Below are positions 1 through 64,000 of a stretch of DNA of 64,000 bases, in pieces. The notes under the pieces are model-generated. The model was not told the DNA's origin. It saw only the letters and a program-made list of their open reading frames with translations, and ran no database searches. Position 1 is the stretch's first letter, and each line of letters starts with the position of its first letter. Source of the DNA: Prevotella sp. E13-27 (GTDB lineage: Bacteria > Bacteroidota > Bacteroidia > Bacteroidales > Bacteroidaceae); NCBI RefSeq assembly GCF_023217965.1, contig NZ_JALPSC010000002.1, positions 124,001-188,000 of the forward strand, in the 5' to 3' direction. Position numbers and translations under genes: made by a program.

Positions 1-37
1 AAACAATATAAACAACAAGAACAACAATATAGTACTA

Positions 38-2041
38 TTACAAGGTGATGCCTGTAAGTATGTCATCATCCACGAGGTTGGGCATGGTGACCTTTAGCCC
101 GGGTGTGCGCTCCATCTCTCGGCGTATGGCATCCATTGAGCCTTTGTTGCGTGCCCATGAACGGCGCGCTATACCATTGTTTACGTCCCAGAAGAGCATG
201 CTCTTTATTCGGCGCTCAGCCTCTTCGCTGCCATCGATGACCATTCCGAAGCCTCCGTTGATAACTTCGCCCCAACCAACACCGCCTCCATTGTGGATGC
301 TTACCCATGTAGCTCCGCGGAACGAGTCGCCAATGACATTCTGTACTGCCATGTCGGCACAGAACTGTGATCCGTCGTAGATATTTGATGTCTCGCGGAA
401 AGGTGAGTCGGTGCCGCTGACGTCGTGATGGTCGCGACCAAGGACTACTGGGCGGCTTATCTCTCCGCGGCGTATGGCATCGTTGAATGCCAATGCAATC
501 TTCGTACGTCCTTCGGCATCGGCATAGAGTATGCGTGCCTGTGAGCCAACCACGAGATTGTTCTTTCCTGCTTCGCGAATCCAGTGCAGGTTGTCGAGGA
601 GCTGGCCTTTGATGTCATCGGTGACATGGTGGCTCATCTCTTCAAGCACCTCTGCCGCCAAGCGGTCTGTTGTCTCCAGATCCTTTGGATTGCCAGATGA
701 GCATACCCAACGGAACGGACCGAAGCCGTAGTCGAAGAACAGTGGACCCATGATATCCTGCACGTAGCTCGGATAACGGAACTTCTTCCCTTGTCCCATC
801 ACATCAGCTCCAGCGCGGCTTGCCTCCAAGAGAAAGGCGTTGCCGTAATCAAAGAAGTACATACCGCGGTCTGCCAAGCGGTTTATGGCTGCCACCTGTC
901 GGCGCAGTGATGCCCTGACTGCTTCCTTGAAACGTTCAGGCTCTTCTGCCATCATCTTTTGTGACTCTTCAAGTGTATAGCCAACTGGATAGTAGCCACC
1001 AGCCCATGGGTTGTGAAGTGATGTCTGGTCGCTTCCGAGGTCAACATGTATGTCTTCGTTGGCCAGACGCTCCCATAGGTCAACAACATTGCCGACGTAT
1101 GCCATGGACACGACCTTTTTCTCTACAACTGCTTTCTTTATGGCGGGTATCAGTTCATCAAGACTTTCATGCAGTTCGTCCACCCATCCCTGTTCAAAAC
1201 GCTTTCGGGCTGCCTTTGGGTTAATCTCTGCTGTTACGCTTACCACACCCGCGATGTTGCCAGCTTTTGGCTGGGCACCGCTCATGCCACCAAGACCTGC
1301 TGTGACGAAGAGTGGAATCTTTTTCGTGGCTGTATCACAGCTAAATACACGACGTGCTGCATTAAGGACTGTTATTGTAGTGCCGTGGACAATGCCTTGC
1401 GGACCGATGTACATGTATGATCCGGCTGTCATCTGACCATACTGGCTGACGCCAAGAGCATTGTCGCGTTCCCAGTCATCGGGCTTTGAATAGTTCGGTA
1501 TCACCATGCCATTGGTGACCACCACGCGTGGTGCCTCCTTGTGTGAGGGAAATAGTCCGAGTGGATGACCGGAGTACATGACGAGCGTCTGCTCATCGGT
1601 AATCTCCGACAGATATTTCATCACCAACCGATATTGTGCCCAGTTCTGGAACACCGCACCGTTACCTCCGTAGGTTATCAGCTCATGAGGATGCTGTGCC
1701 ACGCGCGGGTCCAGATTGTTCTGGATCATCATCATTATTGCAGCAGCCTGCTGGCTCTTGTGAGGATATTCATCTATTGAACGCGCATACATAGGGTAGG
1801 TGGGGCGCAGACGGTACATGTAGATGCGTCCGTATTTCTTCAGTTCCTCAGCGAACTCTGGTGCGAGTTGTGCATGAAGGTGTTGTGGGAAGTAACGCAA
1901 TGCATTGCGAAGTGCCAAACGTTTCTCTTCTGGTGAGAGAATGTCTTTGCGTTTTGGGGCGTGGTTGATACTCGTGTCATATGGCGGCATTTCCGGCAAT
2001 ACCTTTGGAATGCCTAACTGTAGTTCTTCTTGGAATGTCAT
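38..2041 (-). CDS. hutU: Urocanate hydratase (urocanase)
   Basis: Converts urocanate to imidazolone propionate, the second step of histidine breakdown, in the cytoplasm with tightly bound NAD. The family signature GGNGAVFQNWAQY lies near residues 124-136 and the glycine-rich NAD-binding stretch TAGLGGMSGAQ near residues 246-256. At 667 residues it is the long form found in Bacteroidota rather than the roughly 555-residue form of Pseudomonas. It lies 24 bp downstream of ftcD on the same strand, so the two are probably cotranscribed. Other hut genes (hutI, hutH) would be expected to the left, outside the window. Confidence 0.96.
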   Translation of the reverse strand: MTFQEELQLGIPKVLPEMPPYDTSINHAPKRKDILSPEEKRLALRNALRYFPQHLHAQLAPEFAEELKKYGRIYMYRLRPTYPMYARSIDEYPHKSQQAAAIMMMIQNNLDPRVAQHPHELITYGGNGAVFQNWAQYRLVMKYLSEITDEQTLVMYSGHPLGLFPSHKEAPRVVVTNGMVIPNYSKPDDWERDNALGVSQYGQMTAGSYMYIGPQGIVHGTTITVLNAARRVFSCDTATKKIPLFVTAGLGGMSGAQPKAGNIAGVVSVTAEINPKAARKRFEQGWVDELHESLDELIPAIKKAVVEKKVVSMAYVGNVVDLWERLANEDIHVDLGSDQTSLHNPWAGGYYPVGYTLEESQKMMAEEPERFKEAVRASLRRQVAAINRLADRGMYFFDYGNAFLLEASRAGADVMGQGKKFRYPSYVQDIMGPLFFDYGFGPFRWVCSSGNPKDLETTDRLAAEVLEEMSHHVTDDIKGQLLDNLHWIREAGKNNLVVGSQARILYADAEGRTKIALAFNDAIRRGEISRPVVLGRDHHDVSGTDSPFRETSNIYDGSQFCADMAVQNVIGDSFRGATWVSIHNGGGVGWGEVINGGFGMVIDGSEEAERRIKSMLFWDVNNGIARRSWARNKGSMDAIRREMERTPGLKVTMPNLVDDDILTGITL

Positions 2042-2065
2042 AGTGATTTGAGGCTTTAGATTGTG

Positions 2066-3799
2066 TTATAGTTTGGATTCCACGATTTTGATAATCTCCT
2101 GTTCGGCGGCATTGGCTTTTTTTATAAGGTCGTTAGCCTTGGATATGAGCTCATCGGCAGTCGTGCGGTCTTTCAGTGAACCGGCGTTGATCTTCACGTT
2201 AAGACCAGCGCCAATAACAGCGGCACGTGCAGCCAATGCTCCCACGCCGGCATCGCTGACACTTGCTGGGTTGCCCTCTTGTGCCATGGCACGGCATATG
2301 TCAAATGTCCTGAAGCTGGCTTCCATGGTGTGGAGAGGCACTTGTGCAGCATAGAGCGTTGCCTCTTGAATAGCTTTGGAACGTGCAACTTTCTCCTCTT
2401 CGGTCTTCTTCGGCATGCCGAAAGCCTCCATGATGTGGTTGAAGGCAACGGTGTCCTCTTCCACCAGCGCGAGAAGCTCGTTCATAAGAACCTGTCCCTT
2501 TTCTGCCCATAGGCTGAACTCATGCCAACGATCATCCCATCCGACCTTATGTGACGACAGGTTTGCCACCATAGTGCCAAGAGCTGCGCCAAGCGCTCCC
2601 ATGTAGGCGGCAATGGTGCCACCGCCAGGGGCCGGACTTTCGCGTGATGTCTCTTCGGCAAAAGCCTTGACAGTAAGAGAGTTTAGGCCTTTTTCTTTAC
2701 TATCTTCCATCATGAACTCAATGACCTTCTCTTTCGGATTGAACGGCTTCAGGTCGTCGAGTCCCATGGACTTGATGGCTATCTTAATGATGTCGTCTTC
2801 GGGTATGCCCACGGAACGGTGCTGCTTCTCAAGAAAGTACTTGCCTGCATCAATAAGTGCACGTTTTGGCACCAAACCAACAATCTCAGTACCTGTGACA
2901 CGTATGCCACGGTTCTGCGCGCAGCGGCACACCTCGTCGAATGCCACATGAAGAGGTGTCACGTTGATGTTTGTCATGTTCATTGATACCTGTGCAATGC
3001 CATATTCATCGATGTACCAACCGATGGCTTTGGTGCATTTCAGTGTACCGGGAATCATCACTGGCTTTCCGCTTTCGTCAACGACAGGCTTTCCTGTTAT
3101 TGGGTTGCCCTCACGTTTTGGGCGACCTTTTTCGCGTACATCGAAAGCAATTGCGTTAGCGCGTCGTGTAGAAGTAGTGTTAAGATTCCAGTTCACGGCG
3201 ATAAGGAAGTCGCGTGCGCCAACAGCGGTGCAGCCGGTTCTAAGCAGAGACTCTGGCAATTGCGAATTCTCAATTCTCAATTCTCCATTCTCACCTATAG
3301 GCATGAAGTCTGGCTGTTTCTCTGGGTCGGTAAGCTTCTCTAGTAGAGCTTCGTACTCTCCTGCACGGCATACGGCAAGGTTCTTGCGCTCGGGCTTTAG
3401 TGCTGCTGCCTCGTAGGCATAGCAGGGTATGCCTGCCTCGTGAGCCATGCGCTCTGCCAGTTTGCGGGCGAGCACAGCGCACTCCTCAAGGGTGATGCCT
3501 GCAACGGGAATGAGTGGTAGTACATCGGTGGCACCCATGCGTGGATGAGCTCCGTGATGCTTGCGCATGTCGATGAGCTCACCTGCTTTCTTCGCTCCGC
3601 GAAAGGCGGCCTCTACCACAGCTTCCGGGGCCCCAACGAATGTCACTACCGTGCGATTGGTGGCTTCGCCAGGGTCTATGTCCAGCATACGAACCCCATC
3701 AACGCTTTCAATGGCATTCGTTATTTGCTTGATGATACTCATGTCGCGCCCTTCGCTGAAGTTGGGCACGCACTCAATAATTTGTTTTTCGTTAGTCAT
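2066..3799 (-). CDS. ftcD: Glutamate formimidoyltransferase / formimidoyl-THF cyclodeaminase
   Basis: Bifunctional enzyme that moves the formimino group of formiminoglutamate to tetrahydrofolate and then releases ammonia, feeding histidine carbon into the folate pool. The N-terminal transferase begins IIECVPNFSEGR and fills about 300 residues; the C-terminal cyclodeaminase domain (APGGGTIAAYMGALGAAL) fills the last 220 or so. I place the start at the ATG at 3799, giving 577 residues, because it puts the conserved motif close to the N-terminus; an in-frame ATG at 3832 adds eleven unconserved residues. An in-frame simple repeat at about 3265-3296 encodes GELRIENSQL between conserved blocks and looks like an insertion. 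Confidence 0.93.
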   Translation of the reverse strand: MTNEKQIIECVPNFSEGRDMSIIKQITNAIESVDGVRMLDIDPGEATNRTVVTFVGAPEAVVEAAFRGAKKAGELIDMRKHHGAHPRMGATDVLPLIPVAGITLEECAVLARKLAERMAHEAGIPCYAYEAAALKPERKNLAVCRAGEYEALLEKLTDPEKQPDFMPIGENGELRIENSQLPESLLRTGCTAVGARDFLIAVNWNLNTTSTRRANAIAFDVREKGRPKREGNPITGKPVVDESGKPVMIPGTLKCTKAIGWYIDEYGIAQVSMNMTNINVTPLHVAFDEVCRCAQNRGIRVTGTEIVGLVPKRALIDAGKYFLEKQHRSVGIPEDDIIKIAIKSMGLDDLKPFNPKEKVIEFMMEDSKEKGLNSLTVKAFAEETSRESPAPGGGTIAAYMGALGAALGTMVANLSSHKVGWDDRWHEFSLWAEKGQVLMNELLALVEEDTVAFNHIMEAFGMPKKTEEEKVARSKAIQEATLYAAQVPLHTMEASFRTFDICRAMAQEGNPASVSDAGVGALAARAAVIGAGLNVKINAGSLKDRTTADELISKANDLIKKANAAEQEIIKIVESKL

Positions 3800-3841
3800 A
3801 ATAATATTAGGTCTTAGTATTGCTGAATTCAAATAATCACT

Positions 3842-3973
3842 TCTCTATGAGCAAAGTTAAACATCTCTCTGAGCAAAGTTAAACATCTCTTCGAGTAAAG
3901 TTAAACTTCTCTTCGAGCAAAGTTAAACTTCTCTTCGAGTAAAGTTAAACATCTCTCAGAGTGAAGTATAAAG
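3842..3973. repeat. Six tandem copies of a 22-bp unit
   Basis: Six head-to-tail 22-bp units start at 3842, 3864, 3886, 3908, 3930 and 3952. On the plus strand the core is TCGAGYAAAGTTAAAC; the outer units are more diverged and the last one is degraded. Read on the minus strand, the strand of ftcD-hutU, units 1, 2 and 4 contain TAACTTTG, a perfect match to the Bacteroidota -7 consensus TAnnTTTG, while units 3 and 5 have TAACTTTA. The array fills the gap between mutS2 and ftcD. There are no spacers, so it is not a CRISPR array. Confidence 0.95.
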
Positions 3974-3977
3974 CAGG

Positions 3978-6569
3978 TTATCCAATATCTACAACTGTAA
4001 TACCTGCTCCGCCGAACTGAACGTGCTCATCACGGAAATGAGTTACGTTGGGTATTGTGGCGAGGTATTGGCGTATGAGTTGTCGAAGGATTCCTGAACC
4101 AGTGCCGTGGAGAATGCGCACACGGCTCATGCCAACCAAGATGGCATCGTCAATGAAATAGGTGATAGCGTTGATGGCTTCGTCGCCGCGCATGCCACGT
4201 ACGTCAATGTCTTGACGGAAGTTTAACTTGCGTGAGTCGATGGCAGCACGCGTGCTGCTCGACACCTGTCCGTAGCTTCCCATAATCTCCGTGTGGCGTT
4301 GATCTTTGGTGGTTGTCTCTTCTTTTTTAGGTGCCTTCGCCGACTCCAAACGATCGATGCGCATCTTCGTGCGCATTCCACCGAAGATTATAGTTGCCAT
4401 ATTTCCGTCGATATTCTCTATCTCTCCAACGGACGTGAGACCTTTTATACGGACAGTACTACCAACCTTTAACTGCTCTTGAGGCGAGGATGGTTTTGGG
4501 GACTCCTGTGCTTGTGACTGACTAGCTTCTCCTCCCTTGGGGAGCTGTTGAGTATTGGCTTTTCTTTTCTCTTCCTTCCTCTTCTTTCGCTCCTGTATCT
4601 GCCGCATCTTGCGTTCAATCATTTCGTCATTGGCTTTCGTGTCAATGTCGCTGACTTCCTGTTTGAATGCTTCGAGCTCTTCGCGAATACGCTTAGCAGC
4701 TTCTTTCTCCGCCTGCTGCTCACGAATCTCGCGGATGGCGTTCTCTATCTTACGGTTGCTTTCGCGAAGCAGTTCTTCTGCCTGCTCCTTGGCACGGCGA
4801 AGAATCTTCTTTCGCTCCTGTTCTATCTCCTCAATGTCTGCCTCCAGTCTCTCTCCCTTTGCTTCGAGGTTCTTTTCGTGTTGATGAATGGTCTGACGCT
4901 TACCTTCCCAATAGCGTTTGTCGCGCACTATGTCTTGCAGATACTTGTCGCTCTGTATATAGTCACGACCAACAATGTCTGATGCATCGCTGATGACTTC
5001 TTCAGGAAGACCTGTTTTGCGTGCAATCTCGATGGCAAAGCTGGAGCCAGGCTGACCGATGGAGAGTTGGAACAGCGCTTTCATCTCATGACGGTCATAG
5101 AGCATGGCACCGTTGACAACACCTTCGTGATCATCGGCAAAGTGCTTCAAGTTTTGATAGTGGGTTGTGATGACGCCGAATGCTTTCTTCTTCCAGAACT
5201 GCTTCAGCACAGCCTCGGCAATGGCGCCGCCGATGGTAGGCTCAGTACCACCACCGAACTCGTCGATGAGAAGTAAAGTGTGGTTGTCGCAGTAACGCAT
5301 CATCATCTTCATGTTCATCAGATGTGATGAATATGTTGAGAGGTCGTCTTCTATGCTCTGCTCGTCGCCTATGTCAATCATGATGTTATGGAATACTCCG
5401 CATGTGGAGCGCTCGCTCATGGGAACAGAGAGGCCGCATTGTAACATGTATTGCAGCAGACCGACGGTCTTCAGACAGACAGACTTACCACCGGCATTGG
5501 GACCGGAGATAATGAGGATTGACCCTTCTCTTTGCCTTTCACTTGAAGGTGTGGGGATATCCTTTAGCATTATCTCTAGTGGCACTACTTTCCTTCCTTG
5601 CTTCTCTAAAGAGAGCATAAGCAGTGGGTGAATGGCGTTAATCCAGTCTACGTGCGGATGACTCTCCACTTTTGGTTCAATGGCTTTTATCGTTTCTGCC
5701 AGTTCTGCTTTGGCATGTATGAGGTCTATGCGTGCCATGAACTGATATGATTCGAGGATTTCTTTTACGTAAGGCCGAACCTCATCACTGAACACGGTGA
5801 GTATGCGGACAATCTCGCGACGCTCTTCTGCCTCAAGCTCACGTACACGGTTATTGGCTTCAACAACCTCAGTAGGTTCAATGAACACTGTCTTTCCTGT
5901 GGCACTTTCATCGTGTACTATTCCGTTGATACGGCGTTTTACGCTTGGTGATACAGGTATCATAAGTCGTCCGTCGCGCATTGTAGGAGCTGCATCCTTA
6001 TCTACGAGTCCGTCGCGTTGTGCGGCGTGAAGAATGGTATAAAGTGTTCGCGAGATGCTACCTTCTGTCTTCTGCAGTTCATGACGTATGCTGGCGAGTG
6101 TCATCGTGGCACCGTCTTTTATTCGTCCGAACTTATCAATGATTGAGTCTATGCGGCGTATGATGGCGGGAAAAGTCTGTACGCCATCTGTCAGCCGTGA
6201 GAGGGCAGGGTAGGCGGGTGCCTCTTCTTCATCGTCTCGCTTCAGATAAGTCACCATCTTCTGTATGGTGTCGAGAGAACGACGCAGATCGAACAGCTCA
6301 TTCTCTTCGAAGTGGGTGCCAACAAGGCGTATGCGAGTCACTGATTCGCGTACATCGAAGAAATATTCAAGTGGAAAATCGTCGGTTGTGTTCTTCAGTA
6401 GGCGGAACTCTGTTACCTGTTGCAGCCATTCTCTTATCTCATCAGCATCAGTGGAGAGAGTCATCTCATCGACTTTCTCGCTGCCCAGCGTGCTGAGACA
6501 GCGTGCCTTCAGCAGTGAGCGAATCTCGCCAAATCCAATCTTATGTTCGTAGTTGTTAGGGTAAATCAT
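3978..6569 (-). CDS. mutS2: MutS2 family ATPase/endonuclease
   Basis: DNA-binding ATPase of the MutS2 branch, which lacks the mismatch-recognition domain of MutS. In other bacteria MutS2 acts on recombination intermediates or rescues stalled ribosomes. The Walker A motif GPNAGGKS is at about residues 356-363, followed by the MutS signature region (DEFGGGTEPTIGGA). A long charged coiled coil spans roughly 510-680. The C-terminal Smr nuclease domain (DVRGMRGDEA, RILHGTGSGILR) fills the last 80 residues. The total of 863 residues is slightly longer than usual because of a low-complexity linker rich in Lys, Gln and Ser before the Smr domain. Confidence 0.95.
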   Translation of the reverse strand: MIYPNNYEHKIGFGEIRSLLKARCLSTLGSEKVDEMTLSTDADEIREWLQQVTEFRLLKNTTDDFPLEYFFDVRESVTRIRLVGTHFEENELFDLRRSLDTIQKMVTYLKRDDEEEAPAYPALSRLTDGVQTFPAIIRRIDSIIDKFGRIKDGATMTLASIRHELQKTEGSISRTLYTILHAAQRDGLVDKDAAPTMRDGRLMIPVSPSVKRRINGIVHDESATGKTVFIEPTEVVEANNRVRELEAEERREIVRILTVFSDEVRPYVKEILESYQFMARIDLIHAKAELAETIKAIEPKVESHPHVDWINAIHPLLMLSLEKQGRKVVPLEIMLKDIPTPSSERQREGSILIISGPNAGGKSVCLKTVGLLQYMLQCGLSVPMSERSTCGVFHNIMIDIGDEQSIEDDLSTYSSHLMNMKMMMRYCDNHTLLLIDEFGGGTEPTIGGAIAEAVLKQFWKKKAFGVITTHYQNLKHFADDHEGVVNGAMLYDRHEMKALFQLSIGQPGSSFAIEIARKTGLPEEVISDASDIVGRDYIQSDKYLQDIVRDKRYWEGKRQTIHQHEKNLEAKGERLEADIEEIEQERKKILRRAKEQAEELLRESNRKIENAIREIREQQAEKEAAKRIREELEAFKQEVSDIDTKANDEMIERKMRQIQERKKRKEEKRKANTQQLPKGGEASQSQAQESPKPSSPQEQLKVGSTVRIKGLTSVGEIENIDGNMATIIFGGMRTKMRIDRLESAKAPKKEETTTKDQRHTEIMGSYGQVSSSTRAAIDSRKLNFRQDIDVRGMRGDEAINAITYFIDDAILVGMSRVRILHGTGSGILRQLIRQYLATIPNVTHFRDEHVQFGGAGITVVDIG

Positions 6570-6573
6570 GTTG

Positions 6574-6581
6574 CAAAAGTA
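6574..6581 (-). promoter_or_regulatory. -7 element close to mutS2 start
   Basis: The minus strand reads TACTTTTG, matching TAnnTTTG, and it ends only four bases before the mutS2 ATG at 6569. If used, the transcript would have almost no leader. I see no good -33 TTTG at the right distance, so this is weak. Confidence 0.4.
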
Positions 6582-6624
6582 AGAAAAAAAAACGAATTTG
6601 TGTGCTTTGTTACATATTTTTGTT

Positions 6625-6632
6625 TATATTTG
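6625..6632 (+). promoter_or_regulatory. -7 element of the DUF805 gene
   Basis: TATATTTG matches the Bacteroidota -7 consensus and lies 33 bp before the ATG at 6666. TTTG motifs at 6597 and 6606 are not at the ideal 23-25 bp start-to-start distance, so the -33 box is uncertain. Confidence 0.55.
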
Positions 6633-6665
6633 CACCTTGTAAGCAAACTTTAATAACACAAAACT

Positions 6666-7226
6666 ATGGCAAATTACAAAATGATTCCCACTTTAGGGTT
6701 TAGTGAAGCAGTAGAAAAGGCTTCAAAGAGATTATTGGATTTTAATGGCAGAAGCCGTCGTTCTGAATTCTGGTGGTGGATGCTCATTGTCTTGATTCTT
6801 AACATCGTTATGAGCCAATTGTTGAAATCTAATGTTTGGGCAAACATGTTAACTTCTACTGCAGTGATGTTTCTTGGCTTAAGTGTGACGGCTCGCCGCT
6901 TGCAGGATACTGGAAAAAGTGCATGGTTCGTTTATGTTAGCTATGGATTGGGTATATTGACAACTTTGTATATTCCATATTCAGGATACAACGAAATTCT
7001 TCAGGAGGTAGCACAGAAAAGTAGTAGCGCTGGTGAAAAGCTCTTGGAACAGTATATGGATGTGTTTGCCGTAGTGGGAACATTGACAATACTATGGATG
7101 ATTTCTTGCCTTGTTGTGGTAATCTTCTGCTGTATGGATGGAACAAAAGAGCCAAATAAATATGGTAAATCACCTAAATATATAATGGAAGAATCTGTCG
7201 CAGGCGATTTTGAGGAGGTAATGTAA
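6666..7226 (+). CDS. DUF805 family membrane protein
   Basis: A 186-residue inner-membrane protein with the DUF805 pattern: FNGRSRRSEFWWW near residues 27-39 followed by about four hydrophobic segments, with SVTARRLQDTGKSAW between helices two and three. The function of DUF805 is not known. It is a stand-alone gene: a promoter-like element lies upstream and a strong terminator directly downstream. Confidence 0.85.
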   Translation: MANYKMIPTLGFSEAVEKASKRLLDFNGRSRRSEFWWWMLIVLILNIVMSQLLKSNVWANMLTSTAVMFLGLSVTARRLQDTGKSAWFVYVSYGLGILTTLYIPYSGYNEILQEVAQKSSSAGEKLLEQYMDVFAVVGTLTILWMISCLVVVIFCCMDGTKEPNKYGKSPKYIMEESVAGDFEEVM

Positions 7227-7241
7227 TATAAATAAATACAT

Positions 7242-7284
7242 AAATAAAGACTGCTCGGCTTTCAAAGTCGAGCAGTCTTTATTT
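7242..7284 (+). terminator. Intrinsic terminator after the DUF805 gene
   Basis: A 16-bp perfect inverted repeat (AAATAAAGACTGCTCG and its complement) around an 11-base loop, ending in TTTATTT. The matching A-rich left arm means it could also act on the other strand. From here to 7536 I see no gene, only AT-rich sequence. Confidence 0.9.
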
Positions 7285-7536
7285 ATGTCATACTATTCAA
7301 TTACGACATTACTTCTATAATCTCTCCATATTTCGCATATTTCCGCCAAAAATATTTTTCCTGAATTTCGCGCGAGTTTTGGAGCTGTTCCCCAACTATC
7401 GCTGTTCAATAATTCTACTAAAAGGCGGTAAATTGTTAATGCTAAAATCAACCTGTGTGAAAACAGTAATATTACCTTTTAAACTATTTTTTTCCATTTT
7501 TTCTTTTAAAACTTTAAATAGTAAAAATATTTTTTG

Positions 7537-7545
7537 TAATTTTGC
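7537..7545 (+). promoter_or_regulatory. Probable -7 element of the DUF4421 operon
   Basis: TAATTTTGC fits TAnnTTTG plus the frequent following C. The -33 region has only TTTA at 7513. It would give a leader of about 135 nt before the ATG at 7688; that leader has no stop in the downstream frame back to 7586 but encodes nothing recognisable. Confidence 0.5.
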
Positions 7546-7687
7546 AAATGCATCTGCCTGTTGAGGCTATGAAGCACATAGTGACGTGTTGAGCTACGAG
7601 ATGGAGCACTTCATATTGAAAGGCGTTACTGACGCTTTGTTTTTGGTCGTTCAAAACTTCCACAATGTTTGTTGGATTGTATCAGTT

Positions 7688-8950
7688 ATGACATTCTATT
7701 CTAAACACCATTCCCTGTCTATCCCGAAAGGTTCGAACAGAACCCGCCGGAAGGCTTTGCTCGCGGTATGTATGCTGCTGTGCATACAGCCGGCGGCCAC
7801 TGCCAAGGAAACCGCCGACAGCGTGGAAGCGGACGGGAAGATGTCAGGGGTCATCAAGCAGGTGCTCGACAGGTTTAACCGCCCCCCACGCTACCTCGAC
7901 GACCGCTATGTGCGAAAGCCACCGACCAAGTTCATCATCACCCTGAGGGGCAGAGTGCAGCAGACCGGTGTGCGCATCAACGACTATTCGGAGTTGGATA
8001 CCGACTGGGGGCTTGCCAACAGAACACAGACCGACTTGCGTATGCAAGAGCGCCTCCATTACAAGATAGGAGGCTATATCACCTATTCAGGCATCCGTGC
8101 CGGACTGGGCATGAGCGTAGGGCGCAAGAGCGCCGAGAAGAGCACCTCCTTGTACCTCAGCTGCATCAACTCATACTACGGGCTTACAGCCCAATATAAC
8201 AATATCAAGGAGAAGGTGTCATCTGACGTGCATTCCACAGTGGACTATCATGGTGAGAACTACGAAAACGACTCCATGGAGGACGACACTTACATGGAGT
8301 CGGACTATCCTGCCGACATGCGCGAGATACAACTCGACGGCTACTATGCCTTCAACCGCCGCCGCTTCGCCTATACAGCCGTATATGGCGGCAGTGTCGT
8401 GCAGCGACGTTCTGCCGGCTCGTGGATGCTGGGAATGAAGTACCTCTATGGGCAGGTGAAGTTCGACTCCAGGGAATCCATTTTCCCCATCTACGTCGGC
8501 GGCATCACACGGTTTACCACCCAACAGTTGTCCGTAGGCGGAGGCTACAGTTACAACCTCGTACTCCTGAACCGTGACGAAAGCGGTCCACTCCTGCGCG
8601 GTCTCCGCAACCTCACTTTCAACGCCACCTTCATGCCGATGATCACCATGTTCAATCCGCTCACCATCTATTACGACAAAAACCTCGTGGAATGGTTCGG
8701 CTATGAAACCGACCATCGCACTCGCAAGTCACATCCGGAACTCAACTACACTGCCACGACGGGCATGGCACTGAGCATCGACCGCTTCAGTTTCGTCGTC
8801 AAAGTCCACTACGACAACTTCCGCTTCAACACAGGCTTACGGAATGAGAACCAGAACAAACTGGGCGATGAGTATGCCATGCAGAAGAACCGCATGAAAG
8901 GGCGCTTCTTCAACTGGGGCGTGAGGGCAGATTTTCAAATGAAGTTTTAA
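7688..8950 (+). CDS. DUF4421 outer-membrane beta-barrel protein
   Basis: A 420-residue secreted protein. From the ATG at 7688 it has a basic N-terminus (RTRRKALL) and a hydrophobic stretch ending QPAATA, a normal signal peptide, which is why I prefer this start over the in-frame ATG at 7586. The body has alternating aromatic/polar strands and the DUF4421 pattern (LDDRYVRKPPTKFIITLRGR, FNRRRFAYTAVYGGSVVQRRSAGSW), pointing to an outer-membrane barrel of unknown role. It ends 17 bp before the clostripain-like gene, so the two are probably cotranscribed. Base composition is visibly richer in G+C than the flanking genes. Confidence 0.82.
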   Translation: MTFYSKHHSLSIPKGSNRTRRKALLAVCMLLCIQPAATAKETADSVEADGKMSGVIKQVLDRFNRPPRYLDDRYVRKPPTKFIITLRGRVQQTGVRINDYSELDTDWGLANRTQTDLRMQERLHYKIGGYITYSGIRAGLGMSVGRKSAEKSTSLYLSCINSYYGLTAQYNNIKEKVSSDVHSTVDYHGENYENDSMEDDTYMESDYPADMREIQLDGYYAFNRRRFAYTAVYGGSVVQRRSAGSWMLGMKYLYGQVKFDSRESIFPIYVGGITRFTTQQLSVGGGYSYNLVLLNRDESGPLLRGLRNLTFNATFMPMITMFNPLTIYYDKNLVEWFGYETDHRTRKSHPELNYTATTGMALSIDRFSFVVKVHYDNFRFNTGLRNENQNKLGDEYAMQKNRMKGRFFNWGVRADFQMKF

Positions 8951-8967
8951 CCAATGTAATAAAGACA

Positions 8968-10839
8968 ATGAAAAGAATCATGCAATGGGTGCTCGCCGCC
9001 ACCCTCATCAGCGGCGCAAGCGTATTCACATCGTGTTCGTCGGACAACGATGACAATTCTTCTCCTAAATCAGGAGCGAACAGCCAACTCGTAGGCCAAT
9101 GGTATTCCGACGTATCGGGGGCTACATACGCCGCCTGGACATACGGCAAGGCATGGCAGCAGACGGAACTGAAGGCCGACGGCACAGGCGTCACCAACAT
9201 CTATTACCTCAACAACGACGATGCCGTGGGCCGTGAGCGCTATTCGTTCACCTATACAGCCAGGGAGGGCGTGCTGACGATGGACATCGCGGAGAGGAAC
9301 ACCAAGACCACCGCCAGATATACCGTGAGCGACGGCAAGCTGACCTTGACGGAGGGTGACCACCAACTGGCCATGCAGAAGATGGACGAAGCGAAGGCTA
9401 AGGACTTTGATGCGTGGAGCCGCAAGGACAACCTGGTCAATGTACCGCAACCCGCCCGCTACACCGTCTTTGTCTATGGCAATGCGGGAGGCACCATGGA
9501 TAAGATTATTGAGTATGGCTTCTGGGAGAAGATACAGCCGCTGCTCACGGATCACAACAACGTCCGTGTGGTCTGCTTCTACAAATATGGCAAGGAAAAG
9601 TCCGAGGATGGCAAAGACTTTACAGGTAAGTATGCCGACCCGGGTGACATCGTATGGTTCGATCTGAACGACACGACTAAACTGGAGAATATTCGTAACG
9701 GAGGACTTCGGGCGCTGGGGTATGAAAAGAAGGCCCAGGAACTGAAACTGTGCGACCCCACGACCGTCAGCGCGTTCATCCAGATCAGCAGTCTGGTGTG
9801 TCCTGCCGAGCAGTATGTGTTCAGCATCTGGGGACATGGCAGCGGACTAAGCCCCATGGCCGATGTCCCCGGCAAATACGAAGACCCCGCCGCTGCACCT
9901 GCTACCCGAGGGGTCATCGGCGATGAGTGGAATAAGGGTGAAGAACTGGATATGTATGAACTGAGTGCCGCCATCCGTTCCGCAGGCTTGAACCGGCTGA
10001 ACACAATTTTCTTCCACAACTGCCTGATGGGCAACATGGAGACGCTGACCGAGCTGCGCGGCCTGTCCGACTACATCGTGGCCTCGGCTCACCTGCTTGT
10101 GAGCGAGGGCGAACTGCTCACGGAATACGTCCGAGGACTGCTGGAGAAGGGGAATACCGAGGATGCCATCGCACAGATGTTTGAGCGCGTGCATCCGAAA
10201 TGGGAAAATTCATATCATGAGTCTGAAGAGCAGGAAAATGGGCAAATAGTGGAGTCCTGGAGAAATGGCGACTACAAGCTCATCCGTACTGCCAAGCTCG
10301 ATGCCATCATCAGTGCCACCAAGCGCCTCGCCGACAGACTCGTCGCTCTCTACCCCACGCAAAGGGAAGCCATCGACAAAGCCACCAAGGAGGTGTATCG
10401 GTTCCATACCCTCATTCTAAATAACGTGTCCCCCGAGCAGCGTCACCTGTTAACCTACGTGAATCCCTTTGTCGATCTGGCAGACTATGCACATTGGTTG
10501 GCAAAAGAGACTGGCGACACAGAAATGGCTGCCATCTCTGCCGATCTGGACAAAGCCTTCAGCGAAGCCTTCGTCCACTATGCCGACGTCAACACGAACG
10601 AACAGCATCTGGACCACTACACACTGAGCATCTGCCTGACCAACAACAAATTCTACACGGCAGATGCCGCCAAATTGCCTCTTGTTGATTATTTTGTTCC
10701 TAATCATCTGTGCAATTTCGACCAAGGCTACGAGCAGACCACCTTCCACAAACTGACGGGATGGGGCAACTGGCTGCGCACCAACCAGCAACTGCTTTGG
10801 GGCAATCCCACAAGCGACGGCGGTGGCCCGCTCAAGTGA
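8968..10839 (+). CDS. Clostripain-like (C11) cysteine peptidase lipoprotein
   Basis: A 623-residue lipoprotein: signal peptide ending at lipobox FTSC, followed by the acidic run SSDNDD, which resembles the lipoprotein export signal that sends Bacteroidota lipoproteins to the cell surface. Residues of about 30-150 look like a lipocalin-type small beta domain (LVGQWYSD). The C11 peptidase domain follows: FVYGNAGGTMD, catalytic His290 in WGHGSG and catalytic Cys352 in FHNCLMGNME. C11 peptidases usually cut after Arg or Lys and self-process. It sits between the DUF4421 and dipeptidase-like genes. Target unknown. Confidence 0.9.
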   Translation: MKRIMQWVLAATLISGASVFTSCSSDNDDNSSPKSGANSQLVGQWYSDVSGATYAAWTYGKAWQQTELKADGTGVTNIYYLNNDDAVGRERYSFTYTAREGVLTMDIAERNTKTTARYTVSDGKLTLTEGDHQLAMQKMDEAKAKDFDAWSRKDNLVNVPQPARYTVFVYGNAGGTMDKIIEYGFWEKIQPLLTDHNNVRVVCFYKYGKEKSEDGKDFTGKYADPGDIVWFDLNDTTKLENIRNGGLRALGYEKKAQELKLCDPTTVSAFIQISSLVCPAEQYVFSIWGHGSGLSPMADVPGKYEDPAAAPATRGVIGDEWNKGEELDMYELSAAIRSAGLNRLNTIFFHNCLMGNMETLTELRGLSDYIVASAHLLVSEGELLTEYVRGLLEKGNTEDAIAQMFERVHPKWENSYHESEEQENGQIVESWRNGDYKLIRTAKLDAIISATKRLADRLVALYPTQREAIDKATKEVYRFHTLILNNVSPEQRHLLTYVNPFVDLADYAHWLAKETGDTEMAAISADLDKAFSEAFVHYADVNTNEQHLDHYTLSICLTNNKFYTADAAKLPLVDYFVPNHLCNFDQGYEQTTFHKLTGWGNWLRTNQQLLWGNPTSDGGGPLK

Positions 10840-10869
10840 ATAAAGAACAAGTATTAAATTCTCAAAAAT

Positions 10870-11679
10870 ATGAATCAAAGGAAACTGTGGGTGCTCGCCG
10901 CCATTCTCATCATTATATGCGGCGCATGTGTGATAACCTGCTGCGGCAGTGAGGACGACAATCCTGTGGTCAGCCCGACTGACGACAGCAGTCAGTTTGT
11001 AACCCTCAGCGAAGCCGTGCCCGATGTGATTCTGGAGATACGCTATTACGGCACGTACAACTTCGTAGGAACCCGCATTGACGGCTACGAGGAGCCGACA
11101 GCGCTACTCACACGCCAGGCTGCTGACAGTCTGAAGGCTGTAAACGAAGATGTGAAAGCACAGGGGTATAGACTGAAGATATACGATGCTTATCGTCCGC
11201 AGAAAGGCGTTGACCACTTCGTGCGCTGGGCAGAAGACATCAGCGACACGCTTATGAAGCCATACTTCTATCCCGACCTTGACAAGAAAGTGCTCTTTCC
11301 TCAGGAATACATCTGTCTGAAAAGTGGTCATACGCGGGGTAGCACTGTTGACCTGACTCTCTTCGATATGAAAACCGAAAAGGAACTTGACATGGGTGGC
11401 ACTTTCGACTGGTTTGGTCCCGAGAGTCATCCCGACTTCTGTGGTAATCCTGAGACGGGAGAATATACAGGTGATAACAGCAAGAGTCCTGCCAATCCGA
11501 AACGTAGCATCACCCCAGAGCAGTTTAAGAACCGTATGATTCTGCGTCAGGCAATGCTTCGTCACGGTTTCAAGCCTTTCGACACAGAGTGGTGGCACTT
11601 CACACTCCGTGACGAACCCTTCCCCAATACCTATTTCACCTTCCCAGTCAAACAACTGAGCAACAGCTTAGCTGAATAG
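10870..11679 (+). CDS. D-Ala-D-Ala dipeptidase-like (VanX/DdpX, M15D) lipoprotein
   Basis: A 269-residue protein with a signal peptide and lipobox around ITCC followed by acidic GSEDDN, so probably anchored in the outer membrane and possibly exposed. The M15D zinc site is complete: SGHTRGSTVD at about 152-161 (His154, Asp161) and EWWH at 240-243. The family hydrolyses D-Ala-D-Ala. Here a surface location suggests scavenging of peptidoglycan dipeptide or attack on other cells' wall fragments rather than vancomycin resistance, since no vanHA-type genes are nearby. It follows the C11 peptidase by 30 bp and shares with it a nearly identical stretch of signal-peptide DNA. Confidence 0.87.
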   Translation: MNQRKLWVLAAILIIICGACVITCCGSEDDNPVVSPTDDSSQFVTLSEAVPDVILEIRYYGTYNFVGTRIDGYEEPTALLTRQAADSLKAVNEDVKAQGYRLKIYDAYRPQKGVDHFVRWAEDISDTLMKPYFYPDLDKKVLFPQEYICLKSGHTRGSTVDLTLFDMKTEKELDMGGTFDWFGPESHPDFCGNPETGEYTGDNSKSPANPKRSITPEQFKNRMILRQAMLRHGFKPFDTEWWHFTLRDEPFPNTYFTFPVKQLSNSLAE

Positions 11680-11697
11680 GCTCTGAGTGAATAATAA

Positions 11698-11733
11698 AAT
11701 AAAGGGATGTATCGTCGGATACATCCCTTTATT
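11698..11733. terminator. Bidirectional terminator between the dipeptidase gene and ilvE
   Basis: A perfect 16-bp stem (AATAAAGGGATGTATC) with loop GTCG and U-rich ends in both directions. It serves the convergent plus-strand operon and the minus-strand ilvE. Confidence 0.9.
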
Positions 11734-11780
11734 GCAAATATAAATATGTTTATAAGTTGAATTTCAATAATTATTGAGAC

Positions 11781-12797
11781 TTATTCAATGACAACTGTTG
11801 TCCAACCGTGCTTATCCTCGATCTCTCCATACTGAATGCCACGGAGAGTGTCGTAAAGTTTCTTTGATATAGGACCGGGCTTCTCACCGAATGAATAGCG
11901 CTTGCCAGTATCGAGGTCATCAATATATGAGATAGGTGAAATTACGGCTGCTGTACCGCATGCACCTGCCTCTTCGAATGTCTCGAGTTCTTCTTCAGGA
12001 ATCTGACGACGCTCAACCTTCATGCCGAGATCCTCAGCTACCTGCATAAGGCTTTTGTTTGTAATAGAAGGCAGAATAGATGTTGATTTCGGAGTGATGT
12101 AGGTGTTGTTCTTAATGCCAAAGAAGTTGGCAGCACCACACTCGTCCATGTATTTCTTTTCTTTAGCATCGAGATAGAACTCGCAGGCATAACCTTTCTC
12201 GTGAGCCAGGTTGTTGGCGAAAAGAGAAGCTGCATAGTTGCCGCCCACCTTATACTTACCTGTGCCAAGAGGTGCCGAACGGTCGTAGTCACGAATGATT
12301 ACATAGGGGTTGGTAGAGAAACCACCCTTGAAATATGGACCTACTGGTGTGACGAAGATGAGAAAGCAATATTCCTTTGATGGATGAACGCCTACCTGTG
12401 CGCTGGTGCCGATGAGCAGCGGACGGATATAGAGTGTTGCTCCGCTCTCATAAGTAGGAATCCACTCCTGGTTCAGGCGTACAACCTTCTTTACCATTTC
12501 CTCGAACAGCTCTGTCGGTACTTCCGGCATGAGAATTCCGCGGCATGTTGACTGAAGGCGCTCTGCATTGTCCTTAACACGGAATACACGCACTTTGCCG
12601 TCCTTGCAGCGATATGCCTTAAGGCCTTCGAAAGCCTCCTGACCATAGTGCAGACAGGTTGCAGCCATGTGAAGTTTCAAATACTCGTCGGACGAAACTT
12701 CAATCTCGCCCCACTTGCCATCGCGGTAGTAGCACCGCACATTGTAGTCTGTCTTCATGTATCCGAAAGACAGGCTTCCCCAATCTAAGTTCTTCAT
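11781..12797 (-). CDS. ilvE: Branched-chain amino acid aminotransferase
   Basis: PLP enzyme (fold type IV) that interconverts Val, Leu and Ile with their 2-oxo acids. At 338 residues it matches the larger bacterial/eukaryotic BCAT subtype. The PLP lysine is expected at Lys183 in GTGKYKVGGNYAAS, and the substrate/cofactor motif ECGAANFFGI follows at about 228. The start MKNLDWGSLSFGYMKTDYN agrees with the family. It has its own promoter and ends against a shared terminator, so it appears monocistronic. Confidence 0.95.
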   Translation of the reverse strand: MKNLDWGSLSFGYMKTDYNVRCYYRDGKWGEIEVSSDEYLKLHMAATCLHYGQEAFEGLKAYRCKDGKVRVFRVKDNAERLQSTCRGILMPEVPTELFEEMVKKVVRLNQEWIPTYESGATLYIRPLLIGTSAQVGVHPSKEYCFLIFVTPVGPYFKGGFSTNPYVIIRDYDRSAPLGTGKYKVGGNYAASLFANNLAHEKGYACEFYLDAKEKKYMDECGAANFFGIKNNTYITPKSTSILPSITNKSLMQVAEDLGMKVERRQIPEEELETFEEAGACGTAAVISPISYIDDLDTGKRYSFGEKPGPISKKLYDTLRGIQYGEIEDKHGWTTVVIE

Positions 12798-12828
12798 ATT
12801 TTTGATGTTGGATGATAAATCATTTCCG

Positions 12829-12860
12829 CAAAGATAGACTATTTCGCCGAAACAAGCAAA
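12829..12860 (-). promoter_or_regulatory. Promoter of ilvE
   Basis: The minus strand has TTTG (12857-12860) and TATCTTTG (12829-12836), 24 bp start to start, a full match to the Bacteroidota sigma promoter. The leader to the ATG at 12797 would be about 25 nt. Confidence 0.8.
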
Positions 12861-12872
12861 TTTTTAGCCTGT

Positions 12873-13055
12873 TTATTCGCTTTTATCCAGTATCTTCTTG
12901 ATTTCGGCATCGGTATTAGTCAGTTTGTCGCGGCAGAATTTGATAAGTTCCTGCGCAGTCTTTAGCTGTTCAGTAAGCTCATCAATGCCGTATTCGCCAG
13001 CTTCCATCTTTTGTACGATGGCCTCCAGTTTCTGTATTGCTTCTTCGTATTTCAT
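12873..13055 (-). CDS. xseB: Exodeoxyribonuclease VII small subunit
   Basis: A 60-residue protein with the XseB pattern (MKYEEAIQKLEAIVQKMEAGE, then LEQLK-like ELTEQLKTAQELIKFCRDKL). It binds the large subunit XseA to form the single-strand-specific exonuclease VII. Its ATG overlaps the end of xseA by four bases, so translation is probably coupled. Confidence 0.95.
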   Translation of the reverse strand: MKYEEAIQKLEAIVQKMEAGEYGIDELTEQLKTAQELIKFCRDKLTNTDAEIKKILDKSE

Positions 13056-14386
13056 TTTACTGTTGATTTTATTGTTCCTTGTTCAAATTGGGTCTCTATC
13101 TCGTCGCCTTGTTTCAGTAAAGCTGCATCGTGTATGGCTTTGCCGTTTAGGGTTGTTATGCTGTAGCCTCGTTTGAGCATCAGCTGCGGGTCGAGTGATG
13201 TCGCTCGTTGTTGTAGCATCTCCAAACGGTGGTTGGCAGATGCTATGTTATGAGATGTTATAGGTGGTATGTGAGATGTCAACAGGGCTATTCGGTTCTG
13301 CTCTTTATCTATGATACGCCTGATGCTGTTGGCAAGCCTTTGGCTTGTCTGCTCCATACGAGCTTCATGTTGTGTCTTCACCAAAGAGAATAAGGCAGGG
13401 ATACGAATGGCAAGAGTTGAGAGTTGGGAGTTGAGAGTTGAGAGCTTGGCCTCCGCTGTGTAACTAATCCTTTGCTCGCATTGCTCAATACGGTCAAGCA
13501 CTCTTTGTGCATGCTCTATGAGAAAAGCTGCTGCTGCCGTGGGGGTCTTTACACGCAGATGTGACACCATGTCGAGTACACACTCGTCACGGTCATGTCC
13601 TATGCCTGTGATAATGGGCATGGGAAACTGTGCCACGTTTTCTGCAAGTGCTAAAGTGTCGAATCCGGACATGTCGGCAGTACCTCCACCACCACGGATT
13701 ATTACGACACAGTCGAATGACGAATCTTCTCCTACTGCCAAGGAGTGGGCTTCATATATCTGGTTTAGCGCATTGATGATGCTCTGTTCCACTTGTTCAC
13801 CTTGCATTATTGCTGGAAAAAGAGTGGTGTGGAAAGCAAAGCCGCTTTCACTGAGCTGTTGGCAGAAGTCACCATAGCCAGCAGCAGTGACACTGGAAAT
13901 GACAGCGATGTTTAGACAGAAAGTGGGGAGCTGAAGGTCGCGTTGCATGTCGAAGATGCCTTCTTGTTTCAGCTTGAGTACTATCTCCTGACGTCGGCGC
14001 GCCATGTCGCCAAGTGTGTGGTTAGGATCGATATCGGTTATTATCCATGAAAAACCGAAAGCTTCGTGGAACTGTGCATAGACTTTCAGACGTACTTTCA
14101 TTCCTGCGCATAGCCTTTGTCCTGTGATGCGTTCAAAGTGGGGCTGAATCATTGTCCATGACGAACGCCAGCACTTTGCCGAGGCACGTGCAATAGGGGT
14201 GTTAGAAAGCTCTTCCTTTTGGATAAGCTCCATATAACAATGGCCTCTTGACTCACGTACTTCTGAAAGTTCTGCCTCTACCCAGTACTCGTGTGACAGT
14301 TCTGCCTCTAGTGTCAAACGTACGAGCGAGTTCAGCTCAAATAATGATAGAGTTTCGTTCATGGCTTCTCGTTCAACAGCTTTCAT
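13052..14386 (-). CDS. xseA: Exodeoxyribonuclease VII large subunit
   Basis: Catalytic subunit of exonuclease VII, 444 residues. An OB-fold domain occupies about residues 10-110, the nuclease core follows (AVISSVTAAGYGDF, VVIIRGGGGTADMSGFD, ITGIGHDRDECVLDMVSHLRVKTPTAAA), and the C-terminal part is a coiled coil. The start at 14386 overlaps the upstream stop by four bases; an in-frame ATG at 14362 is a second possibility. A simple repeat at about 13412-13444 encodes LSTLNSQLSTLA in the coiled coil and appears to be a recent in-frame insertion. Confidence 0.94.
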   Translation of the reverse strand: MKAVEREAMNETLSLFELNSLVRLTLEAELSHEYWVEAELSEVRESRGHCYMELIQKEELSNTPIARASAKCWRSSWTMIQPHFERITGQRLCAGMKVRLKVYAQFHEAFGFSWIITDIDPNHTLGDMARRRQEIVLKLKQEGIFDMQRDLQLPTFCLNIAVISSVTAAGYGDFCQQLSESGFAFHTTLFPAIMQGEQVEQSIINALNQIYEAHSLAVGEDSSFDCVVIIRGGGGTADMSGFDTLALAENVAQFPMPIITGIGHDRDECVLDMVSHLRVKTPTAAAAFLIEHAQRVLDRIEQCEQRISYTAEAKLSTLNSQLSTLAIRIPALFSLVKTQHEARMEQTSQRLANSIRRIIDKEQNRIALLTSHIPPITSHNIASANHRLEMLQQRATSLDPQLMLKRGYSITTLNGKAIHDAALLKQGDEIETQFEQGTIKSTVK

Positions 14387-15801
14387 TCCTCTCCCTTGGT
14401 CCTTCCAATCATGTATGCCTGCCAGAAATCTGGTATTCCGTATCCCAGAATATTGTCAGGCTCGTCAGCTTGTGAGCTGCATTGCCTTACAAGATCAATA
14501 ATCTCTATGGCAGACAGCTTTGGTAATCCTTGCCATAAACATGCTACAAGGCCGCTGATAAGTGGCGTTGAGAACGATGTGCCCATGTCGCGAATAAGAG
14601 AGCCTCTGCCAGAGATAAGTGCTGTGCCGCTACCCATTGCTACTATGTCGGGCTTGATACGTCCGTCCTGCGTGGGACCAACGCTTGCGAAAGGTGCATT
14701 ACGCATCTCGCTGTTCACGGCACCTACGGTGATGATATCTTCTGCATCGGCTGGTGCTGTGATCTTCTTCCAGTGTCCCATCCCTGAGTTGCCTGCTGAG
14801 TTGCAAAGTACTATTCCTTTATGGGAAAGCATCGAGGCAGTGTGGGAGATGAGGGCTTTGTGTCCGTCGAGATCTCTCAGGTGGTAGTTGCCTTCGTTGT
14901 TGTCAAACTCGTTGTAGCCAAGTGAAGAATTTATGATGTCAACGCCTACTGAGTCTGCAAACTCTGCAGCCATTGCCCAATAGTCTTCTTCAATGGGCAT
15001 CTCCGTGAGAGGGTCTTCACAGCGCAGCAGCCAGTAATCAGCATCAGGTGCTGTGCCCATGATAACCTCAGGTGCTACGGCAGCCATAACGGAGAGGACT
15101 TTAGTGCCATGGTCTATGCCACCAAAGAAATCACCGTCATCGTAATCCTCCGCTACAGAAACGAAGTTGTGTGTACCCTTTAACTTCATCTGTGAGAAGC
15201 ATCCCAGCCTGTCAACATTCTGGAAGCCTCCGTCGAGCACAGCTATAGTCATGCCTTTGCCGTATAGCTCTATCTCGTGGAGACGGTTGCCGCCAAGCAT
15301 CTCTATCTGTGTACGTGATACACCGAGAGGATCGTTGCGAACGGAGTCCCAACGATTGAAATGATCTTGTATAATCCTCTTCTGTTGTGATAGCGGACCG
15401 TTGATACTGTCAGGTGACTGGAATACTTTACGCGCTTCTCTCACATTCGGCAATTGTGCCAGCAGGTTGAGTAGCGTTGTGTCGGCTGAACCAACGAGCA
15501 CGGTGTTGTTCCATTTGCTTACGCCAAGTATACGAGCACCCTTTACACGGAAACGCATCAGTTGCGATTCGGGTATTGGCAAATCGGTAGAATCGACCTT
15601 TAATTTTTGCCTTTTGCGTCTTTCTATGCTCTTTTGCGAAAGATATTTTCCAGGACGGTCGAGTGTGTGCTTACCGCCTTTCTTGTCATTGAGATAGTAA
15701 CGGTAAACAAACAACTTCGGGCCTGGATATTTCACCTTGCCTTCCATCGTTATTGGTGTTAGCAGAAGAGCAAATATAAAGAATAATATGCGATACGTCA
15801 T
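14383..15801 (-). CDS. Subtilisin-like (S8) serine peptidase, secreted
   Basis: A 472-residue protease with a signal peptide (hydrophobic residues 3-18). The catalytic triad motifs are Asp near 190 (IAVLDGGF), His near 230 (GIDHGTKV) and Ser near 410 (GTSFSTPL), with the oxyanion Asn in NSAGNSG. An N-terminal propeptide-like region precedes the catalytic domain. It is the first gene of an operon with xseA and xseB, joined by a four-base overlap, an arrangement without obvious functional logic. Likely periplasmic or exported; substrate unknown. Confidence 0.92.
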   Translation of the reverse strand: MTYRILFFIFALLLTPITMEGKVKYPGPKLFVYRYYLNDKKGGKHTLDRPGKYLSQKSIERRKRQKLKVDSTDLPIPESQLMRFRVKGARILGVSKWNNTVLVGSADTTLLNLLAQLPNVREARKVFQSPDSINGPLSQQKRIIQDHFNRWDSVRNDPLGVSRTQIEMLGGNRLHEIELYGKGMTIAVLDGGFQNVDRLGCFSQMKLKGTHNFVSVAEDYDDGDFFGGIDHGTKVLSVMAAVAPEVIMGTAPDADYWLLRCEDPLTEMPIEEDYWAMAAEFADSVGVDIINSSLGYNEFDNNEGNYHLRDLDGHKALISHTASMLSHKGIVLCNSAGNSGMGHWKKITAPADAEDIITVGAVNSEMRNAPFASVGPTQDGRIKPDIVAMGSGTALISGRGSLIRDMGTSFSTPLISGLVACLWQGLPKLSAIEIIDLVRQCSSQADEPDNILGYGIPDFWQAYMIGRTKGEE

Positions 15802-15826
15802 CTTAGATTTTTGTACTAAGGGAAGA

Positions 15827-15858
15827 CAAAGGTACGTTTTTTTTTCTTAACTACCAAA
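15827..15858 (-). promoter_or_regulatory. Promoter of the subtilase-xseA-xseB operon
   Basis: Minus-strand TTTG (15855-15858) and TACCTTTG (15827-15834) with 24 bp start-to-start spacing. The expected leader to the ATG at 15801 is about 20 nt. Confidence 0.8.
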
Positions 15859-15901
15859 TTTTGCTGTTTTTGATTGTCAATTGTTTGTTTTTTGCGCTAC
15901 T

Positions 15902-15933
15902 TTTGGTGGTGTCAGAAAAAAAATGTACCTTTG
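15902..15933 (+). promoter_or_regulatory. Promoter of the MATE gene, abutting the start codon
   Basis: TTTG (15902-15905) and TACCTTTG (15926-15933), spaced 24 bp. The -7 box ends only three bases before the ATG at 15937, so transcription should begin at or inside the start region, predicting a leaderless mRNA. Confidence 0.75.
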
Positions 15934-15936
15934 CGC

Positions 15937-17310
15937 ATGAATATGAACGATAACAAACAAGCTGCACTTGAGTTGGGATCGAAGCCAGTAGGGGCATTGC
16001 TGTGGCAATATGCTCTGCCTGCAATGGTGGCAATGGTGGCTTCGAGCTTATATAATATAATAGACCGCTCTGTCATAGGTCAGGTGGTCGGGCCTGAGGC
16101 TATTGCTGGTCTCGGTATCACTTTCCCGTTTATGAACCTTGGCGCTGCCTTTGGCGCAGCTGTTGGAGTAGGAGCTTCAACATGCATATCTGTGAAACTC
16201 GGACAGCGTGACTATGCCACGGCGCAGCATCTGTTGGGAAATACCGTTACCCTTAATCTTATAATAGGTCTCGCCTTCATGGCTGTCAGCCTGATTTTTC
16301 TTGACCCAATATTACGTTTTTTTGGTGCTTCAGATGCCACTCTGCCTTATGCTAGGGAGTTTATGGAGATAATACTTGCTGGTAACGTCGTTACCCATAT
16401 GTATTTTGGCATGAATGCTGTGCTGAGGGCAGCGGGTAAGCCTCGACACGCAATGTATGCAACATTGTTTACAGTGGCATGTAATATAATCTTGGTAATA
16501 GCCTTCGTTTGGTGGTTCAGATGGGGTATACGTGGAGCTGCTTTGGCTACTGTTACGTCACAATCGTTGGCTCTCTGCTGGCAGATGAGGCTGTTTAGCA
16601 ATAAGCATGAGCTGCTGCATCTGAAAAAAGGTATATATAAGCTGAAATCCGTTCTGGTAAGGAATATCGTATCAATAGGCATTTCGCCGTTCCTTATGCA
16701 GACAACATCTTGTGTCATCGTTATCTTCATGAACAATCAGTTTGTTCGATATGGTGGTGACATGGCTGTGGGCGCATATTCCATTGCAAACTCAATGGTA
16801 ATGGTGTTCTTCATGTTCGTGATGGGTGTCACTCAGGGAATGCAGCCTATCGTGGGTTATAACTATGGCGCTCAGAAATTTGACAGGATGATGCGTTGCG
16901 TTTGGATGGCTATAGCAGTGGCAACGACTATACTGCTTGCAGGATGGGCTGTGTCAATGCTTTTTCCACGACAGATAGCAAGGATGTTTACCACGGATCC
17001 TACATTGCTTGAAATGTCGGCACGAGGTATCATGCTTGATATGCTGGTGTTCTTTGTTGTTGGCTCGCAGGCTGTGATAACGAACTACTTCCAGTGTATT
17101 GGCAAGGTGCGCATAAGCATATTTCTCTCGCTGACGCGACAGCTCATTCTTTTATTGCCTATGGCTTACGTGTTCCCATTCTTCTGGGGACTCGATGGCG
17201 TTTGGTATTCAATGCCTGTGAGCGACTTCCTCGCTTTTGCTTTCACAATACCCATATTTATGTTGCACATCAGAAAATTCAAGTCTTATGGACAAACGGG
17301 TAATAATTAA
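15937..17310 (+). CDS. MATE family multidrug/organic cation exporter
   Basis: A 457-residue inner-membrane antiporter with the twelve-helix MATE pattern in two halves (LLWQYALPAMVAMVASSLYNIIDRS; second half VRNIVSIGISPFLMQTTSC). It likely exports drugs or metabolites using Na+ or H+. The start could be ATG 15937 or ATG 15943, two codons later; the promoter position favours either over the upstream ATG at 15874, which would lie before the promoter. Its 3' end overlaps the next gene by 23 bp. Confidence 0.92.
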   Translation: MNMNDNKQAALELGSKPVGALLWQYALPAMVAMVASSLYNIIDRSVIGQVVGPEAIAGLGITFPFMNLGAAFGAAVGVGASTCISVKLGQRDYATAQHLLGNTVTLNLIIGLAFMAVSLIFLDPILRFFGASDATLPYAREFMEIILAGNVVTHMYFGMNAVLRAAGKPRHAMYATLFTVACNIILVIAFVWWFRWGIRGAALATVTSQSLALCWQMRLFSNKHELLHLKKGIYKLKSVLVRNIVSIGISPFLMQTTSCVIVIFMNNQFVRYGGDMAVGAYSIANSMVMVFFMFVMGVTQGMQPIVGYNYGAQKFDRMMRCVWMAIAVATTILLAGWAVSMLFPRQIARMFTTDPTLLEMSARGIMLDMLVFFVVGSQAVITNYFQCIGKVRISIFLSLTRQLILLLPMAYVFPFFWGLDGVWYSMPVSDFLAFAFTIPIFMLHIRKFKSYGQTGNN

Positions 17311-17932
17311 CATTGGCAGACAACTGGGTTCTGGCGGACACGATATAGGACGCATGTTGGCATTGGACTTCAATGCTAAATATTATGATCGCGAACTGCT
17401 GAATCTTGCAGCAAAAGAGAGCGGATTCTCAGCAGAGTTCTTCGAACAGAACGATGAGAAGAAGGGCTTCTTGCGTTCATTCCTGCAGTTGCCGTTCAGC
17501 ATAATACATAATGGAGCGAACTTCTATCAGAACAATTTTTCACAAGAAGGACTATTTAAGTTTCAGAGTGATGCTATCCGCAAGGCTGCCAGCGAGGGCT
17601 CATGTGTGTTCCTTGGGCGTTGTGCTGACTATGTGTTGCGCGATTTCCCTAATGTCGTCAATGTGTTCGTAACTGCTTCTATAGATTTTCGAATACGTCA
17701 GGTGATGGATAAGCAGAACGTTTCGAAGGAAGAGGCACAGAGGATTATTGAAGAAGGGGAGAGCGAACGTGCTGCATATTATGACTACTACACGGGAAAG
17801 AAGTGGGGACATGCAACATCCTATGACTTGTGTGTTGACTCAAGCATACTCGGACTTGTGGAGACAGAGAAGTTTATTGCTGAGTTTGTAAGAGCAAAAC
17901 TAAATGTCAAATCAAATAATCATGTGCTTTGA
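17288..17932 (+). CDS. Cytidylate kinase-like family protein
   Basis: A 214-residue P-loop protein with the AAK_33/cytidylate-kinase-like layout: INIGRQLGSGGHDIGRMLA at the N-terminus in place of a classical Walker A, then FLGRCADYVL and a lid-like segment rich in Arg. The family is common in Bacteroidota and its substrate is not established. The ATG at 17288 gives the motif at residue 6 and overlaps the MATE gene by 23 bp, implying cotranscription. Confidence 0.85.
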   Translation: MDKRVIINIGRQLGSGGHDIGRMLALDFNAKYYDRELLNLAAKESGFSAEFFEQNDEKKGFLRSFLQLPFSIIHNGANFYQNNFSQEGLFKFQSDAIRKAASEGSCVFLGRCADYVLRDFPNVVNVFVTASIDFRIRQVMDKQNVSKEEAQRIIEEGESERAAYYDYYTGKKWGHATSYDLCVDSSILGLVETEKFIAEFVRAKLNVKSNNHVL

Positions 17933-18420
17933 AAAAGATAGGAATCATCAGCGATACGCATGGCTACTGGGACGAGAAGTACCTGCATTACTTCGAACCA
18001 TGTGATGAGATTTGGCATGCAGGAGATATCGGCTCAGTAGAAGTGGCAGAGAAACTTGCTGCCTTCCGCCCTCTGCGTGCTGTCTGTGGCAACTGCGACG
18101 GTGGTGACCTTAGACTGATGTATCGTGAACTGAACCGATTCAAATGTGAGGATGTTGATGTGCTTATAAAACATATTGGTGGCTATCCTGGACGCTATGA
18201 TCCGTCAGTACGTTCAACGCTCTTTGCTCGTCCGCCACAGCTGTTCATCGCAGGGCACTCCCACATACTTAAGGTTCAATATGATAAAACCCTCGGACTG
18301 CTGCATATCAACCCTGGTGCTGCAGGCATGCAGGGGTGGCATAAGGAACGAACATTAATAAGATTGACAATTGAAGGCAATAAATTTGCTGATTGTGAAG
18401 TTATAACATTAAGAGACTGA
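17929..18420 (+). CDS. YfcE/MJ0936-type metallophosphoesterase
   Basis: A 163-residue calcineurin-like phosphodiesterase. Metal-binding motifs are present in order: SDTHG (residues 8-12), HAGDIG (about 30-35), GNCD (about 54-57) and GHSH (about 105-108). Relatives hydrolyse phosphodiesters in vitro; the natural substrate is unknown. The only start available is TTG at 17929, overlapping the previous stop as TTGA, with an in-frame stop a few codons upstream. Confidence 0.88.
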   Translation: MKKIGIISDTHGYWDEKYLHYFEPCDEIWHAGDIGSVEVAEKLAAFRPLRAVCGNCDGGDLRLMYRELNRFKCEDVDVLIKHIGGYPGRYDPSVRSTLFARPPQLFIAGHSHILKVQYDKTLGLLHINPGAAGMQGWHKERTLIRLTIEGNKFADCEVITLRD

Positions 18421-18481
18421 TTATTTTTGCAGTTCTTATTACGGAGATAATGAAAATAATATCAAATAAAAACAAATAGTT

Positions 18482-19615
18482 ATGAAGAATATTGTTATTA
18501 CTGGTGGTGCAGGCTTTATTGGAAGTCATGTAGTGCGCCTTTTTGTGAACAAGTATCCTGAGTATCACATCATTAACCTCGACAAACTGACCTATGCTGG
18601 AAACCTCGCTAATCTGAAGGACATCGAGAACAAGCCCAACTATGAGTTTGTGAAGATGGACATCTGTGACTTCGACGCTTTCTACAAGCTCATGCAGGAC
18701 AAAAAGGTTGATGGTATTATCCATCTGGCTGCTGAGAGCCATGTTGACCGTTCTATCAAGGATCCCTTTACATTCGCAAAGACCAACGTTATGGGTACAC
18801 TTTCTCTGCTTCAGGCTGCCAAGCTCTATTGGGAGTCGCTGCCAGAGAAATATGAGGGTAAACGCTTCTATCATATCTCTACCGACGAGGTGTATGGAGC
18901 ACTTGAGCTTACTCACCCAGAAGGCATAGAGCCTCCTTTCACCACGACAGCTTCTTCAGCTGAACACCATCTCGCTTATGGTGACAAGTTCTTCCTTGAG
19001 ACAACAAAATATAATCCTCATTCGCCTTATTCGGCTTCGAAGGCTTCTTCAGACCACTTCGTGCGTGCTTTCCACGATACCTATGGAATGCCTGTTGTAG
19101 TAACAAACTGCTCAAACAACTATGGTCCTTACCAGTTCCCTGAGAAGCTTATACCTCTTTTTATTAATAATATACGTCATCGCAAGCCATTGCCAGTATA
19201 TGGAAAGGGTGAGAACGTCCGCGACTGGCTCTTCGTTGAGGATCATGCTCGTGCCATTGACCTTATCTTTCATAAAGGAAAGATTGCCGATACATATAAT
19301 ATTGGTGGTTTCAACGAGTGGAAGAATATCGATATTATCAAGGTGGTGATTAAGACTGTTGATCGTCTCCTTGGTCGTAAGGAGGGCGAGGACATGGATC
19401 TCATTACCTATGTCACCGATCGTGCAGGTCATGATCTGCGCTATGCCATCGACTCGTCAAAGTTGCAGCGTGAACTCGGATGGGAGCCTTCTCTCCAGTT
19501 CGAGGAGGGCATTGAGCGTACCGTCCGCTGGTATCTCGATAACCAGGAGTGGCTCGACAATGTAACCTCTGGCGACTATCAGAAGTACTACGACAACATG
19601 TATCAGAATCGATAA
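18482..19615 (+). CDS. rfbB/rmlB: dTDP-glucose 4,6-dehydratase
   Basis: NAD-dependent short-chain dehydrogenase that makes dTDP-4-keto-6-deoxyglucose, the precursor of rhamnose and of many amino-deoxy sugars. GGAGFIGSH binds NAD at residues 8-16, the YxxxK pair is in YSASKASSDHF, and STDEVYG and the substrate loop follow. The 377 residues match the Bacteroidota form. A TATTTTTG element at 18422-18429 may be its promoter. It probably supplies the sugar genes just downstream. Confidence 0.94.
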   Translation: MKNIVITGGAGFIGSHVVRLFVNKYPEYHIINLDKLTYAGNLANLKDIENKPNYEFVKMDICDFDAFYKLMQDKKVDGIIHLAAESHVDRSIKDPFTFAKTNVMGTLSLLQAAKLYWESLPEKYEGKRFYHISTDEVYGALELTHPEGIEPPFTTTASSAEHHLAYGDKFFLETTKYNPHSPYSASKASSDHFVRAFHDTYGMPVVVTNCSNNYGPYQFPEKLIPLFINNIRHRKPLPVYGKGENVRDWLFVEDHARAIDLIFHKGKIADTYNIGGFNEWKNIDIIKVVIKTVDRLLGRKEGEDMDLITYVTDRAGHDLRYAIDSSKLQRELGWEPSLQFEEGIERTVRWYLDNQEWLDNVTSGDYQKYYDNMYQNR

Positions 19616-19645
19616 AGTCGGTTGATAATAAAGCATTGTTTTTTA

Positions 19646-19933
19646 GTGGATGCGTTAAGTAAATCTTTTCATTCTTATCTCGTAAAGGTGGCCTATGAAG
19701 GTGCAACTCACGAGCGGGAACATCAGTTAGAACATCTGCTGGCTCTTCTCTATCCAGAGGATGAGCAGATGATAATTAGCTATTATGGACTATTTGGCGA
19801 GCCTCGTCTGTCCCTTGATGAGATTTCGGCTAAACGCAACGAGAGTTCTTACCAAACGCTCGAAGCGATTGATAAGAACATTCGTAAACTTGCTGTTACC
19901 CCAGAGTGGCAAATGATAGAAGAAAAGCTATGA
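19646..19933 (+). CDS. Small sigma-70 region 4-like protein
   Basis: About 95 residues. The C-terminal half resembles sigma factor region 4: [19 protein letters not shown] then [29 protein letters not shown], although the recognition helix is atypical. There is no ATG near the beginning; GTG at 19646 or TTG at 19622 are the candidates. Its stop overlaps the purT start as ATGA. It could be a DNA-binding regulator or a reduced sigma-like protein; function is not known. Confidence 0.55.
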
Positions 19934-21120
19934 AGAAAATATTACTGTTAGGCTCAGGCGAACTGGGCAAAGAGTTTGTTATTGCGGCAAAATGTGCAGG
20001 ACAGTATGTTGTCGCTTGTGACCGTTATGATAACGCTCCTGCCATGCAGGTGGCTGACGAGCGCGAAGTGTTCTCTATGCTCGATGGTGATGCACTCGAA
20101 GCCGTGGTGAAGAAGCATCATCCTGATATCATCGTGCCAGAGATTGAGGCCATTCGCACAGAGCGTCTCTTTAAGTTCGAGGAAGAAGGCATACAGGTTG
20201 TTCCTTCGGCTCGCGCCGTGAACTATACTATGAATCGTCGTGCTATCCGCGACCTTGCTTCAAAGGAACTGGGGCTGCGTACGGCAAAGTATTTCTATGC
20301 CAAGACTTTCGACGAGTTTAAGAAAGCTGCTGACGAGATAGGCTTCCCCTGCGTGGTGAAGCCACTAATGTCGAGTAGTGGTCATGGTCAGAGCTATGTT
20401 CATAACGATGATGAACTGGAACAGGCTTTCCGTGAAGCAATGGAAGGCTCGCGTGGTGATGTGAAAGAAGTAATCATTGAGGAGTTCATTGATTTCGACT
20501 CAGAGTTCACTCTGCTCACAGTAACACAGCAGCATGGCTGGCCCACATTGTTCTGCCCACCAATTGGACATGTACAGAAGGGTGGTGACTACCGTGAATC
20601 ATGGCAGCCATATAAGATAAGTGATGAGGCTCTGAAACAGGCACAGATAATGGCCGATAAAGTGACGAAGGCACTTACGGGTGCAGGCATCTGGGGCGTA
20701 GAGTTCTTCCTTACAAAGCAGGGAGAGGTAATCTTCAGCGAACTGTCGCCACGTCCACATGATACGGGTATGGTGACACTTGGACATACAACAAACCTGT
20801 CGGAGTTTGAGCTGCATTTCCGTGCTGTCATGGGCCTGCCTATTGCTGACATACGCCTTGAGCATGCAGGAGCTTCTGCTGTGATACTCTCACCATCGGA
20901 TTGCTCTATAGATTCTCCTCTCAGCTATAATCTTGATGATGCACTGAAAGAGCCTTGCACACGTGTTCGTATTTTTGGAAAACACGATGCCCACCGTGGT
21001 CGTCGCATGGGAGTCACCCTTTGTTATGGCGACGTGAACGATGATGTCAATGTTCTGCGAGACAAAGCAAAGCGACTGGCTGCAACAGTGCTTGGTACTG
21101 ACCCTTATATGAAGAAATGA
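19930..21120 (+). CDS. purT: Formate-dependent phosphoribosylglycinamide formyltransferase
   Basis: ATP-grasp enzyme that formylates GAR using formate and ATP in purine synthesis. Landmarks: [12 protein letters not shown] at residues 5-16, [20 protein letters not shown] for ATP binding, and [19 protein letters not shown]. The start at 19930 gives 396 residues, the usual length, and overlaps both neighbours by four bases. A purine gene inside a sugar/glycan cluster is unusual; it may simply be a cotranscribed passenger. Confidence 0.95.
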
Positions 21121-21521
21121 AGATAACCCTGATTGACCTTCCTAAAATCACCGACCCTCGTGGCAACTTAACCGTTGCCGAGGGTTTGGATAAGGTTCCG
21201 TTTGACATCAAGCGAGCCTATTGGGTATATGATGTTCCTGCTGGCGAGAGCCGTGGAGGCCATGCACATAAGCGTCTTTATCAGCTAGTGGTAGCACTTA
21301 GTGGTTCGTTCACAGTTACACTTGACGATGGACATGAGCGACAGACGGTGCTCCTGAACCATCCGTGGCAGGGACTGCTCATAGAGACAAACACATGGCG
21401 TACGCTCGATGATTTCTCGAGTGGTGCCGTTTGTCTCGTCTTGGCATCGGAGCATTTCGAGGAGGAAGACTATATTTACGACTACGACGAATTTCTAAGA
21501 TACGTGGGATGCTCGAAGTAA
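21117..21521 (+). CDS. FdtA/QdtA-like dTDP-4-keto-6-deoxyglucose ketoisomerase
   Basis: A 134-residue single cupin of the WxcM/FdtA family, with the active-site run [21 protein letters not shown]. Relatives move the keto group from C4 to C3 of dTDP-4-keto-6-deoxyglucose, giving the substrate for a 3-aminotransferase. This role fits rmlB upstream and the DegT aminotransferase two genes downstream. Whether the product has the galacto (Fuc3N) or gluco (Qui3N) form cannot be told from the sequence. Confidence 0.88.
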
Positions 21522-22444
21522 GACGATATACAGCAGAACAACAGGGGGAATGGAATAGTTTCATTGCCACAGCGAAGAATGGTACATTCCTGTTTGATAG
21601 GAATTATATGGACTATCATTCCGACCGTTTCAGCGACCACTCTCTGATGTTCTATCGTGACGATTCTCTTTATGCAGTGCTGCCTGCAAATGAGAAAGAG
21701 CATACACTCTACACACATCAGGGTCTCACATATGGAGGCTTGGTGATGGGAACTGACGCAACAACTGTTCATGTGATAGAGATTTTCAAAATGATGAATA
21801 GCTACTTGCGTGAACATTCCATACAGCGTGTGGTATATAAGGCTATACCGTGGATCTACCACATCGTTCCAGCTGAGGAACCACTTTATGCCATGCACCT
21901 CACATGTCGCTACCATCTGTTGGAGCGTGATGCCTCTTCTACGGTAGTGCTATCCAAACAGCTGAAATGGAAAAAGGATCGCAGACACGGACTGCGAGTG
22001 GCAAGAGACAACGGAGTACGAGTCGATTTTTCTGATGATTATACTTCGTTCTGGCCTATATTAATAGAGAATTTGCGCGTTAACCATAATGTGTCACCTG
22101 TTCATTCTCTGGACGAGATATTGTTGTTGAACCGCAGATTTCCGAAAAACATCCTTTTTGTGGGAGCATGGAAGGACGAAGAACTTCTTGGGGGATGTGT
22201 TGTCTATGTAACGCCACAGGTTGTTCATACACAATATATTGCTGCAACGCCAATGGGTAAGCAACTCGGTGTCGTGAATGCTATCATTGATAAGATCCTC
22301 TCATCGTTTCCTGAACATTTGTATATGGACTTCGGAAAATCTACCGAGGCTCATAGCGATATTCTCAATGAAAACCTCATTTATCAGAAAGAGGGCTTCG
22401 GGGCGAGAACCTTGTGTTACGATACTTACGAATGGACAATATGA
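21509..22444 (+). CDS. FemAB/GNAT-like acyltransferase
   Basis: A 311-residue protein with the double-GNAT layout of the FemAB-like (Acetyltransf_6) group; the second half contains LFVGAWKDEELLGGCVVYV and ends with FGARTLCYDTYEW. By position it may add an acyl group to the amino sugar made by the neighbouring aminotransferase, the job done by FdtC/QdtC in characterised pathways. That is inference. I use the ATG at 21509 (MLEVRRYT), overlapping the ketoisomerase by 13 bp. Confidence 0.75.
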   Translation: MLEVRRYTAEQQGEWNSFIATAKNGTFLFDRNYMDYHSDRFSDHSLMFYRDDSLYAVLPANEKEHTLYTHQGLTYGGLVMGTDATTVHVIEIFKMMNSYLREHSIQRVVYKAIPWIYHIVPAEEPLYAMHLTCRYHLLERDASSTVVLSKQLKWKKDRRHGLRVARDNGVRVDFSDDYTSFWPILIENLRVNHNVSPVHSLDEILLLNRRFPKNILFVGAWKDEELLGGCVVYVTPQVVHTQYIAATPMGKQLGVVNAIIDKILSSFPEHLYMDFGKSTEAHSDILNENLIYQKEGFGARTLCYDTYEWTI

Positions 22445-23547
22445 AGGTAGACTATTTGCCATTGAAGAGAATCACGGCTATGCATGCTGATGAAATCCAT
22501 GAAGCCATCGACCATGTCGTTGATGGAGGATGGTATCTGAAAGGTAACGCTACAGAGACTTTCGAACATGATTATGCCGAATATATTGGCACCCGTCATT
22601 GCATAGGAGTTGCCAATGGCTTGGATGCACTTACCCTTATACTGCGTGCTTATATAGAGGAGGGCATCATGAGAGAGGGCGACGAAGTGATAGTACCGGC
22701 AAATACATATATAGCATCAATCCTTTCGATAACTGAGAATAGGCTCGTTCCTGTGCTCGTGGAACCTCGTGTTGACACGTTCCTTATCGATGACTCTCTC
22801 ATCGAACAGCACATAACGCCTCGCACACGTGCTATAATGATTGTCCATCTTTATGGACGTTGTGCATATACTGAAAAGATTAGTGAAATCTGTCGTCGCC
22901 ACGTTCTGAAACTTATTGAGGACAACGCCCAAGCCCATGGCACCATGTGCTATGCGGTTACCCCGTATAGAAAGACGGGTTCTCTAGGAGATGCGGCAGC
23001 CCATAGCTTCTATCCAGGCAAGAATCTTGGAGCATTGGGCGATGCTGGTGCTGTTACTACCGATGATGACCATCTAGCTGCGACAATACGGTCAATAGCA
23101 AACTATGGATCTTCTCGCAAGTACGTCTTTGACTATGTAGGTCGTAACTCGCGTATTGATGAGCTACAGGCCGCAGTATTAAGCGTCAAACTAAGATATC
23201 TTGATGAAGATAATCTTCGCCGCAAGGAGATAGCAACTCGTTATATTGACAACATCATTAATCCGTTGATTCGTCTTCCGGAAAAGACTGAAAGTGTTTG
23301 GCATATCTTTCCTATTCTTTGCGAACAACGTGATCGGTTGCAACAATATCTTGCTGATAAAGGCATAGGTACAGTGATTCACTATCCCATACCTCCTCAT
23401 AAACAGTCCTGTTATAGCGAATGGAATGAGCAGTCATATCCCATAACTGAAATAATACATTCTCAGGAACTTAGTATACCATGCCATCAGGCTATGAGTG
23501 ACTCCGAAGTGGACTATGTCATACAGCAGATTAATAACTTCGCATAG
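22441..23547 (+). CDS. DegT/DnrJ/EryC1 sugar 3-aminotransferase
   Basis: PLP-dependent (fold type I) aminotransferase of 368 residues. The PLP lysine is Lys194 in SFYPGKNLGALGDAGAV, the aspartate of EDNAQAHG contacts the cofactor, and GRNSRIDELQAAVL is typical. Closest in character to FdtB/QdtB, which aminate dTDP-3-keto-6-deoxyhexose. The start ATG at 22441 overlaps the previous stop as ATGA and places YLPLKRIT at the N-terminus as in relatives. Confidence 0.92.
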   Translation: MKVDYLPLKRITAMHADEIHEAIDHVVDGGWYLKGNATETFEHDYAEYIGTRHCIGVANGLDALTLILRAYIEEGIMREGDEVIVPANTYIASILSITENRLVPVLVEPRVDTFLIDDSLIEQHITPRTRAIMIVHLYGRCAYTEKISEICRRHVLKLIEDNAQAHGTMCYAVTPYRKTGSLGDAAAHSFYPGKNLGALGDAGAVTTDDDHLAATIRSIANYGSSRKYVFDYVGRNSRIDELQAAVLSVKLRYLDEDNLRRKEIATRYIDNIINPLIRLPEKTESVWHIFPILCEQRDRLQQYLADKGIGTVIHYPIPPHKQSCYSEWNEQSYPITEIIHSQELSIPCHQAMSDSEVDYVIQQINNFA

Positions 23548-23550
23548 CTC

Positions 23551-24999
23551 ATGTCGTTTGTCTCAATAGCATTCCTGTTTTTTCTTCCAATAGTTTTTTC
23601 TTTCTATTGGCTCTTGCAGAGACAATTGCGATTGCAGAACCTCTGTGTGCTGCTTGCAAGCTACGTGTTCTATGGATGGTGGAATTGGCGTTTCCTCGTC
23701 CTTATAATAATAACATCTGCGTCGAGCTATGTCAGTGGATTGTTGTTAACAAAGGATTCTAAGCATCTGCCATTTTCATCAAGAGCGTTTCGCCGTTGGG
23801 TAGTCTTTGGCAATATATGCCTTAACATAGGTATATTGGGCTTCTTCAAGTATTACGGATTCTTTGCTGAAAACTTAGTGGCATTGTTCTCACTGGTCGA
23901 CTGCTCGCTTGATGCTCCTACGCTTAACATCATATTGCCTGTCGGCATCAGCTTCTATACCTTCCAGTCATTAAGCTATACGTTCGATGTGTATCGTGAA
24001 AAGATACCTGCCACCCGCGATGTGATAGCCTTCTTCGCATTCATCGCTTTTTTCCCGCAGTTGGTTGCAGGACCTATTGAACGTGCAGCAAACCTTCTGC
24101 CACAGATGCTTCAGAAACGTGTCTTCGTATATTCAGATGCTGTTGATGGATTAAAACGTATATTGTGGGGCTTCTTCAAAAAGATGGTTGTAGCAGACAA
24201 TTGCGCCATTGCCGTTAATGCTATATGGGCAGATTATACAGATGCCGGCGCTGCCACACTTCTTGTAGGTATGGTGCTTTTCACGTTCCAGATATATTGC
24301 GACTTTTCTGGCTATTCTGACATTGCCATCGGTACAGCAAAGCTCTTCGGCATAAGGCTTATGGAGAACTTCTGCCTTCCTTACTTTTCGCGTTCTATGG
24401 GAGAGTTTTGGCGAAGGTGGCACATCTCATTGATGACTTGGCTGCGTGACTATGTGTATATTCCTCTTGGTGGAAGCAGAGTGGGAAAGTGGCGTACCGC
24501 AGTGAATATCATAGTCGTTTTCCTGTTGAGCGGTCTGTGGCATGGCGCTAACTGGACTTTTGTGGCATGGGGCGGATATAATGCGTTGTTTCTTGTAGTA
24601 AGCAGGCTTCTGCTGTCTTCACGGAGCACAGATGTGAAGAATTGTGCCACTTGGCGTGATATTCCTTCAGTATTGATGACATTTATCCTTGTAGCATTAG
24701 GTTGGGTAGTGTTCCGTTCTGTAAGCATAACCGAAGCCTGTGACTATCTGTCGTGTATGTTTGTCGCGTTGGCTCAATTCAATATAGGTTCTCTGGCTGT
24801 GGGCAAAGTGGCTCTTTTCTATTGTGCTTTGCTTGTAACATTAGAGTGGATACAACGTCATGAGCCGTGTCCGCTATGTCTTGAAAAATATCGCTGGGGC
24901 AGGTACAGTCTGGCGAGATGGGTTGTATATTACGTTGTCTTTTTCCTGACATTCTTCTGTAGGGGTGAGGAGCAGACATTCATCTATTTCCAGTTTTAG
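23551..24999 (+). CDS. MBOAT family O-acyltransferase
   Basis: A 482-residue polytopic membrane protein of the DltB/AlgI group. The family pattern WRRWHISLMTWLRDYVYIPLGG is at about 290-311 and the likely catalytic His331 is in GLWHGANW. These proteins pass acetyl groups across the inner membrane for glycan O-acetylation, usually with a periplasmic SGNH partner, which is the next gene. Starts four bases after the aminotransferase gene. Confidence 0.93.
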   Translation: MSFVSIAFLFFLPIVFSFYWLLQRQLRLQNLCVLLASYVFYGWWNWRFLVLIIITSASSYVSGLLLTKDSKHLPFSSRAFRRWVVFGNICLNIGILGFFKYYGFFAENLVALFSLVDCSLDAPTLNIILPVGISFYTFQSLSYTFDVYREKIPATRDVIAFFAFIAFFPQLVAGPIERAANLLPQMLQKRVFVYSDAVDGLKRILWGFFKKMVVADNCAIAVNAIWADYTDAGAATLLVGMVLFTFQIYCDFSGYSDIAIGTAKLFGIRLMENFCLPYFSRSMGEFWRRWHISLMTWLRDYVYIPLGGSRVGKWRTAVNIIVVFLLSGLWHGANWTFVAWGGYNALFLVVSRLLLSSRSTDVKNCATWRDIPSVLMTFILVALGWVVFRSVSITEACDYLSCMFVALAQFNIGSLAVGKVALFYCALLVTLEWIQRHEPCPLCLEKYRWGRYSLARWVVYYVVFFLTFFCRGEEQTFIYFQF

Positions 25000-25004
25000 A
25001 GCCT

Positions 25005-25907
25005 ATGAGAAAGTTCCTCTTCCGATTGTGCCTCTTCGTCATACCGGCATTGATACTATTGATGGCTGCTGAACTGTTTATGCGTTCTCTTCCTAATACA
25101 TATAAATATAAGGATGAGTGGATGAAAGCAAATGCCCATAGCGTGTCAACACTTCTTCTTGGTAACTCTCATGGCTATTTCGCGTTAAGACCTTCAATTA
25201 TTGGAGACAGCACGTTCAGTTTGTGTAATGTGTCACAGAGATTAGAACATGACTTCTTCCTGTTGAAAAAATATTCAGCACTTTGTACAAACTTGAGGCG
25301 AGTGGTTGTCGTGGCAGACAATTCTAATCTTTTTGATGTGCCCATGGAAGAAGAGGAACCGTATAGAGTGACTTATTACCAGCTTTATATGGGATACGAT
25401 GCCCATCCTCAGCTGTCAGAATATGCCTTTGAGTTGGCGAATACACCATCTGCTATTCAAAAAATAAAGTCCTTCATTGCTGATGGAGGCATCACCTGTG
25501 ATAGTTTAGGGTGGGGGAGAAACTATAGGGCAGAAGGTCGCGATCCAAGAAACTTCCTTCCTGAAAATGTGCGAGAACATCGTTTTGTAAATTGGCAATA
25601 TACCATGCGTAATCGTTGTTATATGGACTCTATCGCTCATTGGTGTCAGAAAAAAAACATTGATTTGTTCTTTATACAAACACCGGTTTCGTCTGCTTAT
25701 ACCCAAAAGGCTAATCCTCGTCAACTGCGTCTTGTTAATCATATGGTCGATAGTTGTTGTAATGCTTATGGCGCATGTCATTTTAACTTCTCGTGTGATG
25801 AGCGTTTCAGCGATTCTGACTTCTATGACACAGATCATCTGACGGACATTGGAGCAAGTAACTTTTCTAAACTTTTGAGGCAATCGATAGATTCATTATC
25901 ACATTAG
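25005..25907 (+). CDS. SGNH-like periplasmic protein, MBOAT partner
   Basis: A 300-residue protein with one N-terminal membrane anchor (about residues 5-26). A GNSH block is at 53-56, where Ser55 could be the nucleophile, and a C-terminal DTDHLTDIGA block at about 275-284 would supply Asp and His. This is the SGNH hydrolase arrangement seen in DltD/AlgX/PatB-type partners of MBOAT proteins. It probably transfers the acetyl group to the glycan in the periplasm. Confidence 0.78.
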   Translation: MRKFLFRLCLFVIPALILLMAAELFMRSLPNTYKYKDEWMKANAHSVSTLLLGNSHGYFALRPSIIGDSTFSLCNVSQRLEHDFFLLKKYSALCTNLRRVVVVADNSNLFDVPMEEEEPYRVTYYQLYMGYDAHPQLSEYAFELANTPSAIQKIKSFIADGGITCDSLGWGRNYRAEGRDPRNFLPENVREHRFVNWQYTMRNRCYMDSIAHWCQKKNIDLFFIQTPVSSAYTQKANPRQLRLVNHMVDSCCNAYGACHFNFSCDERFSDSDFYDTDHLTDIGASNFSKLLRQSIDSLSH

Positions 25908-25994
25908 TACTATTATTTTTACCCTTTTGTTCGTTTTTTCTACTCCTTGTTCAACATAAAGGGCTTTATGTCCATATACTTATATGTAACGGGT

Positions 25995-26025
25995 TTTGTC
26001 CGTTGGTCGTTTGTTTGTAACTTTG
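25995..26025 (+). promoter_or_regulatory. Promoter of the small HTH gene
   Basis: TTTG at 25995-25998 and TAACTTTG at 26018-26025, 23 bp start to start. It fixes the start of the next gene downstream of about 26031. Confidence 0.75.
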
Positions 26026-26043
26026 CATGCAAATAAACCCGTT

Positions 26044-26259
26044 ATGGAAAAAATAGGTGAACATATTAAAGAAGTACTTCTCTCACAGCATCATTCTGCT
26101 AAATGGCTTGCAGATCAAATACCCTGTGAACGCACAAATGTATATGACATTTTCAAAAGAACAGACATTAATGTGAATCTGTTGCAGAGATTGTGTGTAA
26201 TTCTCGATTTCGACTTCTTTAAGGAACTATCTAAAGAAACATTTCCTAAGGGAAGATAG
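26044..26259 (+). CDS. Small helix-turn-helix protein
   Basis: A 71-residue protein (MEKIGEHIKEVLLSQHHSAKWL) with an XRE-like HTH: SAKWLADQIPCERTNVYDIFKR then LLQRLCVILDFDFFKEL. This form without extra domains is frequent in Bacteroidota and may regulate locally. The promoter at 25995-26025 rules out the earlier in-frame ATG at 25996. Confidence 0.75.
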   Translation: MEKIGEHIKEVLLSQHHSAKWLADQIPCERTNVYDIFKRTDINVNLLQRLCVILDFDFFKELSKETFPKGR

Positions 26260-26296
26260 TAATTCAGTTCGTTTTTGTTTAAAAAAACTTATTTTT

Positions 26297-26329
26297 TTTG
26301 CAACATATATCCTTTTGTTCTTATCTTTG
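26297..26329 (+). promoter_or_regulatory. Promoter of the BI-1 family gene
   Basis: TTTG at 26297-26300 and TATCTTTG at 26322-26329, 25 bp start to start, about 35 bp before the ATG. Confidence 0.7.
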
Positions 26330-26365
26330 TAAAGTTTTTTATTTATAAAGATAATTATATTAATT

Positions 26366-27088
26366 ATGGATTACGAAGAAATTAAGTATGGCGCTATGTC
26401 GCGCGAACAACAGCTGGAGTCATCATTGGCATTCCCTATACTAATGCGTAAGGTGTATCTTTGGATGACTTTCGCGCTCGTTATTACAGGCTTTACAGCC
26501 TATTATGTAGCAACAAATCCAGCTCTTACGGGGTTGGTCTTTGGAAATTCTGCAGTGATGTGGGGACTGCTTATTGCAGAAGTCCTGCTTGTCGTGGCTA
26601 TCAGTGGAGCCATTAACAAACTGTCTCTTGTTACTGCTGCTTTATTGTTTGTGCTTTATTCTGTCATGATCGGAGCAACATTGTCTGCAATATTCTTCGT
26701 ATATGAGCTGGGAACTATTGCGCAAGTGTTCTTTATTACGGCTGCCACTTTCGGGGCAATGGCTGCTTATGGCTATTTTACAAAGAAAGACCTGACTTCT
26801 ATAGGTCGTTTGGCATTTATGGCGCTTTTGGGTATTATCATTGCTTCGATAGTAAATATCTTTGTCGGAATAACTGCACAAAATTTGATATTTAGCTACT
26901 TCGTCGTGCTCATTTTCGTGGGACTAACCGCGTATGATTCTCAGAAGATAAAGGAAATGATGCTTCGAGCTCCTGATGCAGGTGAGAAAATGCAAAAACT
27001 AGCTCTATTAGGTGCGCTCAGTCTCTATCTCGACTTCATAAATCTTTTTATTTATCTCCTTCGGATTTTTGGATCGAGTAGAGATTAA
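26366..27088 (+). CDS. Bax inhibitor-1 / YccA family membrane protein
   Basis: A 240-residue protein with seven hydrophobic segments starting near residue 25 and the family pattern LMRKVYLWMTFALVITGFTAYY plus a C-terminal DFINLFIYLLRIFG. Bacterial members include YccA, which modulates FtsH, and pH-sensitive calcium leak channels; the specific role here is unknown. Own promoter and own terminator. Confidence 0.9.
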   Translation: MDYEEIKYGAMSREQQLESSLAFPILMRKVYLWMTFALVITGFTAYYVATNPALTGLVFGNSAVMWGLLIAEVLLVVAISGAINKLSLVTAALLFVLYSVMIGATLSAIFFVYELGTIAQVFFITAATFGAMAAYGYFTKKDLTSIGRLAFMALLGIIIASIVNIFVGITAQNLIFSYFVVLIFVGLTAYDSQKIKEMMLRAPDAGEKMQKLALLGALSLYLDFINLFIYLLRIFGSSRD

Positions 27089-27104
27089 TAAAACTATATG
27101 TTTG

Positions 27105-27140
27105 AAAAAAAGTCGGCAAGTTAAAAATGCCGACTTTTTT
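27105..27140 (+). terminator. Terminator after the BI-1 gene
   Basis: Stem AAGTCGGCA/TGCCGACTT extended by A and T tracts, ending in six Ts. The symmetric A/T tracts make it potentially bidirectional. Confidence 0.88.
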
Positions 27141-27243
27141 GCTTTTTGGGGATACTCTTTCTATATATAATAATGTGTAGTAGTTGTTGCGTGCCGCAAG
27201 ACGAATTTTTCTTTGCTTTTTTGCGAAAAAAAGCTTGAATTGT

Positions 27244-27274
27244 TTTGGCGGTTCTGAAAAAGTGCTTACCTTTG
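27244..27274 (+). promoter_or_regulatory. rRNA operon promoter
   Basis: TTTG at 27244-27247 and TACCTTTG at 27267-27274 with 23 bp start-to-start spacing. It gives a leader of about 280 nt before the 16S gene. Confidence 0.78.
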
Positions 27275-27362
27275 CATCCGCTTTCGCTCAAAAACGAGTG
27301 ACAAGCGCTAAAGAAAGAGTTCTTTGAAAGATTTACATAGACAGTGAAGTAGTACAAGAAGC

Positions 27363-27443
27363 GCGGTGCTTTTATTATTTTATAGTATAGCACCGTGGGT
27401 AATATGAAGTCAACCGTCAATGCTGTCCTTCGGGACGGTTTTT
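27363..27443 (+). other. rRNA leader with two hairpins
   Basis: The first hairpin pairs CGGTGCT near 27364 with AGCACCG near 27391. The second is CTGTCC-TTCG-GGACGG (27423-27438) followed by TTTTT, in the form of an intrinsic terminator with a stable UUCG loop. Apart from these I see nothing coding in the 475 bp between the BI-1 gene and 16S. Confidence 0.65.
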
Positions 27444-27563
27444 GAGAATGAGAAGCTTTACCAGAGATACTATTCGGATATGGCGTCCTTGAGTACAGAA
27501 TAATCAGCATGGTTCGCTGCGTTTTTTTTTTGCAGTGTCCTTGCTATTAAAGAAATAACTTTT

Positions 27564-29093
<1,530 letters not shown>

Positions 29094-29260
29094 CTGGAGT
29101 GTGTGGACGAGACGCAAGTCAAGTCAACACGCTAATAAAGAGGACGCTGAATAGTAGGTAAGCAAGGTTGATTGTCAACCCTTCAGCTTTCTTGTATACT
29201 TCTTCTGTTTATCTAGAGAATAGTTGAGGCCGGGCAGGGGTACCCCCTCTGACCACTAAG

Positions 29261-29334
29261 AGTCCTATAGCTCAGTTGGTTAGAGCGCCACACTGATAAT
29301 GTGGAGGTCGGCAGTTCAAGTCTGCCTGGGACTA
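29261..29334 (+). tRNA. tRNA-Ile (GAT)
   Basis: Cloverleaf with acceptor AGTCCTA/TGGGACT, anticodon loop CTGATAA (anticodon GAT) and T-loop TTCAAGT. CCA is not encoded. Usual place in the 16S-23S spacer. Confidence 0.95.
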
Positions 29335-29384
29335 CGGTGTGAGTCGGTTCTTACCTCTCACCTCTTACCTCTCACCTCTTTCAC

Positions 29385-29461
29385 GGGGGATTAGCTCAGC
29401 TGGCTAGAGCACCTGCTTTGCAAGCAGGGGGTCAACGGTTCGAATCCGTTATTCTCCACCA
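29385..29461 (+). tRNA. tRNA-Ala (TGC)
   Basis: Cloverleaf with acceptor GGGGGAT/ATTCTCC, anticodon loop TTTGCAA (TGC), T-loop TTCGAAT and encoded CCA. Just upstream, 29355-29381 is a pyrimidine-rich simple repeat built from ACCTCTC and ACCTCTT. Confidence 0.96.
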
Positions 29462-29691
29462 AGTGGTGCGAACAGGACAGACGCAGTCAATCCTAAGCCC
29501 GACACAAGGAGGGCGTTCGCGACACAGCGATCTTTGACATATTGAGACACAAGACTGTAAGTAAAGACTTTTTATTAAGTCAGACTGAAGATTAGATAAT
29601 GAATCTCAACAATTTACAGCTGAAAGTATGAGCATTCTCTCTGTGGTAGCTATGGTTTATATAGTTACTATAGATTAAAAGAGAAGTTATG

Positions 29692-32591
<2,900 letters not shown>

Positions 32592-32671
32592 TGGCGCATA
32601 TTTTCTGCTGTAAGTCAGTCGCGCTTTCGCGCTGCTTATTGTTCTTGTGTTGATATGTCAACCCCTATTTT

Positions 32672-32782
<111 letters not shown>

Positions 32783-32789
32783 TTTTCAT

Positions 32790-32827
32790 GAGAGACTATA
32801 GTCACAGCGACTGTAGTCTCTCTTTTT
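32790..32827 (+). terminator. rRNA operon terminator
   Basis: 14-bp stem GAGAGACTATAGTC with loop ACAGC and one G-U pair, followed by TTTTT. Confidence 0.92.
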
Positions 32828-32902
32828 ATTATTTCTACATATTTTTCTTCACATTAACTTTGCTTTTTACCCTCAAAATCATCTTAAGAAGGTGTAAATT
32901 CT

Positions 32903-32933
32903 TTTGATATAATGTTTCATTGAAGTACCTTTG
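32903..32933 (+). promoter_or_regulatory. Promoter abutting the start of the next gene
   Basis: TTTG 32903-32906 and TACCTTTG 32926-32933, 23 bp start to start. The -7 box ends five bases before the ATG at 32939, predicting a leaderless transcript. Confidence 0.72.
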
Positions 32934-32938
32934 TATTC

Positions 32939-33421
32939 ATGAAACAATTCATTGTAATTATTATCTTGTTATTTTTTGATATGGCTTCATTTGCACAGTT
33001 GAAGGCTGTTGTAGCTAATATTGAGACATTAGTCCCTGTGCGTGACGCTGTTATATATTCTACTGATGGCATTGATACCGTAAGTTGTTGGGATGGTACC
33101 TTTTGTCTGAAGGATTCTTTCAAACAGTTTTCAGTATCTCATCCTCATTATATTACTCGCGTTATATTTATTGGAGAGTTTCATAATGGCGATACTATTC
33201 TGCTCATTCCGAAAGAAGGTTATATTTCTGAAGTTGAAGTCTGGGGAACAAGTAAAGGTAAGAATAAGCAATTCTTGCTTAAGAAAACCGATGCTCAATT
33301 GTTGAGTGCACGTTTGGATGGAGGCAATCTTTTGGGACTTTTTGGTTTGATAGGCAGCTTCTTTTCTAATAAGAAGGAATCAACAGAAAATAAACTTAAA
33401 CGAATTCTTGAAGATTATTAA
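32939..33421 (+). CDS. Secreted protein with carboxypeptidase regulatory-like fold
   Basis: A 160-residue protein with a signal peptide ending in SFAQ. Residues 20-100 follow the CarboxypepD_reg-like pattern: variable strand, VPVRDAVIYSTDGIDTVSCWDGTFCL, then HPHYITRVIFIGEFHNGDTILLIPK. The rest is charged with one hydrophobic stretch (LLGLFGLIGSFF). Function unknown; it is the last gene I assign to the host before the prophage. An inverted repeat (AATCCCG...CGGGATT, 33428-33460) follows it. Confidence 0.68.
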   Translation: MKQFIVIIILLFFDMASFAQLKAVVANIETLVPVRDAVIYSTDGIDTVSCWDGTFCLKDSFKQFSVSHPHYITRVIFIGEFHNGDTILLIPKEGYISEVEVWGTSKGKNKQFLLKKTDAQLLSARLDGGNLLGLFGLIGSFFSNKKESTENKLKRILEDY

Positions 33422-33476
33422 CTTAAAAATCCCGTTCAGTCCGAAGACTTTCGCGGGATTCATAATGAAAGGAGGA

Positions 33477-33495
33477 GTGGTACCTCCAGGAATCC
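33477..33495 (-). other. Candidate prophage attachment site (tRNA 3' end-like)
   Basis: The plus strand reads GTGGTACCTCCAGGAATCC. Its complement, GGATTCCTGGAGGTACCAC, looks like the 3' end of a tRNA gene: the T-arm 3' strand followed by the acceptor strand and ACCA. The 5' part of a tRNA is missing, as expected at one end of an element integrated into the 3' end of a tRNA gene. It lies between the last host-like gene and the phage repressor. Confidence 0.5.
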
Positions 33496-33546
33496 AAGTC
33501 GGATTAGTCTTCAACAATTTAAAGCCCCTGTGTGCCTACTTTGTGA

Positions 33547-33834
33547 CTACTTTTGACGTTCTAAGAGAATCTTTATAGTACGTTCTTTTTCTGCCAGGAG
33601 TTCCTTTAGATGAAGGATCTCCTTTTCTTTGTCCGTAACATCTACTGGTTCCCAAAAGATGGCCGGTGATACATCCAAGGCTTTTGCTATGGCCTCCAGG
33701 GTGGCTGTGTTGGTTGAACCAGTATTGATCAAATTGTGTATGCTTCCATCTTTCATATCTACCATGTCAGCAAGCTTGCGAATAGATATTTTTTTCTTTT
33801 CGCACAAATCCCTTATAATCTGAAAGTTAGCCAT
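33547..33834 (-). CDS. Phage repressor, XRE-type HTH
   Basis: A 95-residue protein with an N-terminal XRE helix-turn-helix (residues about 5-60: ISIRKLADMVDMKDGSIHNLI, then LEAIAKALDVSPAIFWEP) and a C-terminal coiled coil (KEKEILHLKELLAEKERTIKILLE) for dimerisation. It is transcribed away from the early operon across a palindromic operator, the cI/cro arrangement. It has no peptidase domain, so induction would not work by RecA-assisted self-cleavage. Confidence 0.82.
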   Translation of the reverse strand: MANFQIIRDLCEKKKISIRKLADMVDMKDGSIHNLINTGSTNTATLEAIAKALDVSPAIFWEPVDVTDKEKEILHLKELLAEKERTIKILLERQK

Positions 33835-33864
33835 AGCGGTAAAAGGTGTTTAATAATATTTAAC

Positions 33865-33905
33865 TCGATTTATAATCGACATTATCGATTTTAATTGTAT
33901 ATTTG
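33865..33905 (+). promoter_or_regulatory. Early promoter with overlapping operator
   Basis: The palindrome TCGATT-TAT-AATCGA occupies 33865-33879 and a half copy TCGATT lies at 33885-33890. The -7 box TATATTTG is at 33898-33905, and the operator covers the -33 position, so a bound repressor would block it. The same palindrome recurs at 50374-50388 with the same spacing to a -7 box. Confidence 0.72.
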
Positions 33906-33945
33906 CAGCGTAAATTTAATAATTAAACTTAAATACACAAAATTT

Positions 33946-34173
33946 ATGAAGACAAAAAACATTAAAAAGCAGGAAAATTTAGAAAACAGCGCAAAACTGC
34001 GTAATTATTTCCGAAGCCTTCCTATAGAGGAATCACAGCGGAAAGCTCAGGAAATGACTGAGGCCTGCAAGGTTCCACGTTCTACTTTCAATAACTGGAG
34101 GGCTGGCGCTTGCAGTATTCCTGAATTAGCAAAGGATAAGATAAACGAAGTATCAGGGCGAATCATATTCTAA
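33946..34173 (+). CDS. Small HTH protein, Cro-like by position
   Basis: 75 residues. The central part (FRSLPIEESQRKAQEMTEACKVPRSTFNNWRAGACSIPELAKDKI) reads as a helix-turn-helix that tells when to stop or start, in the place a Cro-type regulator would take. The ATG at 33946 follows the early promoter by about 35 bp; the earlier in-frame ATG at 33895 overlaps the promoter and is unlikely. Confidence 0.65.
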   Translation: MKTKNIKKQENLENSAKLRNYFRSLPIEESQRKAQEMTEACKVPRSTFNNWRAGACSIPELAKDKINEVSGRIIF

Positions 34174-34191
34174 ACATAAATAAATCATGCT

Positions 34192-34479
34192 ATGAACATA
34201 AAGATAGATGCACCAAACGGAATGGGGTGGATTCAGATCCAGGGAGAGAAGAGGCACTATAAACTCGAAACATCATTTGTCCCCTTTGGTAATATCTCCT
34301 TCATTGAGGAACTGGAGAAAAGAGTACACGTTCTTAAGGTTGAGAAAGCGAAACAGGGTACTGGCTTATATGAGATTCGAGTTGAGCCAGAGAATTATCC
34401 AAATGCAAAAGACCTGACACTGGCAGAACTGATAGAAGAAACCGCTATAGAAAGCGGAGTGTTTGGAAGTGAAGTATGA
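34192..34479 (+). CDS. Hypothetical early phage protein
   Basis: 95 residues, mixed alpha/beta, ending in an acidic helix (DLTLAELIEETAIESGVFGSEV). I do not recognise it. First of a chain of early genes joined by ATGA overlaps (34476, 34973, 35149, 35403, 35855). Confidence 0.65.
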   Translation: MNIKIDAPNGMGWIQIQGEKRHYKLETSFVPFGNISFIEELEKRVHVLKVEKAKQGTGLYEIRVEPENYPNAKDLTLAELIEETAIESGVFGSEV

Positions 34480-34976
34480 GCAGTAAGAGGAACACAGATC
34501 ATGACACGGAAATTATCCAGATGTTCCATGATGGCAGAACCTATGAGGAAATAGGGATGGCTGTAGGATACGCTCCTGGCTGGGTATTTACTATCTGCAA
34601 GAGACACGGACTGTCAAGGAAAGGCCCACGATACTATCCTGGTACCGGACGCGTTGAGGAGGCACCTAACGGATCCAGGCGCATATCATGGAGCCGCCAG
34701 ATGGTAGATGACTTACGCCGCCTTTTCCCTAAGACACTAAACAAGGAAATAGCAGAATATCTGGGTGTGTCTCTGCGTACCATGATCAGAAAGGCCCGCG
34801 AACTGGGACTACAGAAAGATCCGGACTGGCTTACTGGTGTATGGGAAGAAAGAAGACGACAGGCACACATCGTAGCACGTATTAAAGGATACCCTGGAGC
34901 TATCAAGCCTGGCGAGCATAGAAGCCCCGATACTGAGTTTAAGAAAAGAACGAACCTAATACAACAGCTAACATGA
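34476..34976 (+). CDS. DNA-binding protein with two HTH segments
   Basis: 166 residues. Two resolvase-like helix-turn-helix segments can be read: DTEIIQMFHDGRTYEEIGMAVGYAPGWVFTICKRHGL (about 9-45) and DLRRLFPKTLNKEIAEYLGVSLRTMIRKARELGL (about 79-112), followed by a basic tail with PGAIKPGEHRSP. Probably an early phage DNA-binding regulator. Start overlaps the preceding stop as ATGA. Confidence 0.7.
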   Translation: MSSKRNTDHDTEIIQMFHDGRTYEEIGMAVGYAPGWVFTICKRHGLSRKGPRYYPGTGRVEEAPNGSRRISWSRQMVDDLRRLFPKTLNKEIAEYLGVSLRTMIRKARELGLQKDPDWLTGVWEERRRQAHIVARIKGYPGAIKPGEHRSPDTEFKKRTNLIQQLT

Positions 34977-35152
34977 AGATAGAAGTACCACTTTATACAG
35001 TTACCGGTATCCGACATGGGGGGGGTAGAGAATCGTTAAGCCTGCCCTGCAGCAGATTAAAGGCTATAGAGCTGAGAGACTGGACCCGTAAGATGTTCGC
35101 TAACGTGACTGTGTACCACGATATCCAAATAAGAGAAGTGAAAAGACTATGA
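34973..35152 (+). CDS. Hypothetical 59-residue phage protein with G8 tract
   Basis: Begins MKIEVPLYTVTGIRHGGG and ends IREVKRL; joined to both neighbours by ATGA overlaps, which supports it being real. Codons for the HGGG run form eight consecutive Gs at 35018-35025, a slippage-prone tract. Function unknown. Confidence 0.65.
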   Translation: MKIEVPLYTVTGIRHGGGRESLSLPCSRLKAIELRDWTRKMFANVTVYHDIQIREVKRL

Positions 35153-35406
35153 AAGAATGGAAAGAGTGCCTGAACCCGAAATGTAAGAAGGTATCAGAAG
35201 AAACGGAAAAAAGACTGGCAGCTGTTACAGGCAATGCCGACGAGATACAGCATAACCTATGGTTCCTGAAAGAGAGCCTGTATAAAGACTTCCTGATGGA
35301 CTATGATGGCTACCTGCGCCTGCAGACGCTTTCAGCTTTAGCCAACAAAATACATAATGAAGTATGCGACCTGTATAACTTGATTTACGAAAAAGACCTG
35401 TTATGA
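35149..35406 (+). CDS. Hypothetical phage protein
   Basis: 85 residues, mostly helical, with a CLNPKCKK pair of cysteines near the N-terminus and an acidic/aromatic second half. Not recognised. Coupled by overlaps to both neighbours. Confidence 0.6.
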   Translation: MKEWKECLNPKCKKVSEETEKRLAAVTGNADEIQHNLWFLKESLYKDFLMDYDGYLRLQTLSALANKIHNEVCDLYNLIYEKDLL

Positions 35407-35858
35407 GAGTATATATAAGTGGAAAAATAGGCGAGGAGGTTATCAGTGACGAAACCCGCCAGAAGTTTGCAAAAGCTCAGAAAATGCTGGAGGATCGACT
35501 ATCTGATATGTCAACAGTCATAAACCCTGCCAGCGAGGAGTTCCAGGAAACCATGGAACAGGCCTTCAAGTGGAGAGAGATACCCATGAATTATGACGAT
35601 ATCCTACTCTATGATCTGCAATGGCTGAGAACGTGCAGCGCTATCTACATGCTGGAAGACTGGGGACGCTCACCAGGAGCAGCTACAGAGTTCGATTTTG
35701 CGGAAACTACGGGAAAGAAAATCTTTTTTCAGGACTATAGTCAGGCTCAGACATATATCCACAGGTGTTACGAAAAATGTCCGGAAGGATTCGAGTATAA
35801 TGAGTGGTGCAATGATAAGGCCCGTGAAATCTGGATACCAATAGAGGAGGAAAGATGA
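35403..35858 (+). CDS. DUF4406 (nucleoside deoxyribosyltransferase-like) protein
   Basis: 151 residues. Begins MRVYISGKIG and contains AIYMLEDWGRSPGAATEFDFAE, the DUF4406 pattern related to nucleoside 2-deoxyribosyltransferases, with the final Glu in place of the catalytic acid. Such proteins are common in phages; a nucleotide-metabolism or DNA-modification role is plausible but unproven. It overlaps the adenine methylase gene by four bases. Confidence 0.78.
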   Translation: MRVYISGKIGEEVISDETRQKFAKAQKMLEDRLSDMSTVINPASEEFQETMEQAFKWREIPMNYDDILLYDLQWLRTCSAIYMLEDWGRSPGAATEFDFAETTGKKIFFQDYSQAQTYIHRCYEKCPEGFEYNEWCNDKAREIWIPIEEER

Positions 35859-36676
35859 AGACACCAATTACCTATTATGGAGGGAAACAGCAGATGGCTG
35901 GTATTATCCTGGGTATGCTGCCTAAGCATAAGATATACTGCGAGCCGTTCTTTGGTGGCGGTGCAGTGTTCTTTGCCAAGGGACCGTCGTTCCTGGAGGT
36001 GATCAATGACAAAAACGATTTGATCATCACCTTCTATAAGCAGTGTATGGTCAACTTTGAGGCGCTGCAGATGAAAATACATACCACCCTACACAGTGAG
36101 AGTGAATACAACAGGGCCAAGAGAATATACAACAATCCCAAACACCACAATAAGACCGATATCGCCTGGGCGGTATGGATGGTTACCAACCTGTCAGTAA
36201 TGGCAACACCACGAGGAGGATGGAAACGCGACAACGGTACAGGTGGCAGCCATATCGGTATATCGATGGATGGGTATAGGAACAGCTTCACAAAAAAGAT
36301 ACATGAACGCCTGAGACATGTGCAGATATCATGCAGGGACGCACTGGATGTTATCCGTGAGAGGGATACAGAAGATACTGTTTTCTATCTGGATCCGCCT
36401 TACATCAACTGCGATCAGAAACACTATAAGGGCTACGAAAAGAAAGACTTCCGCGAGCTGCTGGAAATGCTTACGGAGATAAAGGGCCGATTTATATTGA
36501 GCTGCTTCTGGTCTGACCTGCTAGCTGACTATGTGGAAAGAATGGCCTGGAACTATCAGGTGTTCGACAAAAAGTGTATGATACCTGCTCTGAAAGGGAA
36601 ACCACGACGTAAGCAGGAAGTTCTGGTGTATAACTTCGATATCGAGCCGAGCTTATTCCCGATAGAAAACCTATAA
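35855..36676 (+). CDS. Dam-type (D12 class) adenine-N6 DNA methyltransferase
   Basis: 273 residues. SAM-binding motif EPFFGGGAVFF at about 31-41, catalytic DPPY at 180-183, and the D12 N-terminal ITYYGGK. It probably protects phage DNA from host restriction or marks it for replication timing. Target sequence cannot be read from the protein. Confidence 0.9.
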   Translation: MKTPITYYGGKQQMAGIILGMLPKHKIYCEPFFGGGAVFFAKGPSFLEVINDKNDLIITFYKQCMVNFEALQMKIHTTLHSESEYNRAKRIYNNPKHHNKTDIAWAVWMVTNLSVMATPRGGWKRDNGTGGSHIGISMDGYRNSFTKKIHERLRHVQISCRDALDVIRERDTEDTVFYLDPPYINCDQKHYKGYEKKDFRELLEMLTEIKGRFILSCFWSDLLADYVERMAWNYQVFDKKCMIPALKGKPRRKQEVLVYNFDIEPSLFPIENL

Positions 36677-36689
36677 AACACGATAAATT

Positions 36690-36896
36690 ATGAAAACAGA
36701 AAACACCTTTTACGTGTGCCACGCCGTAATCGTGGTGGCTTATATGGTACTGGTTGGTACTGTCGTTTTTGTTTCTGGAAATTATAGTTACCTTTGGCTC
36801 CTGGCTGCTATATTTGTATATCAGCCCTGGTACAAACTCACTGAGACTAAGAAGCCAGACGTGGGGGAGGTAAATGACAGCCAGATAAATTCGTAA
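36690..36896 (+). CDS. Small two-helix membrane protein
   Basis: 68 residues with two hydrophobic segments (about 10-30 and 34-48) and a polar tail. Not recognised; membrane location is the only safe statement. Confidence 0.55.
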   Translation: MKTENTFYVCHAVIVVAYMVLVGTVVFVSGNYSYLWLLAAIFVYQPWYKLTETKKPDVGEVNDSQINS

Positions 36897-36915
36897 CTTT
36901 CATTTTTTTGTAACT

Positions 36916-39831
36916 ATGGCACAACTTATAGAGGATCTGATGGCAGCCACTGACGGGGGCCTGCAGATAATTCTTGACTACTACCCGCAGGCGAAAGACT
37001 GTGCAGGGACTAATAAGAAATTCAAGCTGAGGAGTGACGAACGTACTGCCAGCGCGTCGATCCGCAAGAAAGGCGACCGGTGGAAGGTTACGGATTTTGG
37101 TGGCACAGGCCACGAAATGGACGCTATCGACATTTGTAAGTACGAGGAACATATAGAATACAATTCTGAGGCGATAGCGTTGCTCGCACAGCGATATGGA
37201 GTGGAATCCGAATTGAAGCCTGACATCAACAAGCCGGATTTCAAGACAAGACCAGCAAAACCGGATGAACAGGATGGTAAGACGTATCTGGAGATAGCCG
37301 AGAGTTTCACAGCTGATCAGCTGAGGGTGCTGGGGCCACTGGTGAAGGAAGAGCACTGCCAGGCGCTGCACTGGCATCCCGTCAAATTCATTCGCTACGT
37401 AAAGAACAGACAGGTGACAGAGATATGGGCAAACGATAAATACCCGATCTTTGCCCGTCAGTGTGCTTTCACGAAGGATGGCCAGGAAGACAGTTTCTAT
37501 AAGGTGTACCAGCCTTACTATATCGGAGAGAATGGTGACAAGTCCAGGCGCTTCACTTATACGCCTGCAGGCAAGAAGCCACAGCGATATACAAACGGCC
37601 TGGCTGAACTGAAAAGAGCACACCATATCTATAATGAAGATGAACGTAAGGCATGGGAAAGCACACATGGTGAGGGACAGCCATACAAGGAGAAAAAACT
37701 TAAGGAGGCCTTCATCTGCAGTGGAGAACGTGACGCACTCTGTATCCGGTCCCTGGGATATTGCCCGATATGGTTCAACTCAGAGACGTACCAGATATCT
37801 GTCGAGGAATATAAGGAGATTATGAAATATGTTGAGACCCTCTATAACATTCCTGATCTGGATGCAACTGGTAAAAAGAAGGGAAAGGAACTGGCACTAC
37901 GCTTCATTGACATACATACGATATGGCTACCGGAACGACTGTCAAATTTCAAGGATCATCGAGGCCATTCGCGTAAGGATTTCAGAGACTATATCGAGAT
38001 ATACAAGGATAAGGGAAATATCAGGGATCTTATGACACTGGCCATGCCTGCTAAGTTCTGGACTTCAAAGCCTAATAGCAAAGGAACTGGCTTTACACAT
38101 GATATCGATACTGAGTGCCTGCATTATTTCCTGGGATTGAATGGATTCTGTACCCTTCACGATGAGAACAGCGCAACAGTCAGGTATATAAGAGTGGAAG
38201 GTAATGTCGTGAGGTCTGTCACTCCAAAGGATATAGCCGAGTTCCTGCGTCGATGGGGTAAGGAGAGAGCGCTTCCAAGGGAAATCCGTAACCTGATTCT
38301 GAACAGTCAGCGCCTGAGCACATCGAGCCTGGACCGTCTGCAGGAGGTTGATCTGGACTTCACTGACTACACAGCGTCAAAGCAGATCTTTTTCTTCCCA
38401 AACAGTTGCCTGGAAATAACAGGATCCGGAATCATAGAGCATAAGGGGACCAGCAGCGCCCTGGCTAACTACGTATGGGAGGAAAACGTAATCAAGTATC
38501 CTTATAAGAAACTCGATGATTTCTTCAAGATTACATTGGGACGCGATGATGAAGGGAATATGACTTACGACATCAAACTGCATGATGTGGAACGCTCACC
38601 TTTCTTCTGTTTCCTGATCAACACTTCACGCGTTCACTGGAGAAAGGAACTGGAGGATAACCTGGAGTTCCTGGAGGTGAAAGACCGTGAGCAGTATAAG
38701 GCTGAACACAAGTTCGATATTGCAGGCCCCGGACTGGAGCAGCAGGAAATAAAGGAACAGATGCAGAACCTCATTAACAAGATCTTTGTAGTAGGGTATA
38801 TGATGCACAGGTATAAGTCACCATCACGCCCATGGGCACCTATGGCGATGGATAACAAGATCGGTGAGGACAACCAGTGTAACGGACGTTCGGGTAAGTC
38901 ATTCATGTTCAAGGCACTTTCATATTTCCGTAAGACAGTGAAACTGTCTGGGCGAAATGTGGAACTGACAAAGAATCCACACTGGCTCGATCAGGTAAAC
39001 AAGCATACCGATATGCTGATAGTGGACGATTGCGACAGATACCTGCAGCTAGGGCCGTTCTATGACATTATTACGTCGGATATGACCATCAACCCGAAGA
39101 ATAACCAGAGTTTCACAATTCCATTCGAGGATAGCCCCAAACTGGTATTCACAACGAATTATGTACCGGACAACTTCGATCCTTCAACGGAAGCCCGTCT
39201 GTTATATACCATCAACTCTGACTATTACCATGAGAAGACGGAGGATAATGACTACAAGGAATCCAGGAGCATACGCGATGATTTCGGATTCGACCTCTTT
39301 AGCAAGACCTATGGCGATAGCAGGTGGAACGCTGACATCAACTTCATCCTGCAGGCCACACAGTTCTACCTGTCACTTTGCGGCCAGTCCGTCAAGATAC
39401 AGCCGCCTATGGGTAATATCATCAAGCGTAAGTACTTGCAGGATATGGGCGGCCTGTTTGCAGAGTGGGCAGCGTCTTATTTCGCGCCAGAGAGCGATCA
39501 TCTGGACCGGTTCCTTATCCGTGAGAAGGTATTCGAAGATTACAAGCGCTTCACTGGAGCCAATAAAGCGACAGTCCAGAGCTTTACCAGGAGGCTTAAG
39601 AGCTTCGCACTGTCTGCAGAGAATATAGAGTACAATCCCAAAGAGTTCCAGAACAAGCAGGGACGTATCATCCGTAAACCGGAAGAGGATTCTCCAATGT
39701 ATCCGAAGACAAAATCCTTCGAAATGATTTACCTTCGCTATAATGGTAAAACAGCTAGTGAGAGCCAGGGGCCTGTTGAGGGCGATCTGGCCAGCCAGTC
39801 CGAAGAGTGGGAAGACGGTAGGCCGTTCTAG
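36916..39831 (+). CDS. Phage primase-helicase (TOPRIM-like plus SF3-like ATPase)
   Basis: 971 residues. The N-terminal third looks like a primase: a zinc-less CHC2-like start (RSDERTASASIRKKGDRWKVTDFGG), a TOPRIM-like glutamate block FICSGERDALCI near 266-277 and a DxDxxG block (DLDATGKKKG) near 313. The C-terminal half has Walker A GRSGKS near 657-662, Walker B DMLIVDDCD near 699-707 and sensor LVFTTNY, the pattern of superfamily 3 helicases. It is probably the main replication protein, unwinding and priming at the phage origin. No DNA polymerase is encoded nearby, so host polymerase III would be used. Confidence 0.82.
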   Translation: MAQLIEDLMAATDGGLQIILDYYPQAKDCAGTNKKFKLRSDERTASASIRKKGDRWKVTDFGGTGHEMDAIDICKYEEHIEYNSEAIALLAQRYGVESELKPDINKPDFKTRPAKPDEQDGKTYLEIAESFTADQLRVLGPLVKEEHCQALHWHPVKFIRYVKNRQVTEIWANDKYPIFARQCAFTKDGQEDSFYKVYQPYYIGENGDKSRRFTYTPAGKKPQRYTNGLAELKRAHHIYNEDERKAWESTHGEGQPYKEKKLKEAFICSGERDALCIRSLGYCPIWFNSETYQISVEEYKEIMKYVETLYNIPDLDATGKKKGKELALRFIDIHTIWLPERLSNFKDHRGHSRKDFRDYIEIYKDKGNIRDLMTLAMPAKFWTSKPNSKGTGFTHDIDTECLHYFLGLNGFCTLHDENSATVRYIRVEGNVVRSVTPKDIAEFLRRWGKERALPREIRNLILNSQRLSTSSLDRLQEVDLDFTDYTASKQIFFFPNSCLEITGSGIIEHKGTSSALANYVWEENVIKYPYKKLDDFFKITLGRDDEGNMTYDIKLHDVERSPFFCFLINTSRVHWRKELEDNLEFLEVKDREQYKAEHKFDIAGPGLEQQEIKEQMQNLINKIFVVGYMMHRYKSPSRPWAPMAMDNKIGEDNQCNGRSGKSFMFKALSYFRKTVKLSGRNVELTKNPHWLDQVNKHTDMLIVDDCDRYLQLGPFYDIITSDMTINPKNNQSFTIPFEDSPKLVFTTNYVPDNFDPSTEARLLYTINSDYYHEKTEDNDYKESRSIRDDFGFDLFSKTYGDSRWNADINFILQATQFYLSLCGQSVKIQPPMGNIIKRKYLQDMGGLFAEWAASYFAPESDHLDRFLIREKVFEDYKRFTGANKATVQSFTRRLKSFALSAENIEYNPKEFQNKQGRIIRKPEEDSPMYPKTKSFEMIYLRYNGKTASESQGPVEGDLASQSEEWEDGRPF

Positions 39832-39856
39832 ATATTAACTTTATAACTTTGTCGAT

Positions 39857-40249
39857 ATGAAGAAGATTATACTGTTTATAGGCGCTATAGCACCCCCACA
39901 GGATGATATCGTAATCATTTCAGCACCGGTACTATCGATGGAACCCTACAGAACTGTCGTAAAGAAAACGGTAGAAGTGATCCAGGATCTGCAGATAACC
40001 CACAACGAAATAGCCAGACACATGGCGGACGTATCTATCCAGCTTCAAGCTGTAAACTTAGCGGAACTAAAACGCGTATTTGAAGATCTGCAGCGGAAAG
40101 CTGAACTGGCCGCCATAGAGATAAAGGAAGCTATCGAGCAGTACACCCATCCGGAATACAGGCCCAACTACGACCAGCGCAGACAGCGCCTGATGGCCGG
40201 ACACCCACATAAGACCTACTGGCACAGGATCCGTAGCAATCCTGGCTAA
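39857..40249 (+). CDS. Hypothetical phage protein
   Basis: 130 residues, largely helical from residue 30 on (QLQAVNLAELKRVFEDLQRKAELAAIEIKEAI) with a basic C-terminus. A TAACTTTG element ends at 39851, five bases before the ATG, so this may be another leaderless or short-leader gene. Function unknown. Confidence 0.6.
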   Translation: MKKIILFIGAIAPPQDDIVIISAPVLSMEPYRTVVKKTVEVIQDLQITHNEIARHMADVSIQLQAVNLAELKRVFEDLQRKAELAAIEIKEAIEQYTHPEYRPNYDQRRQRLMAGHPHKTYWHRIRSNPG

Positions 40250-40349
40250 GACTATTCTTTTTTTTCGCACATAGTTATGAAGGGGCGCGACTGCTGGTAC
40301 TAGCCAGTGGCCGCGCTTTATTATTGCGGAGCTACCGGCGACAGCCGGA

Positions 40350-40538
40350 TAAAAAAGCCTGTATCTCGCAGAGAGATACAGACACCTATTTATTACACCA
40401 CCGGCACCCATGGAGCGACAGGGATGGATCTTAACCGCTAAATTCTGTGTTTAACCAGGTATTCTATATACACAGCCGCGTATGGTAACTTTCCTCCTTT
40501 ATCCCTTATTTTAAGGGGTAGAATACCCTAATTTAATT
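40350..40538 (-). ncRNA. Candidate structured small RNA, minus strand
   Basis: The minus strand has a full promoter: TTTG at 40573-40576 and TACCTTTG at 40545-40552, 24 bp start to start. About 160 nt downstream is an intrinsic terminator, stem CTGTATCTC/GAGATACAG with loop TCTGC, then GCTTTTTT. Between them are further pairings: GGGTA/TACCC and CCCTTA/TAAGGG that share bases and would exclude each other, and CTGTGT/ACACAG. AAGGAGG occurs at about 40493-40499 but no ATG follows at a suitable distance. I read it as a regulatory RNA of roughly 185 nt. No experimental support. Confidence 0.5.
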
Positions 40539-40783
40539 ATATTGCAAAGGTACGAAAAAGTACTGAATCCTGCAAATTTTGGCGCAGTTTTCTTATGTCT
40601 TAAGACTAATTTTTTCTAGTGCCTCCCTGGGACTATCCAGAGGCCCCGGACACGCTGTTACAGAGATTGCTTTCCGCTTCCTCATACAATTACTTCGACT
40701 GCCTTACCGCTCGTTTCTGCATATTCATTCACGCCCGCTGCTTTTCGTTCCCCTTCCCCCTTTTATATTTTACCGAAAAATTT

Positions 40784-41083
40784 TGTAACTTTGTTACATG
40801 CCTTTATTTAAAGAACGAGAAAAGTTAAAAAACGTAGTAAATAAAAGGGTTTCGCTAAATCGCAGAAAGTTACAAAACATGGTTACAAAGTAGATACGAA
40901 AAATACAAGTTTGTTACAAAATCGAGGTTTTTGTATCCTTCTCAGGTGCCTGGCTTGGTGCTAGAAGCATCAGTTACAAAAGATACAATCTGTTTTTGAA
41001 TGAACAGAGGTTTGTTACAGGTTTGTAGCGGATACAAAGTTACTGAGTTACAGAGTGTTAGTCTCTGATTTTGGCAAAGTTAC
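40784..41083. repeat. GTTACAAA repeat region, possible replication or control site
   Basis: GTTACAAA occurs at 40869, 40882, 40913 and 40973, with shorter GTTACA or GTTAC at 40793, 41014, 41039, 41047 and 41079, and an inverted pair TGTAAC-TTT-GTTACA at 40784-40798. The repeats are irregularly spaced. The whole 1,056 bp between 40249 and 41306 has no normal-sized gene; besides this array it holds the minus-strand RNA (40350-40538) and two tiny frames. The position beside the primase-helicase fits an origin, but this is inference. Confidence 0.5.
40798..40893 (+). CDS. Possible leaderless 31-residue basic peptide
   Basis: ATG at 40798 opens MPLFKEREKLKNVVNKRV and continues to TAG at 40891, with about a dozen Lys/Arg and few acids. 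A -7 box TAACTTTG (40786-40793) ends four bases before the ATG. The -33 position has TTTT rather than TTTG. Two of the GTTACAAA repeats lie inside the frame. Real gene or chance frame cannot be decided by eye. Confidence 0.3.
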   Translation: MPLFKEREKLKNVVNKRVSLNRRKLQNMVTK

Positions 41084-41117
41084 GAAAATACAAATTTTTT
41101 CGGTCAAATTAAATCAG

Positions 41118-41219
41118 ATGGAAGAGAGAAAACAGGAAGAGCAAAGAAAGACTGATGGTAAAACATACAGGAAAATGCATATTTTTTTGACAAAATGTAG
41201 TAAATATACAAGAAAATGA
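41118..41219 (+). CDS. Possible 33-residue lysine-rich peptide
   Basis: Begins MEERKQEEQRKTDGKTYRK and is strongly charged. No clear promoter or Shine-Dalgarno site; listed because it fills otherwise empty sequence next to the repeat region. Confidence 0.2.
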   Translation: MEERKQEEQRKTDGKTYRKMHIFLTKCSKYTRK

Positions 41220-41275
41220 ATATTTGTGCCTACAATTTTTTTTAAGCAGCTGATAATTAATATAATAAAATTTAC

Positions 41276-41283
41276 TATCTTTG
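41276..41283 (+). promoter_or_regulatory. -7 element before the 41306 gene
   Basis: TATCTTTG, about 23 bp before the ATG at 41306. No clear -33 TTTG; the region upstream is AT-rich. Probably the start of the middle/late transcript. Confidence 0.5.
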
Positions 41284-41305
41284 CACTGAATTTCAGATTT
41301 ACTAT

Positions 41306-41794
41306 ATGATTACTACTAAGATTCTGGTCGATCCATACCTGGCGCAATGGCTTAACGCTAAGTATTATGACAGGACGGTAGGGGCTGTGAGGTTCCCGCC
41401 TCACACTGACTTGTACGAGAAGGTCTATGACGTAATGACTGTCAGGCCACTTCTCGTATCGCCTGTGGATGAGGGTAATCTTTGTATCGCACTTCCGGAT
41501 AAACGGGACGGTAACTTCGCTTTCGGCAAGAATCCGGAGAAATACAACTATATATCGGCTCATGGTGCCAGGATCCTGAACAAGCGGTTTAAGTGTATGT
41601 TCTGGGCAGAGGTTCATGAACTGATGGATGAGAACAAGCACCTTCACGGCATCGACTATCAGGACACTGCATATCTTCTGGTAAAACGCTATGACCTGAC
41701 GGGAATATCTGACGAGGGTTTGCTGAAAAACTACCAGCGATGGAAGGATAAAATGCGCAGATCCAAGAAACGTGACTATAAAAAGCGTAAATAA
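41306..41794 (+). CDS. Hypothetical phage protein with basic tail
   Basis: 162 residues; N-terminal two thirds mixed, with FWAEVHELMDENKHLHGIDYQD, and a very basic C-terminus (RWKDKMRRSKKRDYKKRK) suggesting nucleic-acid binding. Position between replication and head genes fits a late regulator, but nothing in the sequence identifies it. Confidence 0.6.
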   Translation: MITTKILVDPYLAQWLNAKYYDRTVGAVRFPPHTDLYEKVYDVMTVRPLLVSPVDEGNLCIALPDKRDGNFAFGKNPEKYNYISAHGARILNKRFKCMFWAEVHELMDENKHLHGIDYQDTAYLLVKRYDLTGISDEGLLKNYQRWKDKMRRSKKRDYKKRK

Positions 41795-41880
41795 AGTTAA
41801 AATCGAGGATTTATTTTACCGACACACCCCATCGTTTTGTCGGTTATCTGAGGTAATTTTGTCGGAATGAGAATAAGGCT

Positions 41881-42291
41881 ATGAAACAGAAAGTGGTATC
41901 GGTTGCACACAGTATCAAACTGTGGCCAGTGGAGAATGTATTGCAGTATGCCGTGGTATCTGCTAAGGCTGTGTTTCAGACTAAGGGGACACCGCATATC
42001 CTGGAACTGGTTCCGGGAAGTCTTAAGGTGACGGATGATCCAGATGCGGCTACTGGCGTGTATAACAAAAAATTGACATTCAAGGTTCAGCATCCGGATA
42101 ATTCGCATACCTCTTTATTATATATGCTCACTTCTGGATGGTTCGTCGCTGAGTATGTCGATGAGAATGGAAATGGAAGAATCGCAGGATCGCCAGGTTA
42201 TCCGCTTGCATTTTCGTTCAAGTATATTGGAGGCCTCTATGAGTGTACGATGCAGGGGAAAGGCCAGATCGCCGATCCTTATACCTTATAA
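41881..42291 (+). CDS. Hypothetical phage protein, beta-rich
   Basis: 136 residues, predominantly beta (KLTFKVQHPDN, LYMLTSGWFVAEYVDENGNG). Directly upstream of the head protease, so a virion component is likely. Not recognised. Confidence 0.6.
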   Translation: MKQKVVSVAHSIKLWPVENVLQYAVVSAKAVFQTKGTPHILELVPGSLKVTDDPDAATGVYNKKLTFKVQHPDNSHTSLLYMLTSGWFVAEYVDENGNGRIAGSPGYPLAFSFKYIGGLYECTMQGKGQIADPYTL

Positions 42292-42330
42292 TATATAGGT
42301 CTTTCATTATAAGGATATAATTTGCTTTCT

Positions 42331-42350
42331 TTGCCTAAAATTTTAGGCAA
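42331..42350. repeat. Perfect 20-bp palindrome upstream of the head protease
   Basis: TTGCCTAAAATTTTAGGCAA is its own reverse complement over 20 bp. It ends one base before a GTG that I consider the protease start. It could be a regulator site or an RNA hairpin over the start codon. Confidence 0.85.
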
Positions 42351-42351
42351 G

Positions 42352-43212
42352 GTGGATAAGATTTATAATTTTCTGACTGAAAAGTGGCTGATAGCAGACG
42401 AGAGTTTTGCTCGTTTGCTGGCTACTGTGTTGCCTGCAATAAAAGCCGGTAACACGAACGACGTGGAGAAACGCCTTACAAACGAGATCACTGCATACGC
42501 CACCACACCATATCTGGCAGACAGATGGGAGCTGGATGATGGCAGCCTGCCTGCAAACAGCGTGGCTGTGATCAATCTGGAAGGCCCGCTCTACTCATGG
42601 GAGACGTTCCGACTGGAGAGACTGCTGATCCAGGCGCTCAATAACGACAAGATAGCCGGTGTAGTGCTGTGGATAAACGGACCTGGTGGCATGGCGCTTC
42701 ATGTGGATATCGCTGCAGCACTTATCGAGAAGGCAGAGAAACCAATAGCGGCATATATCGCCGGTACGATGGCCAGTGCTCATTTCTGGATAGGTACGGC
42801 TGCAGCCAGGACGTTCATTGCTTCACCGCTCTGTACGGTAGGCAGCGTGGGAACGATGGGGACTTACATGAACTTCAAGGAGTTCTACAAGTTGAACGGG
42901 ATAGACTATCGGGACATCTATCCGGATTCCTCGGATCTCAAAAACAGATGGTTCCGCGATATTGCTGAGAAGAACGACGAGACCAGGGTAAAAAAAGAAC
43001 TGGAGGATCTTCATTCTCACTTCGCTAAGGACGTGGCAAAATACCTGGGTATCGAGTATAATCCGGAGGAACCTGTGTTCCGTGGAGAGATATTCAACGG
43101 TGATGAAGCCGTGAATGCCGGTTATGTGGACCAGTTCGGATCATTCCAGGATGCCGTGACATGGGTACTGGCTCAGGCTACTATCAGGGAAACAAGTTTA
43201 ATTGTTCCATAA
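42352..43212 (+). CDS. S49 (SppA-like) phage head maturation protease
   Basis: About 286 residues. ClpP/crotonase-fold motifs: VVLWINGPGGMALHVD, AAYIAGTMASAHFWIGTAA with the likely nucleophile Ser, and GSVGTMGTYMNFKE. It should cut scaffold and capsid during head maturation. No ATG exists at the start; GTG at 42352 or TTG at 42322 are the options and I choose GTG. The 3' end lies about 30 bp before the capsid start. Confidence 0.85.
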   Translation: MDKIYNFLTEKWLIADESFARLLATVLPAIKAGNTNDVEKRLTNEITAYATTPYLADRWELDDGSLPANSVAVINLEGPLYSWETFRLERLLIQALNNDKIAGVVLWINGPGGMALHVDIAAALIEKAEKPIAAYIAGTMASAHFWIGTAAARTFIASPLCTVGSVGTMGTYMNFKEFYKLNGIDYRDIYPDSSDLKNRWFRDIAEKNDETRVKKELEDLHSHFAKDVAKYLGIEYNPEEPVFRGEIFNGDEAVNAGYVDQFGSFQDAVTWVLAQATIRETSLIVP

Positions 43213-43240
43213 TTTTCTAATTTTTAATAACTCACAGTTT

Positions 43241-45415
43241 ATGAAGTTCAAGACTTTTACAGCAGCCATTCTGGCGATCCTGGGGATCACAGAGTGGACA
43301 AAATCGGAAGAGAAGAAGAATACTCTGACCGATGATCAGGCCGCTAAGCTCAAAGCTATGGGCTTTTCTGAACAGTTCCTTGCTGGCTTCAAAGAAGCGC
43401 TTGAGAATGATTTCAAGAACGAGGAGGGTGCAGGCGAACAGAACCGTGATGCCCGTGCCGCCGTCTTACAGGGACTGCTGCAGGATGCCACTACTAAGCT
43501 GGCAACGGCAACAGAGCAGCTGGAGACGATGAGAGCACAGGCTACGACCGATGCCAACACCATCAAGGCCAAGGAAAACCAGATCACCTCGCTTAACGAG
43601 AAGATCCAGGCACTCACCAAGGCTGCAGAGAATGATCCTGGCAAGGGTGCCGGTACCGGTGATAGCCAGGCTACGACATTCAACCTGCAGGATGAACAGC
43701 AGCTTGCAGGCATCGAGGGTGTCATGTATGCTATGGACCGCCCCTATAACGTGCGAGCACGTGCCGCCCTCATGGAGCGTCAGGGTATCACGATGCTGGC
43801 AGTCCCCAAGGCTGCAAGTATCGACTACACACGCCTGCAGGAAGACCTGGGCGCGTTCTATCGTGTGCGCTGGCAGGACCGTCTCCAGTCATTCCTCGTA
43901 CAACTGCCTACCATCGAGAGCATCTTCCCGCTGGAATCGGGCTATCAGGATCTCGCTACTTTGGCCAATATCTGGCTGGGTGAGTTCTCTCAGGCCGACA
44001 ACACGGAGAGCGACTTCGATAACGTGGTGAAGGGACAGTACGAGTTCGACGATGAGACCCTTCGCATGTTCGACGTGATGTTTGCACACCGCTTCAAGAA
44101 CCTGAAACAGCTGGAGAAGACCTGGATCGGCTCACTGAACCTGGAAGGCTCGAACCCCATCAAGTGGTCGTTCATCGAGTATATCCTGGCAGAGACCGCC
44201 AAGAAACTCCACAACGAGCGCGAACAGCGCCGTATCAACGGTGTACGAAAGAACCCGAAGCTCAACGAGCCTGGTAAGGCTATGGCAGCAGCCGACGGCC
44301 TGTACGAGTTCCTGCGTAAGAAGATCGACGGCCATGTGGATATCAACAACGGTAAGACGGTGTACCAGATCAAGCCCTTCGTTCTGGGTGAGATCACTCC
44401 CGCCAATATCGGTGAGAAGTTCTACCTGGGTACATCGATGATTCCTTCTGAGATCCGCGACAGCGGCAGCCTCGCTCTGTACATCCCTTCGTACATGCTC
44501 GTATGGTATCACAAGTACAATGAGCTGCACTATGGTACGAACCAGGACTACAAGGCGAACATCCAGTACGTCAAGGAGTATCCTAGCGTGAAGATCATCA
44601 CCATCCCCAACGCAGACAACCATGCCCGCGTGTTCTGGACGATGGAGGGTAATATCCATACCTATGAGCACCTGGCAGGAGAAATGTATAACTTCTCACT
44701 GGAGCAGGAAGACTGGAGCCTTAAGGTTTGGAGCAACTGGAAGGAATCAATCTGGGCAATTGCCGTGGGCTTCAAGTACACCAAGAAGAGTGATATGGAC
44801 GGCAGCCGCCAGATGATCTGGGCCAACGAGTACGACCGTCCTGCTACCTACTTCGTGGACGCTGAGAAGGACAAGAACCCCGATGCTATCCTGCATACCT
44901 CTATCAAGACGGTGGCTAACACCTCGAAGCTCGCTATCACCGATATCGACAATGCCGAGGTGGGACAGGTGATCACTCTTAAGTGTGGCAGTACCGACCG
45001 TGGCGTGGAAATCGCCAAGTCTGGCAAATTCAGCCTGATTTCGGCAAAGTGGGAGCCTGCTGAGGGCGATACCATTAAGCTGATGAAGCGCTCTGACGGC
45101 AAGTTTATCGAGATCGCACGCGCTACTGCAGCTCTCGACGCGCTGGAGTTCACCGCTGATGATACCACACCTTCGGTGGCTGATGGTGAGGTGTTCGTAA
45201 CCAATCAGAATACCGAGGCTACCGCCATCACCTCGCTCGATGATGCCGTAGCAGGTAAGATCTACACCATCTATGGTGCTGGCTCTACCTACGCTTCCAC
45301 GATCGCCAACGCTGGCAGCTTCGTTCTGACGGCAGCCATGACGCTCAGTGAAGGTCACTTCATCAAGCTCGTGAAGGCCGAGGATAACAAGTTCTACGAG
45401 GTGGCTCGTGGCTGA
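43241..45415 (+). CDS. Scaffold-major capsid protein fusion with C-terminal repeats
   Basis: 724 residues from the ATG at 43241. Residues of about 50-145 form a Gln/Ala/Thr-rich coiled coil, as in internal scaffolds. Residues of about 155-550 are the probable capsid core (MYAMDRPYNVRARAALMERQGI through WANEYDRPATYFVDA). Two related beta domains of about 70 residues close the protein, near 563-635 and 659-724, sharing AIT-DxAxxGxx(I/Y)T and EGDxxKLxK. The protease immediately upstream and the coiled coil support the capsid call; capsid identity is from position and layout. Confidence 0.75.
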   Translation: MKFKTFTAAILAILGITEWTKSEEKKNTLTDDQAAKLKAMGFSEQFLAGFKEALENDFKNEEGAGEQNRDARAAVLQGLLQDATTKLATATEQLETMRAQATTDANTIKAKENQITSLNEKIQALTKAAENDPGKGAGTGDSQATTFNLQDEQQLAGIEGVMYAMDRPYNVRARAALMERQGITMLAVPKAASIDYTRLQEDLGAFYRVRWQDRLQSFLVQLPTIESIFPLESGYQDLATLANIWLGEFSQADNTESDFDNVVKGQYEFDDETLRMFDVMFAHRFKNLKQLEKTWIGSLNLEGSNPIKWSFIEYILAETAKKLHNEREQRRINGVRKNPKLNEPGKAMAAADGLYEFLRKKIDGHVDINNGKTVYQIKPFVLGEITPANIGEKFYLGTSMIPSEIRDSGSLALYIPSYMLVWYHKYNELHYGTNQDYKANIQYVKEYPSVKIITIPNADNHARVFWTMEGNIHTYEHLAGEMYNFSLEQEDWSLKVWSNWKESIWAIAVGFKYTKKSDMDGSRQMIWANEYDRPATYFVDAEKDKNPDAILHTSIKTVANTSKLAITDIDNAEVGQVITLKCGSTDRGVEIAKSGKFSLISAKWEPAEGDTIKLMKRSDGKFIEIARATAALDALEFTADDTTPSVADGEVFVTNQNTEATAITSLDDAVAGKIYTIYGAGSTYASTIANAGSFVLTAAMTLSEGHFIKLVKAEDNKFYEVARG

Positions 45416-45425
45416 TCCTCTCATA

Positions 45426-45447
45426 GGGAAGGGCGCTGGCCCTTCCC
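45426..45447 (+). terminator. Hairpin after the capsid gene
   Basis: Perfect 9-bp stem GGGAAGGGC/GCCCTTCCC with loop GCTG, no U tract. More likely an RNA-stabilising or attenuating hairpin than a full terminator. Confidence 0.6.
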
Positions 45448-45491
45448 TCTATCGCTAACAACAGTATAAAAATTTTAAATTCAAACTGAAA

Positions 45492-46022
45492 ATGGGTGCT
45501 TATGTAAAAGCTAACGTGGGAAAGCCTGGTGGTATGCCTGGTAAGGGTATCACACCGAAGGATAAGATCGTCGTGATCGATGTCGATGATATCGACACCT
45601 TCCCTTCAAGAGACGAGGCAGGTGTGGTGATCGCTGAGGATATCACCATGAAGCAGGGCAAGTTCGGAGTGTCTGTCTATCTGACACCTGGAACGGCTGC
45701 ACTGTCTTCAAACAGTGAGGGTGATCCTGATGCTCAGGGATTCCGTCCCTCTGTACAGTTCTCACATCCAGGCAACAAAAAGGAGGTCCGCGAGTTCAAG
45801 ACGAACTGGCTGGGAAAGAACTGTATCGTGATTATCCAGTATTGTAACGGTGAGGATGCCGATATTATCGGTACACCCTGCAACCCCTGTCAGATGACTG
45901 TGGAGTACACTGGTAACAACGAATCCAATGCCAACAGCTTCACTTTCCAGCAGGTGGCAAAGGGCGAGGATATCGGTATCTACAAGGGTGCCGTGACACT
46001 CAACGACGGTGTAGGACAATAA
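45492..46022 (+). CDS. Phage structural protein
   Basis: 176 residues, glycine-rich start MGAYVKANVGKPGGMPGKG, beta-rich body, NGEDADIIGTPCNPCQM. Its place after the capsid and its own following terminator suggest an abundant virion protein (decoration or tail tube). Not identified further. Confidence 0.6.
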   Translation: MGAYVKANVGKPGGMPGKGITPKDKIVVIDVDDIDTFPSRDEAGVVIAEDITMKQGKFGVSVYLTPGTAALSSNSEGDPDAQGFRPSVQFSHPGNKKEVREFKTNWLGKNCIVIIQYCNGEDADIIGTPCNPCQMTVEYTGNNESNANSFTFQQVAKGEDIGIYKGAVTLNDGVGQ

Positions 46023-46061
46023 GCGTACTACTATTTAATGTCTATATGATTTTTTCAAAGG

Positions 46062-46093
46062 AGCCTGCGCCTCATACGGGACGCGGGCTTTTT
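46062..46093 (+). terminator. Terminator after the structural gene
   Basis: Stem AGCCTGCG/CGCGGGCT with one G-U pair followed by TTTTTCGTGTCC. The tail TTTTTCRTGTCC is shared with the terminators at 52908 and 59206. Confidence 0.75.
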
Positions 46094-46155
46094 CGTGTCC
46101 TTCTTTCGGTAATTACTTTTGTCTTACTTTGTAGCGTCTTAAAATATTATATGGT

Positions 46156-47211
46156 ATGAACATGAAGAAATCTGAGATCCTGAACTATCTCCAAGGACCG
46201 CGACGCTACATCGAGGGTGTGGAACTGTACGCAAAATATGGAGAGAACAAGAACCTGGTACAGACATTCAAGCGTATCGGTGTAACACAGTCGTCAAAGG
46301 CTATGCTCATGGAAGAGCTGAGAAAGACAGCCGGTATTTCGGAAAGTGAGTTCAAGGGCATACGCCAGAAGGCTGAAAAGCCGGTCATGGCGGTTACTGT
46401 CATTAAGGCTGAGACAAAAGCAAAGCCTGAGACTGAGAAGGTGCTGATGGAACTGGCAGAAATGTTCGGTGTGACGGTGGATGAGCTGGTGAAGCCTGAG
46501 AAACGACAGGAAATCATCGAGTATTACCGGAACGAGCGCGAAGACAGTGAGGTGACGGCTGAGAAACTGCAGGAACTGGAGCAGTATCTGGATGATCTGG
46601 GTATGGATGCCGAGGAACTGGCTGACGTGCTCGATGATAAGGACCGTACCATCCAGAAGCTCACAAAGGCACTGGAGGCAGCTGAGAAAAAATACCAGGA
46701 TGCACCGGCTACGACGGTAAAGGTGATCCGGTTCCGTGAAAAGTTCACGTTCCTGAATGATGCCGACTGTCCGGATATTCTTAAGATCCTGGTGGCAGAC
46801 ATGTTCACGGCCTATGCGAAATATAAGGAGGCTCACGCACGGCTGGCCGCCATGCCTGATGATGCCGACACCATCGAGACGGCAAGGCTGAGTGAGGAGG
46901 TCGTGGAGAATTTCGTTACTGACCGTGAGATATGGGAGGAACTGGAATACTACCAGGAACACCATGAGATACTGGGTAAGTACGAGAAGGTGAAGGCGCT
47001 GCAGGCACGACAGGAACTGACGGCCATGAGCGACGTGGACCTGATGAAGAAGAGACAGAGCGCTTCCGCTCAGATCTCCAAACAGAAGAAGATCATTGAT
47101 GATCCGAAGGCTGACAGGGAGAAAAAGGCCAACGCTGAGAAGGTCATGGAAGAGTGGACTGCGAAAAAGACGGCCATCGAGGATGAGATTGAGGCCAGGA
47201 AAAAAAAATAA
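46156..47211 (+). CDS. Coiled-coil phage protein
   Basis: 351 residues, nearly all helical and charged. N-terminal 60 residues (ILNYLQGPRRYIEGVELYAKYG) resemble a packed helical domain; the rest is coiled coil, ending in a Lys run coded by A9. Unknown role, perhaps a virion or assembly factor. Confidence 0.65.
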   Translation: MNMKKSEILNYLQGPRRYIEGVELYAKYGENKNLVQTFKRIGVTQSSKAMLMEELRKTAGISESEFKGIRQKAEKPVMAVTVIKAETKAKPETEKVLMELAEMFGVTVDELVKPEKRQEIIEYYRNEREDSEVTAEKLQELEQYLDDLGMDAEELADVLDDKDRTIQKLTKALEAAEKKYQDAPATTVKVIRFREKFTFLNDADCPDILKILVADMFTAYAKYKEAHARLAAMPDDADTIETARLSEEVVENFVTDREIWEELEYYQEHHEILGKYEKVKALQARQELTAMSDVDLMKKRQSASAQISKQKKIIDDPKADREKKANAEKVMEEWTAKKTAIEDEIEARKKK

Positions 47212-47258
47212 CTGAACAACTGACTGCCGACAGGGGGACGCTCAGGCGCTTCGAGAAA

Positions 47259-47378
47259 ATGCTGACTGGTACGCGCCACCCCTGCGACAGGTCTGAGCTG
47301 GGACACCAAATCAGGGAGTGCCGGTATAGGACGGACCAGGCAGAGGAAAGGCTAAGGATACTGAAAAATGGCTACTGA
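47259..47378 (+). CDS. Possible small phage protein
   Basis: 39 residues from ATG 47259 (MLTGTRHPCDRSELGHQIR), ending RLRILKNGY. The frame is open from 47193, so a longer product from CTG 47220 is possible. It overlaps the next gene start by 11 bp and fills an otherwise empty 156-bp gap in a tightly packed region, which favours a real gene. Confidence 0.4.
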   Translation: MLTGTRHPCDRSELGHQIRECRYRTDQAEERLRILKNGY

Positions 47379-47721
47379 GATTTCTATGGACCTGTTCTAT
47401 GTGGACCTGGAACAGAGGGATGATGTGAAAAGGCTGGCTTCACTGGGATACAGGCCCGTGGAGATAGCCGTGTCGCTGGGACTGGACCAACAGAAGACTG
47501 ATGCCTTTATCCGTGATGCCGACACGCCAGGGACAACGGTATCGACGCTGATACGGGAAGGTCTGCTGGTGACGAAGGCCGCACCGGAGGTGAAACTGCA
47601 CGAGGCCGCAGAAGCTGGTAACGTGGATGCCATCAAGGAACTGAATATCGTGAATTTCAGACACGCATACGCACGGACACTGGAAGAAATGGACGAAGAC
47701 GAATATAAGGGCTATGAATGA
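47368..47721 (+). CDS. Small phage protein with HTH-like segment
   Basis: 117 residues; DDVKRLASLGYRPVEIAVSLGLDQQKTDAFIRD (about 18-50) reads as a helix-turn-helix. Its position before two packaging genes suggests a terminase-associated DNA-binding protein. Overlaps the next gene by 8 bp. Confidence 0.6.
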   Translation: MATEISMDLFYVDLEQRDDVKRLASLGYRPVEIAVSLGLDQQKTDAFIRDADTPGTTVSTLIREGLLVTKAAPEVKLHEAAEAGNVDAIKELNIVNFRHAYARTLEEMDEDEYKGYE

Positions 47722-48388
47722 GATAACGAAACCTTCACGCATAGACTTCGATAATCTGGACCTGAACCAGATCCAGAAAATATATACGACAGGATCGCTG
47801 CAGGATCTGACGGCTGCTGAACAGGTGTACTACAGTCTGATGGAGAAAGTACGCGGACTGAGAGCCAGGATGAGGATCAACGGAAGACTGGTGACAAAGG
47901 CCGGTATCATCCGTAACTTGAAAGAGGCCGACGGCCTCACTGACTACCAGGCACGCCGCGTCTATGCCGATGCCGTGAATTTCTTCTATGACAACGAGGA
48001 GGTAAGGCCGAAGGCATGGGCGAACCTGTATGCCGAGAAATGCGAGAACTTTGGTAACATGCTTTTCTCCATGGGAAAGCCGAAAGAGGCCCTGAGATAC
48101 CTGAAAATGGCCGCTGAACTGAGGGGATGCTTCCGCGATCAGGAGAACGAGATACCGAAGGAACTGCTTGACCAGACACCGACGGTCATTTACACTACTT
48201 CTGCGAAAGACCTGGGATCGCCTGACACCGACCGTAAGCGCGTGGAGGAGTTTATCGACAGCATACCTGAGATACCGGTGATCGTCAAGGAAAATGTGAA
48301 GGAAGATGCCCGTATCAACGGCTTCAACCTTAAGAAGCGAATGTTATACGACAAATCTGAGTTTACGGATGCTGAGGAAGTTGAATGA
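47714..48388 (+). CDS. Probable small terminase subunit
   Basis: 224 residues with KAGIIRNLKEADGLTDYQARRVYADAVNFF (helix-turn-helix-like) and a helical repeat-like centre (ALRYLKMAAELRGCF). It sits directly before the large terminase and overlaps it by 20 bp, the normal place for the DNA-recognition subunit. Family assignment rests mainly on context. Confidence 0.65.
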   Translation: MNEITKPSRIDFDNLDLNQIQKIYTTGSLQDLTAAEQVYYSLMEKVRGLRARMRINGRLVTKAGIIRNLKEADGLTDYQARRVYADAVNFFYDNEEVRPKAWANLYAEKCENFGNMLFSMGKPKEALRYLKMAAELRGCFRDQENEIPKELLDQTPTVIYTTSAKDLGSPDTDRKRVEEFIDSIPEIPVIVKENVKEDARINGFNLKKRMLYDKSEFTDAEEVE

Positions 48389-50066
48389 CACGCTGAGCGA
48401 CGTATCTGTAAGGTATGGCCATATTCTACAGGTGATATGTGACTGGGTGGATGCTACCGTCATGGTGATGGTGTGCGGACGCGGTACGGCAAAATCTACC
48501 GTCATTCAGGCCCGTAGGATATTCCGCTGTGTGATGGATATGCCTGGCGCTCCACTGGCTATAGTGGCAAATACATATTCCAACCTGGATAACAACATCA
48601 TGCCTGCAGTCTATAAGGGCTGGCAGCTCATGGGATGGATAGAGGGTGTTCACTACATCAAGGGAAAACGACCGGCTGAGTCATGGAGACGGCGCTGTTC
48701 TATCATCGTAGATGAATATGAGCACGTCATATCGTTCTGGAACGGATCGGTGCTGTTCCTGGGATCGCTCGACAATCCTTCACTGCTGGCTGGTAAGTCG
48801 GTGTGTCACCTGTTCTTTGATGAAGCGAAATACGCAAAGGAGGCCAAGGCTAACAGGGCACTGCCTATCCTTCGAGGGGATGCTATCACCTACGGTCATA
48901 GCCACCTGTTCCTGGGGCTGACCATAACAACGGATATGCCGGATATCGACGAGAACGAAGACGACTGGTATTTCCGCTACTTTGCTGAAATGGATCCTGA
49001 CCTGATAGAGTATATCGTGATGGCCGCCAGTATCCGAAACGACATACTGATTAAGCGGGAAAAGGAAAACAGGAGACAGAAGCCTAGTCCTAGGAAGATC
49101 AGAAGTCTGGAGAGACAGCTGGAATACTATGACCGTGGACTGCATAAGATGCGTAAGGGTGCTACCTTTGCCATCAACACATCGAGCCTGATCAACATCG
49201 ACATACTGACACCTGAGTATATCGAGCGACTGTATAACGGTACGTTGGAACTTCATGAGTTCCTAAAGAGCGTGTTCGGTATGCGGCCCGGACTGAGGCG
49301 TGACCTGCGCTTCTATGTGGCATTCTCTGAGCAGCATAAGTATGTAGGCACTCTGTCCGGACTGCCTGCATTCTCCAGCAGGGAGCTGATATACCTGGAT
49401 CATAATAAACTGATCGAGGCCGGTATGGACTTCGGTAACATGCTGTCAATGGTGATAGGACAGGAAGACGGTACTAAATACAGGATACACAAGAACTTCC
49501 ATGAGTTGCCGCCTGGATGGATGCGCGAGCTGGCCGACCAGTTCCTGGCATTCTTCGAGCAGCATCAGGCAAAGGAACTGAACCTGTACTACGACCGTGC
49601 AGGTAACAACTACCAGAAGCAGGGACAGGACCAGGCCACTCAGATCAAGTATGCAATAGAACATGATGCAGCAGGAAGACGGACGGGATGGACGGTGAAC
49701 CTGATGAGCCGTAAGCAGGCTACCATCAAGCAGAATGCAGAGTATAACTTCATGCAGGAGTTCATGGCCGGTAACGTGCCAGGACTTCCGGAACTGGCCA
49801 TCGATGAGGTGAACTGCAAGGAACTGGTATCCTCTATCGAGAAGGCAAAGGCTGACATACGATATACAGGCAGTGTGAAGGTGGTGCATAAGGTTAAGAA
49901 GACAGAGAAGCTGGCACCGAAGAAACTGCCTATGCTGTCAACGAACTACAGTGATGCCTTCAAGTACCTGGCCATGCGCCGCGACTGGGTGAGACTGGTG
50001 CAGCGCAACAGCCGCAGTGTGGCTGACAGTGCAGTGGAGCAGTTCATGGAGGATAGGAAGAAGTAA
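48369..50066 (+). CDS. Phage terminase large subunit
   Basis: 565 residues from ATG 48369. The ATPase has Walker A CGRGTAKST at 36-44 and Walker B HLFFDEAK near 147-154. The nuclease has the three acidic sites of the RNase H-like fold: EAGMDFGN, LYYDRAGNN and NYSDAFKYLAMR. It packages DNA into the prohead. The in-frame ATG at 48306 would add 21 residues inside the upstream gene and is less likely. Confidence 0.92.
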   Translation: MLRKLNDTLSDVSVRYGHILQVICDWVDATVMVMVCGRGTAKSTVIQARRIFRCVMDMPGAPLAIVANTYSNLDNNIMPAVYKGWQLMGWIEGVHYIKGKRPAESWRRRCSIIVDEYEHVISFWNGSVLFLGSLDNPSLLAGKSVCHLFFDEAKYAKEAKANRALPILRGDAITYGHSHLFLGLTITTDMPDIDENEDDWYFRYFAEMDPDLIEYIVMAASIRNDILIKREKENRRQKPSPRKIRSLERQLEYYDRGLHKMRKGATFAINTSSLINIDILTPEYIERLYNGTLELHEFLKSVFGMRPGLRRDLRFYVAFSEQHKYVGTLSGLPAFSSRELIYLDHNKLIEAGMDFGNMLSMVIGQEDGTKYRIHKNFHELPPGWMRELADQFLAFFEQHQAKELNLYYDRAGNNYQKQGQDQATQIKYAIEHDAAGRRTGWTVNLMSRKQATIKQNAEYNFMQEFMAGNVPGLPELAIDEVNCKELVSSIEKAKADIRYTGSVKVVHKVKKTEKLAPKKLPMLSTNYSDAFKYLAMRRDWVRLVQRNSRSVADSAVEQFMEDRKK

Positions 50067-50090
50067 CCACATAATATGTCAATGATCGGG

Positions 50091-50122
50091 AGCGTCTGGG
50101 CCGTGAGGTTCGGGCGCTTTTT
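50091..50122 (+). terminator. Terminator after the terminase gene
   Basis: Stem AGCGTCTG/CGGGCGCT with two G-U pairs, then TTTTTCGTG. From here to 50373 I see no convincing gene. Confidence 0.7.
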
Positions 50123-50373
50123 CGTGTGTCACGGAATCGGCAAAGTTACCGGCTGAATGTCATATTTCACCTTCCTGACCAACGGTAATGACCACACGAG
50201 TTCTGGGCGGCCCGACCTGCAGAGCGTGTCACGATGGCGCTTGCTTGTGTCTCTGTAACACAAAATGCTGGAAATCAGGTGTTTTTCTTTCGGATGCTCA
50301 AAATTTTGGCTTCAAAAGTGCAAGTTTTAGGCTGTTTTTTGCCGTTTTTCGCAAAATTACCATACAAAAAGTA

Positions 50374-50413
50374 TCGATTTTAAATCGATATTCTGCTATT
50401 TTATGTACCTTTG
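50374..50413 (+). promoter_or_regulatory. Second phage operator plus promoter
   Basis: TCGATT-TTA-AATCGA at 50374-50388 lies inside a longer palindrome, 50372-50390. TACCTTTG follows at 50406-50413. Operator centre to -7 box is 25 bp, against 26 bp at the early promoter, and TATCGATTTTAA is found at both loci (33883 and 50372). Confidence 0.68.
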
Positions 50414-50418
50414 CACCT

Positions 50419-50505
50419 GCATCTTATTGCGTTCAGCATGAAGCCCTGGGAATACAAGCCTCGCCCTGAATCCTCAATCTGTAACTGGATTGGGGATTCT
50501 TGTTA
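50419..50505 (+). ncRNA. Short repressor-controlled transcript (small RNA or 22-residue peptide)
   Basis: Downstream of the operator/promoter a short unit ends in hairpin GAATCCTCAATC/GATTGGGGATTC (50468-50499, one G-U pair) with a short TTCTTGTT tail. Inside is a frame from ATG 50438 to TAA 50504 (starts MKPWEYKPRPESS, ends WIGDSC). The stem overlaps the frame, so either an RNA or a peptide could be the product. No similarity recognised. Confidence 0.45.
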
Positions 50506-50509
50506 AATG

Positions 50510-50598
50510 ATATTAATATTAATAACGTTTTTACCTAAATGTTTGGTGTTTGATATTAATTTTCGTATCTTTGCATCGTAATTAGTTTTCATATTAAT
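50510..50598 (+). promoter_or_regulatory. hicAB promoter with ATATTAAT boxes
   Basis: TTTG 50542-50545 and TATCTTTG 50566-50573, 24 bp start to start. ATATTAAT occurs four times around it: 50510, 50516 (overlapping), 50553 and 50591. Such boxes fit autoregulation by the HTH-carrying antitoxin. Confidence 0.68.
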
Positions 50599-50599
50599 A

Positions 50600-50788
50600 A
50601 TGAAATACAATGAGTTAGAAAAGAAAATTAAAAAGGCCGGATGCTTCGACACAGGTAAACAGATGAGCGGCCACCCCATCTGGCACAGCCCGAAGACAGG
50701 CATGGACTTCAAGATGAGCAATCATGGAAGTGAGGAAGTGGCAACAGGAACACTAAACGCAATCCTAAAGGCAGCGGGTCTGAAATAA
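50600..50788 (+). CDS. hicA: HicA-type toxin (mRNA interferase)
   Basis: 62 residues with the HicA dsRBD-like fold: N-terminal helix, SGHPIWHSPKTGMDFKM with the catalytic-type His, and C-terminal GTLNAILKAAGL. HicA cleaves mRNA when not bound by HicB. Toxin-first order is the usual one for hicAB. Confidence 0.8.
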   Translation: MKYNELEKKIKKAGCFDTGKQMSGHPIWHSPKTGMDFKMSNHGSEEVATGTLNAILKAAGLK

Positions 50789-50855
50789 CACCCGCCACCT
50801 TTCCCCTTATAATAATTGTCATAATAGTATCAGACTTAGAAAGCAGTATCAAGTT

Positions 50856-51260
50856 ATGAAGAAAGTGAAGGCTATCATCGAGCGTGCCGGCGATGGTAAT
50901 TACAGTGTGTATATGGATGCTGATAATATCAGCTATCTCATAACCGGCACAGGAACAACAGCAGCAGAAGCCATAGCATCCTTCAAGGATAATTATGAGG
51001 ACATGAAACGCTACTACGCTGAGGAGGGTAAGGAGTTCGAGGAATTGGACTTCGATTACCAATACGACATGGCTTCATTCCTCTCTTATTTTTCGAAGGC
51101 ATTCTCTTTGGCAGGTCTTTCAAGAATCACCGGTATCAATCAGGGACAGTTAAGTCACTATGTTACCGGCCATCGTGTACCGTCTGCCAGGACAAAGGAG
51201 AAAATCCAAAAGTCGATACATTCCTTTGCCTCTGATTTAAGTCAGGTGAGTTTTGTGTAA
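50856..51260 (+). CDS. hicB: HicB-type antitoxin with HTH
   Basis: 134 residues. The HicB partial RNase H fold (KAIIERAGDGNYSVYMDADN, TAAEAIASFKDNYEDM) covers the first half and an XRE-type HTH the second (AGLSRITGINQGQLSHYVTGHR). It should neutralise HicA and repress the pair. Own terminator follows, so the pair forms a separate cargo unit in the late region. Confidence 0.82.
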   Translation: MKKVKAIIERAGDGNYSVYMDADNISYLITGTGTTAAEAIASFKDNYEDMKRYYAEEGKEFEELDFDYQYDMASFLSYFSKAFSLAGLSRITGINQGQLSHYVTGHRVPSARTKEKIQKSIHSFASDLSQVSFV

Positions 51261-51281
51261 GTGAAGCACAAATAATATGGG

Positions 51282-51310
51282 GCGGGATCTGTAAAAGGAT
51301 CCCGCTTTTT
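51282..51310 (+). terminator. Terminator of hicAB
   Basis: Stem GCGGGATC/GATCCCGC, loop TGTAAAAG, then TTTTT. Confidence 0.9.
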
Positions 51311-51379
51311 CTTGTTTACAAAGTTAAGAAAGATATTCGTAGATTTAATTTTCGTTATTAAATTTAATTAACTTTTTTT

Positions 51380-51411
51380 TTTGTTCGTTCACTTTATTTG
51401 CCGTACCTTTG
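51380..51411 (+). promoter_or_regulatory. Promoter with long leader before the 51610 gene
   Basis: TTTG 51380-51383 and TACCTTTG 51404-51411, 24 bp start to start. The leader of nearly 200 nt has GTTACAAA at 51418 and 51598 and its inverse TTTGTAAC at 51553. Confidence 0.65.
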
Positions 51412-51609
51412 CCGACGGTTACAAACGAACAAGAGTTCCGTAGGGGCTACGTTACAGCCTGGCCGACCCGCTGGGTTATTTTTGTGGAAAACAAGCTGTA
51501 CAGTATAACGGCTGTGTCTCGTAAAGATAAATGTCCTATACGGAAATTGTTCTTTGTAACCAACGGGATGCAGCCGTTTCTGCATGAATATAAAGAGGTT
51601 ACAAAGAAC

Positions 51610-51888
51610 ATGGAAGCAGTACAACTGAGAGCAGGCGCAACAACGCGCACACTGGAGGCCATCACAGCATGGCTGCAGGGAGAGAGCAGCACCGCCAGGA
51701 CACTGATGGGCGGTGAGAGTGTTTCACGTATGCAGGTGATTCGCCTTTACCTGACATTCATCTTTATCATCATGGCAGCAGCGGCAGCCGACGTGCTGGC
51801 ACTGTGCGGCATGTTCGTGGCACTGGCCGCATGGATGGGAAAGGCATTCGTGGAGAATACACCGGAGGGAAAGGAGGTGAGGAAATGA
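51610..51888 (+). CDS. Small phage membrane protein
   Basis: 92 residues from ATG 51610 with a long hydrophobic region (VIRLYLTFIFIIMAAAAADV and following, two likely helices). Upstream in-frame ATG 51568 is an alternative, and the frame stays open to 51409. Function unknown; could be holin-like or a virion accessory. Confidence 0.5.
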   Translation: MEAVQLRAGATTRTLEAITAWLQGESSTARTLMGGESVSRMQVIRLYLTFIFIIMAAAAADVLALCGMFVALAAWMGKAFVENTPEGKEVRK

Positions 51889-52235
51889 GACGATTGCTGA
51901 CCGTACATTCCCACGGGAGCCGTAACAGGAAACATCAGGCACTCCTGGATATTGCCTGGAAGCAGTGGGATAAGATCATACTGGAGGATCCTACAACGGA
52001 AATGGCCTTCAAAGATCTTGTGAAGGCTACCTGTGACAGGCTTAACAGGGAGTATCCGCGTAGTAAGACGATAGGTGTATATAACTATCAGAAAGGTTCC
52101 TATATCTCTATAGCCGATATGCCTTATACCTCTGAGAACTGTGATATACTGTCTGTCAGTATCACACCTGCTGAAAAAGAATACGGATATCTGGATATTG
52201 TAAAGAAGGTGAAGGAGGCTGAACATGGAGAATAG
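51885..52235 (+). CDS. Hypothetical phage protein
   Basis: 116 residues from ATG 51885, preceded by a rare strong Shine-Dalgarno run (AAGGAGGTGAGG at 51871-51882) and overlapping the previous stop as ATGA. Basic N-terminus, then mixed fold. Not recognised. Confidence 0.6.
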   Translation: MRRLLTVHSHGSRNRKHQALLDIAWKQWDKIILEDPTTEMAFKDLVKATCDRLNREYPRSKTIGVYNYQKGSYISIADMPYTSENCDILSVSITPAEKEYGYLDIVKKVKEAEHGE

Positions 52236-52434
52236 GTATCTGATACATGCGCTGACTGAAAGGGACCTGGGCGATGAAGTGAAGATCTGCGTGGAGATCC
52301 AGGCTGTGGATGAAAACGGGAATACCGTAACGCTGACGGAGATAAATGCCGATATCGACAGCATATCACATGGGGGATGGCCCATCATCATAAGGGCTTC
52401 TGCCATTGCAAAGCTAAGGATCTCTCAGGAATGA
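52225..52434 (+). CDS. Hypothetical phage protein
   Basis: 69 residues, beta-rich (VKICVEIQAVDENGNTVTL). Overlaps both neighbours (11 bp and 4 bp). Not recognised. Confidence 0.55.
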   Translation: MENRYLIHALTERDLGDEVKICVEIQAVDENGNTVTLTEINADIDSISHGGWPIIIRASAIAKLRISQE

Positions 52435-52598
52435 TACAGCACGTGCCTGAGATCTGCCAGGACTGCAAGGGCAGGAGGCGGACAGTGAACTACGACTGCT
52501 ACTGTGTGCCGCGTAACACACCCGTATTCTCAGACCCTGGGGAATGCAGCGAAAAGACTACCGACGTGCAGAGGCAGGAACAAAATAGTAACATTTAA
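52431..52598 (+). CDS. Small Cys-rich protein, zinc-ribbon-like
   Basis: 55 residues from ATG 52431, with CQDCKG near residue 9 and DCYC near 24, a spacing that could bind one zinc. Coupled to the previous gene by ATGA. Confidence 0.5.
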   Translation: MIQHVPEICQDCKGRRRTVNYDCYCVPRNTPVFSDPGECSEKTTDVQRQEQNSNI

Positions 52599-52613
52599 TT
52601 CAAGACTAATCAG

Positions 52614-52832
52614 ATGGATAGAATAGAAGTAAAGGGTGCCGTGATCAGCGAAAAGGTGGCCGACACCATAGCAAAACTACAGGAGAAAGGCGATACCATC
52701 ATGGGAACATATCGCCGCGTGATAGACGAGCTGCTGGATGAAGCACTCCAGGGAGACAGACAGCTGGACTGGGAACATGCCGGTGCGCTGAACATGCTCA
52801 GGAAAGACCTGGAGGCGATAGCAACCGTGTAA
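52614..52832 (+). CDS. Hypothetical helical phage protein
   Basis: 72 residues, helical and acidic. Last gene before a terminator. Not recognised. Confidence 0.55.
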   Translation: MDRIEVKGAVISEKVADTIAKLQEKGDTIMGTYRRVIDELLDEALQGDRQLDWEHAGALNMLRKDLEAIATV

Positions 52833-52907
52833 GGCTCTACAGGTTCTACCACATATAGCCAGGGGACGGGACATTTATCTGTTGTGCTTTCTTCCCGTCT
52901 CCACACC

Positions 52908-52979
52908 GGCCCGCAGCCAGAAACAGGCAGCGGGCCTTTTTCGTGTCCTTTTCGCATACGCGCGAAGTGATTATCTTTG
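52908..52979 (+). promoter_or_regulatory. Terminator followed by lysis promoter
   Basis: Terminator stem GGCCCGC/GCGGGCC (52908-52936) with TTTTTCGTGTCC, then TATCTTTG at 52972-52979 inside TTATCTTTGCCGTA. The same terminator tail and the same 14-base promoter block recur together at 59206-59269. Confidence 0.7.
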
Positions 52980-53002
52980 CCGTAGATAAATCATTTGAGA
53001 AT

Positions 53003-53284
53003 ATGGAAAAGAGTACAAAAGACTGGGTGAAATACTTGTCGGCAGTGGCATTGATCGCCTCGGCTATCGCGATGGGATTCCTGTCGTTCATCATCACACT
53101 GGATATCGGCCCCGGACCGTTGACCTATATCGGTGAGGCATTGTCGGCAGCGCTGGTTATATTCGGACTGGGCGTGTATGTGTCGGGAAAGGTAGATGAT
53201 AAGTTCAACGACCTTAAGGCACAGATCCATAGGGAAGTTCAGAATGTAGTGGAAAAGAAAATGACAGATTCGGAAACAAATTGA
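53003..53284 (+). CDS. Probable holin
   Basis: 93 residues with two hydrophobic helices (about 11-32 and 43-62) and a charged helical C-terminus (KVDDKFNDLKAQIHREVQNVVEKK). The topology, promoter and adjacent spanin-like gene favour a holin. ATG 53003 is used because the promoter lies after the earlier in-frame ATG. Confidence 0.55.
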   Translation: MEKSTKDWVKYLSAVALIASAIAMGFLSFIITLDIGPGPLTYIGEALSAALVIFGLGVYVSGKVDDKFNDLKAQIHREVQNVVEKKMTDSETN

Positions 53285-53300
53285 GAAAAAAGACAATAAA

Positions 53301-53864
53301 ATGAACGGAAGGCATGTTTTTGTGTGTTGTTTTTTGCTTTTCCTGCTTGCTGCTTGCAGGACTAGCCGTGTATCTGTTAAGACAACAGAAAAGACAAATG
53401 AAGAGTCTGTTATTGCAGATTCAGGGAGTACGAAGCGAACTTACGTCTATGATGGAGAGCGACAGTCTCAGTCTTTCTGCGATGAATGGGAGAATATGGA
53501 GCTTACACAGGTCCACGAACGAGATTCTGCAGGAAATGAGAAGACTACAACGGCCATCAGCATCAACAGGAACAGAAGGCAAGGCGCAGCGGCCAGCAAA
53601 AAAGAAAGCACCGCTCAACAGACCGACAGTAGCGCAGTCCGCAAGGAAGAGACATCCAGGAACCGGCAGGCCGACAGCGACAGGAACGAGGTGAAGGAAC
53701 CTCCACCGGCTGTGTCGGGATACGGATTCTGGATAAAGTGCCTGACGGCGCTTTTTATCATCATAGGTATATTCACCATCATCTGGCCTGAGCCTGTCAG
53801 ACAACTGGGACGGCTCGTGTGGAAGATGATTAAGACAGTTCTGAACGTATGGCTAAGACAATAG
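53301..53864 (+). CDS. Probable unimolecular spanin (lipoprotein with C-terminal TM)
   Basis: 187 residues. N-terminal signal with lipobox LLAAC (Cys19), a polar centre rich in Gln, Lys and Glu, and one C-terminal hydrophobic helix (GFWIKCLTALFIIIGIFTIIW, about residues 144-164). This outer-membrane lipid plus inner-membrane helix layout is that of u-spanins such as T1 gp11, which fuse the two membranes at the end of lysis. The overlapping +1 frame (53314-53694) is also open, see rejected items. Confidence 0.6.
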   Translation: MNGRHVFVCCFLLFLLAACRTSRVSVKTTEKTNEESVIADSGSTKRTYVYDGERQSQSFCDEWENMELTQVHERDSAGNEKTTTAISINRNRRQGAAASKKESTAQQTDSSAVRKEETSRNRQADSDRNEVKEPPPAVSGYGFWIKCLTALFIIIGIFTIIWPEPVRQLGRLVWKMIKTVLNVWLRQ

Positions 53865-54133
53865 ACCTGTACCAGGCCGTCGCTGAAATGAAGGCGATAT
53901 CGGTAGCAGGCGGTACGTTCTCAATGAAGTTCAGGAAATGGAACCGCCAGACGAACGACGGCGGGGACCTGGCATATATCAAGGCTGCAAGAGTAAGGCC
54001 GAAGCCAAGTGACCGTACTGTGAGTAACGCCTCGTACAAGGTGTTCTTCCTGGATGTGGAGACAGGACGGGAACTGAACTGCTGGGAATGCCTGATAGTG
54101 GAGTTTAACGGAATGAAAACTATTTTAGTATAA
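53849..54133 (+). CDS. Hypothetical phage protein
   Basis: 94 residues, beta-rich (GGTFSMKFRKWNRQTNDGGDL). Overlaps the spanin-like gene by 16 bp and precedes the portal by 4 bp. Not recognised. Confidence 0.6.
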   Translation: MAKTIDLYQAVAEMKAISVAGGTFSMKFRKWNRQTNDGGDLAYIKAARVRPKPSDRTVSNASYKVFFLDVETGRELNCWECLIVEFNGMKTILV

Positions 54134-54137
54134 CAAT

Positions 54138-55496
54138 ATGGATATAAGACGATCGGGAAATTTCGGTTTCATAGATACCGGTGAGGGACTGTACTCATTC
54201 ACCATGGGAGCCAAGGGCAAGGGCTGGGAGCCTACCAGTGTGATGCTTACGCCTAACCACTGGACCACACGCCGCAAGATGGCTGTAAACGGAAAGTTCA
54301 TCATTCCGAAAGGTGAACATAACGACCTGCCACAGCAGGTGGCACGGCTGCTGGACCGCTTCTATGCCGGTGAGGGAATCATGGGAAAGATTGCAGGCCT
54401 GCAGTGGGGCGAAGGGCCTAGGCTCTATGAGGATGCAGTAGATGAAAGCTCAAACAGGTTCTACCGTCACTGGGTGGTCGATGATCAGGTGCTGAAAGAA
54501 CTGGAGGCATGGGACTGGCTTAAGTTCATGCACAGATGCCTGGTAGATCTCACACACATGCAGGGATTCTTCGTGAAGTTCATTCGTAACAGGGGGCCAA
54601 GGGTGGGCGCACCTGGCCAGATCGTGCGACTGGAGCATGTGCCGTATCACCGTGCCTGCCTGTGCTACCCGCCAGACGGCGAGGATGAGCCGCAGGAGAT
54701 CATGGTGGGGGACTTTCCGTATCCGGATCCGAAGTACACCTACACCTATCCGGTGTTCGATCCTACGGACCCGTTCCGCTACAAGGTGTCGATGCGATAC
54801 TATAACATCTATTCCTTCTGTAAGGACTTCATGAGCGCACCGCGTTTTCTGGGAGCCTTCGAGTGGCTGGAGCTGGCAGGAAACCTCGCACCGCTGCTTA
54901 AGACTTACAACGAGAACGCCAGTGCCATAAGCCTGCATATCGAGAGCCCTCAGAAATACTGGGACGATGCAGAGGCAAGGATCAAGTCTATCTGTGAACG
55001 GACAGGAGAGACATACAGCCCGAAGATGCTGGAGGAGTTCAAGGATGCCGCCATGGAGAAATTCGCCGGTAATATAGCTGGCCGCGAGAACGTGGGCAAG
55101 TACATGCACACCACCAAATACTGGAACGAGGAGGCAAACCAGTTCGAGGGATGGAAGGTGGAACCGGTTGACAAGAAAGTGAAGGACTATATCGAGGCGC
55201 AGATCAAGATAAGCAACAAGGCTGATGCCGCCGCTACGTCTGGATTCGGACTGGATCCTGTACTGTCGAACCTGATCATCGAGAACAAGCTGTCGAGCGG
55301 ATCGGAGAAACTGTACAGCCTAAAGGTGTATAACGCCTCAGAGACGGCCATTCCTGACATGATACTGTGCAGCCCGCTACAGCAGTACCTGGCCGCGAAC
55401 CATCCTGGGACACGCCTGAAAGTGGGAATGTACCGTAACATCGTGGAAGCTGAGAGCAGTGTGTCACCTTCTAAGAGAGTAGAGGCAAATGCGTAG
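54138..55496 (+). CDS. Probable portal protein
   Basis: 452 residues. Central part HMQGFFVKFIRNRGPRVG and the pattern ISNKADAAATSGFGLDPVLSNLIIENKLSSGSEKLYSLKVY near 380-425 resemble portal proteins of Bacteroidota phages and mobile elements. It would form the DNA entry ring at the head vertex. Separated from terminase and capsid by lysis and cargo genes, which is unusual. Confidence 0.65.
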   Translation: MDIRRSGNFGFIDTGEGLYSFTMGAKGKGWEPTSVMLTPNHWTTRRKMAVNGKFIIPKGEHNDLPQQVARLLDRFYAGEGIMGKIAGLQWGEGPRLYEDAVDESSNRFYRHWVVDDQVLKELEAWDWLKFMHRCLVDLTHMQGFFVKFIRNRGPRVGAPGQIVRLEHVPYHRACLCYPPDGEDEPQEIMVGDFPYPDPKYTYTYPVFDPTDPFRYKVSMRYYNIYSFCKDFMSAPRFLGAFEWLELAGNLAPLLKTYNENASAISLHIESPQKYWDDAEARIKSICERTGETYSPKMLEEFKDAAMEKFAGNIAGRENVGKYMHTTKYWNEEANQFEGWKVEPVDKKVKDYIEAQIKISNKADAAATSGFGLDPVLSNLIIENKLSSGSEKLYSLKVYNASETAIPDMILCSPLQQYLAANHPGTRLKVGMYRNIVEAESSVSPSKRVEANA

Positions 55497-56202
55497 TCTG
55501 TTCGGAACACAGCCAGAGGAAAGCAGCCAGGAACCTAAGCCTGAGCAGGCGCAGAAGACGGAACCGCCACAGGAGGGGGTGAATCCTGCTGATTTAGTCA
55601 CAAAGAAGGTGAAGGCTTCAAGGACAAAAGGCCGCCACTTCACGAAGCGCATACTGTCGGAAATGAACCTGGAGCAGGTACTTCCCTGGCACTTCGAGAA
55701 GGGAGCGGCCTACCACTGTATAAGCTGGGGAGACGTGGACAGCCTGACATACCTTCGCGTGATCGTGAAACAGCAGCGTCTGGAATATGTCATACTCTCT
55801 ACATGGTGCATGGCCATCACGGACGTGAAGGAAATAGAGAAATGGCTGGAACGCGGGGACGTGGGACGCATGGACTTCTATGTGGGCGAGATCTTCCAGG
55901 CTTCTTTCTTCGAGGTGTACCTGGCACTGAAAGAACTGGCTGACAGATACGGCGCTCGTGTATGCGTGTTCAAGAACCACGCGAAGGTGATGGCAGGATT
56001 CGGTGAGGACTTCGACTTCGTGATAGAGGGATCGGCAAATGTGAACACGAATCCGAGAACGGAACAGACCTGTATAACGGTGGATACCTCACTGGCCTAC
56101 TTCTACAAGGATTTCTTCGATGATATTAATAACTTTACCAAGGACTTCGACAACTGGAAGCCCTACATACTAAAAAGAGACGAACAACATGCAACTGTTT
56201 AA
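55489..56202 (+). CDS. Phospholipase D-like (single HKD-type) phage protein
   Basis: 237 residues. A Pro/Glu/Gln-rich leader of about 40 residues, then a globular domain ending with NHAKVMAGF and EGSANVNTNPRTEQ near 165-190, the HxK...GSxN layout of one PLD motif. One motif per chain implies dimerisation, as in Nuc-type nucleases. Substrate could be DNA or phosphodiester elsewhere; place beside the portal suggests a virion or DNA-entry role. Overlaps both neighbours. Confidence 0.6.
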   Translation: MRSLFGTQPEESSQEPKPEQAQKTEPPQEGVNPADLVTKKVKASRTKGRHFTKRILSEMNLEQVLPWHFEKGAAYHCISWGDVDSLTYLRVIVKQQRLEYVILSTWCMAITDVKEIEKWLERGDVGRMDFYVGEIFQASFFEVYLALKELADRYGARVCVFKNHAKVMAGFGEDFDFVIEGSANVNTNPRTEQTCITVDTSLAYFYKDFFDDINNFTKDFDNWKPYILKRDEQHATV

Positions 56203-57244
56203 CAAGAACAATCAGGGAGCCGACGAGCTTGTGAACGTACTGGGACTGATAGACAAGGACCTTACTTTCGACAAATGGGCTCCTATCGTGCCGCTGGGTG
56301 TAAGAGACCTTAAGGCCGTGATAGGTGAGGAGGTGGTGAACGCACTGGATAGTTTCTATCAGGAAGACGGCGTGACAGAAGAGGAACCGGAACCCGTGGA
56401 GACTGAACCAGGAAATCAGGAAGAGCCTGCAGAACCGGAACCTGTGCAGGAACCTGAGCAGGATCCAGAGAGCCAGGAAACACAGAATGATACGGAGGCT
56501 ATGCGTGAGGCCGTCAGGCTGGCACAGCAGGCTGCCGGTATGTTCACATGGCTAAAGGTGATACCTACACTGGAGGCACAGCACGGAAACTCAGGACGCG
56601 GCAAGCGTCTGGGTGAGAATGAACACGGGCTGACCGGCGCACAGGAGTTCAAGGATGAAGAGAACATCCGGAACATGGCATACGAGGCCATCGATGCCCT
56701 GGTGGAGATCATGGATGCCAACAGCTTTGACTTCTGGGTGAACAGCCCGAAGAAAAAGGCAATGGCACGGCTGCTGATCCAGGATAAGGAGACCTTCGAC
56801 GAATACTATACTACCGGAAGCCACCGCCTGTTTCTCTCACTGGTACCGATGATACGTGAGGCACAGGAAGACCAGATTATTCCCATCTTGACTAGGAAGA
56901 GATATGAGGATCTGCTGGAAGGGACAGACAAGGCACTGGCAGATAAGCTGATGGATGCAGTACGAAGACCGCTTGCACTGCTGGCCATCAAGAAGGCAGT
57001 GGAGAGACTGCCTATCGAGGTGCTGCCTACTGGTATTGTGCAGGTTCAGCAGACGGCGACGGTACGCGATAAGGTAAGGGCAGAGAAAGAGGCACGGGAG
57101 GCCGTAGCCGCCTCACTCAGGAGCGATGCCGCCGCCATGCTTGACAGACTGGTAGATCTGGTGGCTGAACTGGACGCTCAGGAAACGGAACCTGACTATT
57201 ATGTGCCAGGGCCTACCGTACAATCCAAAGGAATGACATTCTGA
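56189..57244 (+). CDS. Phage head-tail region protein with Glu/Pro linker
   Basis: 351 residues. Residues 1-60 and 110-345 are ordered and helical; between them (about 62-100) lies a low-complexity segment rich in Glu, Pro and Gln. Similar in layout to Bacteroidota phage proteins of the DUF6712 type, but I cannot confirm that family. Likely a head-tail adaptor or chaperone. Confidence 0.55.
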   Translation: MQLFNKNNQGADELVNVLGLIDKDLTFDKWAPIVPLGVRDLKAVIGEEVVNALDSFYQEDGVTEEEPEPVETEPGNQEEPAEPEPVQEPEQDPESQETQNDTEAMREAVRLAQQAAGMFTWLKVIPTLEAQHGNSGRGKRLGENEHGLTGAQEFKDEENIRNMAYEAIDALVEIMDANSFDFWVNSPKKKAMARLLIQDKETFDEYYTTGSHRLFLSLVPMIREAQEDQIIPILTRKRYEDLLEGTDKALADKLMDAVRRPLALLAIKKAVERLPIEVLPTGIVQVQQTATVRDKVRAEKEAREAVAASLRSDAAAMLDRLVDLVAELDAQETEPDYYVPGPTVQSKGMTF

Positions 57245-57245
57245 T

Positions 57246-58088
57246 ATGATGGAGTTTACTTTCAAGGGAGAGAAAAAACAGATACCGGCTATGCTGGAGG
57301 AACTGGATACGAAGCAGTATATCGAGTTCCTGAAACTCTCATCGATCATGTCAAAGGGGTATCTGACTCCTGGCGTATTCCGCGTGAAATGGATATCGGT
57401 ACTGCTGGGGCTGAAAACGGACTACACACAGTACGTGCCGGAGATCGTGGCAGAGGTGGACGCTCAGCTGGATAAGCTGGACGGATTCTTCGACTATGAG
57501 CCTATGCCTGATGGGGACGGAAGGGTGGTGACACCAAGACTTAAAACTGGCAGGCAGATGATGAAGGAATATGCCGGATGGGTGGGGCCTGGTGATATGC
57601 TTGACGGTATGACCTTCGGGAACTTTACTGACTGCCTGACCATCATGACCATGATTAAGACGGCGATAGACGAGGGAGAGGAGGAAGAGACAATCGCTGA
57701 AATGTACCAGGAAATGACAAGGAAGATCTACAGACCTGCAGTGCCTGTTCCTGAGACCGAGAAACTGGTACCGCCGCCGCTGCTCGTGCTCCATGCCGTG
57801 AACCTGTTTTCTTCGGTGTGGATGCAGATAGTCAGTGAGCCGGTGTATATCAACGGACAGACAGTCAATTTCTCTATATTGTTTTCCGGAATGCAGAACA
57901 ATGGACGCGCTGGCCTCGATGATAAGACGGGATGGCAGGGCATTACGTTTGAGGTGGCTGGTTCGGGCGTGTTCGGAAGAGTGCAGGATGTAAACGCTAC
58001 TCCATTCTGGGACGTGCTGCTGTATCTGTATAAATGCAAGTTCGAATATATGCACAACTTGAACACTGCTTCAAGGAAATCACATTAA
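57246..58088 (+). CDS. Hypothetical tail-region protein
   Basis: 280 residues. First half helical and acidic (IPAMLEELDTKQYIEFLKLSS); second half mixed. Position upstream of the tape measure fits a tail assembly protein. ATG 57246 or the next codon 57249 may start it. Confidence 0.55.
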   Translation: MMEFTFKGEKKQIPAMLEELDTKQYIEFLKLSSIMSKGYLTPGVFRVKWISVLLGLKTDYTQYVPEIVAEVDAQLDKLDGFFDYEPMPDGDGRVVTPRLKTGRQMMKEYAGWVGPGDMLDGMTFGNFTDCLTIMTMIKTAIDEGEEEETIAEMYQEMTRKIYRPAVPVPETEKLVPPPLLVLHAVNLFSSVWMQIVSEPVYINGQTVNFSILFSGMQNNGRAGLDDKTGWQGITFEVAGSGVFGRVQDVNATPFWDVLLYLYKCKFEYMHNLNTASRKSH

Positions 58089-58136
58089 AGCGTTACTTTA
58101 ACAAGAATCGTAACAATCTGAAAACGTGTAATATAT

Positions 58137-58574
58137 ATGGTTGATATTAAAGACTATCGGGAATACTGGGAACAGTATAAGGAGAGGATCCAGGGAATCT
58201 CTGATGTCGTGCCTCTGACTGTTGATCAGGATATCAGCAAGACGGTGCAGAATATCAGGAAGGATAAGATGGTGCTCTTCATGCTCGTGCCAGAGACGAA
58301 AGGATCAGGCGTGAACGTGGATGCCTACGAGGAGAAAAATGAGGGCGTGGTATTCCTGGGAAAGAAGTATGATCCTCAGAGAGGTGGAGCCTATGCCTGT
58401 ATAGAGAGTGTGCAGCCGGTGATCAGTGAGATACGCGATATGATGATGGAGGATATGGCCTCTGGATGTCCGGTACTGGGTACACTGGATATAGACAGTA
58501 TCAGGATCGTACCGGTGTCTGCCTGGTATAACGTGCTGGCAGGATGGATGATTGACTTCACGTTCACAATATAA
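58137..58574 (+). CDS. Hypothetical tail-region protein
   Basis: 145 residues, alpha/beta, ending NVLAGWMIDFTFTI. Resembles in size and place a tail completion protein. Not recognised. Confidence 0.55.
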   Translation: MVDIKDYREYWEQYKERIQGISDVVPLTVDQDISKTVQNIRKDKMVLFMLVPETKGSGVNVDAYEEKNEGVVFLGKKYDPQRGGAYACIESVQPVISEIRDMMMEDMASGCPVLGTLDIDSIRIVPVSAWYNVLAGWMIDFTFTI

Positions 58575-58584
58575 AATATAGGGT

Positions 58585-58944
58585 ATGTCTGAACTGGGTG
58601 AACTGATGCGCCAGCAAATGACAAGGGGCGCGGAAAAGGTGTTCAGGACACAGGCCGCCATCGCTCAGGAAAAACCGCTGAGGAAGACGGGACGGCTGAT
58701 AGAGGCCCTGACCACTCCATCGTTCATGGTGAACATGGAGGGGCAGAGCGTCGTGACTACAGCCGACATTCCTCTGTATATCCGTTTCCTGGATATGAAG
58801 TCGAAAGGGAACAACAAAATCTATAACCGTGTAGTGTTCGGTGTGATGGGAGAGGCAAGGCGAAGGATAGAATACGGATACACCGACGAGATAGCGGCAC
58901 AGGTAAGGAAAGAACTGATAGATGCCGGTGCTACCTTAAAATAA
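58585..58944 (+). CDS. Hypothetical tail-region protein
   Basis: 119 residues with a basic helical first half. Size and place are like HK97 gp10-type head-tail joining proteins, but no family motif is visible. Confidence 0.5.
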   Translation: MSELGELMRQQMTRGAEKVFRTQAAIAQEKPLRKTGRLIEALTTPSFMVNMEGQSVVTTADIPLYIRFLDMKSKGNNKIYNRVVFGVMGEARRRIEYGYTDEIAAQVRKELIDAGATLK

Positions 58945-58955
58945 TTGCCGAAATA

Positions 58956-58987
58956 TTTGGATATGTCGGAAATTATATGTATATTTG
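58956..58987 (+). promoter_or_regulatory. Promoter of the 57-residue membrane protein
   Basis: TTTG 58956-58959 and TATATTTG 58980-58987, 24 bp start to start. Confidence 0.75.
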
Positions 58988-59012
58988 CAGTGTAATAATA
59001 AACATCACAGAT

Positions 59013-59186
59013 ATGGCAGACGTTTTGTTTCTTATAGGATTCGTCGTAACGCTGATATGGTTCTGGAAGTCGAAATATACACCGGTAACCATGTGGGGAT
59101 TGGCCGTGTTTGTCGTTTCCAGTATGATATTCACGCCAGTCATAACGATTCCCGTACAGTGGGCGTATGCCAAATACATAAGGTAA
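59013..59186 (+). CDS. 57-residue membrane protein, cargo (moron) candidate
   Basis: Two hydrophobic helices (residues about 3-17 and 29-50) with a short basic loop. It has its own promoter and terminator inside the tail operon, the mark of a gene that may be expressed from the silent prophage. Superinfection exclusion is a possible role; nothing in the sequence proves it. Confidence 0.6.
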   Translation: MADVLFLIGFVVTLIWFWKSKYTPVTMWGLAVFVVSSMIFTPVITIPVQWAYAKYIR

Positions 59187-59205
59187 CAACCCTTTTAGAA
59201 TAGAG

Positions 59206-59269
59206 GCCCGTAGCGATTCTACGGGCTTTTTCATGTCCTTTCCTGTTACCGGAATAGGCTTTATCTTTG
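59206..59269 (+). promoter_or_regulatory. Terminator followed by tape-measure promoter
   Basis: Stem GCCCGTAG/CTACGGGC with loop CGATT, then TTTTTCATGTCC; TATCTTTG at 59262-59269 inside TTATCTTTGCCGTA, 24 bp before the next ATG. Confidence 0.78.
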
Positions 59270-59293
59270 CCGTAAAAACAAAGTTTTTATATT

Positions 59294-62200
59294 ATGGCAA
59301 AGTTAAAATCAGACTATATTTCCTGGACCCTTACGCTGAAAGCAGAGGGCGTACAGAAGGAAATACACAACATCACTGAGGCAAACCAGGAACTGAAAGA
59401 GTCGAACCAGGCCCTGAGAAAGGAAATGAGGAACCTGGAGAAACAGGGAAAGGTGGGTACGGCTGAATATAAGAACCTGAACGCTCAGGTGAAGAAAAAC
59501 TCCGACCTCATGAAGGAGAACACCGAGAAGGTGAAACTCCTGGAATCACGTCTGGATAAGACGAACATGAGCGCCGCCCAACTGGAGAAAATGGCGAAAC
59601 GCCTGCGTACCGAACTAAGGAACACGGCAAAGAGCCTGGAACCTGAGAAATACAGACAGCTCCAGAAGGAACTGAACGAGGTGGAGAAAGCCATGGGAAA
59701 AGCCTCGAAGGGCAGTACCGGATTCGGTGCTTCGCTGAGATCCCTGGATAAGATAACGGAGATTATCAGGGGAACACTTTGGAGCCTGGGACTGATCATC
59801 ACAGGCAAGATCGTGGATACCTTCCGGAATGCTATACAGGTGATCATCGACTTCGAGGCTGAGAACTCGAAACTGGCCGCTATCCTGGGAACGACGAAAG
59901 ACGGTGTGAAGGAACTCACAGACCAGGCACGGCAGCTGGGAGCAACAACATCGTACACAGCCAGTGAGGTAACGAAACTACAGATAGAACTGGCTAAGCT
60001 GGGATTCGCGAAAGAACAGATCATGGCAATGACACCGGAGGTGCTGAAATTCGCGAAAGCCGTAGATGCTGACCTGGGGAGTGCTGCAGCTCTCACGGGT
60101 GCAGCGCTTCGTATGTTCGGACTGGAGGCTGAGGATGCAGGACGGGTGGTATCGACATTGGCCGTGGGTACTACAAAATCGGCATTGTCATTTTCCTATC
60201 TGGAAAGCGCACTGTCAACAGTAGGACCGGTGGCAAAGTCTTTCGGATTCACTATCGAGGAGACAACGGCACTGCTGGGTGCTCTGGCTAACAGCGGATT
60301 CGATGCCTCTTCTGCGGCAACGGCTACCCGAAACATTATGCTGAATATGGCTGACGGTTCAGGAAAACTGGCTATCGCACTAGGCAAGCCGGTGAAAAGC
60401 CTGGATGATCTGGTGGACGGACTGGAGAAACTGCAGGCCGAGGGCGTGGACCTGAATAAGGCACTGGAACTGACTGACAAGAGAAGTGTGGCAGCCTTCC
60501 AGACATTCCTGAGTGGAGCACAGAGCCTGAGAGAGCTGAAAGATGGCGTGACCGACAGCACGGAGGCCTTCGATGCCATGGTGGAAGAAATGGGGGATAA
60601 CGTGAAGGGAGCACTGACCATACTATCCTCTACACTGGAAGGCCTGGTACTGAGATTCTATGAATCACGTGGAATCATGAAACTGCTGATACAGACGGTA
60701 ACGCTTCTGCTGGAAGGTATAGGATGGTGTATCGATAAGTTCAATGAATATTCGGTAGTCACCTATACGATAACTACTTATGTGGTGGCATACACGGCAG
60801 CAGTAAAACTGAACATCGCTGAACGGTTGAAATCACTGGCATTGTTGGTCAAGGAGAAAGCAGCCAAGATTGCACAGACGGCAGTCACACTGTCACAGAC
60901 GGCAGCGACAGGGGGGCTGACTGCTGCATCGAAGGCCTTACGCGTGGAACTGCTTAAGAATCCGTACATGGCGATTGCTGCAGCTGTACTGGCACTGGCC
61001 GTCGCTATCTGGCAGCTGACACAGAGAACAAAGGAACTGACCATCGCTGAGAAGACGGAACGGGAACTGAGCAAGACAATTCAGGAACGGGAGAACGAGA
61101 GGCTGAACAGTATAAGGATGCATACGAAGGCCATCAATGACCAGAATACTTCCATCAAGGAAAAGAACCGTCTGCTGGCGATCCTGAAAAAGGAGACTGG
61201 CGATAACAACCTGGCACTGGATAAAAATAACCGCCTGACAAAAGATAGCGTGGAACGAATCAACAAACGATGCCAGGCCATACGAAAGGAAATAGCCATC
61301 GAAGCATACAGGGAGAAACTGCTGGATCTGCAGAAGAAACAGATTGAGGCTGAGGAACAGAAGGAAAAGGCAAAGAAAGAGGCAAACAGTGCAAGTAATA
61401 TGGCAGCCGCCAATGCCACTAACTCGTCTTCGGCTGGATGGGCGCTTGTCACATGGTTTAAAGGCAACAGTGCCAAAAGTGCAACAAAAGAGATTCAGGA
61501 CTATTCGGCTGAGATCGATAAGATAGAGCGGAAGATCATCGCATTTGAAAATGATTTGGCTGACCTGGGTAGTGCCAGTGGTGACGCTCAGAGCTCTTCA
61601 CTGATCAAGAAACTGGAGGCTGAGAAAGCTCAGGTGGAACAGTGGGATGAATCAACGGAGGATGCCATCGCCAAGAAAAACAAAGAGATACAACGTATCG
61701 AGGAAGAGATAAAGCGTCTGAAGAAACTGGGCCGTACAGACGGAAAACCGGAGGCTGGAGAATATGGCAAGGACGGCGAGACGGCCAAGGTGCTGAAACC
61801 ACTCGAAAATGAGCATAAGGAGAGAATGCTGCAGATAGAGAAAAACGGACGTGAAGAGGGGAAACGGGAAATAGACATAGCCATCGAGCAGACGAATGAA
61901 CTCATGGCATATTACCAGAAGCGTATCGATGCACTGGCAGCACTGGAGGCAAAGACACCTGCCAACAAAAAGAAACTGCTGGATGAGATTCACAGCCTTA
62001 CCATCGAGGCACAGACAAAACTGTATGCGGCCAGTGACACGCTGAGCCAGGCACAGGTGACAAAGGAACAGCAGGACCGGGATAAGCGTATCGAGATAGA
62101 GAATGCCTACTACCAGCAGCAGAAGAACAGCATGGAAAAGGCTTATCAGGAGGGTAAGATCACTAAGGGTGCATACGATGCCTATATGATGGAGGTGGAA

Positions 62201-63526
62201 CAGGCTCACTGCATGGAGATGGAAGAGATTGCCAGAACATACCAGGAAAGGATAACCGCCCTGGAAATTGCCAACAGTGAGACAAAGGAAAAAGTCGTCA
62301 AGGAGGCAAACGATGCCGTGAAAGCCTCTGAGATGGATACGCTCAGGGCAAGGGCCGCCATTGCTCAGAAGATGAAGGAACTGGGAGCCTCTAACCCCGT
62401 AGGACTGGCTGGGATGCAGTCTCAACGGGATCGTATGATAGCTGATACGGAAGCGACCTATAATGCCATCATTCAGATTGCTAAGAATGCGGGACTGTCA
62501 ACAGTGGAACTGGAAAGGCAGAAGCAGGCTGAGATCAACCAGATAAACTATGAATATGAACAAGGACAGTACCAGCTGCAGCAGGAACTGGGCGTTACCT
62601 GGGCACAGGAATACAATAATGAACTGGATAAATATAAGCACCTCCTGGATCAGGAGCTTATCAGCGAAAAGCAGTTCCAGAAAAAGAAACTACAGCTGCA
62701 GGTACAGAACGCCAAGAAGTATTTCGACTACTATAGCGGCCTGAGCTCTTCAATGATCGACAATATGCAGCAGTACGAAATGGATGCCGTCGATGCAAAA
62801 TACGATGTACTGATCCGTGAGGCTGAGAACAATGGCGAGGATACGGCAGAACTGGAAGAGAAGAAAGAAAATGAGAAACTGGAAATCCAGAAGAAATATG
62901 CGGACGTGAACTTCGCCATCAAATGCTCACAGATCATCGCAGATACAGCAGTGTCTATCATGATGGCATACTCACAGCTGGGACCTATCGCCGGATCTAT
63001 TGCCGCCGCTCTGATGACAGTGACGGGAGCTATGCAGCTGGCCAGCGCCAAGGCTGAACGTGACAAGATCAAGAACATGAAGCCTGGAAAGACATCTGGA
63101 AGCAAGGGAGAATCGGCCGTTACAGCTGAGCGTGTGGTGAACGGATATGCGGAAGGTGGTTATACAGGTGACGGTGGCCGCTATGAGGTGGCCGGATATG
63201 TGCATAAAGGTGAGTATGTAGTACCACAGCCTATCATGGATGATCCGCGTGTCATTGATGCGGTAGGAACAATCGAGGCCATCAGGAGACATCAGGATAA
63301 GACGGGAACAATGCCAGGATATGCGGAGGGTGGACCGGTGGCAGGTTCAGCACCTTCTGGTACGTCGAAGGAAGATCCGTCTATTATCAGAGAGGCCGCC
63401 AGGGATATCAGGGAGGCCGCTGAAAGCATCAGGAAAGTGAAGGCATATATCGTCTATCAGGATCTGGAAAAGGCTAAGGATACCATAGACAATGCCAGGG
63501 GACATTTCAAACGCAATAACGGATAA
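59294..63526 (+). CDS. Phage tail tape measure protein (TP901-like)
   Basis: 1,410 residues. N-terminal coiled coil (to about 150), then the TP901 tape-measure core (about 165-440: LAAILGTTKDGVKELTDQARQL, TTSYTASEVTKLQIELAKLGF). A hydrophobic helix lies near 555-575 and another hydrophobic, Ala/Gly-rich stretch near 1215-1255, separated by long coiled coil. A glycine-rich part follows (VVNGYAEGGYTGDGGRYEVAGYV). It sets tail length and implies a long-tailed phage. Confidence 0.9.
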   Translation: MAKLKSDYISWTLTLKAEGVQKEIHNITEANQELKESNQALRKEMRNLEKQGKVGTAEYKNLNAQVKKNSDLMKENTEKVKLLESRLDKTNMSAAQLEKMAKRLRTELRNTAKSLEPEKYRQLQKELNEVEKAMGKASKGSTGFGASLRSLDKITEIIRGTLWSLGLIITGKIVDTFRNAIQVIIDFEAENSKLAAILGTTKDGVKELTDQARQLGATTSYTASEVTKLQIELAKLGFAKEQIMAMTPEVLKFAKAVDADLGSAAALTGAALRMFGLEAEDAGRVVSTLAVGTTKSALSFSYLESALSTVGPVAKSFGFTIEETTALLGALANSGFDASSAATATRNIMLNMADGSGKLAIALGKPVKSLDDLVDGLEKLQAEGVDLNKALELTDKRSVAAFQTFLSGAQSLRELKDGVTDSTEAFDAMVEEMGDNVKGALTILSSTLEGLVLRFYESRGIMKLLIQTVTLLLEGIGWCIDKFNEYSVVTYTITTYVVAYTAAVKLNIAERLKSLALLVKEKAAKIAQTAVTLSQTAATGGLTAASKALRVELLKNPYMAIAAAVLALAVAIWQLTQRTKELTIAEKTERELSKTIQERENERLNSIRMHTKAINDQNTSIKEKNRLLAILKKETGDNNLALDKNNRLTKDSVERINKRCQAIRKEIAIEAYREKLLDLQKKQIEAEEQKEKAKKEANSASNMAAANATNSSSAGWALVTWFKGNSAKSATKEIQDYSAEIDKIERKIIAFENDLADLGSASGDAQSSSLIKKLEAEKAQVEQWDESTEDAIAKKNKEIQRIEEEIKRLKKLGRTDGKPEAGEYGKDGETAKVLKPLENEHKERMLQIEKNGREEGKREIDIAIEQTNELMAYYQKRIDALAALEAKTPANKKKLLDEIHSLTIEAQTKLYAASDTLSQAQVTKEQQDRDKRIEIENAYYQQQKNSMEKAYQEGKITKGAYDAYMMEVEQAHCMEMEEIARTYQERITALEIANSETKEKVVKEANDAVKASEMDTLRARAAIAQKMKELGASNPVGLAGMQSQRDRMIADTEATYNAIIQIAKNAGLSTVELERQKQAEINQINYEYEQGQYQLQQELGVTWAQEYNNELDKYKHLLDQELISEKQFQKKKLQLQVQNAKKYFDYYSGLSSSMIDNMQQYEMDAVDAKYDVLIREAENNGEDTAELEEKKENEKLEIQKKYADVNFAIKCSQIIADTAVSIMMAYSQLGPIAGSIAAALMTVTGAMQLASAKAERDKIKNMKPGKTSGSKGESAVTAERVVNGYAEGGYTGDGGRYEVAGYVHKGEYVVPQPIMDDPRVIDAVGTIEAIRRHQDKTGTMPGYAEGGPVAGSAPSGTSKEDPSIIREAARDIREAAESIRKVKAYIVYQDLEKAKDTIDNARGHFKRNNG

Positions 63527-63532
63527 GAAGAT

Positions 63533-64000
63533 ATGAAGATACTTACAGAGAAGGGAGCACTCGATCTGACTGAGGATTTCAGCATCCAGATCGACAACAA
63601 AAGCCCGATCAGTAACGATCTGGCATCACAGAGCGTGCCAGTGACAGTACCGGCTACGCCGAATAATGCGAAGATAACGGGATTCCCGTTCAGGCCTGAC
63701 CTGGCAGATGAACCTATGGGAGGGGATGCACCGTGTGTCGTACAGGATGGATCATACAGAAGGACGGGACAGATGCATGTGGTATCCGCTTCAAGGAAAG
63801 AAGGTATCACCATAAACATAGGATTCGACAACGCGGAGGCATATGCGAAGTGGAAGAACTCATACATGCAGGATCTTCCGAACCTGCCTGTTATCGACTA
63901 TGGCATGGCGAGCAGTGCCGCTGCTACACTGGAGAGGCTGATGGCTGATCCTGGAAGTTCTCAGGATATGGCCGTATTCCCCGTACAGGTGTCGGAAAAG
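63533..64000 (+). CDS. Tail protein, cut by the window edge
   Basis: At least 156 residues, beta-rich, starting MKILTEKGALDLTEDFSIQID. It continues past the right edge. First gene after the tape measure, so a distal tail component is likely. Not recognised. Confidence 0.6.
   Translation, partial: MKILTEKGALDLTEDFSIQIDNKSPISNDLASQSVPVTVPATPNNAKITGFPFRPDLADEPMGGDAPCVVQDGSYRRTGQMHVVSASRKEGITINIGFDNAEAYAKWKNSYMQDLPNLPVIDYGMASSAAATLERLMADPGSSQDMAVFPVQVSEK

Follow-up and report, generated by a model that had tools for sequence, protein, structure and literature searches.

OOP RNA of lambda, c4 RNA of P1 and Sar RNA of P22 are short, terminated RNAs by which phages regulate lysogeny through antisense pairing. 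Temperate phages also carry cargo (morons), that is variable ORFs between fixed genes which have their own promoter and terminator and are usually expressed in the lysogen; hicAB is a usual phage cargo, and TAnnTTTG boxes are the promoter boxes of Bacteroidota. For the Qin prophage of E. coli, PMC10448788 describes DicA as controlling the dicBF operon with its small RNA DicF, and PMC10367356 places HicAB on P. gingivalis phages. The locus analysed here would resemble DicA/dicBF, as PMC10448788 presents it, in that a short repressor without a cleavage site controls, beyond the immunity region, a promoter yielding a small noncoding RNA. In the same account DicF is cut from a polycistronic mRNA beside the immunity region, whereas the RNA proposed here would be made 16.5 kb away as a unit by itself, from a separate promoter to a separate end. 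Since prophage repressors controlling small RNAs are already described (DicA/DicF, PMC10448788), the kind of system is known unless the antisense reading weighed below is true. The locus also differs from a moron, as its promoter seems to bear an immunity operator and its slot is empty. Literature searches returned nothing on this slot or the short RNA.

The window, by which we mean the whole stretch of 64,000 nucleotides analysed (G000:C2:124001-188000), belongs to a genome of which 3,960,292 bases (3.96 Mb) were searched. It holds the left end, at 33439 in a partial tRNA-Phe copy, of a prophage of about 47 kb at tRNA-Phe, and the right end lies beyond the window beside the intact tRNA-Phe gene (matching att repeat L062:16916-17027, tRNA-Phe itself L062:16954-17027). 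A candidate tyrosine-integrase ORF (L062:15639-16784) is identified by its position, at which an integrase is annotated in Bacteroides phage BT-TP2. A Mu-like phage was considered and ruled out by this ORF together with the att repeats at tRNA-Phe. The features of the early region and the terminase are as follows.

33439..33494, no strand: attL, partial copy of the tRNA-Phe end (direct repeat search and sequence comparison)
33547..33834, minus strand: prophage repressor, 95 aa, HTH_26/HTH_3 (Pfam; PHROGs transcriptional repressor/regulator families)
33865..33879, no strand: early operator TCGATTTATAATCGA, exact TCGATT-N3-AATCGA palindrome
33883..33894, plus strand: second half-site of the early promoter, TATCGATTTTAA (from sequence; CGATTTTAATTG is kept at the same place in contig L075)
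33898..33906, plus strand: -7 box of the early promoter, TATATTTGC (from sequence)
33946..34173, plus strand: first early ORF, 75 aa from this ATG, possibly Cro-like (the BT-TP2 ORF at the same place is annotated helix-turn-helix)
48306..50066, plus strand: large terminase subunit, TerL (motifs GRGTAKST and FDEAKY in the TerL alignment; similarity to the BT-TP2 terminase)

The repressor lies on the minus strand facing the early genes, and Pfam listed no peptidase domain for it and no match for the first early ORF. The late genes finish with a tape measure ORF. The nearest named phage is BT-TP2 (PQ571279), whose annotated terminase is 68.7% identical to our TerL and whose repressor is 51% identical over 67 residues. 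It shares the gene order around terL, the integrase, the short HTH repressor and the early region, but its slot behind the terminase carries an ORF of 128-129 aa, its early-operator position has a different 6-3-6 palindrome (GTGAATTTTATTCAC), and no copy of that operator is found at its slot promoter. A metagenome TerL (P0001) is 95% identical to that of the window; similar DNA was found in none of 50,697 phage records. It may be noted that an early ORF of 971 aa (36916-39831), which has a counterpart in the same position in BT-TP2, matches one PHROG of unknown function and nothing in Pfam or NCBIfam.

The early operator was compared with that of G398, a near relative represented by an early-region contig (L075) and a slot contig (L002). 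All 15 bp are identical at the same place in L075, and as the repressor there is 79% identical to ours, we regard the early site as a sound operator. On scanning viral contigs for the early palindrome plus 3 bases, only the G398 phage matched. The -7 box of this promoter is of the TAnnTTTG type.

An earlier note on this DNA had proposed that a second copy of the operator controls a tiny transcript between terminase and hicAB. The features concerned are these.

50372..50390, no strand: second operator, perfect 9+1+9 palindrome TATCGATTT-T-AAATCGATA, covering the -33 region of the slot promoter
50406..50414, plus strand: -7 box of the slot promoter, TACCTTTGC, identical in L002 and L003

The inner palindrome at 50374-50388 (TCGATTTTAAATCGA) is an exact TCGATT-N3-AATCGA. 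This pattern occurs exactly twice in the 3,960,292-base genome, in both cases over the -33 region of a promoter of this prophage with a TAnnTTTG box, so that the early and distant sites share all 12 specified bases and the second copy is the sole exact partner of the first in 3.96 Mb. Under an order-1 Markov model of the prophage composition, 0.003 exact copies are expected in 47 kb and 0.25 in 3.96 Mb, and the expectation falls to 7e-6 for a copy starting 28-38 bp before one of the 10 plus-strand TAnnTTTGC boxes of the prophage. The presence of a second operator-like site at the equivalent place of a distant promoter is thus, by the genome count and this expectation, far beyond chance. With up to 2 mismatches allowed the window still has only these two sites against 2.8 expected by chance, which means that there is no halo of weak sites. 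The distances from palindrome centre to -7 box, which the earlier note gave as 25 and 26 bp, were measured as 25 bp here (50381 to 50406) and 26 bp at the early promoter (33872 to 33898). The 12-nt string TATCGATTTTAA that it had reported as shared is exact at both promoters (50372-50383 and 33883-33894) but out of register: at 50372 it lies inside the palindrome, and at 33883 it forms a half-site of its own, near the -7 box and outside the palindrome. A stretch of 12 nt in common between the early and slot promoters of the window was equalled in length in 1 of 300 shuffles, and the 10 nt of G398 in 6 of 300. Across 200 same-genus genomes, the operator-plus-promoter pattern was found in one, the window's own. 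We consider the operator copy as such likely to be real.

The reading we lean to, with a little better than even confidence, is that 50372-50390 is a second operator of the 95-aa repressor, placed at the promoter of an empty cargo slot that would yield a short noncoding RNA. In the lysogen, repressor sitting on the palindrome over the -33 region would keep the slot promoter shut. Upon loss of repression, transcription would begin near 50419 and run to a 12-bp hairpin, yielding a noncoding RNA of about 85 nt; the slot would have no protein gene in this phage, with hicAB placed behind the hairpin under its own promoter. We infer the binding, the repression and the start and end of the transcript at the slot promoter. 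If the repressor does control the unit, immunity in this group of Bacteroidales phages, which is common but unstudied, involves more than the early promoter, and the small RNA produced once repression is lost would offer a handle on induction in gut bacteria.

The closest relatives with TerL context are L002 and L003, whose TerL is in each case 88% identical to that of the window and 88% identical to the other. Both share the slot promoter and its -7 box with the window. At the distant site L003 has TCGATTTTAAATCGT, with one mismatch to the palindrome, and L002 has TCGATTTTAATATGA, with three mismatches, where only the left half remains. Position by position, the majority of the window, L002 and L003 gives the window's own palindrome, and as the three phages are equidistant, the distant palindrome may be ancestral with loss in L002. 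We extended the comparison to a census of post-terminase stretches, taken from loci with a TerL match at least 55% identical and reaching residue 560, from which L110, L111, L142, L001 and L032 were dropped as copies. In this redundant set of 47 stretches (two of them too short to test; L070, a copy of L003, is counted and other near-copies remain), only L003 and L070 showed the palindrome when one missing outer base was allowed. The absence of the palindrome from the same place in related phages, which the earlier note had named as evidence against its claim, therefore holds in part: L003 keeps the site with one mismatch, L002 has its left half, and none was seen in the other post-terminase stretches. 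As for phages that keep the repressor, G398 with its 79% identical protein has the left half only, and the one-mismatch site of L003 is on a contig without a repressor gene. The phage of L002 has a further near-operator at L002:8339-8353 (TCGATTATAAATAGA, one mismatch), upstream of its terL.

Since L002 belongs to a phage with the same early operator and yet has no right half at the distant site, the control is either non-essential or absent there. A rival explanation is that the palindrome is unused by the repressor, in which case TCGATTTT would be a promoter element of the genus, kept in L002 and L003, with a coincidental right half. The unit would then be transcribed constitutively as a short RNA or be what remains of a cargo gene since lost. 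This explanation gains from the finding that TCGATTTT with GTACCTTTGCA behind it, at the same spacing, occurs in 21 of 239 same-genus genomes and in none for a reversed-pattern control, the spacer being 21-27 bp in 21 of 25 cases among the matches listed. The unrelated viral contigs L168, L169 and L171 also show the spaced pair (6 of the 8 viral contigs considered beside the left half are without TerL, repressor and noncoding element). The left half may thus have been kept just as a promoter element. Also, more distant relatives have no copy, whether in the post-terminase stretches or on pairing early with slot promoters. In 11 such early/slot pairs, the shared stretch exceeds that of the shuffles in the window (12 nt) and in G398/L002 (10 nt) only; the other 9, which are partly redundant and include two that join contigs of one genome on the assumption of a one-phage origin, have only 6-8 nt in common. 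Some mismatched early/slot pairs have 11 nt in common by chance, which makes the argument from the 12-mer weaker. On the other hand, an unused palindrome does not account well for a full palindrome that is present just twice in the genome, each time at the corresponding place of a promoter of this prophage, and is near-perfect in L003. We consider disuse of the palindrome possible but doubtful, and retain the second operator as our working interpretation.

The unit downstream of the slot promoter comprises the following features.

50419..50499, plus strand: short unit, putative transcript of about 81-90 nt (placed from the -7 box and the hairpin)
50468..50499, plus strand: hairpin closing the unit (inverted-repeat analysis and fold)
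50438..50506, plus strand: 22-codon frame, probably not a gene (ATG 50438 to TAA 50506)

The arms of the hairpin (50468-50479 and 50488-50499) are 92% complementary with 8 nt of loop distance. The U-tract after it is poor (UUGUU), which explains why simple terminator scans did not list this hairpin, and the fold of the unit including its leader was not better than that of shuffles (z -1.3). Of the claimed unit of about 85 nt with a hairpin end, the hairpin is real and short units recur in L002 and L003, but the U-tract and the negative terminator scan weaken its end as a terminator. No recognisable sequence is common to the window's unit and those of L002 and L003, and Rfam gave no match at the unit. 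Within 50050-51760 the sole Rfam match was sub-threshold, to L20_leader (51189-51319, E 0.2, under the gathering score). At the same place L002 and L003 likewise have a short unit with a promoter and an end and no conserved frame. As for the 22-codon frame, it is present as reported, an open ATG frame within the unit, and the earlier note had offered a peptide (antirepressor or signal) as one possible product. A peptide encoded by it is, however, very improbable: the L002 unit has no ATG frame at all, that of L003 has no frame of at least 6 codons starting with ATG, GTG or TTG, 32 of the 69 nt of the frame fall within the hairpin, and the length is too short for a meaningful homologue search. 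The search of relatives for site and frame thus recovered the site (near-perfect in L003, half in L002) and a counterpart of the frame in neither, so the peptide, being unlikely, was rejected as the main reading.

The same comparison bears on whether the unit is a functional regulatory RNA, which in the L003 lineage would be antisense to the repressor mRNA, covering its start codon, and in other lineages would keep the control but have other targets. In such a double-negative switch the repressor would shut off its own antagonist, and the repressor gene of the L003 phage would carry the complement of the pairing stretch GATCTGAAAGTTAGCTA. The L003 unit (L003:9950-10073) does pair with the repressor mRNA of its relatives (L075 and the window), across the start codon and through 17 contiguous pairs, G-U allowed, at -28.3 kcal/mol, a value equalled by 0 of 1000 shuffles in each case. 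A search of both strands of 14.7 kb and 14.9 kb gave no stronger contiguous helix, and with RNAduplex the match was reached by 0 of 60 and 1 of 60 shuffles. The L002 unit, which shares TAGGTATTAGA and TCTGAAAG with L003 (the two occur together in no other viral contig), keeps 10 of the 17 pairs. Yet against its own repressor the match of L002 falls short of significance (equalled by 80 of 1000 shuffles, RNAduplex 3 of 60), and it is outside its 8 best helices. The window's unit has no such match either, as 629 of 1000 shuffles and, with RNAduplex, 25 of 60 were as good, and it was rejected as an antisense RNA to its own repressor. Comparison with L002 and L003 and the test on repressor mRNA gave neither a conserved RNA sequence nor a target for the window's unit. 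The L003 match was found after the fact and is to relatives only, so the antisense lead rests on one phage without its own repressor in the contig. In comparison with OOP, c4 and Sar, the unit is likewise short and terminated, but the window's version has no supported target, and only that of L003 matches a repressor start. A functional regulatory RNA is in our estimate improbable, and we give even less weight to the fuller version in which the slot RNA is a repressor antagonist, antisense over the repressor start codon and made under the distant operator, with the window phage keeping the same control over a diverged RNA.

The surroundings of the unit point to a cargo slot behind the terminase, for which the remaining features are listed here.

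50088..50124, plus strand: strong terminator hairpin closing the terminase transcript (fold of 50080-50130, -24.2 kcal/mol, z -4.1; T run after it)
50160..50233, plus strand: conserved noncoding element behind terL, TCATATTTCACC ... GGTAAT ... TCTGGGCGG ... CTGCAGAGCGTGTC; also given, over 50160-50309, as TCAYATTTCACC..GGTAAT..TCTGAGCGG..CAAAATTTTG
50505..50530, no strand: inverted repeat before hicA, candidate HicB operator (GATATTA common with the hicA promoter repeat of L112)
50600..50788, plus strand: hicA toxin gene (Pfam HicA_toxin, 34.3 bits, cut-off 27), own -7 box 50566-50574
50856..51260, plus strand: hicB-type partner (similar to the 138-aa ORF behind hicA of L112)

The order behind TerL is a strong terminator, the conserved element, a promoter and then variable content. 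A direct copy of the noncoding element is found in 42 of the 47 testable post-terL stretches and an inverted motif in 3 more (L033, L114 and L137); its occurrence in either orientation makes a DNA site, perhaps for packaging or replication, more likely than an RNA. Behind the same promoter position the relatives carry ORFs of different kinds, about 60 to 300 aa long, so that with terL upstream the content is variable, the flanks are fixed and the promoter is its own. 'Empty' terminated units occupy the slot in five phages. In L002, L003, L121 and L146 a hairpin with a T run lies 86-128 nt behind the -7 box; L025 may have another such unit. The supposed micro-unit between terminase and hicAB is there as a short terminated unit, but an empty cargo slot describes it better, with hicAB inserted behind the hairpin as a separate insert with its own promoter. 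For this phage we regard it chiefly as a slot that has no cargo but does have a functioning promoter.

As hicAB lies directly downstream, the palindrome could instead belong to HicB and control hicAB, which we hold to be highly unlikely and have rejected. The hicA gene has its own -7 box and GATATTA-type repeats as before hicA in L112, where the promoter repeat is TGATATTA-AAAA-TAATATCA. In L003, moreover, the unit with the near-palindrome is followed by the late promoter and there is no hicAB. Pfam gave no match for the hicB-type ORF of the window. The slots of L112 and L113 hold a hicA-like ORF of 62 aa and a hicB-like ORF; there the promoter at the slot position, which bears a different palindrome, serves hicA, and in the window hicA has its own promoter past the empty unit. 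Apart from the operator, the comparison defines features that are open to direct testing: the cargo slot behind terL, the noncoding element conserved next to it, and a structured leader of the late operon.

The late leader lies about 1 kb downstream of the unit and has counterparts at L002:12283-12520, L003:10160-10400, L124:7333-7570 and others.

51404..51613, plus strand: promoter following the slot, and late-operon leader RNA containing segment A (51417-51432), segment B (51547-51561) and segment C (51597-51613)

The promoter after the slot has a T run of at least 9 (TTAACTTTTTTTTTTGTTC in the window). Segment B is complementary both to A, at the 5′ end of the RNA, and to C, at the first start codon (51610). 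On comparing 14 selected leaders, A-B complementarity of at least 8 nt was found in 14 of 14 and A equals C in 13 of 14, as against 24% and 23% in swapped pairs. Helices A-B and D-D′ cross, with 84.8% of the cells paired in 13 sequences. In the same 13 sequences both partners had changed in 9 of the 22 pairs, compared to 4.0 in shuffles (0 of 500 as high) and 1-5 in slid versions, a count that leans toward structure because the pair columns were picked on the same alignment. Rfam holds no family that matches this leader. With A-B, B-C and the crossing helix co-varying between phages, it resembles a pseudoknotted RNA switch or antitermination element that has so far gone unrecognised.
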